Shown here: piece by piece, positions 1 through 41,060 of the stretch
How positions within the stretch are numbered: the first letter of the stretch is position 1
How the letters are laid out: each line of letters begins with the position of its first letter
Origin: an uncultured SAR116 cluster alpha proteobacterium
GTDB taxonomy: Bacteria; Pseudomonadota; Alphaproteobacteria; Puniceispirillales; Marisalimonadaceae
Reading direction: 5' to 3'
DNA length: 41,060 nt
Assembly (NCBI GenBank): GCA_902514865.1
Contig: CABXSI010000004.1
Span: forward strand, 1-41,060
Translations under genes and position numbers: made by a program
The notes under the pieces: model-generated
Told to the model about the DNA's origin: nothing
What the model saw: the letters and a program-made list of their open reading frames with translations, nothing else
Database searches by the model: none

Positions 1-2167
1 TGCACCTAACGTAAAAGTTGGCATGATTGGTGTTTTTGCTAATGTTGACACGTATGTTCCGGGTATAAATTTGATATTAAAAAAAACTAGAATTAGGGGT
101 GAGTTTTCTGAGGGTATGTTATGTTCAGAAAAAGAATTAACTTTATCAGATAATCATGAAGGTATCATAGAGCTCCCGAAGAATTCAAAAATTGGATTGC
201 CTATTAAAGATGTTATGGATTTAACTGATCCAACAATTGAAATAGAGATTACTCCTAACAGAGGGGATTGCTTAGGCGTAAGAGGAGTTGCTAGGGATTT
301 AGCTGCAGCTGGGATGGGTGTTTTAAAACATTTAGAATTTAAAGAAACAGAAGGTGATTTTGAAAGTTTAATAGATTGGAAAATAGATTTAAATGAAGAT
401 AAAAAAAACCTGTGTTCGAAAATTTTTGGTAGATCTTTTCAAAATGTAATAAATATAGATTCTCCAACTTGGTTAAAGAAACGATTATTAGCTGTAGATC
501 AGCGTCCTATTTCATCTTTAGTTGATATTACAAATTATATAATGATTGATATAGGTAGACCTTTACATGCTTATGATGCAGAGAAAATAGTTGGAAATAC
601 ACTTACAATTAAAGAAGCAAAACAAGGTGAAAAATTTTTTGCACTCAATGGAAATGAGTATGTATTAGATCAAGGAATGTTGGTAATATCCGATGATCAC
701 GGTATTGATGATTTAGCAGGTATTATGGGAGGAGAAAGGACTGGTGTAACAAAAAATACTACTAAAATGTTTTTGGAAGCAGCAATTTTTGATCCTATTT
801 CAATTGCAAATACAGGCAGGAAGTTGAATATAAATTCTGACGCTAGATTTAGGTTTGAAAGAGGTTTGGATTATGATTCACCAGAATTAGTTATGCACTA
901 CGCTACGACAATGGTTAATAAAATATGTGGAGGTACTTGTAGTAAAATAGTTAAATTTGAGTTAATCAAAGAGACTAAATCAATTATATTTAATCCTGAT
1001 AACACTTATAAATTAACCGGTGTCGAAATTGAAAATCATGTAGCTAAATCAATTTTAGAAAAATTAGGATTTTTAATAACTGATAAAACAGATTTTTGGA
1101 GTATAATTCCTCCATCATGGAGACCTGACATTGATGGTGTTTCAGATATTGTTGAAGAAATTATTAGAGTAAATGGTTATGACTACATTCCATCTATAAA
1201 ATTACCAAGAAAGAATTATATTGCAAAACCTGCAATGAATATAAAACATAGACAAACATCTATTGCTTCTAAAACATTAGCAAATAGAGGGTACAGTGAG
1301 GTCATAACTTTTTCCTTTTTAAATGAGGTGATGGCAAAACAATTTAATGGTGGTATCAGGGAGCTTGTTTTAGTAAATCCAATTTCTTCTGAATTAACTC
1401 ATATGAGACCCTCAGTTATTCCAACATTATTAGTCGCTGCGCAAAGAAATTTAAATGTTGGTATAGATACTTTATCTTTCTTTGAGGTTGGTCCAATTTT
1501 TAAAGGTGATAAACCAGATGATCAGATAAGCACAATCTCAGGCCTAAGATTAGGTAGTAAAGTTAAAAGGGATTGGAAAAATTCTCCAGAGGACTATGAT
1601 TTTTATGATGTAAAACTGGACGTTTTAAAGACTCTAGAGGTTATTGGTGTCAATATAAATAGTCTACAGACTTATGAAAACACACCAAGTTACTTCCATC
1701 CTGGAAGAAGTGCTGTTTTAAAAATAGGACAAAAAATTCTAGCCAATGTAGGTGAAATAAATCCGAGAATTACTGATTATTATGGTTTTGACAAATCTAT
1801 TTTAGCTTTTGAAATATTTCATGAAAATATACCAATTCCCAAAAAAGTCAAAGTTTCCAGGCCAATGTTGAAAACTTCGCCCTTACAATCGGTTACAAGA
1901 GAGTTTGCATTTGTAATAGATGAAACGACACCTGCTGAAAAATTAGTTCAAATAGCAAAATCTACTAATAAGGATTTAATTAGAGACGTTTTAATCTTTG
2001 ACGTTTATAAGGGTGAAAATATTCCAGACAGAAAAAAATCAATCGCAATTAAGGTAATTATTCAACCAAATCTAGAAACCTTAACCGATGATGACCTGGA
2101 AAAAATTAGTTCTGATCTTATCAATGTAATTGATAGAAAATTATCAGGATCTTTAAGATCTCAATAA
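1..2167 (+). CDS. pheT: Phenylalanyl-tRNA synthetase beta subunit, 5'-truncated by window edge
   Basis: Beta chain of the alpha2-beta2 PheRS, which charges tRNA-Phe in the cytoplasm. The frame is open from base 2, and the residues before the first in-window Met (23) read as the tRNA-binding (EMAP-like) domain, so the gene begins upstream. Visible in order: the end of that domain with SEGMLCSEKEL, the B3/B4 editing region with DARFRFERGLD, the B5 region (RPDIDGVSDIVEEIIRVNGY), and a C-terminal ferredoxin-fold anticodon-binding domain starting near KTSPLQSVTREFAFVID. About 720 residues are present against roughly 800 for a full PheT. The 3' neighbour is a tRNA-Thr fragment 25 bp after the stop, so whatever now follows pheT was probably inserted there. 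Confidence 0.97.
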   Translation, partial: APNVKVGMIGVFANVDTYVPGINLILKKTRIRGEFSEGMLCSEKELTLSDNHEGIIELPKNSKIGLPIKDVMDLTDPTIEIEITPNRGDCLGVRGVARDLAAAGMGVLKHLEFKETEGDFESLIDWKIDLNEDKKNLCSKIFGRSFQNVINIDSPTWLKKRLLAVDQRPISSLVDITNYIMIDIGRPLHAYDAEKIVGNTLTIKEAKQGEKFFALNGNEYVLDQGMLVISDDHGIDDLAGIMGGERTGVTKNTTKMFLEAAIFDPISIANTGRKLNINSDARFRFERGLDYDSPELVMHYATTMVNKICGGTCSKIVKFELIKETKSIIFNPDNTYKLTGVEIENHVAKSILEKLGFLITDKTDFWSIIPPSWRPDIDGVSDIVEEIIRVNGYDYIPSIKLPRKNYIAKPAMNIKHRQTSIASKTLANRGYSEVITFSFLNEVMAKQFNGGIRELVLVNPISSELTHMRPSVIPTLLVAAQRNLNVGIDTLSFFEVGPIFKGDKPDDQISTISGLRLGSKVKRDWKNSPEDYDFYDVKLDVLKTLEVIGVNINSLQTYENTPSYFHPGRSAVLKIGQKILANVGEINPRITDYYGFDKSILAFEIFHENIPIPKKVKVSRPMLKTSPLQSVTREFAFVIDETTPAEKLVQIAKSTNKDLIRDVLIFDVYKGENIPDRKKSIAIKVIIQPNLETLTDDDLEKISSDLINVIDRKLSGSLRSQ

Positions 2168-2187
2168 TTTAAACAGTTGAATTTAAT

Positions 2188-2244
2188 TAAAATGGTGCCG
2201 TCAACTGGATTTGAACCAGTGACCTCGTCATTACCAATGACGCG
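2188..2244 (+). repeat. Left 57-bp direct repeat (att-like)
   Basis: Base-for-base identical to 4479-4535. It runs from 5 bp beyond the tRNA CCA end through the T arm, variable region and anticodon arm, and stops just inside the D stem. Beyond 2244 similarity to the tRNA ends abruptly. Confidence 0.95.
2193..2244 (-). pseudogene. tRNA-Thr 3' fragment
   Basis: The 52 nt equal nucleotides 25-76 of the intact tRNA-Thr at 4484-4559, including the complete anticodon arm with GGT, the T arm, the 3' acceptor strand and CCA. The D arm and 5' acceptor strand are missing, so it cannot fold as a tRNA. It marks the distal boundary of the inserted segment. Confidence 0.93.
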
Positions 2245-2265
2245 GAAATCATACTCAGAGCAGCA

Positions 2266-2307
2266 ATAACACCCATAAATAATCTAGTATAATCAATTGG
2301 GTGTTAT
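2266..2307. repeat. Perfect 10-bp inverted repeat
   Basis: ATAACACCCA at 2266-2275 is exactly complemented by TGGGTGTTAT at 2298-2307, with a 22-bp AT-rich spacer. It starts 22 bp after the truncated tRNA. No U-tract follows on either strand, so it is a poor terminator; a protein-binding site is more likely. Role unknown. Confidence 0.7.
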
Positions 2308-2507
2308 AATATCTAAACCAAAGATGTTAAAAGGTGTGTTTTGGCACAATCCTGACACACATATCTACAAACTTTACTGAAATTTAAGAAAAACTTTTTT
2401 AAATAAAATGTTTAATATTTAAGCCAATTATATATGTAAATTTAAAGTACATTGATTGTAACTTCAATTTACTGTTTAAATCGTAATTAGTTAACAAGTT
2501 ATGTTGT

Positions 2508-2993
2508 TTGAGTAATGAAATGAATATGTCTACAAAACCAGTAATTTTAGAAAATTTTGAAAACTATTTTTATCGTCGTACTTTAAAATCTTTGTGTTCT
2601 TATGAACTAAAAATATATCAAGCCAGAATTGATCGTTTAGACACAAAAATGCAAAGATATTTTAACTCTACCCCTATTAGAAATGCTTTTGCATCTCTAA
2701 TGGTTATTGGTGCTTGTAATAATAAATCATATACAATTACTGAAATTGTTAACAATCTTAGAAGTAACAGGCAGTCAATTTCTACAATGGTAGATGAATG
2801 TAAAAAAGAGGGCTGGATAATAGTAATTAAGAATGGAAATAAAGTTCAATGTAAAGCATCAGAAAATTTGGTTGAAGGTTTTCATGATTATATGACATTT
2901 AGTAAAGAAATTTCTAAGGATTATTTTAATAGTTTAGAATTACTAAAAATAAAAAATATAATGTCAAATGAGTTGTCAAAGAACAGCAAATGA
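2508..2993 (+). CDS. Winged-helix (MarR-like) DNA-binding protein
   Basis: A 161-residue soluble protein. Residues about 77-105 (ITEIVNNLRSNRQSISTMVD and following) look like a helix-turn-helix, followed by an EGWIIV...GNKVQC stretch that fits a beta wing, with helices on both sides. This is the layout of MarR-superfamily and related small winged-helix regulators, but I cannot assign a named family. The TTG start at 2508 gives the longest frame. ATG codons at 2520 and 2526 are equally possible because no clear Shine-Dalgarno sequence is visible. It lies inside the tRNA-Thr-flanked segment, 273 bp ahead of the TRAP receptor gene on the same strand, so it could regulate that gene. This is inferred from position only. 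Confidence 0.7.
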   Translation: MSNEMNMSTKPVILENFENYFYRRTLKSLCSYELKIYQARIDRLDTKMQRYFNSTPIRNAFASLMVIGACNNKSYTITEIVNNLRSNRQSISTMVDECKKEGWIIVIKNGNKVQCKASENLVEGFHDYMTFSKEISKDYFNSLELLKIKNIMSNELSKNSK

Positions 2994-3266
2994 ATGTAAA
3001 TCTGTTAGGTATTGTTTATTTTTTAATCATTATTTAAATTAAAAAATGGAATTTCGAGATGAATTTCTTGGAATTCCTCCCTTAACTTTCAGAGCAATGT
3101 AAAGTCCTTTTACAGTTATTATCGTAACTATGTAAAGCTGCAATACATTGTATGACAACAAATCTTAAAATAGTCTTATATAGTTTGGTTTTGTAAGACA
3201 TGCAAAATCACAGAGTAAATTTGAAATTATTCAAATTTTTAGATTAATCATTTTGGGGAGATCAAT

Positions 3267-4307
3267 ATGAAATTATTTTTAGGTGCAGCTGTTATCGCTG
3301 CGACTAGTCTAGTGGCTATATCAGCTCAAGCTGGTGAAAAGTTACGATATAAAATGCAAAGTACTTGGGGTAGTCAGGTTGCCATTAACGGTGAAGCTGC
3401 TGTTTATTTTTCTAACAAAGTGAAAGAGGTTTCAGGCGGTGATGTAAGAGTAAGATTTCATGAGCCAAATGCACTTGTGCCTTCATTAGAAGTTTGGGAT
3501 GCTGTCAAGAACGGGTCAGTTGATGCAGGTTTTACTTCTCCTGGTTATCATGCTGGAAAAATTCCAGCTGTTTCATATTTTGCAGCTGTTCCTTTTGGAC
3601 CAGGTGGAAGTGAATATATGGGATGGATGGAATATGGTGGTGGAAACCAGCTTAAAGAAAAAATTTATGGTGAATATGGTCTTATGCCGTTGAATTGTGG
3701 TATGCACGCCCCAGAGACTTCAGGTTGGTTTAGAAAAAAAATCAACAAAGTTGAAGAAATGAAAGGTATGAAAATGCGTTTCTTCGGGCTAGGCGCAATG
3801 GTAATGACTAAGCTTGGTGTATCAACACAGCTACTAGCAGGTGGAGATATTTATCCAGCACTAGAAAAAGGTGTTATTGATGCAACGGAATTTTCTATGC
3901 CTACACACGACTTAAGTTATGGTTTTTATCAGTTAGCTAAATATAACTATTTCCCAGGCTGGCATCAGCAAACATCTATTATTGAGTTGCTTTTAAATAA
4001 AAAAGCTTGGAATGGTTTAACAAAAACACAACAGTCAGTCATTAAAACTTCTTGCGATGCTACAACAATTTGGACATTTGTCAGATCTGATGCAAAGCAG
4101 GTACCTGCAATGCGTGAGCTTGAGAAGAAAGGCGTAACATTTGTAACATGGCCTGATTCTGAAATTGCTAAGTTTAGAAAAGCTTGGGAAGAAGTTGTAA
4201 AAGAGAAGTCAGCGAGTGATCCTTTATTTAAAGAAATCACTGCTAGCTACGACGCTTTTAGAAAAGACTACAGCATTTGGTCGTCTAAAGCTTATCTAAA
4301 AAGATAA
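3267..4307 (+). CDS. TRAP transporter solute-binding protein (DctP family, 2-oxo-acid/TakP-like)
   Basis: Periplasmic receptor of 346 residues with a Sec signal peptide (positive N-terminus, hydrophobic core, cleavage near SAQA-GE at residue 22). The core has the DctP fold markers: an Arg at about 171 (GMKMRFFG) at the position that binds the substrate carboxylate in this family, and GGDIYPALEKGVIDATEF at 192-209. These resemble the 2-oxo-acid-binding TakP branch, so a monocarboxylate or 2-oxo acid is the likely ligand (inference). The start is fixed by a strong GGGGAG seven bases upstream. No DctQ or DctM gene is adjacent; the receptor would need membrane subunits encoded elsewhere. It is islet cargo, followed by its own terminator, and appears less AT-rich than its flanks. 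Confidence 0.93.
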   Translation: MKLFLGAAVIAATSLVAISAQAGEKLRYKMQSTWGSQVAINGEAAVYFSNKVKEVSGGDVRVRFHEPNALVPSLEVWDAVKNGSVDAGFTSPGYHAGKIPAVSYFAAVPFGPGGSEYMGWMEYGGGNQLKEKIYGEYGLMPLNCGMHAPETSGWFRKKINKVEEMKGMKMRFFGLGAMVMTKLGVSTQLLAGGDIYPALEKGVIDATEFSMPTHDLSYGFYQLAKYNYFPGWHQQTSIIELLLNKKAWNGLTKTQQSVIKTSCDATTIWTFVRSDAKQVPAMRELEKKGVTFVTWPDSEIAKFRKAWEEVVKEKSASDPLFKEITASYDAFRKDYSIWSSKAYLKR

Positions 4308-4330
4308 AATTAATTTTATTCACTATTTTA

Positions 4331-4359
4331 AGCACACCAGTTTAGGTGTGCTTTTTTTT
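4331..4359 (+). terminator. Rho-independent terminator after the TRAP receptor
   Basis: AGCACACC (4331-4338), a 6-nt loop, then GGTGTGCT (4345-4352) running into an eight-T tract. It lies 24 bp after the TRAP receptor stop codon. Confidence 0.9.
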
Positions 4360-4372
4360 GTTAATAATTTTG

Positions 4373-4390
4373 TGACACAAATTTGACACA
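4373..4390 (+). repeat. Two TGACACA direct repeats 11 bp apart
   Basis: TGACACA at 4373-4379 and 4384-4390; the first is embedded in a near-palindrome TTTGTG-A-CACAAA. A matching pair (TGGCACA, TGACACA) with the same 11-bp period and orientation sits at 2342-2359 near the other end of the islet. These could be recombinase arm-type sites, but the heptamers are short. Confidence 0.4.
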
Positions 4391-4478
4391 GATAATTTTT
4401 ATATTTTAATAATTAAAGCCTTTAGTATATAACCAACATCTTAAATTTTTAGGAAATAAGGAAGATTTTACCTAATGA

Positions 4479-4535
4479 TAAAATGGTGCCGTCAACTGGA
4501 TTTGAACCAGTGACCTCGTCATTACCAATGACGCG
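4479..4535 (+). repeat. Right 57-bp direct repeat (att-like)
   Basis: Identical to 2188-2244. It overlaps the 3' two-thirds of the functional tRNA-Thr. Confidence 0.95.
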
Positions 4536-4559
4536 CTCTACCGCTGGAGCTATGACGGC
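4484..4559 (-). tRNA. tRNA-Thr (anticodon GGT)
   Basis: 76 nt with encoded CCA. Acceptor stem GCCGTCA pairs with TGACGGC; D stem GCTC/GAGC; anticodon stem CGTCA/TGACG with loop TTGGTAA; T arm ACTGG-TTCAAAT-CCAGT; discriminator A. The anticodon GGT reads ACC and ACT. All stems pair, so it is intact. Its 3' 52 nt are duplicated at 2193-2244. Confidence 0.98.
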
Positions 4560-4674
4560 ACTTTCAAAATAACAACTTAATTATGTTTTCACTAATGACA
4601 AGTTTTTTTATTATTATATAATATCATTCTTAGTTCTTATTTTAGATAATTAAAATAGATATGAGTTATTACAT

Positions 4675-4836
4675 ATGACTAAAAAAAATATTAAAAATGA
4701 TGAATTATCTACATCTTTAAAAAATAATTTAAAATTGAGAAAAAAACAAATTATAGATAGAGATAATAAAAAGATTATAGGTAAAAGAACAAAAAAAATT
4801 GGTGTCTTAGGGTTAGATTTAAATGTCAAATCTTAA
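4675..4836 (+). CDS. Small basic protein upstream of murA
   Basis: A 53-residue frame from ATG 4675 that overlaps the murA start by 14 bp, which suggests translational coupling. The protein is hydrophilic and Lys-rich, with LKNNLKLRKKQIIDRD in the centre. That resembles the LRxNLxRRKxQxR pattern I recall in short uncharacterised alphaproteobacterial proteins, some of them near murA. No signal peptide or membrane segment. Function unknown. Its size and basic charge would allow nucleic-acid or ribosome binding, but nothing proves it. Confidence 0.6.
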   Translation: MTKKNIKNDELSTSLKNNLKLRKKQIIDRDNKKIIGKRTKKIGVLGLDLNVKS

Positions 4837-6115
4837 TACGGATAACTCTTTTCAAAATAATAATGAAAGAATTTTTATAACTGGCGGCAACAAACTCTCT
4901 GGAGATGTTAATATAAGTGGTGCTAAAAATGCTGCATTACCATTAATGGCTTTGTCACTTATCATTAACAAAGATTTTAAACTGTCAAACGTTCCTGATC
5001 TAGCAGATACAAGGTTGATGTTAAAACTATTAAACGATTTAGGCATAAAATCAAAATGGAAAAATGGACATGTTAACTTTAGTGGGATGGCTCAAAAAGA
5101 TGAAGCTTCATATGAACTTGTAAGACAAATGAGAGCTTCGATACTTATTTTAGGTCCTTTACTTGCTTCAAAAGGTTCTGCGAAAGTTCCACTTCCTGGT
5201 GGATGTGCTATCGGAAGTAGACCAATTGATTTGCACGTTATGGTTATGGAAACATTAGGGGCTAGTATAAAATTTGACTCAGGTTTTATAATTGGTTCTG
5301 TACCTTCTGAAGGTTTAAGAGGTGGTCAAATAAATTTTCCCAAAATTTCAGTTGGAGCTACAGAAAGCGCAATCATGACTGCAGTCCTAGCAAAAGGACA
5401 AACAATAATTTCTAATGCAGCTCAAGAACCTGAAATTGTTGATGTTGTAACTTGCCTTAACAAAGCAGGAGCTAATATCGTGGGTGAGGGGAGTGATACA
5501 ATCATAATAAATGGAGTAGAGAAATTGAAAAACCTCGAACATGAGGTGGTGGCAGATAGGATAGAAGCTGGATCATTCGCAATAGCTGCTAGTATAACGA
5601 TGGGTGATATTGAAATAAAAAATATAATCCCAAAAAATTTAGAAAAATTTTTAAAAGTATTAGAAAATACAGGTGCTAAAGTTGAAATTTCTAAGAATGC
5701 AATGAATATCTGTGCTTCTAAAAGACCATTACCCTATAATATTTTCACAGAGGAGCACCCGGGTTTTCCAACGGATCTTCAAGCACAATACATGACACTA
5801 ATGTCGATAGCAGATGGCAAGTGTGAAATAAGTGAAAACATATTTGAGAATAGATTTATGCATGTGCCTGAACTAATTAGAATGGGAGCAAGAATATCTG
5901 TAAATAAGCAAACAGCAACTGTTACAGGTGTTAATTACTTAAAAGCAGCTAGAGTAATGGCGTCAGATTTAAGGGCTTCTATGTGTTTGATTTTAGGTGG
6001 TTTGGTAGCAATAGGAACAAGCGAAGTAGATGGCATATACCACTTAGATAGAGGGTACGAAAATTTAGAAGATAAACTATCTGATCTTGGTGCAAATATT
6101 CGAAGATTAGGATAA
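4823..6115 (+). CDS. murA: UDP-N-acetylglucosamine 1-carboxyvinyltransferase
   Basis: First committed step of peptidoglycan synthesis: transfers enolpyruvate from PEP to UDP-GlcNAc in the cytoplasm. The 430 residues include the N-terminal ISGAKNAALPL with the conserved Lys-Asn pair. The active-site loop is VPLPGGCAIGSRPID, with catalytic Cys at residue 128. The late HPGFPTDLQAQ motif is also present, and two EPSP-synthase-like halves are evident. The N-terminus is about 16 residues longer than usual before RIFITGG. The ATG at 4823 is kept because no better in-frame start precedes the domain. A Cys rather than Asp in the loop predicts fosfomycin sensitivity in principle. It begins the conserved run murA-DUF2948-hisG-hisD. 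Confidence 0.98.
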   Translation: MSNLNTDNSFQNNNERIFITGGNKLSGDVNISGAKNAALPLMALSLIINKDFKLSNVPDLADTRLMLKLLNDLGIKSKWKNGHVNFSGMAQKDEASYELVRQMRASILILGPLLASKGSAKVPLPGGCAIGSRPIDLHVMVMETLGASIKFDSGFIIGSVPSEGLRGGQINFPKISVGATESAIMTAVLAKGQTIISNAAQEPEIVDVVTCLNKAGANIVGEGSDTIIINGVEKLKNLEHEVVADRIEAGSFAIAASITMGDIEIKNIIPKNLEKFLKVLENTGAKVEISKNAMNICASKRPLPYNIFTEEHPGFPTDLQAQYMTLMSIADGKCEISENIFENRFMHVPELIRMGARISVNKQTATVTGVNYLKAARVMASDLRASMCLILGGLVAIGTSEVDGIYHLDRGYENLEDKLSDLGANIRRLG

Positions 6116-6139
6116 ATTATAAAAAATATAGGTATATCA

Positions 6140-6574
6140 TTGAGTATTGATAAAAAAATTAAATTAGCAGCTTCTAAAGATGACGATCTAGATATAATCT
6201 CATATTTGTGTCAGGATGCAATACTATCAAAAGAAGAATTTTTTTTTGATAAAGAAAAAAAAATATTTGTAGCAACTTTATCCAGGTATTGTTGGGAAAA
6301 AGAAAATACAAAATCTAACAAGAAAGATAAAGTTAATTATAGAGTAGTTTGCGGGTTACAAATTAAAAATGTGAATGATATCAATTATAAAAACTATAAT
6401 ACTAATAGGCCATTTCTTAATCTTTTAGCTATAACACATAAAGAAAATCAGATTTTCTTACATTTTTCTAAATCTGTAGAAATTATATTAAATTGTAAAA
6501 AAATGAGTGTGTTAATCGAAGATATAGACATCCCCTGGCCAACTAAGTTAAAACCCAATCACAATGTTAAATAG
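6140..6574 (+). CDS. DUF2948 family protein
   Basis: 144 residues, soluble. The N-terminal KLAASKDDDLDIISYLCQDAIL, the central RPFLNLLAI and the C-terminal DIPWPTKLKPNH match the pattern of the DUF2948 family, which in Alphaproteobacteria sits between murA and the his genes. The TTG at 6140 is the only start that keeps the conserved N-terminus. Molecular function is unknown. Lys/Asn-rich insertions reflect the AT bias. Confidence 0.88.
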   Translation: MSIDKKIKLAASKDDDLDIISYLCQDAILSKEEFFFDKEKKIFVATLSRYCWEKENTKSNKKDKVNYRVVCGLQIKNVNDINYKNYNTNRPFLNLLAITHKENQIFLHFSKSVEIILNCKKMSVLIEDIDIPWPTKLKPNHNVK

Positions 6575-6583
6575 GTACAAGAT

Positions 6584-7243
6584 ATGAAACAAAATAGTAA
6601 ATTTACTATAGCTTTGCCAAAAGGTAGAATCTTAGGTGTGGTTTTACCAATTTTATCAAAAATTGGTATTGAACCGGAAGAAACTTTTTTTGATAATAAA
6701 GACCGTAAACTAAGGTTTAATACTAATATTAGCGATATTGATATTATTAGAGTTAGATCCTTTGATGTAGTAACTTTTTTAGCTTACGGTGCTGCTCAAA
6801 TGGCCTTTGTTGGAAGTGATGTTTTAAGTGAATTTAATCATACTGAAGTATACTCACCATTTGATCTTAATATTGGACAATGTAGGATGGTAGTTGCAGC
6901 TCAAAAAGAAATAGTTAAAAACGAAGATCCAAGGACTTGGAGCCATGTAAGAGTTGCTACTAAATATCCAAACATTACACAAAATTACTTTGAAGCAAGA
7001 GGTGTCCACGCAGAATGTATAAAATTGAATGGTGCAATGGAATTAGCTCCATCTATGGGTTTATGTAAAAGAATAGTCGATTTGGTAGAAACAGGGTCAA
7101 CTTTAACAGCCAATGGTCTTGTGGAAATTGAAGAAATATGTGAGGTGTCTACCAGATTAGCAGTTAATAGGAGTTATTTAAAAACTAACTCACAAATAAT
7201 ACAGCCATGGATTAATAAAGTTGGTGAGGTAATAAATGCCTAA
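6584..7243 (+). CDS. hisG: ATP phosphoribosyltransferase, short form
   Basis: Catalyses the first step of histidine synthesis, condensing ATP with PRPP. IALPKGRIL at the N-terminus and the PRPP-binding DLVETGSTLTANGL near residue 165 identify it. At 219 residues it lacks the C-terminal regulatory ACT-like domain, so it belongs to the short class that normally needs the HisRS-like partner HisZ. No hisZ lies in this window. It starts 9 bp after the DUF2948 stop and overlaps hisD by 8 bp. Confidence 0.96.
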   Translation: MKQNSKFTIALPKGRILGVVLPILSKIGIEPEETFFDNKDRKLRFNTNISDIDIIRVRSFDVVTFLAYGAAQMAFVGSDVLSEFNHTEVYSPFDLNIGQCRMVVAAQKEIVKNEDPRTWSHVRVATKYPNITQNYFEARGVHAECIKLNGAMELAPSMGLCKRIVDLVETGSTLTANGLVEIEEICEVSTRLAVNRSYLKTNSQIIQPWINKVGEVINA

Positions 7244-8543
7244 ATCTCTGACTAAAATTATAAATATAAAAGATAAAAATTTTAAAAATAAATTAAACGG
7301 CCTTATGAGAAAGGAGCAAATAAATAAGTTAAATCTCTATAATACTGTTTTTAATATAATACAGGAAATTCAAAAACTGGGTGACAGTGCGCTAATTGAG
7401 TTTGTTAATAAATTTGATAATAAGAAGATAAATAAAATAGAAGAATTATACATAACAAAAGATGTATTAAAAAATGCCTATATCAGTCTAAAGAAAGAAG
7501 AAAAACAAGCCTTAAATATTGCTGCTGAAAGAATTAAGAAGTTCCACAAACATCAAATACCAATAGATATAAAATATAAGGATAAAATTGATGTTAATTT
7601 AGGACTTAAATATTCTCCAATACTTTCAGCTGGCTTTTATGTTCCTGGAGGGAAGGCCATTTATCCATCTTCAGTTTTAATGAACGCTATCCCAGCACGT
7701 GTAGCAGGGGTCAAAAGAAGAGTTGTTGTAAGTCCAATTTTAGATTTGCAGAAATCATCTATTGTATTAGCAGCTGCTTATGTAGCCGATGCAACTGAAT
7801 TTATTTGTATGGGTGGTGCTCATGCTATAGCAGCACTTGCATATGGGACGGAAAAAATAATGCACGTAGATAAAATTGTTGGACCTGGAAATGCTTTCGT
7901 CGCAGAAGCAAAAAGACAAGTATTTGGCAAAGTAGGTATTGATTCGATTGCAGGACCTTCAGAAGTTTTAATAGTTTGTGATAAGTCTGCTGATCCAAAT
8001 CATGTTGCAATTGACCTGTTATCTCAAGCAGAACATGATGAGTTAGCTCAAGCCATTCTTATAACTGATAATGAAGAACTTGCATTAAATGTAGAATCTT
8101 CAATTAAAAAATTTCTTATGAAACTTCCAAGATCAAAAATCGCAAGCTCTTCATGGAATAATTTTGGGGCAATTGTTCTTGTAGAAGATATGAACGAAGC
8201 GATAAACTTAGTTAATTTCATTGCTCCTGAGCATTTACAATTAATCTTTAAAAACGCTAAAGATTTTGTTAATAAAGTTAAAAATGCTGGGGCTATTTTT
8301 GTAGGTCCTTTTACTCCTGAGGCTGTAGGAGATTATATTGCAGGTCCTAATCATGTTCTTCCAACTAGTGGAACAGCAAAGTTTTCAAGTGGTTTGGGTG
8401 TATTAGATTTTTATAAAAGAACAACAATTGTAAACTTCAACGAGAAAAATCTTAATGAGTTAGGTGAACATGTAGTTACTTTAGCTAAAGCAGAAGGCCT
8501 TGATGCTCATGCTATGTCCGTATCATTAAGATTAAATAAATGA
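7236..8543 (+). CDS. hisD: Histidinol dehydrogenase
   Basis: Last two oxidations of histidine synthesis, L-histidinol to L-histidine, NAD- and Zn-dependent. 435 residues of normal length. Hallmarks are GPGNAFVAEAKRQVFG, IDSIAGPSEVL, the Zn/catalytic region LLSQAEHDELAQ, the IAPEHLQL motif with its Glu-His pair, and GPFTPEAVGDYIAGPNHVLP. Translation is probably coupled to hisG through the 8-bp overlap. Confidence 0.98.
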   Translation: MPKSLTKIINIKDKNFKNKLNGLMRKEQINKLNLYNTVFNIIQEIQKLGDSALIEFVNKFDNKKINKIEELYITKDVLKNAYISLKKEEKQALNIAAERIKKFHKHQIPIDIKYKDKIDVNLGLKYSPILSAGFYVPGGKAIYPSSVLMNAIPARVAGVKRRVVVSPILDLQKSSIVLAAAYVADATEFICMGGAHAIAALAYGTEKIMHVDKIVGPGNAFVAEAKRQVFGKVGIDSIAGPSEVLIVCDKSADPNHVAIDLLSQAEHDELAQAILITDNEELALNVESSIKKFLMKLPRSKIASSSWNNFGAIVLVEDMNEAINLVNFIAPEHLQLIFKNAKDFVNKVKNAGAIFVGPFTPEAVGDYIAGPNHVLPTSGTAKFSSGLGVLDFYKRTTIVNFNEKNLNELGEHVVTLAKAEGLDAHAMSVSLRLNK

Positions 8544-8616
8544 TTTATTTTCATAAAAATCTTGACTAATCGATCATAATAGTGAGATTAAGCTTAAAAT
8601 TATTAAAAGAGGTTAG

Positions 8617-8835
8617 ATGGCTAAAGAAGGTGTAATAGAATTTTCAGGTATAGTTGAAGAACTTTTACCTAACGCAATGTTTAGAGTGAAACTTGATAAT
8701 GAACACGAAGTTCTTGCTCATACAAGTGGTAAAATGAGGAAAAATCGTATAAGAGTTTTGCTAGGTGATAGAGTTAATGTAGAAATGACCCCTTATGATT
8801 TGACAAAAGGAAGAATTACTTTTCGCTTTAAATAA
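8617..8835 (+). CDS. infA: Translation initiation factor IF-1
   Basis: 72 residues forming a single S1/OB fold that binds the 30S A site. [20 protein letters not shown], then [21 protein letters not shown], is near-universal IF-1 sequence. AAGAGGT lies 5-11 bases before the ATG. Upstream, TTGACT at 8562-8567 could be a -35 box of its own promoter, but no convincing -10 hexamer follows at 16-18 bp. Confidence 0.99.
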
Positions 8836-8859
8836 TTTTCAACGATCAAAGTTTGTTTT

Positions 8860-9459
8860 ATGAACAAAACCAAATTGAACAAACAATTTATACTTGCCTC
8901 TGGTTCTAAAAGGCGACTTGAACTATTAAATCAAATAAGCATAAAGCCTGATTTGGTATTAACTCCAGACATAAACGAAACTAATTATTCTAAAGAATTA
9001 CCTATAAATTATGTAAAAAGAATGTCTGTTGAAAAAAATAAAGTTTTTCAGACTAAATATTCCCAATCCATAATTCTTACTGCAGACACTGTAGTTTCAT
9101 TAGGAAGAAGAATATTACCCAAAACCATAAATTTAAAAATGGCCAAAGAATGTCTACAATTGATTTCAGGAAGAAGACATAAAGTTTTAACTAGTTTCGC
9201 TTTATATTCACCAGATTGTCCTCTTAAAGTAAAAACTATAAAATCTATTGTTAAGTTTAAAAGACTTCATCCTGAAGAACTAGATTATTATCTTAAATCT
9301 AAGGAATGGGAAGGCAAAGCTGGAGGTTATGCTATACAAGGAATGGCAGCATCTTATATAAATTTTTTGTCAGGTTCTTACAGTAATGTTGTAGGCCTAC
9401 CCTTGGCAGAACTATACAGATCTCTTTTATCTATTGGATATAATTTTAAAAATGATTGA
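8860..9459 (+). CDS. maf: Maf-family nucleotide pyrophosphatase
   Basis: 199 residues, normal for Maf house-cleaning pyrophosphatases that hydrolyse non-canonical or modified NTPs. ILASGSKRRLELL is the substrate-binding N-terminus. The conserved ADTVV Asp (about residue 74) and KEWEGKAGGYAIQG are present. The usual GKP after ADTVV is PKT here, so specificity within the family is unclear. It overlaps the next gene by 8 bp, as usual for the alphaproteobacterial infA-maf-RNase-yacG order. Confidence 0.93.
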   Translation: MNKTKLNKQFILASGSKRRLELLNQISIKPDLVLTPDINETNYSKELPINYVKRMSVEKNKVFQTKYSQSIILTADTVVSLGRRILPKTINLKMAKECLQLISGRRHKVLTSFALYSPDCPLKVKTIKSIVKFKRLHPEELDYYLKSKEWEGKAGGYAIQGMAASYINFLSGSYSNVVGLPLAELYRSLLSIGYNFKND

Positions 9460-10474
9460 TAACATCGATGATCATTTTATTTTGGTAGATAAATGTGCGG
9501 ATCAAACAAGAATTATAGAAATTTTAAGTAACAAGATTGTTAAAATGATTTTTTGGTTGGATAAGTATCCACCATTAATCGGAAGTGTACTTGATGCCAT
9601 AATTATAAAAAAATTAAATGGTGGTTTGGTAAGGGCAAAAATAGAAGATAAAACTATTTTATCTGTTAGAGGAGTATCAGAATCTTCAAATATAAATAAT
9701 AAAATTAGAGTTGTAATTACAAGCGAAAAATTTGAAGATAAGCCAATTCAAGCAAGAATGTTACCCACAAACTCAAAAGATTATGAAAACTTAGATGATC
9801 TCCGAAGGATAATTTATCTTTTTTTCACAAAAAACATTCCTATAATTGAGGATCTTTATGCCATTTATTGGAATGATTTAGACTTGGATAGTCAATTTAT
9901 TGCCGCCTTACAACCAAAAGTAGAATTGAGTGATGGTGGACTTATTTGGATTGAAAAAACAAAAACAGCTACACTTATTGATATAGATACACATAAATTA
10001 TTACTTAAATCTGAGGAAGAATTATTAGAATTTTGTAAAAGAGCATTTATTAGATGTGTAAGAGAAATTAAACTAAGAAATATTGGAGGAATGATTATTA
10101 TAGATTTTCCAAGAATGTCTTATAATAGAAAAAAACGTCTTCACCAAAATATTACTGAAATAGGAAAACATTACTTTTTAGATGGTAATTTTCTTGGTTT
10201 TTCAAGATTAGTTCTATACGAGATGTATATACCAAGAAATTTTGGTTCATTAGAAAGTTATTATGTTGATAGAAATTCATATAACTTTCAAAATCATATA
10301 AGATCATTATGGAGAAAATCTAAAGAATTAAAATCAAAAAATAATGTTAAATTTTTATGTGGAACAACTTTGTTCACAAATTTAAAAAAAAGAAAGGTGC
10401 CACCGTTTATCAATATTATTAAAAGATCAGATTTTCCCCATGATCATGGTGAGTTAACGGAAATAAAAAGATGA
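9452..10474 (+). CDS. Short ribonuclease E/G-family protein
   Basis: 340 residues from the ATG at 9452, which overlaps the maf stop (ATGATTGA). An in-frame TTG at 9434 is less likely. It has a reduced S1-like stretch near 43-73 (IGSVLDAII...LSVRG) and the catalytic core: ALQPKVELSDGGLIWIEKT, then LIDID with Asp177, and RNIGGMIIIDF with Asp218. These match the two Mg-binding Asp of RNase E/G, but the Asn usually two residues after the first Asp is Asp here. The C-terminal small domain and Zn-link CPxCxG are absent. Full RNase G is near 490 residues, so this is a naturally short paralogue, possibly with altered activity. Confidence 0.85.
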   Translation: MIDNIDDHFILVDKCADQTRIIEILSNKIVKMIFWLDKYPPLIGSVLDAIIIKKLNGGLVRAKIEDKTILSVRGVSESSNINNKIRVVITSEKFEDKPIQARMLPTNSKDYENLDDLRRIIYLFFTKNIPIIEDLYAIYWNDLDLDSQFIAALQPKVELSDGGLIWIEKTKTATLIDIDTHKLLLKSEEELLEFCKRAFIRCVREIKLRNIGGMIIIDFPRMSYNRKKRLHQNITEIGKHYFLDGNFLGFSRLVLYEMYIPRNFGSLESYYVDRNSYNFQNHIRSLWRKSKELKSKNNVKFLCGTTLFTNLKKRKVPPFINIIKRSDFPHDHGELTEIKR

Positions 10475-10647
10475 ATATATCAAAATCAAAAAAAACCAAA
10501 TGTCTTACATGTAATAAAGAGTATGACATAACCTTAAAAACAAAACCCTTTTGTTCTAAGCGTTGTAGTTACATAGATTTAAATAATTGGTTAGGAGAAA
10601 AATATTCAATTAAAGCCAATGAAAATGATTATGACAAAGATATTTGA
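10471..10647 (+). CDS. yacG: DNA gyrase inhibitor / zinc-ribbon protein YacG
   Basis: 58 residues. The Zn site is KCLTCNKEYD followed by PFCSKRCSYIDL, four Cys in a CxxC-x15-CxxxC arrangement, and the family's NNWLGEKYSI follows. E. coli YacG binds GyrB and inhibits gyrase. It overlaps the RNase gene by ATGA and directly precedes tRNA-Phe, as in many Alphaproteobacteria. Confidence 0.95.
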   Translation: MNISKSKKTKCLTCNKEYDITLKTKPFCSKRCSYIDLNNWLGEKYSIKANENDYDKDI

Positions 10648-10707
10648 CTTTTTGTTGTTGTTAGCTAGACATAATATGCTCTTCACGCTATAGATTATTT
10701 ATCAAAT

Positions 10708-10783
10708 GCCCGGGTAGCTCAGTAGGTAGAGCAGAGGACTGAAAATCCTCGTGTCGGTGGTTCGAATCCGCCCCCGGGCACCA
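10708..10783 (+). tRNA. tRNA-Phe (anticodon GAA)
   Basis: 76 nt with encoded CCA. Acceptor stem GCCCGGG/CCCGGGC; D arm GCTC-AGTAGGTA-GAGC; anticodon stem GAGGA/TCCTC with loop CTGAAAA; T arm CGGTG-GTTCGAA-T... pairs normally. A possible promoter is TTGTTG (10652-10657) and TATGCT (10675-10680), 17 bp apart; this is weak evidence. Confidence 0.98.
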
Positions 10784-10813
10784 CTAAAATAAAATATGAC
10801 TTAGTTTGTTATT

Positions 10814-11959
10814 TTATCCAAAAATCCTTTGAGTCATGTCTGGAAGATTAGCGTTAAAAAAAGCGTTTTTAACAATTTGTTTATGTTCACTATCTAGAAC
10901 TCTAGCAAGAATTGATGCATAAACAGCCCTAGAATCAATCGAAGAATCTAAGTCACGACCTTCAAATAAATTCTTTTTTTCTAGTCCAGGCCAATCTCCT
11001 ATTATTTTGGATTTATGCAACAAACCGCCAGCCATAAGAATGGCGGAACCATAACCATGTTCTGTTCCAGATCCTCCATTTTGATCAACTGTTCTTCCAA
11101 ATTCTGTAAGTGAAACAATTATTGTGTCTTCAAAAGCAGAACTTAATTCATAATTTAGAGTGCCAATTATCTGATCAAACTGTTTTAATTTTTTTGCATG
11201 CTCTCCATTGTCACCGCCCTGATCAGCATGAGTGTCAAATCCTGCTATATCAAACACCGCAATACTTGCTCCGTCAGGTTGAGCTAGTTGTTGACCAGCA
11301 ATCTTAGCTAATCTTTTTACATCTTGACTTGAATTCTTACTAGTTTGCATCATGGCAATCGGCCTTTTACGTATGGTACGTAAAACGTTGCTTAACACTT
11401 CATCTTCATGATAGTCAGCAGCTAAAATTTTTAATGTTTCATCACTAGGCAATCTATTAGCTGAAGGCATGAAATTATCTAGATCTCTCCCACCTCTTAA
11501 AATTAGTGGCATTGGAAGTGAGATTGATAAACTTTTTTTATTTGCGTTTTCAAGAGCTCTTCCAAGCCACCCAGTCTTATCATAATAAGGTACAGTTCCC
11601 CCACTTTCCATTAGGTATTGTCCTTCAAAATGTGACCTACCTGTATATGGAATAGATGTCGCGTGAAATATAGATGCCTTATTTTTATCCCATAATTTTT
11701 TAAAATTTTTAAGTTGTGGATGGAGTGCAAAATTAGAAGTTATTTTTATAGGTTTATCTACTCCAATATCTGGTCTAGCTTTTCCAAGAATGTTATTACC
11801 TATAAAAGGGACTGCTGTAAGGCCATCCATTCCGCCGCGTAACATTATAACAACAAGGTTTTTTTTTGTTGAAGTTGAACCAAAGACTCTTGATATCATT
11901 GGAGCGGAGACTATTAATGATGCTGAACCGGACAAAAACATGCGTCTTGAAACATTCAT
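10814..11959 (-). CDS. DUF1501 family exported protein
   Basis: 381 residues with an N-terminal SRRMFLSGSASLIVSAP segment that reads as a Tat signal (SRRxFL then a hydrophobic stretch), so it is probably folded before export. MLRGGMDGLTAVPF, PYTGRSHFEGQYLMESG, DIAGFDTHADQGG and LTEFGRTVDQNG..GTEHGYGSA are DUF1501 hallmarks; the family is related to the alkaline phosphatase/sulfatase fold. Biochemical function is unknown. Its ATG overlaps the DUF1800 stop (ATGA), so the two are co-translated. Confidence 0.93.
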   Translation of the reverse strand: MNVSRRMFLSGSASLIVSAPMISRVFGSTSTKKNLVVIMLRGGMDGLTAVPFIGNNILGKARPDIGVDKPIKITSNFALHPQLKNFKKLWDKNKASIFHATSIPYTGRSHFEGQYLMESGGTVPYYDKTGWLGRALENANKKSLSISLPMPLILRGGRDLDNFMPSANRLPSDETLKILAADYHEDEVLSNVLRTIRKRPIAMMQTSKNSSQDVKRLAKIAGQQLAQPDGASIAVFDIAGFDTHADQGGDNGEHAKKLKQFDQIIGTLNYELSSAFEDTIIVSLTEFGRTVDQNGGSGTEHGYGSAILMAGGLLHKSKIIGDWPGLEKKNLFEGRDLDSSIDSRAVYASILARVLDSEHKQIVKNAFFNANLPDMTQRIFG

Positions 11960-13422
11960 ACTTTTAAGACCTTTCTACTACATAATATCGCAATTAAAGA
12001 ATTTGGATTACTGTTCTTTTTTTCTAATTTACTTAAAATATCCAATAATTCTTTAGGATCATCAAAGTTTTTATTCACCATTTTTTTTGAAATATCAATT
12101 AATGGTAATGAATTTTTATATAATCCAATTTGAGTAGGATTGTTAACTAATGCAATTCGTCTAACTAGATATTCTTGTGAAAGCCACTCTGCTTCAGTAT
12201 CTGGAAATCCGTTTGGTTGTTTAGCTCTGAAAGGAAGGTGCCCTAATTCACCAAGTATCCGACTTATTTTTTTTTGTTTATAATTAAGTCTAGATTTGAA
12301 ATCATAATCAAAAATTTTATGATCTCCAGGCCAATCCGCACCAGTCATTCTCACAATTTGTATAAGCCAAGTTTCTGGCGAAAGGAATTTTTGTTCAGTC
12401 TCACCGTATTTCCATGTAGCTTCAAGAACAGCTTTATGGATGTCTGGAAGCATTCCTTTAGATTTTTTCCAAGCATCAATTACAATTTTGATCATTCCTG
12501 GCTTTGGGTCATCACAAATAAAATGTCTACATAATTTCCAAGCTATAAAATTTCTACAGTCTTCACTCTCACAGAGATTTTCAATTAGATTACGTAATTG
12601 TTTTTTTCCTTTTGTTTTGGAGCTAAATCCTTCTGTTTTATACTTCTTTCCAAGAACTATATGTGTGCCTGGCTCATGAAGACTTCCTTGATAACCTATT
12701 TTTTTTGCTTCAATACCTTTTTTACCACCAATAAAACCCCATCCTGTCATAATATAAGCAGCATTAATAACATCTTCTTGGTTATACCCTGCTTGAGGAG
12801 AAATGGTGTGAAGCTCTAATAATTCTCTGCCATGATTTTCGTTTAATCCTTTTTCAGGTTTGTTTTTACGTCTTCTATTTACATTAAATTCTGAATTAGG
12901 ACCTCTTGATTTAAAATTATCTAAACTTTTCATCATTGGCCATGATAAAGTCATTTCATAGACCATATCTGCAAATCTTCCTGTCATTAATGGGCGTAAT
13001 TGTTCTCTTTGCATTGGGCCTGTATTAAAAACTGGTAATTTATTTTTATCAATAATGGCAAAATGATTTCCCCAAAAGTGCCAAAAACGTTCAAATACTG
13101 GTTGATTTCCATATACTGCTTGATGGTGCCTAATAGCTAATTCATATCTTTCAAAAAATTTTCGTCCAGTCCTACGATATAATTTTTTTTTTTTTACTTT
13201 AGCTTTTGATGGATCTTTTTCGGTCTTTTGTAATTTATCTTCAGAAGAAGTGAAATCTATTCTAATATCTAACATTTCTCTTTCAGAGTAAATTTTACCA
13301 GGCCAAATTAATTTTGGTACTGCTAGCATTTGTTCTTTAGCCCAATCCAATGGATTTGTAGGGAGTTGTTCGTCAGGTTTAAGGCCAAAACCAACTCGGC
13401 GTATAAATGCTTTGGTTTTCAT
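11956..13422 (-). CDS. DUF1800 family protein
   Basis: 488 residues. FWHFWGNHFAI at 113-123 and NENHGRELLELHTIS at 194-208, followed by GYNQEDVINAAYIMTGW, are the DUF1800 signature. A Lys-rich linker at 66-84 is probably surface-exposed. There is no obvious signal peptide. DUF1800 and DUF1501 genes are a recurrent pair in many bacteria, with the DUF1501 partner exported; their joint role is not established. It is the promoter-proximal gene of the pair and diverges from the hydroxyacid dehydrogenase operon across 144 bp. Confidence 0.92.
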   Translation of the reverse strand: MKTKAFIRRVGFGLKPDEQLPTNPLDWAKEQMLAVPKLIWPGKIYSEREMLDIRIDFTSSEDKLQKTEKDPSKAKVKKKKLYRRTGRKFFERYELAIRHHQAVYGNQPVFERFWHFWGNHFAIIDKNKLPVFNTGPMQREQLRPLMTGRFADMVYEMTLSWPMMKSLDNFKSRGPNSEFNVNRRRKNKPEKGLNENHGRELLELHTISPQAGYNQEDVINAAYIMTGWGFIGGKKGIEAKKIGYQGSLHEPGTHIVLGKKYKTEGFSSKTKGKKQLRNLIENLCESEDCRNFIAWKLCRHFICDDPKPGMIKIVIDAWKKSKGMLPDIHKAVLEATWKYGETEQKFLSPETWLIQIVRMTGADWPGDHKIFDYDFKSRLNYKQKKISRILGELGHLPFRAKQPNGFPDTEAEWLSQEYLVRRIALVNNPTQIGLYKNSLPLIDISKKMVNKNFDDPKELLDILSKLEKKNSNPNSLIAILCSRKVLKV

Positions 13423-13566
13423 TTATTAAAGATTTCATTAAAATTTTTAATTATCCAAACATAATATTTTTTAAAAGACAATATTAATCTCATGCATAAT
13501 TTGTTTGAATAATTATGCGTTTAGATTACTGTAAATCTGTTAAATTTCATATTTAAAGGAACTAAA

Positions 13567-14553
13567 ATGGTCAATGATAATCTAACTAATAAAAAGAAAG
13601 TTTTGATGGTTCAAGGTCTTCATGAAGAAGGTAAAAAATTATTATTGGAAAGAGATGATATTGAACCAATTACTATTATGTCAGCAAATGAAGATGAAAT
13701 TTTGGAAGCTGCGAAGGAAGTTCATGGTATAACTGTTAGGACTGCTAATATATCACGGAAAATAATTGAAAACTCTAAAAATTTATTAATAGTTTCTAGG
13801 CATGGTGTTGGGTATGACTCTATTGATGTTGAAGCATTGAATGATAGTAATATACCTTTAGCTATTGCTGCACATTCAAATATGATTTCAGTTGCAGAAC
13901 ACGCTATGTTTATGTTGTTAGCCCTATCGAAAAATGTCTTTTATTATGATAGTTTTGCGCGGAAAGCAGATTGGACTACTCGATGGGATATAAGAGCATG
14001 GGATGTTGCTGATAAAAATTTGCTTGTTATTGGTTTTGGCAGAATAGGTTCAAGGTTAGTTAAAAGGGCTCTTGCTTTTGATATGAATGTTTATGTTTAT
14101 GATCCTTATGTTAATGCTGAAGAAATTAATAAGTCAGGTGCTATTCACTCAGAAAATTATTTAGACATGTTGTCAGAAATGGATGCTGTATCATTACACT
14201 GTCCCAAAAATCAGGAAACTACTGATATGTTCTCTGAGCAAGAATTTAATATCATGAAAGATAGCTCATATCTAATAAACTGTGCTAGGGGAGGTATAGT
14301 AAACGAAAAAGCCTTATATGATGCATTAATTTCAAAAAAAATTCGTGGTGCTGGATTAGATGTATATGATGACGAACCATCGATATCTACGAATCCACTT
14401 TTTAGTTTAGACAATATTTTACTCTCGCCTCACATTGCAGGTGTAACCCAAGAAGCTACGATTAGGATGTCAAAACAAGCAGTACAAAATATACTCGATG
14501 TCTTTGATAATAAAGTAAATCCAGAAGTAATTATAAATAAAAACGTTTTGTAG
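13567..14553 (+). CDS. D-2-hydroxyacid dehydrogenase
   Basis: 328-residue cytoplasmic NAD(P)-dependent oxidoreductase of the SerA/hydroxypyruvate-reductase superfamily. The Rossmann motif VIGFGRIGSR is at 154-163, and the catalytic triad is Arg241 (NCARGG), Glu270 (VYDDEP) and His289 (LSPHIAG). It likely interconverts a D-2-hydroxy acid and a 2-oxo acid. AAAGGA precedes the ATG. First gene of a four-gene operon with an HpaI-type aldolase that makes or uses 2-oxo acids, so the two probably share an intermediate (inference). Confidence 0.94.
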   Translation: MVNDNLTNKKKVLMVQGLHEEGKKLLLERDDIEPITIMSANEDEILEAAKEVHGITVRTANISRKIIENSKNLLIVSRHGVGYDSIDVEALNDSNIPLAIAAHSNMISVAEHAMFMLLALSKNVFYYDSFARKADWTTRWDIRAWDVADKNLLVIGFGRIGSRLVKRALAFDMNVYVYDPYVNAEEINKSGAIHSENYLDMLSEMDAVSLHCPKNQETTDMFSEQEFNIMKDSSYLINCARGGIVNEKALYDALISKKIRGAGLDVYDDEPSISTNPLFSLDNILLSPHIAGVTQEATIRMSKQAVQNILDVFDNKVNPEVIINKNVL

Positions 14554-14564
14554 GAGATTATTAA

Positions 14565-15323
14565 ATGGAACAACAATCTTTAAGACATTGCTGGTCAAAA
14601 GGAAAAGGAGCAATTAATGCGTGGTGTTCAATTCCTAATTCAGTGACAGCTGAAATGATGTCAATGAATGACTTTGATTCAATCACAATTGATATGCAAC
14701 ACGGACTAGTTGATTATCAAATGGCTCTTAATATGCTCCAAGTTATCTCTGGATCAGGTATAACTCCAATGGTTAGGGTTCCTTGGAACGAGCCTGGAAT
14801 TATTATGAAAGCTCTTGATGCAGGTGCATTAGGTATTATTTGTCCAATGATAAATACTCCTGATGACGCCATTAGCTTTGTGGGAGCTACTAGATACGCC
14901 CCTGTTGGCCACAGGAGTTCTGGTCCTACAAGGGCATTAATGGTTCATGGTCCATCATATCATGACGAGGCTAATGAAAAAATTATTTCATTTGCTATGA
15001 TAGAGACCGTTGAAGCTCTTGAAAATGTTGAAAAAATTGCAGCTACTGACGGCTTGACAGGAATCTATATTGGTCCATCTGATTTAAGTATTTCTATGGG
15101 ATTTAAACCAGGTCTGGATAGAGTTGAGCCAGAAATGATTGATGCTATTAAAAAAATTGAAAATGCATGTAAAAATAATAATATTAAAGTCGGAATTCAC
15201 TGTCTTTCACCTTCTTACCTTAAAGATAAATTATCCAATGGCTATGATTTAGGGACTTTAGCCAGTGATGTTAGAATTTATGCTGAAGGAATTAGTAATA
15301 AAATGAAAGAAGCAAGATCGTAG
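14565..15323 (+). CDS. HpcH/HpaI family class II aldolase
   Basis: 252 residues, TIM barrel. Family residues are visible: DMQHG with His46, MVRVPWN with Arg71, and the divalent-metal pair Glu147 (MIETVEA) and Asp173 (IGPSDLS). Members cleave 4-hydroxy-2-oxo acids to pyruvate plus an aldehyde or 2-oxo acid. The substrate here is unknown. AGGAG precedes the ATG, and it lies 11 bp after the dehydrogenase. Confidence 0.94.
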   Translation: MEQQSLRHCWSKGKGAINAWCSIPNSVTAEMMSMNDFDSITIDMQHGLVDYQMALNMLQVISGSGITPMVRVPWNEPGIIMKALDAGALGIICPMINTPDDAISFVGATRYAPVGHRSSGPTRALMVHGPSYHDEANEKIISFAMIETVEALENVEKIAATDGLTGIYIGPSDLSISMGFKPGLDRVEPEMIDAIKKIENACKNNNIKVGIHCLSPSYLKDKLSNGYDLGTLASDVRIYAEGISNKMKEARS

Positions 15324-15350
15324 ACTTTTTCGTAAATGAAAGGAATGATA

Positions 15351-16322
15351 ATGAAAGCAGTTACAGTAGCTGACGCTGGCGTTCAAATTCTTAATGTAGA
15401 TATACCAAAACCAAATAACAGTGAGGTTCTAGTTAAAGTTTACTCATGTGGACTTAACAGAGCAGATTTAGTTGTAGCTGACGGAGGTGCTCACGGTGCT
15501 GCTGGAGGACCTGGAACTATAGTAGGAATGGAATTTTCAGGTGAAGTTGTTGAATGTGGTAATAATGTAAAAAATGTCTCAATTGGTGACAGAGTTATGT
15601 GTTCAGGATCATCAACATGGGCTGAATACGCTATTGCTGACTATGGCCGAGTTATCAAGATACCAGACAATAATATGGATTATTTAACATCAAGCACATT
15701 ACCTGTAGCTCTTTCAACAATGCATAATGCAATTGTTACAATTGGAGAGTTTGTAAAGGGACAAACAATTCTGATCCAAGGTGCAAGTTCAGGTGTTGGT
15801 CTTATGGGACTTCAAATAGCTAAACAATTAGGCGCAAAAACAATTATTGGAACTTCTACAAAAACTAAAAAATTCGATAAATTAAAGTCACTAGGAGCCG
15901 ATGTTGTAGTAAACTCAAAAGATCCTAGTTGGGTTGATCAGGTATTAGCTACAACTAACAAGGAAGGTGTAGATCTTATTATAGATCAACTATCTGGCTA
16001 TACGGTTAATCAAAATATGCAAGCTACAAAAATAAAAGGTAAAATAATTAATGTTGGAAGATTAGCAGGTGGAATAACAGATTTTAATTGTGATCTCCAT
16101 GCATTAAGAAGAATAAATTATCAAGGAGTAACTTTTAGAACTAGATCTGTAGAAGAAATAAGGAGTGTCTATTTAGATATGTGGAACGATCTTGGAAATG
16201 CAGTGACAGCTGGTCAATTATCTCTTCCAATTGAAAAAGTCTATGATTTTAATGATGTAGCGCAAGCATTATCTACAATGAGAGATAATCAACACTTTGG
16301 AAAATTAATTTTAAAATTATAA
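15351..16322 (+). CDS. Quinone-oxidoreductase-like MDR family oxidoreductase
   Basis: 323 residues from the ATG at 15351, chosen because GAAAGGA lies six bases upstream; two ATGs further 5' overlap that ribosome site. GroES-like N-terminal half (SCGLNRADL, GMEFSGEV), then a Rossmann half with ILIQGASSGVGLMGLQIAK. The Cys/His ligands of Zn-dependent alcohol dehydrogenases are not evident, which places it with the zinc-free, NADPH-using quinone oxidoreductase or enoyl reductase group. Third gene of the operon; the substrate is probably a pathway-specific carbonyl or enoyl compound. Confidence 0.92.
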   Translation: MKAVTVADAGVQILNVDIPKPNNSEVLVKVYSCGLNRADLVVADGGAHGAAGGPGTIVGMEFSGEVVECGNNVKNVSIGDRVMCSGSSTWAEYAIADYGRVIKIPDNNMDYLTSSTLPVALSTMHNAIVTIGEFVKGQTILIQGASSGVGLMGLQIAKQLGAKTIIGTSTKTKKFDKLKSLGADVVVNSKDPSWVDQVLATTNKEGVDLIIDQLSGYTVNQNMQATKIKGKIINVGRLAGGITDFNCDLHALRRINYQGVTFRTRSVEEIRSVYLDMWNDLGNAVTAGQLSLPIEKVYDFNDVAQALSTMRDNQHFGKLILKL

Positions 16323-16335
16323 AGCTTATATTCAG

Positions 16336-17079
16336 TTGAATTTTGATCTCATAACAATAATAGCTATCTTTACAGCCTTTGCTTTAGGTGGAATATTAAA
16401 AGGTGCAACTGGAGCAGGGGCTCCAATTATTACAATTCCTGTGATAGCAGCTTTTTATGATGTAAGAATTGCAGTAATTATTATGGTGATACCTAATTTA
16501 TTAACAAATATCGGCCAACTTTATCAATTTAGAAAAACTATTCTTCCCTCTTTTTTTACTGTCTCATTTGCATTAGGTGGTGGAATTGGAGCTTTTCTTG
16601 GTACAATTTTATTAGTTAGTTTGCCAATTAAAATTTTAACTCTATCGGTAGCGATCATAGTAATAATATATATTTTACTCAAAATTGCAGTACCATCTTG
16701 GAAATTAGTTTATGAAAAAGCAAAAAAATTAGTATTTATTATGGGAGCAGGGGGAGGTATCCTTCAAGGTTCAGCAGGCTTGTCGGCACCAATATCAATA
16801 ACCTTCCTAAACTCTATGAAATTAGAACGAAATCAATTTATACCAACAATCTCAGTATATTTTGGTGTAATGTCTATATTTCAAATGCCTACTTTGTACT
16901 ACTATCATTTTTTAAACATAGAAATTATTATTGTAAGTATTATGTCTACGATTGTACTTATGTGCTTTATGCCACTTGGTTCGTGGATAGCTAAAAGTAT
17001 ATCCAAAGAAACTTTTGATAAAGTAACTTTAATTCTTTTAGGGTTTATTGCGTTAAGAATAATTTATTTAAATTTGTGA
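16336..17079 (+). CDS. TauE/SafE family permease
   Basis: 247 residues, almost entirely hydrophobic with about seven or eight membrane segments. GGILKGATGAGAPIITIPVI near residue 20 and GGILQGSAGLSAPISI near residue 140 are the duplicated TauE/SafE (formerly DUF81) signatures. Members export or import sulfite, sulfonates or small organic anions. The TTG at 16336 is the only reasonable start. As last gene of the operon it probably moves a substrate or waste anion of the pathway (inference). It ends 3 bp from the convergent FecR-like gene. Confidence 0.92.
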   Translation: MNFDLITIIAIFTAFALGGILKGATGAGAPIITIPVIAAFYDVRIAVIIMVIPNLLTNIGQLYQFRKTILPSFFTVSFALGGGIGAFLGTILLVSLPIKILTLSVAIIVIIYILLKIAVPSWKLVYEKAKKLVFIMGAGGGILQGSAGLSAPISITFLNSMKLERNQFIPTISVYFGVMSIFQMPTLYYYHFLNIEIIIVSIMSTIVLMCFMPLGSWIAKSISKETFDKVTLILLGFIALRIIYLNL

Positions 17080-17082
17080 TAT

Positions 17083-17796
17083 TTATTTATATCTATTACC
17101 ACATACCAATCGTCCACTTTGAGTAACACAACCATATTGAATATCCCAATCTCTTTTTTTTGCTTTTAAGTTTTGGATTTTGTTTACGCATCCTTGTAAA
17201 AATTTATTTGTGTATTGACTGGTATCAGTTGCATCATCAATTTCTAAAAGATTTTCTTTTTTGGATATTTTTGTATAAGAATAAGGTTGAATGTTTAAGT
17301 TCTTCTTGTCTTTAAACACAAGTTTTAATTTATTATTAAAGTTAAGGATTTCTAATTTATTTTGTTTTGATATTATAATTTCGTCTTTAAAGTTATTTAT
17401 TTTATAATCAGAGAAAATGACATTATATTTATTTTTAGAATTATTAGGAACTGATAAAAGAATATTCCCTTTTTTAAGGCTTAAATTTATTTCATATTGA
17501 TCTGCTACTAATTGAACATTCTCTATTTTTAATGAAGTGTTTTTAGACAAACAAACTTTTGTTTTGTTTGTTATGACTAAGATTGCGGGATTTTTCCTTG
17601 TACGTAAATAGTCTCCACTCTTAATTTCTGAAGATTTTTTAAGAGTATACTTTTTAGCATAGATATCCAGAACATGAACTGTATTCTTAATGTCAATAAC
17701 TTTAACGTCTGAATAACTTAAAGAAGTAGATAATAAAAAAATAAACAAAAGAGAAAAATATTTTGAAGTAACAAGTTTTTTATTTTTAAAAAACAT
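17083..17796 (-). CDS. FecR-domain-like exported protein
   Basis: 237 residues with a Sec signal (KYFSLLFIFLLSTSLSYS, cleavage near residue 29). The mature part is beta-rich. IKSGDYLRTRKNPAILVITNKT followed by KVCLSKNTSLKIENVQL matches the FecR-domain pattern of a threshold-type beta repeat. Four Cys, including C-terminal ones in FLQGCV, YGCV and RLVCGN, may form disulfides. There is no membrane-spanning or anti-sigma region, so it is not a classical FecR sensor. Role unknown; periplasmic or outer-membrane-associated. Confidence 0.65.
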   Translation of the reverse strand: MFFKNKKLVTSKYFSLLFIFLLSTSLSYSDVKVIDIKNTVHVLDIYAKKYTLKKSSEIKSGDYLRTRKNPAILVITNKTKVCLSKNTSLKIENVQLVADQYEINLSLKKGNILLSVPNNSKNKYNVIFSDYKINNFKDEIIISKQNKLEILNFNNKLKLVFKDKKNLNIQPYSYTKISKKENLLEIDDATDTSQYTNKFLQGCVNKIQNLKAKKRDWDIQYGCVTQSGRLVCGNRYK

Positions 17797-17804
17797 GATA
17801 AAAT

Positions 17805-17840
17805 ATAAGGTAGCTATAAATTCTTACTTAGCTACCTTAT
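17805..17840 (-). terminator. Stem-loop between the BMP receptor and the FecR-like gene
   Basis: A perfect 12-bp stem: ATAAGGTAGCTA (17805-17816) and TAGCTACCTTAT (17829-17840) with a 12-nt loop. On the minus strand it follows the BMP receptor stop and runs into ATTTTA, so it probably terminates that operon, though the U-tract is weak. Confidence 0.7.
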
Positions 17841-17854
17841 TTTAAATTTTTATA

Positions 17855-18964
17855 CTATCCTGGAACATTCCCATTAACACCCATGAGGTAATAGTTCATT
17901 CCCCATAACGCACCATCATCAAGACTTTTACCTGCAGGAATAATCTCTTTACCTTTGTTATCGATTAAAGGACCAGCAAAAATTTTAAACTTTCCACTTT
18001 TAATCTCATCATGCACTTTTTGAGCTTTTTGGGCTACATCATTAGGCATATTCTGAAATTTTGAAATAGTTAACATTCCTGATTTTAAACCTCCCCATTC
18101 ATTACCAGCCCAATGTTTGGGACCATCACCAGTATTCCACTTTCCACTTCTTAATTGTTCAATTTTCTTAATATAATAAGGTCCCCAGTTATTTATTGAA
18201 GAAAATAATTGTGCGTTAGGTGCAAATGCCACCATATCAGTAGCTTGCCCAAAACCTAAAACTCCACTTTTTTCAGCAATTTGTAACATCGCAGGGGTAT
18301 CTGTATGTTGTGTAAGAACATCAGAACCTTCAGCTATATGCACTTTAGCTGCATCCGCTTCTTTTACTGAATCTTTCCAAGTATTTACCCAAATCACAGA
18401 TATTGAAGCATCTTTATTTACCGATCTTAGGCCTAGCGCAAAAGCGTTAATTCCCATTACGACTTCTGAAATTGGAAAAGAAGCAATATAACCAATTTTA
18501 TTAGTTTTAGTCATTAATCCAGCAACTACACCTTGAATGTATCTTCCTTCATAAAATCTAATATTGCCAGTAGCAACATTCTTAGATCTCTTGTAACCTG
18601 TAATATGTTCAAATTTAACATTTGGAAATTCTTTAGCAACTTTATGGGTTGGTTCCATGTAACCAAACGAAGTAGTGAAAATAATCTCATTACCCTGCTT
18701 TGCTAGTTCTCGTATTACTCTTGTAGAGTCGGGGCCCTCAGGTACATTATTAACCTCAGTTACCTTAACATCTTTACCAAAATGTTTTTCGACCATTTGT
18801 CTTCCCATTTCATGGGCCATTGTCCATCCAAAGTCTTCTTTAGTGTGTAAATATACGAATCCAACTTTAGTTGGATTTCCAGCAAATGTATTAGTAATTA
18901 AAAAAAACAAAACTGATGAACTTAAAGCCATCAGTGAAAAAAAACGCATGCAAAATTTTATCAT
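17855..18964 (-). CDS. BMP-family ABC transporter substrate-binding protein (nucleoside/purine type)
   Basis: 369 residues with a signal peptide (hydrophobic 8-26, cleavage near TFAG-NP). KVGFVYLHTKEDFGWTMAHEMG and IIFTTSFGYMEPTHKVAKEFP are typical of the BMP/PnrA/Med receptors, which bind nucleosides or nucleobases. The alternative start at MRFFSL would only shorten the signal. It is the distal gene behind two permeases and a double-domain ATPase, with a 106-bp gap before it that may hold its own promoter, fitting the high level a receptor requires. Confidence 0.92.
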   Translation of the reverse strand: MIKFCMRFFSLMALSSSVLFFLITNTFAGNPTKVGFVYLHTKEDFGWTMAHEMGRQMVEKHFGKDVKVTEVNNVPEGPDSTRVIRELAKQGNEIIFTTSFGYMEPTHKVAKEFPNVKFEHITGYKRSKNVATGNIRFYEGRYIQGVVAGLMTKTNKIGYIASFPISEVVMGINAFALGLRSVNKDASISVIWVNTWKDSVKEADAAKVHIAEGSDVLTQHTDTPAMLQIAEKSGVLGFGQATDMVAFAPNAQLFSSINNWGPYYIKKIEQLRSGKWNTGDGPKHWAGNEWGGLKSGMLTISKFQNMPNDVAQKAQKVHDEIKSGKFKIFAGPLIDNKGKEIIPAGKSLDDGALWGMNYYLMGVNGNVPG

Positions 18965-19070
18965 ATCAAACTCCTAATTTAATTTTAAAACTTTAGAGCG
19001 AATCTTTAAAATGACAATAAAAAAAGAATAATTTTCAATAATATTTTTTAAATGCAAATATTTACTGCAT

Positions 19071-20003
19071 TTATTGATTATCAAAAAAAGGTTTCCCAAG
19101 CGAAGATGGTACAACACTATTATTTTTTGATAATCTACCAGAAATTATTGTTAAAGCAAAAATGGTTGCTAGATATGGCATCATAGAAAGTAATTGGGAA
19201 GGAATAGGCCATCCTCTTGACTGTCCAACTAACTGAGCAATAGTGATACCGCCAAAAATTAGAGCACCGATTATAATTCTCCATGGAATCCAAGATGCAA
19301 ATACAACTAGGGCAAGTGCAATCCAACCTCTACCACCCGTCATTTCTTCTGCCCAATGAGGAGTTAAAGCTAATGGAATATAAGCTCCCCCAACTCCTGC
19401 ACACAAACCACCAAAACAGGTGGCATACCATCTAATTTTTTTTACAGGATAACCTACTGAATGTGCGCTTTGATGGTTATCCCCAACTGCTCTTAAAACA
19501 ATACCTGGTTTTGAATATTTTAAGAAATAAGTAATGAAAATAATGATGGCTATAGATAAGTATGCAATAAAATCTTGTTTGAACAAAATTTCTCCAATAT
19601 ATGGTATATCTGACAATAAAAATATTTCTATCTTGGGTAAAGAGGGTATAGTTTTACCAATCAAAGGTGCTCCAGCTAAACCTGTAAGACCTGTAGCAAA
19701 TATAGTTAAGCCTAAGCCCGTTGCTACTTGGTTCGTCATGAAGTTAATTATAAATATAGAAAATATAGACGCCATTAATGCTCCACAAAATGCTCCAGCA
19801 ATAATTCCATAGTATGGATTTCCAAGCCATAGAACGGCCGCAAATGCACCTACAGCACCACTCAACATCATTCCCTCAACACCAAGATTTAAAACACCAC
19901 TTTTTTCAGTTATCAGTTCACCTGTCGCAGCGAGCAACAATGGAATTGATGTGGCAATAATAGTCAAGATCAACGCTTCCATTACAATTAAACCCCAACC
20001 CAT
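19071..20003 (-). CDS. BMP/nucleoside ABC transporter permease (YufQ/NupQ-like)
   Basis: 310 residues, about eight to nine membrane segments, of the branched-chain-amino-acid/ribose-type permease superfamily. LATGELITEKSGVLNLGVEGMMLSGAVGAF is the hallmark of this nucleoside-importer subunit, and VGYPVKKIRWYATCFGGLCAGVGGA contains the cytoplasmic coupling region. It overlaps the preceding permease by 16 bp. Confidence 0.94.
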   Translation of the reverse strand: MGWGLIVMEALILTIIATSIPLLLAATGELITEKSGVLNLGVEGMMLSGAVGAFAAVLWLGNPYYGIIAGAFCGALMASIFSIFIINFMTNQVATGLGLTIFATGLTGLAGAPLIGKTIPSLPKIEIFLLSDIPYIGEILFKQDFIAYLSIAIIIFITYFLKYSKPGIVLRAVGDNHQSAHSVGYPVKKIRWYATCFGGLCAGVGGAYIPLALTPHWAEEMTGGRGWIALALVVFASWIPWRIIIGALIFGGITIAQLVGQSRGWPIPSQLLSMMPYLATIFALTIISGRLSKNNSVVPSSLGKPFFDNQ

Positions 20004-21061
20004 TTGATTTTATATTTTTGAATAGTTTCACCAGTTAATAAAAAGAAGAGAAGTATTCCTTCAAATAAACCAGTTACAACTTTGGGTATACCCATAGATA
20101 TTTGAGCATTATCCGCACCTAATTTAACAGTTGCTATCATTATTCCAGCAAACAAGATCCCAATTGGACTTAATCTTCCCAAAAAAGCTACAATTATAGC
20201 TGTAAATCCATAACCAAAAGAAACTTCAGGTTGTAACTGTCCTATATTTGCAGAAACTTCAATTACTCCTGCAACACCTGCTAAGCCACCGGATATTAAT
20301 AAAACAGTAATTGTAATTGTGTTTTGCTTAAAACCAGCAAATTGTGCTGCTTTGGGAGCAGCTCCCAACACATTTATTTTGAAACCACTTAATGTTTTAT
20401 TTACAAAAAGCCATGAAATTGGAATTAATAATATTATAAATAAAATGCCATAATGTAGTTGTCCCAAATAGCCTATACCAGGAAAAGGTATTTTATTAAT
20501 CAAAGCTCCTTGAGAGTATGGTTTTGATAATGGGAACCCAAAACTCATAGGGTCACGCAATGGACCTCGAACCATAAAATCTATAAACAACATTGCTACA
20601 TAAACAAGCATTAGACTAACTAATATTTCGTTTACGTTTAATTTCGTTTTTAAAATTGCAGGTATAAATGCCCATAGAGCACCTCCAATAAAACCAATAA
20701 TTATCATAATAAATATAAAGAATTTTGTTTCTACGTTTGGGAATAACAATGCAAAAGAACCTGCAAGTAATGTTCCCATAATAAATTGACCTTCAGCACC
20801 AATATTCCATACATTAGCTCTGAAGCACAACATCAAACCAATTCCTACAATAATCAAGGGACATGCTTTAACAAAAATATCACTTATCCTGTCAATTCTT
20901 GAAAAAGGGGACAGAAATATTTGATATAAAGTTTCTAAAGGATTGTACCCAAGAAAAGTAAAAATTAATAAACCAAAAAAAATTGTTAAAAAAATTGATA
21001 AAATTGGAGCAATAATTGTCCAGTTTTTGGAAACTTTATCTCTTGGTGTAAAAGTGATCAT
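19988..21061 (-). CDS. BMP/nucleoside ABC transporter permease (YufP/NupP-like)
   Basis: 357 residues, about ten membrane segments. FRANVWNIGAEGQFIMGTL and GAAPKAAQFAGFKQNTITITVLLISGGLAG mark the partner permease of the BMP/NupOPQ-type importer. Its start shares one base with the ATPase stop (TAATG). Confidence 0.94.
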   Translation of the reverse strand: MITFTPRDKVSKNWTIIAPILSIFLTIFFGLLIFTFLGYNPLETLYQIFLSPFSRIDRISDIFVKACPLIIVGIGLMLCFRANVWNIGAEGQFIMGTLLAGSFALLFPNVETKFFIFIMIIIGFIGGALWAFIPAILKTKLNVNEILVSLMLVYVAMLFIDFMVRGPLRDPMSFGFPLSKPYSQGALINKIPFPGIGYLGQLHYGILFIILLIPISWLFVNKTLSGFKINVLGAAPKAAQFAGFKQNTITITVLLISGGLAGVAGVIEVSANIGQLQPEVSFGYGFTAIIVAFLGRLSPIGILFAGIMIATVKLGADNAQISMGIPKVVTGLFEGILLFFLLTGETIQKYKIKWVGV

Positions 21062-22620
21062 TATGTTGTTTCCAATTTATCAGATGTTTTTAATTTTCCA
21101 CCCATCAACAATCCAACATCTTCAGCAGTAATTTGAGCTACTGGCAAAATCTTACTTAACGCTCCATTATTTATTACACAAATTTTATCGGACAATTCAA
21201 AAATTTCTTCTAAATCTTGGCTTATAAGAATTACAGCTTTTCCACTATTGGATAAATTCAATAATTTTTGTCTTATTGAAGTCGCAGCACCTATGTCGAC
21301 ACCCCAAGTAGGTTGTGAAAAAATAGCAACTTTAGGATTATTGGCTAATGAACGTCCTAAGATAAACTTCTGTAAATTACCTCCTGACAATTGATTTGCT
21401 AGAGGATTTGTCTCGGGACATCGTACATCATTATCTTTTATTATTTTCTCACTCTCAATCTTACTATTATGAGGATTATTAAATAAATTTGATATTATAT
21501 CGTTAGCTTTAGGGTATTTAAAAAAATATGTGAGAAAAGTATTTTCGGCAATTGTTAAGTTTGGAACCGTCGCATGAAGTGTTCGTTCTTCAGGTATAGT
21601 TTCTATGCCTAATTGCCTTCTTTCAGTAATATTTTTAAAACCTACAGGTTTATTTTCCAGCAAAATTTGATCATCTTTTTCACATAGTGTTTCACCGCTT
21701 AATATTTCCATTAACTCGACTTGACCATTACCCGCAATACCTGCAACACCTACTATTTCACCATAGTTCACTTTTAGATTTATATTTTTTAAAGAAATTC
21801 CAAAATCTGTTTCTTTATTTTTGTTCAAACCTTTTAATTCCAAAGCAGTGTCTCTATTATCACTAATAGATTTTGTTTTTTTTAAATCAGTAATTTCTTT
21901 TCCAACCATGGTTTCTGCAAGAAATTTCGTATTTGTTTTTTTTGCATCAATTGTAGCTATTGATACACCAGATTTTAAGATAGTCACTTGATCTGCTAAT
22001 TCTATAATTTCTTCCAACTTATGACTTATATACAAAATAGAACAACCTGAAGAAGCTAAACGTTTCAAAATTTTAAACAGATTTGAAATTTCTTGTGGTG
22101 TTAAAACAGATGTCGGTTCATCCATAATTAATAATTTTGGGTTTTGCATCAAACATCTTATTATTTCAACTCTTTGTTGTTCTCCGACTGAGAGCTCACT
22201 GACCCTTTTTAAAGGATCAACAAATAGTTCCCATTCTTTAGAAAGTCTTGAAATTTCTGAAATTAAATCTTTAAATTTAATTTTTGTGTCTAGCGCTATT
22301 AAAATATTTTCAGCAACTGTAAGTGCAGGAAATAAGGAAAAATGTTGAAATACCATTCCAATTCCATTTTTTCTTGCAGAATTAGGGGAGGATATAGAAA
22401 CTTCATTATCGTTAATTGCTATGGTCCCTGTATCTGGTTTTAAAACACCGTAAAAAATTTTTACAAGTGTTGATTTACCAGCACCATTTTCACCCAAGAG
22501 AGCGTGAATTTCTCCCTTAGCTATAGATATGTTGATATCTTTGTTAGCAACGAAATTACCAAAAGATTTATTTATATTAGATGCTTTTAAAAGAATTTCT
22601 GGCTCTTTTTTTATTGCCAT
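21061..22620 (-). CDS. Nucleoside ABC transporter ATPase (two fused ATP-binding domains)
   Basis: 519 residues. The first domain has Walker A GENGAGKST, signature LSVGEQQRVEI and Walker B LLIMDEPTSVL. The second has a degenerate Walker A (GIAGNGQVELMEIL), signature LSGGNLQKFILGR and IFSQPTWGVD in place of Walker B. The degenerate second domain is normal for sugar- and nucleoside-type double ATPases (RbsA/YufO). It powers the two downstream permeases and is first in this operon. Confidence 0.96.
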   Translation of the reverse strand: MAIKKEPEILLKASNINKSFGNFVANKDINISIAKGEIHALLGENGAGKSTLVKIFYGVLKPDTGTIAINDNEVSISSPNSARKNGIGMVFQHFSLFPALTVAENILIALDTKIKFKDLISEISRLSKEWELFVDPLKRVSELSVGEQQRVEIIRCLMQNPKLLIMDEPTSVLTPQEISNLFKILKRLASSGCSILYISHKLEEIIELADQVTILKSGVSIATIDAKKTNTKFLAETMVGKEITDLKKTKSISDNRDTALELKGLNKNKETDFGISLKNINLKVNYGEIVGVAGIAGNGQVELMEILSGETLCEKDDQILLENKPVGFKNITERRQLGIETIPEERTLHATVPNLTIAENTFLTYFFKYPKANDIISNLFNNPHNSKIESEKIIKDNDVRCPETNPLANQLSGGNLQKFILGRSLANNPKVAIFSQPTWGVDIGAATSIRQKLLNLSNSGKAVILISQDLEEIFELSDKICVINNGALSKILPVAQITAEDVGLLMGGKLKTSDKLETT

Positions 22621-22682
22621 AACATACCTATAAAATATTAACTTTTAAAATTAATATGACCATAACGATATATTTATAGTAT

Positions 22683-22868
22683 TCAATTTTTTTGTTTAGA
22701 AGTCTTTAATATTAAAAAAATTAGTATTGCTATTGAAATAAAAATAATAGAAATGAACAAATTAAAGTTACTGACATGCATTTTATTTAAACCACAAGAA
22801 AATATAATTGCAGTTGTAATAACAATCATAAGCCAATGGATTGGTTTCCCCATAAATATTTTATTCAT
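22683..22868 (-). CDS. Small two-helix membrane protein of the TAXI/TRAP operon
   Basis: 61 residues: IHWLMIVITTAIIFSCGL and NLFISIIFISIAILIFLIL form two transmembrane helices joined by a short loop, ending in KTSKQKN. It overlaps the TRAP permease stop by ATGA, so it is co-translated with it. No family assigned. Its position suggests an accessory or stabilising subunit of the TRAP permease (inference). Confidence 0.7.
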   Translation of the reverse strand: MNKIFMGKPIHWLMIVITTAIIFSCGLNKMHVSNFNLFISIIFISIAILIFLILKTSKQKN

Positions 22869-24880
22869 ATTGTTACCTTTGATTTAAAGGTTAATTTATC
22901 TTGTAAAAAATAAATAATTAATAAAACTAAAACTCCAACTAAATTATAGTAAAAACCGTTTAAACCGTAAATTATTTCTAATGGTGGTATTAATAAAGTT
23001 ACTGAACCCAATAAAACTAAAGTTCTCTTGAGAGAGTTTAATTTACCATTAAACCATCCTTCAAGACCAAGCGTCATTAACCAGTAAGCTAGTAGAACAG
23101 CAATAAGACTATACAAACTCCAAATTATTGGTCCTTCCATTAATAGAGAAGGATTATAAACGAAAGCAAAAGGTACGATATATTTAGCAATACCTACTTT
23201 ACTAGACTCAACTGCAGTTGCCATTGGCGGTGATTTAGCAATTGCCGCCCCCGCGAATGAGGCTAAGGCTACAGGAGGCGTTATAGTCGATACAACTCCA
23301 AAATAAAAAGCAAACATATGTGCTGCGATAGGAATTATCCCAGCTTCAATTAAGGATGGAACAATCAGTGCTGCTACAGTTATGTAAACTGCAGTTGTTG
23401 TCATGCCCATTCCTAGAATAATTGCTGAAATGGCAGTAAGACAAAGCAAAATAAATAGTACGCCACCAGATAAATCTATAACTGATTGTGTAAATTTTAG
23501 GCCAAGACCTGAAACAAATACGGAGCCAATAATTATTCCAGCGCAAGCACAGGCAATAGTAACAGGTACTGTTGATTTAATACCACTTTCAAATGCTCCA
23601 AGAATATCTACAACTGACATTCTTGTACTTTTTTTAATAAAACTTAAGATTATGACTGAGACAATACTCCAAAATCCAGCAGTCATTGCAGTCTTCCCAT
23701 AAATCAATAGGCCTATTAGCACAACAAGTGAAAGCAACATATGTCCTCCACCTTTTAATACCTCAATGACATTAGGCAGCATAGATTTATCAATTTTTTC
23801 TATTCCGTGCTTTTCAGCTTCTATGTGGACCATGAAGTAAATTGTTGTGAAATATAAAAAAGCGGGAATTATAGCTGCAAGAATTACGTACGAATACGGA
23901 GCTTCTAAAAATTCTGCCATTATAAAAGCTGCGGCTCCCATTATCGGAGGTGTTATCTGCCCTCCAGAAGACGCGCAAGCCTCAACTGCTGCAGCAAATT
24001 TTGCTCTATATCCATAATTTTTCATAAGAGGTATTGTAAAAGAACCAGTAGTTACAACATTTGCAACAGCAGAACCATATACAGTCCCAGTCATTCCAGA
24101 AGCCACAACTGCTGCTTTCGCAGGTCCACCAGTTCTATGCCCAGTCAAAGCGACCGCTAAGTCAACAAAAAACCTTCCAACCCCAGATCTAATTAAAATT
24201 CCACCAAATATTATGAACAAAACTATATATGTAGAGGCTACGTAAAGTGGTATGCCATATATTCCGTCTGAAGTCATAAATAAGGTGTCTATATATTTAG
24301 CTAACCTTGTTGGTGGTCCATAAAAAAAACCAAAAAATTTATGAGCGTATAATGCGTGTAGCATAAAAAAACCTGCAACAAAGACCATTGCCCAACCAAC
24401 TGCACGTCTGGTTGCGTCTAAAACTATAAAAATAAGAATGGATCCGACTATTATATCACCAATATATTTATCACCATATCTCATCATGAAATTTTCAACA
24501 TCCCAAGTTGTCCATAATTGAACAAATATTATTGATAGGATAATCACAAGGTCATACGAGAAGCCAAAAATTCTATAAAAATTTCCCTTTCGATCTTTTT
24601 CTAAAACTATTGGATCCTTTACATTGTTTCTAAAAAGTGGGTATATAAACACTGCTAACACCATCATTGCTGATAGGTGGATGGATCTAAATGATCGACC
24701 TTCTGGTGTTCCGTAAACTGCAACGAACAGATGATAAAAAGCCAAACCAACTGAAAGCCAAGAACAAATAACTAAAATCCAATAGTATACTGATTTGTCT
24801 TTATTCCATTCCAACAACTCATCAAAGAAACTTGTTTCTTTAACTTCATTGTAAACTAGCTTTTTTGAAGTTTGTGACAT
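22865..24880 (-). CDS. TRAP transporter permease, fused small (4TM) and large (12TM) subunits
   Basis: 671 residues, strongly hydrophobic. The N-terminal part (about 35-190) matches a DctQ-like 4-helix unit, and the remainder is the DctM-like transport domain with ASGMTGTVYGSAVANVVTTGSFTIPLMK and CASSGGQITPPIMGAAAFIMAEF. Fused QM proteins are characteristic of TAXI-type TRAP systems, and a TAXI receptor lies directly upstream. Transport is driven by an ion gradient. The substrate is unknown; TAXI systems studied so far often take up dicarboxylates or glutamate. Confidence 0.95.
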   Translation of the reverse strand: MSQTSKKLVYNEVKETSFFDELLEWNKDKSVYYWILVICSWLSVGLAFYHLFVAVYGTPEGRSFRSIHLSAMMVLAVFIYPLFRNNVKDPIVLEKDRKGNFYRIFGFSYDLVIILSIIFVQLWTTWDVENFMMRYGDKYIGDIIVGSILIFIVLDATRRAVGWAMVFVAGFFMLHALYAHKFFGFFYGPPTRLAKYIDTLFMTSDGIYGIPLYVASTYIVLFIIFGGILIRSGVGRFFVDLAVALTGHRTGGPAKAAVVASGMTGTVYGSAVANVVTTGSFTIPLMKNYGYRAKFAAAVEACASSGGQITPPIMGAAAFIMAEFLEAPYSYVILAAIIPAFLYFTTIYFMVHIEAEKHGIEKIDKSMLPNVIEVLKGGGHMLLSLVVLIGLLIYGKTAMTAGFWSIVSVIILSFIKKSTRMSVVDILGAFESGIKSTVPVTIACACAGIIIGSVFVSGLGLKFTQSVIDLSGGVLFILLCLTAISAIILGMGMTTTAVYITVAALIVPSLIEAGIIPIAAHMFAFYFGVVSTITPPVALASFAGAAIAKSPPMATAVESSKVGIAKYIVPFAFVYNPSLLMEGPIIWSLYSLIAVLLAYWLMTLGLEGWFNGKLNSLKRTLVLLGSVTLLIPPLEIIYGLNGFYYNLVGVLVLLIIYFLQDKLTFKSKVTI

Positions 24881-24903
24881 ATTTTTAAAAGATGAAAATT
24901 AAA

Positions 24904-24927
24904 GAAAGGCACAAGTATGTGCCTTTC
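24904..24927 (-). terminator. Stem-loop between TAXI receptor and TRAP permease
   Basis: A perfect 10-bp stem (GAAAGGCACA at 24904-24913, TGTGCCTTTC at 24918-24927) with a 4-nt loop. On the minus strand it lies 12 bp after the receptor stop and is followed by TTTAATTTT. It probably acts as a partial terminator or 3' mRNA stabiliser that raises receptor over permease levels. Confidence 0.7.
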
Positions 24928-24938
24928 AAAATTTGAAA

Positions 24939-25895
24939 TTACATTACGCCTTGTTCTTTGTAGTACTTTGCAGCACCTGGATGAATAGGTACAGCAGCAC
25001 CGTTAACAGCATCTTTCATTAACACTTTTTTCCAAACACCTTTAACTTTTACAAATTCAGCATGATTATCCCAGAAAACTTTTGTCATTTTGTAGACTAA
25101 ATCGTCAGATAAATCTTTATGAACTATCATCGAAGTAACAATTCCTAATGTAGGTATGTCTTTATCAAGAGATTTGTATGCGCTTGCTGGAATTTTTCCA
25201 TAGATATATCCAGGATTATTTTTAACAATTCTGTCTATTCTATCTTTAGGCAAGCCAATAAATCTTATACCTGGACTATTTTCTAACTCAATAAAACTAG
25301 CTTGGGGTACTGAAGTGGCAGCCATAAAAACATCAGCTTGTCCATCTTTCATCAATGCGACTGATTCTTTATAACTAACCATATGAACTACACCACCATT
25401 CTTTTTTATAGTACTAAAATCATAGCCATAATCTTTTATAATAGACTCACAAAATGCTGTTCCAGTCCATTTTGGTTTGCCAGGACTGATATTTGCTGAT
25501 TTCATATCTTCAAAACCTTTAATCTTTGAATCAGCTCTAACTGCAACCTGAAATGCTGCAGGATAGAGTGTGGCAAAATATCTGACGTTTTTATGTGCTT
25601 TTTTGAATTTCCCTTTTCCTGAATATCCATTAGCAACAGTATGCGCATAGGTCCATCCAATTTCAGCATCACCACCATCAACTGACATAACATTGGAAAT
25701 ACCACCACCAGAAGTATTAGAAGTTGAAACACCTTTTATGCTGGTTTCCATTACTTGCATTACTTTGGCGCCAAGTGGATACCAAGATCCTCCAGATGGT
25801 CCTGATACCATTCTAAGAAATTGGTCTGCATTAGCTATTGATGACGTAACTAAAAGCGATGAGGCAATTAAAATTGCTCCTGAAATACGTTTCAT
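24939..25895 (-). CDS. TAXI family TRAP solute receptor
   Basis: 318 residues from the ATG at 25895, placed by GGAGG seven bases upstream; a TTG at 25907 lies within that ribosome site and is rejected. Signal peptide (KRISGAILIASSLLVTSSIANA). LRMVSGPSGGSWYPLGAKVMQVME, followed by TSGGGISNVMSVDGGDAEIGWTYAH, is the TAXI signature, and YPAAFQVAVRADSKIKGFEDMK follows. It delivers ligand to the fused permease downstream. Confidence 0.95.
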   Translation of the reverse strand: MKRISGAILIASSLLVTSSIANADQFLRMVSGPSGGSWYPLGAKVMQVMETSIKGVSTSNTSGGGISNVMSVDGGDAEIGWTYAHTVANGYSGKGKFKKAHKNVRYFATLYPAAFQVAVRADSKIKGFEDMKSANISPGKPKWTGTAFCESIIKDYGYDFSTIKKNGGVVHMVSYKESVALMKDGQADVFMAATSVPQASFIELENSPGIRFIGLPKDRIDRIVKNNPGYIYGKIPASAYKSLDKDIPTLGIVTSMIVHKDLSDDLVYKMTKVFWDNHAEFVKVKGVWKKVLMKDAVNGAAVPIHPGAAKYYKEQGVM

Positions 25896-26024
25896 AAAAT
25901 CCTCCAAATTAGTGTGTTAATATTGAATATCATTACGAATCATAAAAAAGGTCAAGTGATTGTTGTATTTTTTTTAATAAATCTTATTCTCTACTAATTC
26001 AAACTTAACCAAATGAGGTTTTAC

Positions 26025-26963
26025 ATGAAAGTTGAACAAGTTAAAATTACAGAAGTTGGACCTAGAGATGGCTTTCAATCTGAAAGGACTATATTAAAAA
26101 CAGAGGATAAGATCGATGTAATTAATAATCTTACAGATGCAGGTTTTCAAAGAATTGAAGTTTCATCTTTTGTATCCCCAAAAGCAATTCCACAATTAGC
26201 TGACGCCGCAATAATTCTAGAAAATGTAAAAAGAAACCCCAAAACCACTTTAGCAGCATTAGTGCCTAATTCAAAAGGAGCATTGAGGGCTGTTGATGCA
26301 AAACTTGATGAAATTGTTGTTTTTCTTTCTGCTTCTGAAAGCCATAATAAAAAGAACGTAAATAGAAGTATAAAAGAATCATTAACCGGATTTAAAGAAA
26401 TTGCAGATATTGCAGGAAAAAATAATATACCAGTTCAAGGCGATATAGCCACAGCTTTCGGCTGCCCATTTGAAGGTAACGTTCCAGCTAAAAAATTAGC
26501 AGAAGTTTCTAATGAATATAAATTAATGGGTTTTAAAGGTGTTACCTTAGGAGACACAACTGGAATGGCAACACCTCCAGTTGTGATAGACGCTATCCAC
26601 GCAATAAGGGATAAAGTTCCAGATCTAGAAATTACCCTTCACTTTCATAACACTCGAGGTGTTGGACTTGCTAACGTGATGACAGGGTTGAATGAGGGAA
26701 TAACTGACTACGAAAGTTGCTTTGGTGGGATGGGAGGATGTCCTTTTGCTCCTAATGCAACGGGTAACATTTGCTCTGAAGATCTTATTTATTTACTTAA
26801 TGAAATGGGAATAGAAACTGGAATAGATTTAGATCAGATGATTTCAATTGCTAAAAAAGTAGAAAAATTAGTTGGTCATAAATTACCTGGTCAGGTTATG
26901 AGAGCAGGCCACAGATTATTGTCTTACTCTATGGACGAAGTACCTACTGCTGTTGGAGCATAA
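26025..26963 (+). CDS. Hydroxymethylglutaryl-CoA lyase-like protein
   Basis: 312 residues from the ATG at 26025, which has TGAGG six bases upstream; the ATG at 26013 overlaps that site. A TIM-barrel lyase of the HMGL/DRE-TIM family: EVGPRDGFQSE with metal and catalytic Asp, LHFHNTRGVGLANV with the metal-binding His pair, and GGMGGCPFAPNATGNICSEDL with the catalytic Cys loop. HMG-CoA lyases cleave HMG-CoA to acetoacetate and acetyl-CoA. A related branched hydroxyacyl-CoA is possible. First gene of the CoA-thioester operon. Confidence 0.92.
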   Translation: MKVEQVKITEVGPRDGFQSERTILKTEDKIDVINNLTDAGFQRIEVSSFVSPKAIPQLADAAIILENVKRNPKTTLAALVPNSKGALRAVDAKLDEIVVFLSASESHNKKNVNRSIKESLTGFKEIADIAGKNNIPVQGDIATAFGCPFEGNVPAKKLAEVSNEYKLMGFKGVTLGDTTGMATPPVVIDAIHAIRDKVPDLEITLHFHNTRGVGLANVMTGLNEGITDYESCFGGMGGCPFAPNATGNICSEDLIYLLNEMGIETGIDLDQMISIAKKVEKLVGHKLPGQVMRAGHRLLSYSMDEVPTAVGA

Positions 26964-28118
26964 ATGACTTCAGAAAATTTTAATGGTGCACTTTCTGGTG
27001 TAAAAGTTATCGATCTGACAAGAGTGCTTTCCGGTCCTTTTTGCACAATGCTTTTAGCTGATATGGGAGCAGAAGTAATTAAGATAGAACCACCTAAAGG
27101 TGACAATGTAAGAAATCAGGGTGACATGGTTGACGGCTATAGTTCTTACTTTGCTCAGTTCAATAGAAATAAAAAATCCATAATTTTAGATTTATATAAA
27201 CAAAGCGATAAAGAGTTATTAAAATCTTTGCTTAGTGATGCAGACGTTGTAGTAGAAAATTTTAAGGCTGGAGTTTTTAATAAAATGGGTTTTGATTATA
27301 AAACTTTAAAATCAATTAATCCAAAGCTTATTAGTGCTTCTGTAAATGGTTTTGGAAGTAAAGGAGAAATGAGTGACAGACCAGCATTTGACTTCATAGC
27401 TCAGGCATTAAGCGGATTTATGTCATTAAATGGTACTGAAGAAAGTGGTCCAATGCGAGCAGCTATGCCTATATCAGACTTAGTGGCTGGTCTATATTGT
27501 TCTTTCGGAATTGTGAGCGCTTTATATTCAAGAGTTCAAACAGGAAAAGGGCAACAAGTTGAGTCTTGTCTTACATCAGGTTTAATATCAATGATGGCGT
27601 ATTTATCATCTGAGAGCTTTGTTACTGGTAAAGCCCCAAAAAAATCTGGTAATAATCATCCTATTTTAGCACCTTATGGGATCTTTCAAACATCTGATGG
27701 TGAGGTAGCTGTAGCTCCAGCAAGTGACAAGTTTTGTGATATATTCCTTGAAAGTACGGATTTAACAAATTTGTTAGAAGATGACTTATATAAAAATAAT
27801 GCAAATAGAATGAAAAATAGAGACAGTCTAAATAAAATTGTAAATGAAAAAATGGTCTTGAAATCGTCAGATTACTGGATAAAAAAACTAAATGACGCAG
27901 GTTGTCCTGCAGCTAAAATTGTTTCACTACCAGAGGCTCTAAATAGTCAATTAATAAAAGACACTGATATGGTTATCAGCTCAAACGGCCCCGAAGATAG
28001 ACAAATAAAAATGACAGGTTTCCCAGTTAAATTATCTGAAACACCATCACAACTTTATAGACCCCCACCTTTACTAGGTGAACATACAGAAGAAGTTCTA
28101 AAAACAATAAAAAAATAA
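26964..28118 (+). CDS. Type III CoA-transferase (CaiB/BaiF family)
   Basis: 384 residues. VKVIDLTRVLSGPFCTMLLADMGAEVIKIE is the family N-terminus, followed by FNRNKKSIILDL. The catalytic Asp is expected in AFDFIAQALSGFMSLNG, and LAPYGIFQTSDGEVAVA lies downstream. Transfers CoA between carboxylic acids. It begins directly after the lyase stop codon, with no spacer. By analogy with succinyl-CoA:glutarate/HMG CoA-transferases it may activate the substrate for the lyase (inference). Confidence 0.94.
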   Translation: MTSENFNGALSGVKVIDLTRVLSGPFCTMLLADMGAEVIKIEPPKGDNVRNQGDMVDGYSSYFAQFNRNKKSIILDLYKQSDKELLKSLLSDADVVVENFKAGVFNKMGFDYKTLKSINPKLISASVNGFGSKGEMSDRPAFDFIAQALSGFMSLNGTEESGPMRAAMPISDLVAGLYCSFGIVSALYSRVQTGKGQQVESCLTSGLISMMAYLSSESFVTGKAPKKSGNNHPILAPYGIFQTSDGEVAVAPASDKFCDIFLESTDLTNLLEDDLYKNNANRMKNRDSLNKIVNEKMVLKSSDYWIKKLNDAGCPAAKIVSLPEALNSQLIKDTDMVISSNGPEDRQIKMTGFPVKLSETPSQLYRPPPLLGEHTEEVLKTIKK

Positions 28119-28135
28119 TCTGGAGAGAAATTATA

Positions 28136-28927
28136 ATGGATCTAAAGACAATAAATTTTAAAATTGAAAATGAAATAGCATTTATTGAATTAAATAGACC
28201 AAAACAATATAATTCCCTAAATCAAGCCATGGCTGAGGACTTGTTTCAAGTCTCATTAGAATGCGACGATAATCCAAATATTAGATCTGTTTTGATGAGT
28301 GGAGCTGGAGAAGATGCTTTTTGTGCAGGTGGTGACGTAAATTCTTTTCATAAATATGGCCATAAGACCGCTAGTCATCTAAAGGAAGTTACAACAATCC
28401 TTCATGGAGCTATTTCAAGACTTTCAAGAATGAATGCTCCTCTTGTTGTCGCGGTAAATGGTGTGGCTGCTGGCGCTGGCTTTTCTTTTGTTGGATTTGC
28501 AGATATTGCAATTGCATCAACAAATGCAACATTTGTTTCAGCTTATTCAAAAATAGGATTAACACCAGACGGATCCTCAACATACTTTTTGCCAAGAATC
28601 ATTGGTACAAGAAGATATATGGAGCTTGTATTAACAAATAGAGTTTTAAGTGCAAAAGATGCACTTGATTGGGGGTTGATAAATAAAGTCGTTGACTTTA
28701 AAGATCTAAAAGATGAGGCACATAATTTAGCAAAAAAACTAGCTGTGGGCCCATCTCTGGCATTCGGTAAATTAAAAAATTTAGTCCACAACAGTTTTTT
28801 AGATTCTCTTGAAGGACAAATGGAGTATGAGTCAAGAATGATTGCTGAATCTGCAAAAACAAAAGATGGCATTAATGGGATTGATGCGTTCGTAAATAAA
28901 AAAACAGTCACGTTCAAAGGTGAGTAA
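28136..28927 (+). CDS. Enoyl-CoA hydratase/isomerase family protein
   Basis: 263 residues, crotonase fold. IAFIELNRPKQYNSLNQAM, the oxyanion-hole strands SGAGEDAFCAGGDV and VAVNGVAAGAGFSFVGFADIAIA, and SKIGLTPDGSSTYFLPR are clear. At the usual catalytic Glu positions a Gly/Asp-rich TPDGSS is seen, so hydratase versus isomerase activity is uncertain. GGAGAG precedes the ATG. Could act as a methylglutaconyl-CoA hydratase-like enzyme feeding the lyase (inference). Confidence 0.93.
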   Translation: MDLKTINFKIENEIAFIELNRPKQYNSLNQAMAEDLFQVSLECDDNPNIRSVLMSGAGEDAFCAGGDVNSFHKYGHKTASHLKEVTTILHGAISRLSRMNAPLVVAVNGVAAGAGFSFVGFADIAIASTNATFVSAYSKIGLTPDGSSTYFLPRIIGTRRYMELVLTNRVLSAKDALDWGLINKVVDFKDLKDEAHNLAKKLAVGPSLAFGKLKNLVHNSFLDSLEGQMEYESRMIAESAKTKDGINGIDAFVNKKTVTFKGE

Positions 28928-28939
28928 GAGAGTCATTTT

Positions 28940-30028
28940 ATGTCGATTAATATTATAGCTTTTGACGGTGATGGTATTGGCCCTGAGATAATGAAATCGA
29001 CACTGAATATCGTTGAGCTTTTGAATGAGAAATTAAAATTAAAAATAGATATATCTAAAGAGCCTATAGGTTTTAAATCACTAGAACAAAAAGGGACGAC
29101 TTTTACAGACGACGCACTAACAAAAGCAAAAAAAGCTGATGCAATTATTTTGGGACCTGTTGACCACAATGCTTATCCATCCAAGATGCAAGGCGGCATT
29201 AACCCATCTGGAACACTTCGAATAGAATTAGATTTGTATGCAAATATTAGACCTGCGAAAAATTATAAAAATGTTAAGTCTCTTTCTAAAGATATGGATT
29301 TAATTATTTTAAGAGAAAACACTGAAGGTTTTTATGCTGATCGAAATATGTTTGAAGGGAGTGGTGAATTTAGTCCGTCTCCTGGAATAGGATTAGCTTT
29401 TAGGAAAATAACTAAGGCTGCGTCGATTAGAATAGCAGAAACCGCTTTTGAAATAGCTAGATTAAAGAATAATCAAATTAAAAAACCAGTTGTTCACGCA
29501 ATTCATAAAGCAAACGTAATGAAATTAACGGATGGCATCTTTCTAGATGCATGCAGGCAAGTGTCTAAAAAACACAAAGATATTATTTATAAAGAAATGC
29601 TTGTAGATGCTTGTGCTGCGCATATTATAAGAGATCCAAGCCAATTTGATATTATTGTAACTACCAATATGTTTGGTGATATTTTATCTGATTTAGCAAC
29701 TGAATTTTCAGGTTCCTTAGGTTTGGCAGGATCGCTAAATGCCGGTGAGAATTATGCAATGGCTCAAGCGCAACACGGTTCTGCTCCAGATATTGCGGGT
29801 CAAAATACGGCAAACCCAATTTCTCTAATTTTATCTACAAGTATGTTACTCAATTGGCTTGGAAAAAGAAGAAAGATAAAGGATCTGATTTTGGCATCGA
29901 GTTTAATTGATAAATCTGTTACAAATCTATTCGAAAACAAAAATAATTTAACTAAAGATCTTGGTGGAACGGCCTCAACAGAAAAAATAACCGAAAATCT
30001 AATTTATATTTTAAATCATTTAATTTAA
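28940..30028 (+). CDS. Isocitrate/isopropylmalate dehydrogenase family protein
   Basis: 362 residues, the length of LeuB and tartrate dehydrogenase. IIAFDGDGIGPEIM, the substrate loop LRENTEGFYADR, the catalytic Lys in HAIHKANVMKLTDG, metal-binding Asp in DIIVTTNMFGDILSDLATEFSGSLGLAGS, and the NAD-specific QAQHGSAPDIAGQNTANP are visible. The family oxidatively decarboxylates (2R,3S)-3-carboxy-2-hydroxy acids. No leuC/leuD is nearby and the neighbours are catabolic, so a role in leucine synthesis is not supported by context. Confidence 0.93.
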   Translation: MSINIIAFDGDGIGPEIMKSTLNIVELLNEKLKLKIDISKEPIGFKSLEQKGTTFTDDALTKAKKADAIILGPVDHNAYPSKMQGGINPSGTLRIELDLYANIRPAKNYKNVKSLSKDMDLIILRENTEGFYADRNMFEGSGEFSPSPGIGLAFRKITKAASIRIAETAFEIARLKNNQIKKPVVHAIHKANVMKLTDGIFLDACRQVSKKHKDIIYKEMLVDACAAHIIRDPSQFDIIVTTNMFGDILSDLATEFSGSLGLAGSLNAGENYAMAQAQHGSAPDIAGQNTANPISLILSTSMLLNWLGKRRKIKDLILASSLIDKSVTNLFENKNNLTKDLGGTASTEKITENLIYILNHLI

Positions 30029-30034
30029 TAAGTC

Positions 30035-31135
30035 ATGACTGATCAAATATCTATACCTACAGTTTTTATGCGAGGGGGAACATCCAAAGGATTACTTTTC
30101 GACAAAAGAGATTTGCCTTCGGAAGAAAAAAAATTAAGTAAATATTTACTAGCTGCAATGGGTTCACCTGATATACGTCAGATAGATGGGATGGGCGGAG
30201 CTACTTCAGTAACAAGTAAAGTTTGTATAATTTCAAAAAGTGAGGTTGAAAATATTGATATAGATTATTTTTTTGCTCAAGTTTTAGTTGATGAGGCTAG
30301 AGTAGATTATGGCCCAACTTGTGGTAATATGCTCTCGGCCGTTGGCCCCTTTGCTATTGAAAAGGGTATGATAGATGCAAAAGATATTAAAACTAATATA
30401 GTTATTAGATCAGTCAATACTGGTTCAATTATAGAAGCAACTATTCAAACTCCCAATAAGAAGGTCAAATATTCTGGTGATTATAAAATTGCAGGAGTTC
30501 CTGGTGAAGGATCACCAATATTATTAAAGTTCAAAAACCTAGTCGGGGGTGTTACGGGTAAACTTTTACCAACGGATCATCCAACCACAATTATAAATGG
30601 TATCGAGGTTACATGTTTAGATGTTTCAATGCCAATGGTTATGGCAAATGCAAAAGATTTTAGGATTGTTGGAAATGAAACTAGTAATGATTTAAATGAA
30701 AACAAAACTTTATTAAAAAAAATAGAAGAAATTCGACTTAGTGCTGCCTTAAAAATGGGTATGGGAGACGTAAGTGGGAAAGTTATTCCTAAGTTTGCTC
30801 TTTTATCAAAACAACTAAATGGTGGAACTATTACTTCAAGGTATTTTACTCCAAAAACCTGCCATGAGTCTCACGCTGCAACTGGTTCTAATTGTATTGC
30901 ATCAGCATGTTTAATTCCCAATACGGTTGCATCTAAAATTACAAATATTGAAGCAACTGGTAACGATAAAATAACGATAGAACATCCCTTAGGTCTGATA
31001 GAGTGTTTAGTTGAAACTTCAACTACAGCAAATAGTTTTGATAAAAATTTTATCAAATCTTGTGGTGTGTATCGTACCTCAAGAAAAATAATGGATGGTA
31101 ATGTTTATATTCCAGAAAATATAGATGATGTTTAA
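30035..31135 (+). CDS. PrpF-family isomerase (aconitate isomerase-like)
   Basis: 366 residues. IPTVFMRGGTSKGLLFDKRDLP is the PrpF N-terminus, GPTCGNMLSAVGPFAIEKGMI carries one conserved Cys loop, and CHESHAATGSNCIASACLI lies in the C-terminal half. The fold is DapF-like with two halves. Members shift double bonds in 2-methylaconitate, trans-aconitate or 4-oxalomesaconate. It follows the dehydrogenase by 6 bp, suggesting a shared unsaturated tricarboxylate or branched dicarboxylate. The C-terminus overlaps the next gene by 11 bp. Confidence 0.92.
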   Translation: MTDQISIPTVFMRGGTSKGLLFDKRDLPSEEKKLSKYLLAAMGSPDIRQIDGMGGATSVTSKVCIISKSEVENIDIDYFFAQVLVDEARVDYGPTCGNMLSAVGPFAIEKGMIDAKDIKTNIVIRSVNTGSIIEATIQTPNKKVKYSGDYKIAGVPGEGSPILLKFKNLVGGVTGKLLPTDHPTTIINGIEVTCLDVSMPMVMANAKDFRIVGNETSNDLNENKTLLKKIEEIRLSAALKMGMGDVSGKVIPKFALLSKQLNGGTITSRYFTPKTCHESHAATGSNCIASACLIPNTVASKITNIEATGNDKITIEHPLGLIECLVETSTTANSFDKNFIKSCGVYRTSRKIMDGNVYIPENIDDV

Positions 31136-32198
31136 ATCTATTAACTTATACTTTAAAAACTTATTTGACTGGTGGCCTCAAAAGTGGGCGTATATTTTCA
31201 GTTTATTGTTAGCTGTAATTAGTAGTTTGATTGCCTATTATTTAGGTTTGCCCCTACCTTGGATGTTAGGACCATTGATAGGCTGTGGCTTTTTTGCAGC
31301 AATTGGTAAACCGGTCAAAATTGGTAAAAAGCCTAGACCTATTTGTAGGGCACTCTTGGGCTGTACTATTGGGGCTAATTTTGGGCCAGAGATTTTAAAC
31401 AGATTTAGTGAAATTGGAGTGTCGTTGTTATTTATACCTGGTTTTGTTTTAATTATGGGTCTCACAACTTTTTTATATTTATCAAAAATTATGAAAATGG
31501 ATCGATCAACGTCAATTTATGGTTCAATTCCGGGTGGATTAAACGAAATGGTTATTTTAGGTCAAGAAATTGGAGCTGATTCAAGGACGCTTGTTTTAAT
31601 TCATGCAACAAGAATAGTTGTCGTTGTGTTTTTAGCTTCTTTGGTAATATTATTTGTTCCGAATTTAGGTGTTGAAGATTTACCTGAACCAGATTTATTT
31701 TATAATTGGAAACAAACCCCAATTGTTATTCTAGTTTCGCTAATCGGATGGTTTTTAGCAGTCAAACTAAAAATACCTGGACCAACAATCATAGGTCCAA
31801 TGATTTTATCAGCAGTTACCCATATTTTTCAGATTGTAGATGCAATGCCAATGTATATTATAGTAATTTCTGTTCAAATTTTGCTTGGTTCAGCACTTGG
31901 ATGTTTGTTTAAAAACATTACCCTCAAAGAAATGTCTGGTCCAATATTAGCTGGGTTAGTAACTACTTTAATTGCAATAATACCTTTAATCATAATTTAT
32001 TATTTTTTAAGTAATATTGGTTATGACCCTCTATCAATTTTGTTAGCTTTTTCTCCAGGTGGTCAATCTGAGATGAATATTTTAGCATTGTCTGTTGGTG
32101 CAGATATGTCTTTCATAAGCCCTCACCATATGTTCAGAGTGTTTCTTGTGATTATTTTTGCAGGGATTTTACATAAAATCATAAAAAGATTATTTTAA
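31125..32198 (+). CDS. AbrB-family membrane protein (first of two)
   Basis: 357 residues, about ten membrane segments in two homologous halves, each ending in a PGG motif (SIPGGLNEMVILGQEIGAD and FSPGGQSEMNILALSVGAD). This is the Gram-negative AbrB duplication family, often misnamed ammonia monooxygenase. Its substrate is unknown. It is translationally coupled to the PrpF-like gene, so it probably transports an acid of this pathway (inference). ATG 31128 is an alternative start. Confidence 0.9.
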   Translation: MMFKSINLYFKNLFDWWPQKWAYIFSLLLAVISSLIAYYLGLPLPWMLGPLIGCGFFAAIGKPVKIGKKPRPICRALLGCTIGANFGPEILNRFSEIGVSLLFIPGFVLIMGLTTFLYLSKIMKMDRSTSIYGSIPGGLNEMVILGQEIGADSRTLVLIHATRIVVVVFLASLVILFVPNLGVEDLPEPDLFYNWKQTPIVILVSLIGWFLAVKLKIPGPTIIGPMILSAVTHIFQIVDAMPMYIIVISVQILLGSALGCLFKNITLKEMSGPILAGLVTTLIAIIPLIIIYYFLSNIGYDPLSILLAFSPGGQSEMNILALSVGADMSFISPHHMFRVFLVIIFAGILHKIIKRLF

Positions 32199-32204
32199 AT
32201 CCTT

Positions 32205-32600
32205 TTAATAAGACTTATTTTTTGAATTAATCAAGCTCATGCCTTTATTATCAACAAAAGGTGCATTATTTATCCAAGACATTTCAAAGCCTTCAATACA
32301 ACCAATATTATATCCATACTGATTAGGATCAGATCGTCTTTTGTGATGGGTATTTATACCACATATCTTACAAAAATAATGCTCAGCTACTTTGGTATTC
32401 CACTTATAAGAGGTTAAAAATTCTCTACCTTCAGTGATAGTTAATTCGTCTATTAAAGCTGTTCCCATAACAAAGCCTTTTCTAGAACAAATAGAACAGT
32501 TGCACCTACGTAAATTTTTTATGTTTGTGCTCACTTCAAATCTAACTGAACCACAATGACATTTTCCTCTAAGGGGTAAAGATAAATCGTCAATTTTCAT
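32205..32600 (-). CDS. GFA/CENP-V-like zinc protein
   Basis: 131 residues. LRGKCHCGSVRFEV, RRCNCSICSRKGFVMG and HYFCKICGINTHHKRR supply the Cys ligands of two Zn sites typical of the glutathione-dependent formaldehyde-activating family. Most members have no proven substrate. It lies 17 bp after the DapA-like gene and ends 6 bp from the convergent AbrB gene. Confidence 0.92.
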   Translation of the reverse strand: MKIDDLSLPLRGKCHCGSVRFEVSTNIKNLRRCNCSICSRKGFVMGTALIDELTITEGREFLTSYKWNTKVAEHYFCKICGINTHHKRRSDPNQYGYNIGCIEGFEMSWINNAPFVDNKGMSLINSKNKSY

Positions 32601-32617
32601 ATCAACTCTTATATTTT

Positions 32618-33529
32618 TTAAAAAATGAACCCATAATCACTTTTTAATTTATTGACCAATTCGTTTGTCTTATGTTCGGATATAGGTATGAATGGTGGTC
32701 TTAAATTATTCCACATAGTATTTTTAGTTTGTAATGCCAACAAAGATTTTTGTGCTGGTATTGGAGCATAATCCTGAAATAACAGTCTAACTGACTTAAC
32801 TTTCTTTTGGAGTTCTTCTGCTTCTTCCCATTCTCCAGCATGACAAAGATCTATAACCTTAGATATATCTTTACTATTCAAGTTGGCAGTTGCTGATATA
32901 CACCCTGGTGCACCTAGTTTGATTGCCTCAATAACGGGAAGTTCTGCTCCTGGATAAACTACAAGCCCATTTATTTTCAGAAGTGCTTCTGTATTCTCCC
33001 AAACACCTGAACTATCTTTTATACCTATTATAAATTCAGGGTATGAAGATTTTAGCTTTTGAACCAGATCGATTGATAAACCTACGCCACTTACCTGAGG
33101 TATATGATACAAATATATTTTAAGTCTTTGATCATTCACACCATCAATTAATTTTTCAAAATATTCATACAGTCCATCATCGCTCATACCCTTGAAGTAA
33201 AATGGTGGCAAAGTCATTGCACCAAGGCAGCCTAAGTCAATAGCATGTTTGGTGATTTCAATTGTATCAGGTAAATTACATAAACCAGTCCCAGGAATTA
33301 ATGTTTTGGGGTTAATACCAGATTTAACTAAACCTTCAATTGCTTCCATCCTTTCTTTATTTCCAACTGATAATGCTTCTCCAGTCGTTCCAAAAGGGGC
33401 AAGACCAGAACATCCATTTTCCATTAGATTTTGTGCTAGATCATTATACATTATTTGATTAACTTTAAGTTTATTATCAAAAGGTGTTAAGATTGGTGCA
33501 ATTAGTCCTTTAATCAATTTTATCTCCAT
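32618..33529 (-). CDS. DapA/NanA-family aldolase or dehydratase
   Basis: 303 residues, class I TIM-barrel lyase. Visible are the substrate-carboxylate motif PFGTTGEALS, the Tyr of YLYHIPQVSG and the Schiff-base Lys of IGIKDSSG. The family splits or dehydrates 2-oxo acids. The specificity residues are unlike those of a biosynthetic DapA as far as I can tell, and no lysine genes are near, so a catabolic 2-oxo-acid lyase is more likely. Between an AbrB-family gene and a GFA gene on the same strand. Confidence 0.92.
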   Translation of the reverse strand: MEIKLIKGLIAPILTPFDNKLKVNQIMYNDLAQNLMENGCSGLAPFGTTGEALSVGNKERMEAIEGLVKSGINPKTLIPGTGLCNLPDTIEITKHAIDLGCLGAMTLPPFYFKGMSDDGLYEYFEKLIDGVNDQRLKIYLYHIPQVSGVGLSIDLVQKLKSSYPEFIIGIKDSSGVWENTEALLKINGLVVYPGAELPVIEAIKLGAPGCISATANLNSKDISKVIDLCHAGEWEEAEELQKKVKSVRLLFQDYAPIPAQKSLLALQTKNTMWNNLRPPFIPISEHKTNELVNKLKSDYGFIF

Positions 33530-33578
33530 GAACCCAACTAAATTTCTACATTACTTTAAATTTTGAAAGAAATAAATT

Positions 33579-34634
33579 TCAATTTGAATTCTTTATTAAT
33601 AATTTCAGTTTAGGATAAATATATTTTTGGGCTATAGATAAGATTATGAGCACAATTAACAATCTAAAAAAATGATGAGTGACAACAAATGCTGGTTTAA
33701 TATCTAGTGATGATGCTACTAAACCCATTTCTTGAATTCCGCCAGGAGCAAAAGCTAATATTATTGCTTCTGGTTTAGCACCTATTAAAAAAAATAAAAA
33801 AACTATAAACGGTATCATACATACTGTAAGGGACATGACTATCCCGATTGCAATGCCAACATAGTCTCTCGCGATTTTCCAATTTAGTCCATGCATGTTA
33901 CTTCCAAAAAAGCTGCCAACTATGAGTTGTGCTAAAATGAAAATTATAATAGGAGCGTCTAAGTCAATAATTTCAGTCACATGAAGAACCGCACTTAGGA
34001 TTAATGGTCCAAAAAGTCTTTTACCCGGAAGTTTTATAATTGTCCCAAAGAATATACCACTAGGGATTAATATGAGAATTATAAAACAATCTACTATACT
34101 TCCATGAAAAGATGGCCACATTGGTTGTCTTTCAAATGATTCCGGAAATACCAACAATATTAAAGTGGGGATGGTAAATACAGTTATAAAAATTCTTATG
34201 ATATGTATTAGTCCTACCTTCTTTGAGTTTGCACCACATTCTTCAGCTCCTAAAGCCATTTCTAATAGACCACCTGGAGAAGAAATAAAAAAGGCCTCTA
34301 CTCTTGGTACTTTTAAAATTTTGTAAAGGAACACGTAAGTAATAATAAATGCAATTGGTACATATAGTAATAAGAACATAATAGAAATTAACCAATCATT
34401 CAATTCATGAAAAATTGAAGATGAAAATGACTGACCTAACCAAATACCTATAATGCCTACAAATGGATCTCTTAGTTTTTGTGGAACATGTACGTCGTTT
34501 CCAAAAAGTGTAAAAATTGCTATTGAAAAAGCAGGTCCCAATACCCAAGGCAAAGGGAAAAGTAATAAATTGAAAGTAATGCCACCTAAAATACCAATAA
34601 AAATTGTTGTTAAAATAATTTGAATTTTACTCAT
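33579..34634 (-). CDS. AbrB-family membrane protein (second of two)
   Basis: 351 residues, about ten membrane segments in two repeats, with FISSPGGLLEMALGAEECGANS and LAFAPGGIQEMGLVASSLDIKPAFVVTHH. Same family and topology as the gene at 31125 but clearly diverged. Upstream of a DapA-like lyase on the same strand, and divergent from an Ldh_2 dehydrogenase. Probably transports the acid acted on by those enzymes (inference). Confidence 0.9.
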   Translation of the reverse strand: MSKIQIILTTIFIGILGGITFNLLLFPLPWVLGPAFSIAIFTLFGNDVHVPQKLRDPFVGIIGIWLGQSFSSSIFHELNDWLISIMFLLLYVPIAFIITYVFLYKILKVPRVEAFFISSPGGLLEMALGAEECGANSKKVGLIHIIRIFITVFTIPTLILLVFPESFERQPMWPSFHGSIVDCFIILILIPSGIFFGTIIKLPGKRLFGPLILSAVLHVTEIIDLDAPIIIFILAQLIVGSFFGSNMHGLNWKIARDYVGIAIGIVMSLTVCMIPFIVFLFFLIGAKPEAIILAFAPGGIQEMGLVASSLDIKPAFVVTHHFFRLLIVLIILSIAQKYIYPKLKLLIKNSN

Positions 34635-34757
34635 AAAACATCCATCTAAAAAAATATATTTATAGAAAATATTGGTATGTATTTTATTTTACTTAATATA
34701 TTAAATAAATTATATCTAAATCTCAGTATATGAATAAATACTTACGGGGGGAGTAAA

Positions 34758-35885
34758 GTGCCGGGGGAAAATATTAATTCTGAAATTCGTATTAAAGTTA
34801 AAGACGCAATTCAACTTATTACTGAAATATTTCAAGCCAAGTCATGTAGTGACTATGAAGCTAAGACAATTGCGGAAAGACTATGTGGTTCAAATTTAAA
34901 AGGTCATGACAGTCATGGAATTGTTAGAGTTCCAAGATATGTACAATGGATGGACTGGAACTGGGTTTTTCCAAATGTTAAACCTGAAATAGTAGTGGAT
35001 GCTGGAGCAATGGCTTTACTGGACGCAAAACAAGGCTTTGGACAAGTAGCTGGTGAATACGCAGTTGACGAAGGAATTACAAGAGCTGCAAAACATGGTA
35101 TGTCTGTTATAGGTTTGAAAAATTCTGGTCATCTTGGTAGGATTGGAGACTGGTCTGAAAGAGCAGCTGATGCAGGATTAATTTCTTTTCATTTTGTAAA
35201 TGTAAGGGGCAGCTTGCTTGTGGCACCCTTTGGAGGAAGCGACCGAAGAGGAAGCACATCTCCGTTATCAATCGGAATACCATCTAAAGGATCTCCTCAC
35301 ATCATCTTAGATATGGCAACTTCGACAGTTGCGGAAGGAAAAGTAATGGTAGCTCAAAAGGGAGGAAAAAAATTACCCTTTGGCGCATTAATTGATAGTT
35401 CTGGAAATTTAACTACTGATACTGAAGTTATGTATGGCAAAATAAGTGATGATGAGATCCCAAACTCTGAGAACGGAACGGGTGCGATCACAGCTTTTGG
35501 ATTACACAAGGGATCTGGAATTAATTTTATGATGGAAATGTTAGGTGGAGCCCTAACTGGCTCAGGTGTATCTGCAGGTATTGAAGATAAAGAAAAAAGG
35601 AAATTTGGGAATGGCATGTTGTCATTGTACATATCTGTACAAAAGATGGTTGATTTAGATTACTTCTCTAAAGAAGTTAAATCTTACGCAGATTTTGTAA
35701 GGGCATCTCCACCTGCAAATCAAAATGAAAAAGTAATGATACCTGGTGACAAAGAAATATTGACAAATGAAGATAGAATGAAAAATGGTTTACCAGTGGC
35801 TCCTTTGGTTTGGGAAAATATTAGGCAAACTGCTGAAAAATTAAATGTTCCGAACCTACAGAGATTTGAAGAAGCTGTAAATTAA
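34758..35885 (+). CDS. Ldh_2 family NAD(P)-dependent dehydrogenase (malate/lactate/ureidoglycolate type)
   Basis: 375 residues. GHDSHGIVRVPRYVQWM with the catalytic Asp-His, ITRAAKHGMSVIGLKNSGHLGRIGDWSERAADAGLI and FGLHKGSGINFMMEMLGGALTGSG are the Ldh_2 (AllD/ComC/MdhB) signatures. The GTG at 34758 follows GGGGGGAG, an unusually strong ribosome site. The substrate could be malate, lactate, sulfolactate or ureidoglycolate. Divergent from the AbrB2 gene, and converges with upp at 2 bp. Confidence 0.93.
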   Translation: MPGENINSEIRIKVKDAIQLITEIFQAKSCSDYEAKTIAERLCGSNLKGHDSHGIVRVPRYVQWMDWNWVFPNVKPEIVVDAGAMALLDAKQGFGQVAGEYAVDEGITRAAKHGMSVIGLKNSGHLGRIGDWSERAADAGLISFHFVNVRGSLLVAPFGGSDRRGSTSPLSIGIPSKGSPHIILDMATSTVAEGKVMVAQKGGKKLPFGALIDSSGNLTTDTEVMYGKISDDEIPNSENGTGAITAFGLHKGSGINFMMEMLGGALTGSGVSAGIEDKEKRKFGNGMLSLYISVQKMVDLDYFSKEVKSYADFVRASPPANQNEKVMIPGDKEILTNEDRMKNGLPVAPLVWENIRQTAEKLNVPNLQRFEEAVN

Positions 35886-35887
35886 TA

Positions 35888-36511
35888 TTATGTATCAAAA
35901 ATTCTGTCTCCTGCATCTCCGAGACCCGGAACTATAAACCCTTTTTCATTGAGATGATCGTCTTTTTGGGCACATATTATAGTTACATCTGAGAATTTTT
36001 CTTTAACATTTTTTATACCTTCTTCAGATGCAAGTAAGCAAACTAATGTTATGTCAGATGCATTATTTTGTTTTAAGGTTTCTAGCGAAGATATTGCACT
36101 TCCCCCTGTTGCGAGCATTGGATCACAAAGAAAACATTGTCTATTTTGAAGGTTTGAAGGAAGTTTTATTAAATAATTTACGGGGCTAAGCGTCTTTTCA
36201 TCCCTATACATACCTATATGTCCAATTGATACGTCTTTGAAAATGTCGGAGATACCTTCAGCAATTATCAAACCCGCTCTAAGAATTGAAATAACACACG
36301 GTTTAGGGTCTTGAATTTTTACACCTAAGAAACTTTCAAGTGGAGTATTTATCTTTTTTCTATCAACGTTAAGATCTTTAAATACTTCAAAAGCCATTAA
36401 GGAAGATATTTTTTTGGCTGTGTATCTAAATTCAAAACTACTTGTCTCTTGAGAACGTAGGTTTGTCATAAGTACATTTATTAACGGATGATTTAGGACT
36501 TTAACTGTCAT
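35888..36511 (-). CDS. upp: Uracil phosphoribosyltransferase
   Basis: 207 residues, normal length (208 in E. coli). Converts uracil plus PRPP to UMP. The PRPP loop is CFLCDPMLATGGSAISSLE, with SILRAGLIIAEG upstream and the uracil-binding C-terminus FIVPGLGDAGDRIFDT. It starts 4 bp after the racemase-like gene, so it is likely last in the ABC-transporter operon. This placement hints at pyrimidine or ureide salvage. Confidence 0.97.
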   Translation of the reverse strand: MTVKVLNHPLINVLMTNLRSQETSSFEFRYTAKKISSLMAFEVFKDLNVDRKKINTPLESFLGVKIQDPKPCVISILRAGLIIAEGISDIFKDVSIGHIGMYRDEKTLSPVNYLIKLPSNLQNRQCFLCDPMLATGGSAISSLETLKQNNASDITLVCLLASEEGIKNVKEKFSDVTIICAQKDDHLNEKGFIVPGLGDAGDRIFDT

Positions 36512-36515
36512 AATT

Positions 36516-37259
36516 TTATCTTTGTGGTCTAAATTTACTCAAATAACCAGTATAATTCTTATCTCTTGGCAAAGCATAAGAACCGATTTTACTTGTTTTA
36601 ATTTGAAGATTAATCAAACCTTCTGTTAATATAACTGCTGAAGAAACCCCTTCTATTACTGGCAGACCATGACTTAGCTCAAGGTCTTTTGCTAAGTTAG
36701 ACATTCCTGCACATCCAAGAATAATAGCTTCTGAATTATCTTCTAATATGGTTTTTTCTATTCCCTTATTTAGTTTTTCAAGATTATCATCTGAAATTTC
36801 TTCCAGATCTAATACAGGTACCTCTATAGCAGTCACACTTACGCATTTTTCAAATAGTCCATATTTTTTTAGGTTATGTTTTAAGGGGTTTATCGATCTC
36901 GATAATGTTGTTATGACTGAAAAGTTTCCAGAAACAAGACTGGCTACATGATAAGCTGCTTCTCCAATTCCAATGACGGGTTTATCGGTAATTGATCTTA
37001 CAGCATCTAGACCTGTGTCATCAAAACATGCAATTATATAACCATCAGCATCTATATTATTTTTGATTTCTTCAATTAATCCGGGAATACAAAAAGCTTC
37101 ATCATAATAACCTTCAATACTTTCAGGACCAGTTTCAGGTTGAGTTGATATAATTTCTGTATTAAGTCCAGCATATTTTTTTGCGGTTGTGTTTATGACT
37201 TCTGTCATGGAAGTAGTGGTATTTGGATTTATTATACAAATCTTTTTTTTCAAACTCAT
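36516..37259 (-). CDS. Asp/Glu/hydantoin racemase family protein
   Basis: 247 residues. CIINPNTTTSMTEVI is the family N-terminus. The two catalytic Cys are in IIACFDDTGLDAVR and ILGCAGMSNLAKDLE. Members racemise Asp, Glu, hydantoins or allantoin. It overlaps the PotC-like permease by 4 bp, so the substrate of the ABC importer is probably what it racemises (inference). Confidence 0.92.
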   Translation of the reverse strand: MSLKKKICIINPNTTTSMTEVINTTAKKYAGLNTEIISTQPETGPESIEGYYDEAFCIPGLIEEIKNNIDADGYIIACFDDTGLDAVRSITDKPVIGIGEAAYHVASLVSGNFSVITTLSRSINPLKHNLKKYGLFEKCVSVTAIEVPVLDLEEISDDNLEKLNKGIEKTILEDNSEAIILGCAGMSNLAKDLELSHGLPVIEGVSSAVILTEGLINLQIKTSKIGSYALPRDKNYTGYLSKFRPQR

Positions 37260-38128
37260 ATTCCTTTTTTCCTTTTGAGAAACAGATAAAATCCAACTGA
37301 AATAGCAATAACGGTAAATGACACAAAAGTCGTTACTGTGCCTAAAGCATATATAATAGGTGTAGTAACTGTAGTTGTTAAACCACGTAATTCAAGCGGA
37401 AGTGTATTACCAGATCCCATAACTTGAGATGATCTTGCTAATTCATCATATGATAACGTAAATCCAAATAAAGCGATTCCAATTATACTTGGTGCAATAA
37501 GGGGCAACACAATTTCCTTGAAAGTTTTCCATGGAGTTGCCCCTAGATCTCTTGCAGCTTCTTCGTAGGATTTATCGAATCGGTTAAAGACGGCAAACAT
37601 TATTAATAAGCCAAAAGGAAGGGTCCATGTTAATTGTGCCCCAAGTCCACTTGAATACATACCCAATGATGTTTGAAAAGAATCATTTACCCAACTTATC
37701 TCAAGTGAACTTCCAATCCATTTTGTCAGGTCGTCAATTAGTCTAAATTGTAAAGCGACACCTAAAGATAATACTATTGACGGAACTATAAGGCTTGCTA
37801 CAGTCGTAAAAAAAAGGACATTAGAGCCCCAAAACTTTTTTCTAAATGCTAATCCTGCTGCGACAGACAAAACTACAGTTAAAATCATAACTATTATACC
37901 TAAAATTATCGATCTTTTAAAAGCCGAACCAATATCAACTACAGATCCACCTCTCCAAAGTTCTTCAAACCAATAAGTTGATATTCCATTAAGAGGAAAA
38001 GTTAAACCTCCATCTGGTCCTTGAAAACTTAGTAAGATAATTGTAAACGTGGGGCCGTAAAGAAATAAAACAAATAAGGAAAAAAAGAAGACGCATATAT
38101 AATAGGTATTATTTTTTTTACTAAACAT
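37256..38128 (-). CDS. ABC transporter permease, PotC-like
   Basis: 290 residues with six membrane segments. The EAA coupling loop is YEEAARDLGATPWKTFKEIVLPLIAPSI. Belongs to the spermidine/putrescine/iron type binding-protein-dependent permeases, partner of the PotB-like protein 2 bp upstream. Confidence 0.94.
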   Translation of the reverse strand: MFSKKNNTYYICVFFFSLFVLFLYGPTFTIILLSFQGPDGGLTFPLNGISTYWFEELWRGGSVVDIGSAFKRSIILGIIVMILTVVLSVAAGLAFRKKFWGSNVLFFTTVASLIVPSIVLSLGVALQFRLIDDLTKWIGSSLEISWVNDSFQTSLGMYSSGLGAQLTWTLPFGLLIMFAVFNRFDKSYEEAARDLGATPWKTFKEIVLPLIAPSIIGIALFGFTLSYDELARSSQVMGSGNTLPLELRGLTTTVTTPIIYALGTVTTFVSFTVIAISVGFYLFLKRKKGI

Positions 38129-38130
38129 AA

Positions 38131-39015
38131 TTAAAGTTCTTTTCTAATATCAATCATTTTTGTCATTATCCAAATAATTAATAAAGTTAATAATAACAGA
38201 ATTACTGCATTAGCCGCAGCCGCAGGCAATTGTAGATAACTCATTTCTACATAAATAATTTTGCCAATGGATGGTATTTGTTGTCCTCCCATTATTCCTA
38301 TTGTTATAAAGTCTCCCATTACTACTGTGATAACGAAAATTGATCCAATAACAATCCCGGGCTTGCATAATGGTATAATAATATTCCATAAAATTTGAAA
38401 TCCGTTTGCACCGCTATCGTAAGCAGCTTCAATTATTGATTTATCTATTCTCATCATAGAATTGAAGATAGGGACTATCATAAATAATGTGTATAAATGA
38501 ACAAAAGCCAAAACTACTGAAAACCCTGAATATAGCAACCATTCTTGAGGAGCGCTTGTTAACCCGGTAGATAGAAAAAAATCATTAACAAGTCCATTTC
38601 TACCTAATAGAGGTATCCATGAAATCATTCTTATAACATTTGAAGTCCAGAATGGAATAGTGCAAAGAAGAAATAAAGCTATTTGCCATGTAAGTGAATT
38701 AACATAAAAAGCTAGAAAATAAGCAACAAAAAATCCAATAATGAGTGTGAAAAACCATGTTAGCAAACAAAACATAAATGTAGATAGATAAGTTTTGAAT
38801 GTAACACACATTCCATTTTCAAAAGAAAAACAGTTTTCAAAGATATATTTATAATTCTCTAATATTAAATCAGGTATTATTGAATATTCATTATAATCCC
38901 AGAAGCTAATAATAAATGTAAGAACTAAAGGTATAAAAAAAAAGAAAATAAAAACTAAGCTATAAGGGAGGGAGAGTAAACCAACAGATGGTTTTATTTT
39001 AAAAAGGTTTGGCAT
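38131..39015 (-). CDS. ABC transporter permease, PotB-like
   Basis: 294 residues with six membrane segments. EAA loop IIEAAYDSGANGFQILWNIIIPLCKPGI. First membrane subunit of the importer, lying after the receptor gene and a 14-bp stem-loop. Confidence 0.94.
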   Translation of the reverse strand: MPNLFKIKPSVGLLSLPYSLVFIFFFFIPLVLTFIISFWDYNEYSIIPDLILENYKYIFENCFSFENGMCVTFKTYLSTFMFCLLTWFFTLIIGFFVAYFLAFYVNSLTWQIALFLLCTIPFWTSNVIRMISWIPLLGRNGLVNDFFLSTGLTSAPQEWLLYSGFSVVLAFVHLYTLFMIVPIFNSMMRIDKSIIEAAYDSGANGFQILWNIIIPLCKPGIVIGSIFVITVVMGDFITIGIMGGQQIPSIGKIIYVEMSYLQLPAAAANAVILLLLTLLIIWIMTKMIDIRKEL

Positions 39016-39036
39016 AATGAAAAATCGATATTTTTG

Positions 39037-39068
39037 TAATATAGGGTAACATTAGTTACCCTATATTA
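39037..39068 (-). terminator. Stem-loop between PotD-like receptor and permeases
   Basis: A perfect 14-bp stem: TAATATAGGGTAAC (39037-39050) and GTTACCCTATATTA (39055-39068) with a 4-nt loop. It lies 9 bp after the receptor stop and is followed on the minus strand by CAAAAAT, not a long U-tract. It probably attenuates or protects mRNA so that receptor exceeds permease. Confidence 0.7.
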
Positions 39069-39077
39069 AAATACATT

Positions 39078-40349
39078 TTATGAAGCAATCATTTCATTCC
39101 ATTTTCTTACCATGTATTTATTTTCATCCATTGTTGCGTTCCAGCATTCAACGGATCCCATTCGAGCTTCATATGAACCGCCATCTCTAATTTCACCTTT
39201 TGAAGCTAATTTTTTACCTTCAGGGCTCATAATATCAGCTGTGGCAGGTTTACCTAACATCCAATAATCCCACTCATATGATTTCATATATTTTTTAGCA
39301 GTTGGAATAACAGCTGAATAATAGCCTTGTCTGTTTAGATATGCACCTACCCAGCCAGACAAATACCAATTAATAAATTCATAACAAATGTCTGCTTGTC
39401 TACCTTTTGTTGTAGCAGGTAGTCCAAAACCAGCAGCCCATGCTCTGTAACCTTCTTTAAGTGGTTGGTAAACACAAGGTATGCCTTTTGTTCTTACTGC
39501 TGTAATCGCTGGGGACCACATTGATTGAATTACTACTTCACCTGAAGCCATTAAGTTAACGCTTTCATTGAAATCGCTCCAAAAAGCTCTAAATTGACCA
39601 GCTTTTTTAGCTTCAGTAAAAATTTTCATAGTCAAGTCAATTTCTTTTTTGGTCATGTTACCTTTATCAGGGTATTTATATTCTCCCATAGATTCTACAA
39701 CCATTGCGGCATCCATGATTCCTATAGATGGTATGTTTAAGATAGAAGCTTTACCTTTAAATTCTGGGTTTAATAATTCAGCCCAAGTACTAATAGGTCT
39801 TTTTATCAGATCTGGACGTATACCAAGTGTATCAGCATTATACACTGTAGGAATTAAAGTTACGTGTTGAGTAGGTTCTGAAGCAAATTCTTTTGAACTT
39901 GAACCCTTTAAATACATAACTTTTTTGGGTGCAGTTCCTTGATCACCAATTTTCTTTCCTGCAACCTCACCTTTGGTAAATGCGCTTGTAACATTATCCC
40001 ACTCTTTGATTCTTTTAGTATCCATTCCTAACAAGTTACCTGATGGAACTAACTTTGGCATACTAAAATACTCAGAATCAACGATATCAAAACTATTCGG
40101 CTGTGTGAAAATTGTTTTAACAACTTCGTCAGTTGTCTTAACTATAAATTTAACTTTAATACCTGTGTCGTCGAATAATCTTTTTTGTACAGCGTCACCC
40201 ATATTAACAGCAGTACCTAAATAACGAATAACAGGGGCGTCTGCCGCATGAATTGCAGGAAATCCTTTAAGGAGACCTGCTCCTGCTACAGCACCTACAG
40301 CGGCTGTTGATGTTTTTAGCATATTACGTCTAGTAATATTTTTTTTCAT
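39078..40349 (-). CDS. ABC transporter extracellular solute-binding protein, PotD-like, Tat-exported
   Basis: 423 residues from the ATG at 40349, preceded by GGAGG; an ATG at 40361 overlaps that ribosome site. NITRRNMLKTSTAAVGAVAGAG is a twin-arginine signal. The mature part has the PotD/extracellular-binding-protein family-1 pattern (VIRYLGTAVNMGD, VIQSMWSPAITAVRTKG, AWAAGFGLPATTKGRQADICYEFINWYLSG). The ligand may be a polyamine or another amine or ureide; it cannot be assigned from motifs. Confidence 0.92.
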   Translation of the reverse strand: MKKNITRRNMLKTSTAAVGAVAGAGLLKGFPAIHAADAPVIRYLGTAVNMGDAVQKRLFDDTGIKVKFIVKTTDEVVKTIFTQPNSFDIVDSEYFSMPKLVPSGNLLGMDTKRIKEWDNVTSAFTKGEVAGKKIGDQGTAPKKVMYLKGSSSKEFASEPTQHVTLIPTVYNADTLGIRPDLIKRPISTWAELLNPEFKGKASILNIPSIGIMDAAMVVESMGEYKYPDKGNMTKKEIDLTMKIFTEAKKAGQFRAFWSDFNESVNLMASGEVVIQSMWSPAITAVRTKGIPCVYQPLKEGYRAWAAGFGLPATTKGRQADICYEFINWYLSGWVGAYLNRQGYYSAVIPTAKKYMKSYEWDYWMLGKPATADIMSPEGKKLASKGEIRDGGSYEARMGSVECWNATMDENKYMVRKWNEMIAS

Positions 40350-40539
40350 TTTAACCTCCATTAGTATTTATAAAAATGGTAGTAAATTACATTTATGATA
40401 TAATTAAAAAAGGAATCTTGGGAAGTCAGTAATGATGCCTAATTTTTAATCACTTTTACTAAAGTTTTAAATATTGATTAAATGCCAGTCAACTTTGTAA
40501 TATTAAATTTAATAATTTACGGAATTTAGAGGTGAAAAT

Positions 40540-41060
40540 TTGAATACTGCAGAAGATTTAGAATTTGCTGTTCTTACAAAGAGATATGATAAAACTTTAG
40601 CCGTGAATAACATTAATCTTAAGATACCAGCAGGAACCTATTGCTGCCTCTTAGGTCCTTCAGGTTGTGGTAAAACCTCAACCTTAAGAATGATAGCTGG
40701 TCATGAAGAAATTTCAGAAGGTGATATTCTATTAGGCAATAATATTATAAACGAATTATCTCCTGCCAAACGTGGTACGGCAATGATGTTTCAAAACTAT
40801 GCACTATTTCCGCATTTATCATGCTTGGAAAACGTTGGATTCGCTCTTAAAATGAGAGGCTTACAAAAAGATTTAAGAAACATTGAAGCTAAAAAAATGC
40901 TTCAATTAGTTCATATGTCTGAATTTTCTGATCGGTTACCTGCACAATTGTCAGGTGGTCAACAACAGAGAGTTGCTTTAGCTAGAGCCCTCATAACTAA
41001 TCCGTCTATTCTACTTTTAGATGAGCCTTTATCTGCTTTAGATCCTTTTTTAAGGATTAA
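40540..41060 (+). CDS. ABC transporter ATPase, PotA-like, 3'-truncated by window edge
   Basis: The first 173 residues are present. Walker A GPSGCGKTS, Q-loop MMFQNYALFPHLS, signature LSGGQQQRVALARAL and Walker B ILLLDEPLSALD are all intact. The TTG at 40540 is the likely start, with AGAGGTG five bases before it; the in-frame alternatives are worse. It faces away from the receptor/permease operon across a 190-bp divergent region, and almost certainly powers it. Confidence 0.92.
   Translation, partial: MNTAEDLEFAVLTKRYDKTLAVNNINLKIPAGTYCCLLGPSGCGKTSTLRMIAGHEEISEGDILLGNNIINELSPAKRGTAMMFQNYALFPHLSCLENVGFALKMRGLQKDLRNIEAKKMLQLVHMSEFSDRLPAQLSGGQQQRVALARALITNPSILLLDEPLSALDPFLRI

Follow-up and report, generated by a model that had tools for sequence, protein, structure and literature searches.

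The SAR116 lineage is streamlined and abundant in the ocean, and how such cells, with little mobile machinery, exchange a few niche genes is an open question. The window analyzed here, a stretch of 41,060 nucleotides from an uncultured SAR116 alphaproteobacterium (contig CABXSI010000004.1 of assembly GCA_902514865.1; genome G000 below), raises this question between pheT and murA, where extra DNA lies beside a tRNA-Thr gene. The question becomes testable at this place, as the minimal element is marked by short arm repeats and its orthologous site is empty in some genomes, filled in others, and holds an alternative in one.

Structure of the tRNA-Thr islet

Between pheT and murA, two exact copies of a 57-bp direct repeat (2188-2244 and 4479-4535) enclose 2,234 bp. 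The next-best direct repeat within the first 8 kb of the window reaches 73% identity over 33 bp, which argues that the 57-bp repeat did not arise by chance. ARAGORN places a complete tRNA-Thr(GGT) on the minus strand at 4484-4559 and no complete tRNA at the 2188-2244 copy, of which positions 2193-2244 match nt 25-76 of the tRNA at 100% (52 nt); the other 5 repeat bases sit 3' of the tRNA. The Rfam tRNA model scores the fragment region at 31.5 bits, just over its gathering cut-off of 29, as expected of a partial tRNA. The islet itself (2245-4478) lies on the 3' side of the tRNA gene and holds two open reading frames. Its G+C content of 0.314 is ordinary and close to that of the window (0.324), so composition gives no foreign mark. 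The features of the locus are listed below.

2188..2244, minus strand: displaced copy of the 57-bp direct repeat, comprising a tRNA-Thr 3' fragment and 5 flanking bases; putative attR core (exact repeat; 0 substitutions in 52 nt)
2267..2306, no strand: conserved block between the fragment and the right arm, ending in an 8-bp inverted repeat TAACACCC/GGGTGTTA (alignment; inverted repeat found by eye)
2342..2359, minus strand: right arm-type repeat pair TGGCACA-N4-TGACACA, 97 bp from the fragment (pattern match; 13 of 18 columns invariant in five islets)
2378..2493, no strand: segment that recurs at other loci in the genus and family, there as the end of a small, unrelated gene cassette
2508..2993, plus strand: 161-aa MarR-like winged-helix protein, probable transcription regulator (sub-cut-off MarR_2 score, AlphaFold model, PDB fold matches)
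3267..4307, plus strand: orphan TRAP substrate-binding protein DctP (PF03480)
4373..4390, minus strand: left arm-type repeat pair TGACACA-N4-TGACACA, 93 bp from the tRNA 3' end (18 of 18 columns invariant in five islets)
4479..4535, minus strand: copy of the 57-bp direct repeat overlapping the functional tRNA and extending 5 bases past its 3' end; putative attL core (exact repeat)
4484..4559, minus strand: functional tRNA-Thr(GGT), the presumed integration target (ARAGORN; Rfam tRNA 66.6 bits)

A preliminary description, made from the sequence alone, had claimed a repeat with one copy in a functional tRNA-Thr and the other in a truncated 3' fragment, extra DNA with the polarity of insertion 3' of the tRNA, a cargo of one TRAP receptor and one regulator-like gene, and no recombinase. 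All of this holds, and two integrase queries against the islet gave a best E of 0.49. The block at 2267-2306 is mostly retained, by alignment, in the islet of a relative (G036) that carries a gene for a caspase-like protein. The segment at 2378-2493 was considered as a conserved RNA or part of an att site and set aside: it adjoins an unrelated cassette elsewhere, is absent from the G036 islet, and has no overlapping Rfam match at E <= 1.

Arm-type repeats shared with integrase-bearing islands

Tandem repeats of the form TGTGTCA-N4-TGTGTCA stand at both islet ends, ~95 bp from the tRNA-derived cores. The arm at the tRNA end is the same in five of five islets despite differing spacers and cargo. 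Invariant columns make up 18 of 18 in this arm, 37 of 93 in the spacer between tRNA and arm, and 2 of 17 beyond the arm (Fisher p 8e-8, with columns taken as independent and the arm picked after being seen). The arm pattern, again picked after being seen, matches twice in the window against 0.17 matches expected, and none of 100 shuffles had two. Because the tandem motif reads alike backwards, a reversed-pattern control is not independent of it.

The same arm type bounds both ends of integrase-bearing islands of 5-9 kb at tRNA-Arg in the same order, and in these islands the integrase begins directly behind the left arm. Given this common motif, the islet repeats look like the arm sites at which an integrase would bind, and the arms at both ends add to the evidence for a tRNA-targeted, cargo-only islet, as the locus had been described. 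Relative to the tRNA, the arms of the islet are oriented opposite to those of the tRNA-Arg islands. The 18-mer arm is also present in seven IMG/VR stretches, so it is not specific to the lineage; two of the seven contain two arm pairs, with starts 182 and 236 bp apart. The tRNA-Arg integrases were considered as directly serving the islet, whose arms differ from theirs at 1 of 18 bases, a proposal weakened by the opposite orientation, the different core tRNA, and the IMG/VR occurrences.

At tRNA-Arg, too, there are islets that lack an integrase but have both arms and a tRNA fragment: one in G032 (fragment 100%), where only an 18-aa integrase remnant is left, and one in G018 (fragment 92%). A tandem arrangement is found at a tRNA-Arg in G006 (locus L248). 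Among the integrase loci obtained by protein search from 136 genomes of the order, no integrase was found at tRNA-Thr(GGT), although many of these loci showed no complete tRNA in view. The phage-type integrase class of the tRNA-Arg islands adjoins tRNA-Arg, tRNA-Val, tRNA-Met, tRNA-Gly, and tRNA-Pro, and in none of the loci examined tRNA-Thr; other integrase classes are represented in part, among the PF00589 matches listed. In an even draw of 385 genomes of the class, the exact geometry of tRNA and arm matched the window's own genome alone. IMG/VR returned no match to the tRNA-plus-arm pattern and none to the tRNA-Thr core, which was likewise not found in phage records (megablast, 52 nt). A close-relative search of IMG/VR with the tRNA-Arg integrase recovered sequences of only 27-28% identity, and its best relatives in phage records reach ~35%. 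The preliminary description called for a recombinase in trans, which is plausible; the integrase loci of the 136 order genomes, the 385 class genomes, and IMG/VR yielded no tRNA-Thr integrase to match, so present mobility is unproven.

Cargo genes

The reading frame at 3267-4307 encodes a TRAP substrate-binding protein (Pfam PF03480 DctP, E 3.5e-44, 151.7 bits against a cut-off of 23.4), and neither dctQ nor dctM is present inside the islet. Its product shares 86.6% amino acid identity with a chromosomal DctP of the same genome, and G000 has a close DctP with adjoining dctQ/dctM. A close DctM is present in G000, G005, G007, G016, and G036 and was not found in the incomplete assemblies of G002 and G003. 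The islet DctP probably gives the cell another choice of receptor for a TRAP transporter whose genes lie elsewhere.

The 161-aa protein has no Pfam or NCBIfam match at 1e-3. Its AlphaFold model is confident in the core and not at either end, and its best PDB fold matches are mostly MarR-family proteins. Because the fold resembles MarR while the Pfam MarR_2 score (15.1 bits) is below the cut-off of 27, we label the protein MarR-like only; the modeled fold points to a probable transcription regulator.

Site occupancy in relatives

Comparison of the pheT-murA interval across 30 genomes, including the window's own, identified a single tRNA copy in 24, a filled site in five, and one ambiguous case. 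The preliminary description had named one state as refuting an islet, namely the same two genes in all close relatives with no empty or alternative-cargo sites; the empty sites and the one different cargo run counter to that state. Three of the five filled sites carry the regulator and dctP (G000, G002, and G003, with identical junctions in the three assemblies), one carries the caspase-like protein instead (G036; 2.26 kb, with a mutated fragment), and in the last a gap between contigs falls next to dctP (G005). The tRNA fragment has 0 of 52 changes in each of G000, G002, and G003 and is decaying in G005 and G036. All five filled genomes fall within one seven-genome clade of the pheT tree, which leaves the number of independent insertions uncertain. 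On that tree, the window's genome clusters with two empty-site genomes that have a clean single tRNA, G007 and G016.

Origin of the islet

We consider it fairly probable that the locus is a non-autonomous integrative islet resembling a cis-mobilizable element (CIME), with cargo between att sites and movement by an integrase acting in trans. Another element would supply a tyrosine integrase, which would catalyze recombination between the chromosomal tRNA and a circle that bears the 3' portion of tRNA-Thr(GGT); the incoming copy would restore the tRNA, and the displaced 3' part would stay at the distal end of the islet. At either end, the TGTGTCA-N4-TGTGTCA pairs would be integrase arm sites retained without an integrase gene, and the cargo would be exchangeable, being the DctP receptor and MarR-like regulator in three genomes and the caspase-like protein in another. 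The islet was probably once moved by such an integrase and is probably still movable.

An unlikely alternative is a dead relic. In this case an old island would have been stripped of its integrase in the ancestor of the seven-genome clade, and vertical inheritance would account for everything since then apart from a deletion in G007 and G016 and a gene replacement in G036, with no movement now. One old insertion with subsequent loss and replacement could indeed account for filled genomes in a single clade, and the decayed fragments in G005 and G036, the G032 remnant, which indicates that integrase loss does happen at tRNA-Arg, and the lack of a helper integrase in IMG/VR and the 385 class genomes agree with it. 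Such a history is hard to reconcile with the unchanged fragment in three species, for which the pheT terminal branches (0.055, 0.067, and 0.051) predict ~9 changes in all, in lineages picked after seeing the data, or with the clean single tRNA in G007 and G016 and the retention of arm but not spacer sequence. Synonymous divergence (dS) also argues against it, being lower than that of pheT in three of three comparisons for the regulator and in one of two for dctP. Between G000 and G002, dS is 0.11 for the regulator and 0.23 for dctP, versus 0.38 for pheT, 0.52 for hisG, and 0.50 for hisD. The regulator is at 0.15 versus 0.38 for pheT between G000 and G003, and at 0.23 versus 0.40 between G000 and G005, where the intervals overlap (0.14-0.36 and 0.33-0.48). 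The dctP value between G000 and G003, 0.76, is above that of pheT.

It is likewise unlikely that a single integrase insertion was followed by spread and loss through homologous recombination in the flanking genes rather than by site-specific movement. The contrast in dS to G000 between pheT (0.38) and murA (1.40 in G002, 1.20 in G003) places recombination breakpoints near the tRNA, and flank exchange with an empty genome can also yield clean loss. In murA, however, G002 and G003 differ from G000 more than they do in pheT, so on that side no shared flank was carried along with the islet; homologous exchange alone also leaves unexplained the conservation of the arms across different cargo and the unmutated fragment. 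Single-cell assemblies can be chimeric, and the G005 assembly is broken beside dctP. A chimeric contig joining two places, or a local segmental duplication producing the tRNA fragment, is nevertheless highly improbable in view of the same junctions in three assemblies and the existence of orthologous empty sites.

Comparison with known systems

PMC5704250 presents CIMEs as decayed ICEs or IMEs that frequently lie in tandem with the element that moves them. As characterized in the sections of that source on these elements, they share with the islet the retention of attL and attR, the absence of integration and transfer genes, a location at a tRNA 3' end, and other elements of the lineage at the same kind of site. 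The islet bears putative att sites at both ends (the 57-bp repeat and the arm pairs, the left arm invariant) and encodes only DctP and the MarR-like protein. Unlike CIMEs so characterized, it has no visible conjugative parent or tandem helper at tRNA-Thr, and its cargo varies between genomes at one site. An ICE or IME would carry its own integrase and conjugation or mobilization genes, whereas the two reading frames of the islet belong to other families.

The islands at ssrA in Dehalococcoides, 15 of them without an integration module, have been proposed as possible CIMEs (PMC3146451). In the account given in that source's relevant passages, they resemble the islet in their single RNA-gene site, the absence of an integration module from some, and their niche genes, and differ in a serine recombinase system and a tmRNA target. 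The likeness to tycheposons of picocyanobacteria drawn in the preliminary description is retained in part: as outlined in the corresponding text of PMC10872708, these are also tRNA-bounded elements of marine oligotrophs with nutrient-function cargo. The islet sits at a tRNA as they do, but membership does not follow, because tycheposons have a tyrosine recombinase and span 4-200 kb, and the islet has no such gene and measures 2,234 bp. PICMI phage satellites are likewise small integrated islands that need a helper; in the definition excerpted from PMC10803314, they are recognized by genes for an integrase, AlpA, a primase, and Fis, and the islet has none of these.

Within the genus, islands of 5-9 kb at tRNA-Arg and at tRNA-Val share with the islet a tRNA target, a displaced 3' fragment, and tandem period-11 arms at both ends. 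They differ in carrying a ~330-aa phage-type integrase and in their tRNA targets, and at tRNA-Arg their arms face the opposite way with respect to the tRNA. Among the literature matches listed, none concerned SAR116 islets of this kind.

A wider and rather doubtful reading, offered tentatively, is a two-tier mobile system in SAR116, in which ~330-aa integrases on the 5-9 kb islands at several tRNA genes would coexist with a pool of 2-3 kb integrase-less islets swapped in trans at fixed tRNA sites, the tRNA-Thr site serving as a small slot through which single cargoes are exchanged. Further islets can be sought with the arms as markers, and read sets allow a count of empty and filled sites. The islets grouped in the pool would each consist of hardly more than att arms and one to a few cargo genes, among them solute receptors, the caspase-like protein, and surface-sugar enzymes.

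Architecture of the tRNA-Thr islet

The DNA between pheT and murA holds a genuine cargo islet that is modular, lacks an integrase and has conserved sequences at its ends; its current mobility, and any helper integrase acting on it in trans, are putative. A perfect 57-bp repeat flanks 2,234 bp between pheT, which ends at 2167, and murA, which starts at 4823, in a 1.08-Mb genome of 60.6% completeness. The repeat copy that lies outside the intact tRNA corresponds to tRNA-Thr from nucleotide 25 through the CCA end.

Features of the islet and its target
2508-2993: regulator gene, MarR-like, inside the islet
3267-4307: dctP, TRAP receptor gene (family match DctP), inside the islet
4484-4559, minus strand: intact tRNA-Thr(GGT), overlapping one copy of the 57-bp repeat

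The regulator has no family match at 1e-3 in a profile search, with MarR_2 scoring below threshold. Its AlphaFold model contains a confident winged-helix core (mean pLDDT 68, both ends low), and the top matches of a fold search against the PDB are mostly MarR-family proteins, at TM 0.4-0.5. The G+C content of the islet (0.314) is close to that of the window (0.324), and base composition therefore does not point to a foreign origin. A profile search and two integrase queries revealed no recognisable recombinase within the islet.

Elements of this kind are already known and, as far as we have seen, the form and the host are new. In PMC5704250, CIMEs are defined as elements that have lost integration and transfer genes while keeping their att sites, and PMC3146451 suggests that Dehalococcoides ssrA islands without integration modules are CIMEs. 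The islet has the anatomical features of a CIME, but the mobilisation feature has so far not been found. The preliminary description had likened it to tycheposons; going by the features given in PMC10872708, the likeness holds for a tRNA-bounded cargo islet but fails on size and recombinase. Among the open-licence literature matches listed, none described islets of this sort in SAR116.

Filled, empty and alternative sites

The interval was matched, at least partly, in 39 of the 40 genus genomes, the window's own (G000) included. Our site survey comprised 30 genomes with the tRNA-Thr locus, again including G000; 10 more family genomes in which the tRNA was found, but for which no locus was available, are outside the survey. 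Empty or alternative-cargo sites in relatives were the test set by the preliminary description, and both were found: 24 of the 30 genomes carry a single tRNA copy after pheT, and the islet of G036, with its mutated tRNA fragment, holds a 654-aa caspase-domain protein (PF00656) whose start appears lipoprotein-like by eye. The pheT stop lies ~8-28 nt from the tRNA in 22 of the 24 single-copy genomes, ~133 nt in G013 and ~200 nt in G040 (where the pheT match is only 44%). A contig end within the tRNA leaves the state of G027 ambiguous.

Sites are filled in five genomes (G000, G002, G003, G005 and G036), the first three carrying both regulator and dctP. In G005, the regulator contig stops just before the dctP position, and the stretch to a second contig, which has other DNA with an 88-aa ORF behind the tRNA, is unassembled; no close DctP was found anywhere in this genome. 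The five filled genomes all belong to a single clade of seven on the pheT tree (100/100). Within that clade the empty pair G007 and G016 groups with G000 (95/88), and well-supported branches require at least two changes.

Conserved arm repeats and a possible mode of integration

Two matches to TGACACA-N4-TGACACA (up to two mismatches) lie in the 41-kb window, one at 2342-2359 and the other at 4373-4390, against 0.17 expected and with no two-hit case in 100 shuffles, the pattern having been picked after the repeats were seen. Both pairs lie just inside the islet, 97 and 93 bp from the tRNA-derived cores. Across the five aligned islets, all 18 columns of the tRNA-end arm are invariant, as are 37 of the 93 that separate it from the tRNA and 2 of 17 on its far side; the fragment-end arm is less conserved (13/18). 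Among 136 order genomes, the 18-mer in its exact form (T at the variable position) turned up in five, and nowhere but at these five sites. Seven IMG/VR stretches contain the 18-mer. Their position, their 11-bp period, the presence of such pairs at each end of integrase-bearing islands, and two IMG/VR stretches with paired arms lead us to infer that the arms are putative integrase-binding sites.

The IMG/VR contigs L325 and L326 each have two arm-type pairs resembling those of the islet, with 236 bp between their starts in L325 and 182 bp in L326, as if flanking a phage attachment core. Those of L325 sit directly behind an integrase-like ORF, around a stretch that resembles tRNA-Leu by eye and in which ARAGORN found no complete tRNA.

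Site-specific integration at tRNA-Thr by a tyrosine recombinase would explain the polarity and the paired arms at both ends, as well as the restoration of the tRNA and the displacement of a 3' fragment. Since no recombinase is recognisable in the islet, the enzyme would have been supplied in trans or since lost. The preliminary description had suggested looking for tyrosine recombinases next to tRNA-Thr fragments; no tRNA-Thr helper was found in the order-genome integrase loci examined, class genomes, IMG/VR or phage records.

Islands at other tRNAs

PF00589 matches occur in 40 of 40 genus genomes, among the matches listed. Integrases of a ~330-aa class reside in islands of 4.9-9.4 kb behind tRNA-Arg(acg), tRNA-Arg(tcg) and tRNA-Val(gac), which end in a 3' fragment of their own target tRNA. 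The tRNA-Arg islands run from the tRNA through ~70 bp and TTTGACACAGATTTGACACAG to the start of the integrase gene, then through cargo, that repeat pair again and another ~70 bp to the fragment; by eye, tRNA-Val islands have TGTCACA pairs in place of the tRNA-Arg type. An element survey, a non-random sample of loci of at least 5 kb picked by integrase, arm or dctP matches, yielded 10 distinct elements with the ~330-aa class, 8 without a match to two integrase queries and one, in G032, with a remnant; the integrase-less elements measure 1.9-3.0 kb, and one tRNA-Leu element with a weak integrase match was set aside.

Integrase-less elements by target
tRNA-Thr: 4
tRNA-Phe: 1 (G003)
tRNA-Arg(acg): 2 (G018, G006)
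tRNA-Arg(tcg): 1 (G033)

The second G003 islet without an integrase-query match, at tRNA-Phe(gaa) (L034, G003:C11, 920-3944), encodes a cytidylyltransferase together with what looks by eye like a TPR protein. The G006 tRNA-Arg islet (L248, G006:C1, 5444-8366) carries a PnrA-like ABC solute receptor (PF02608) and a 2OG-Fe(II) oxygenase, and no arm pair was seen at its own ends. A second element follows in tandem directly behind its fragment, with an arm repeat and an apparently broken integrase start (by eye). At L244 (G032:C5, 8062-10065), a 1.9-kb tRNA-Arg(acg) islet has both arms, a 100% fragment and an 18-aa integrase remnant, the first codons being all that is kept of the gene; it may be a snapshot of how integrase-less islets originate.

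Divergence of the islet and its flanks

Synonymous divergence is below that of pheT for the regulator in 3/3 comparisons and for dctP in 1/2. Between G000 and G002, dS is 0.11 (0.05-0.19) for the regulator, 0.23 (0.17-0.31) for dctP, 0.38 (0.31-0.46) for pheT, 0.52 for hisG and 0.50 for hisD. Between G000 and G003, the regulator (0.15) lies below pheT (0.38) and dctP (0.76) above it; between G000 and G005, the values are 0.23 (0.14-0.36) for the regulator and 0.40 (0.33-0.48) for pheT, with overlapping intervals. murA (4823-6115; L033 and L034 in the relatives) is far more diverged than pheT, at a dS to G000 of 1.40 in G002 and 1.20 in G003, which points to a recombination breakpoint near tRNA-Thr.

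The 52-nt fragment has no changes in G000, G002 and G003 and several in G005 and G036. A back-of-envelope estimate from pheT terminal branches, for a trio picked post hoc, gives about nine changes expected in G000, G002 and G003 under drift since their split. The unmutated fragment could be explained by any one of three things: recent insertion, re-use as an att site, or gene conversion by the tRNA. Close to its end, the islet regulator gene of G003 contains an inserted 68-bp stretch of pheT (~11819-11886 of L034), which lengthens the reading frame.

Cargo and its chromosomal relatives

In G000, the islet DctP shares 86.6% protein identity with a chromosomal DctP whose gene adjoins those for DctQ and DctM, making it a reasonable idea that the islet protein is a candidate alternative receptor for the resident TRAP transporter. 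No close chromosomal DctP or DctM was found in G002 or G003, possibly reflecting assembly incompleteness. A tree of DctP proteins groups the islet copies of G000 and G002 as a pair (100/99); that of G003 falls outside them, with weak support for its own position.

At L046 (G036:C3, 11960-14510), an orphan DctP gene adjoins the gene of a protein that shares 64% identity over 396 residues with the caspase-like cargo of the G036 tRNA-Thr islet, so both cargo kinds of the tRNA-Thr site are adjacent on the G036 chromosome. The segment at 2378-2493 also borders a small gene cassette elsewhere in the genus (L040-L044, L051 and L052), encoding proteins of 205, 124 and 86 aa, the set being incomplete at some loci. 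A tRNA-Met-like stretch (by eye) lies beside this type of segment at L044, and a tRNA-Ser ~240 bp from it at L051.
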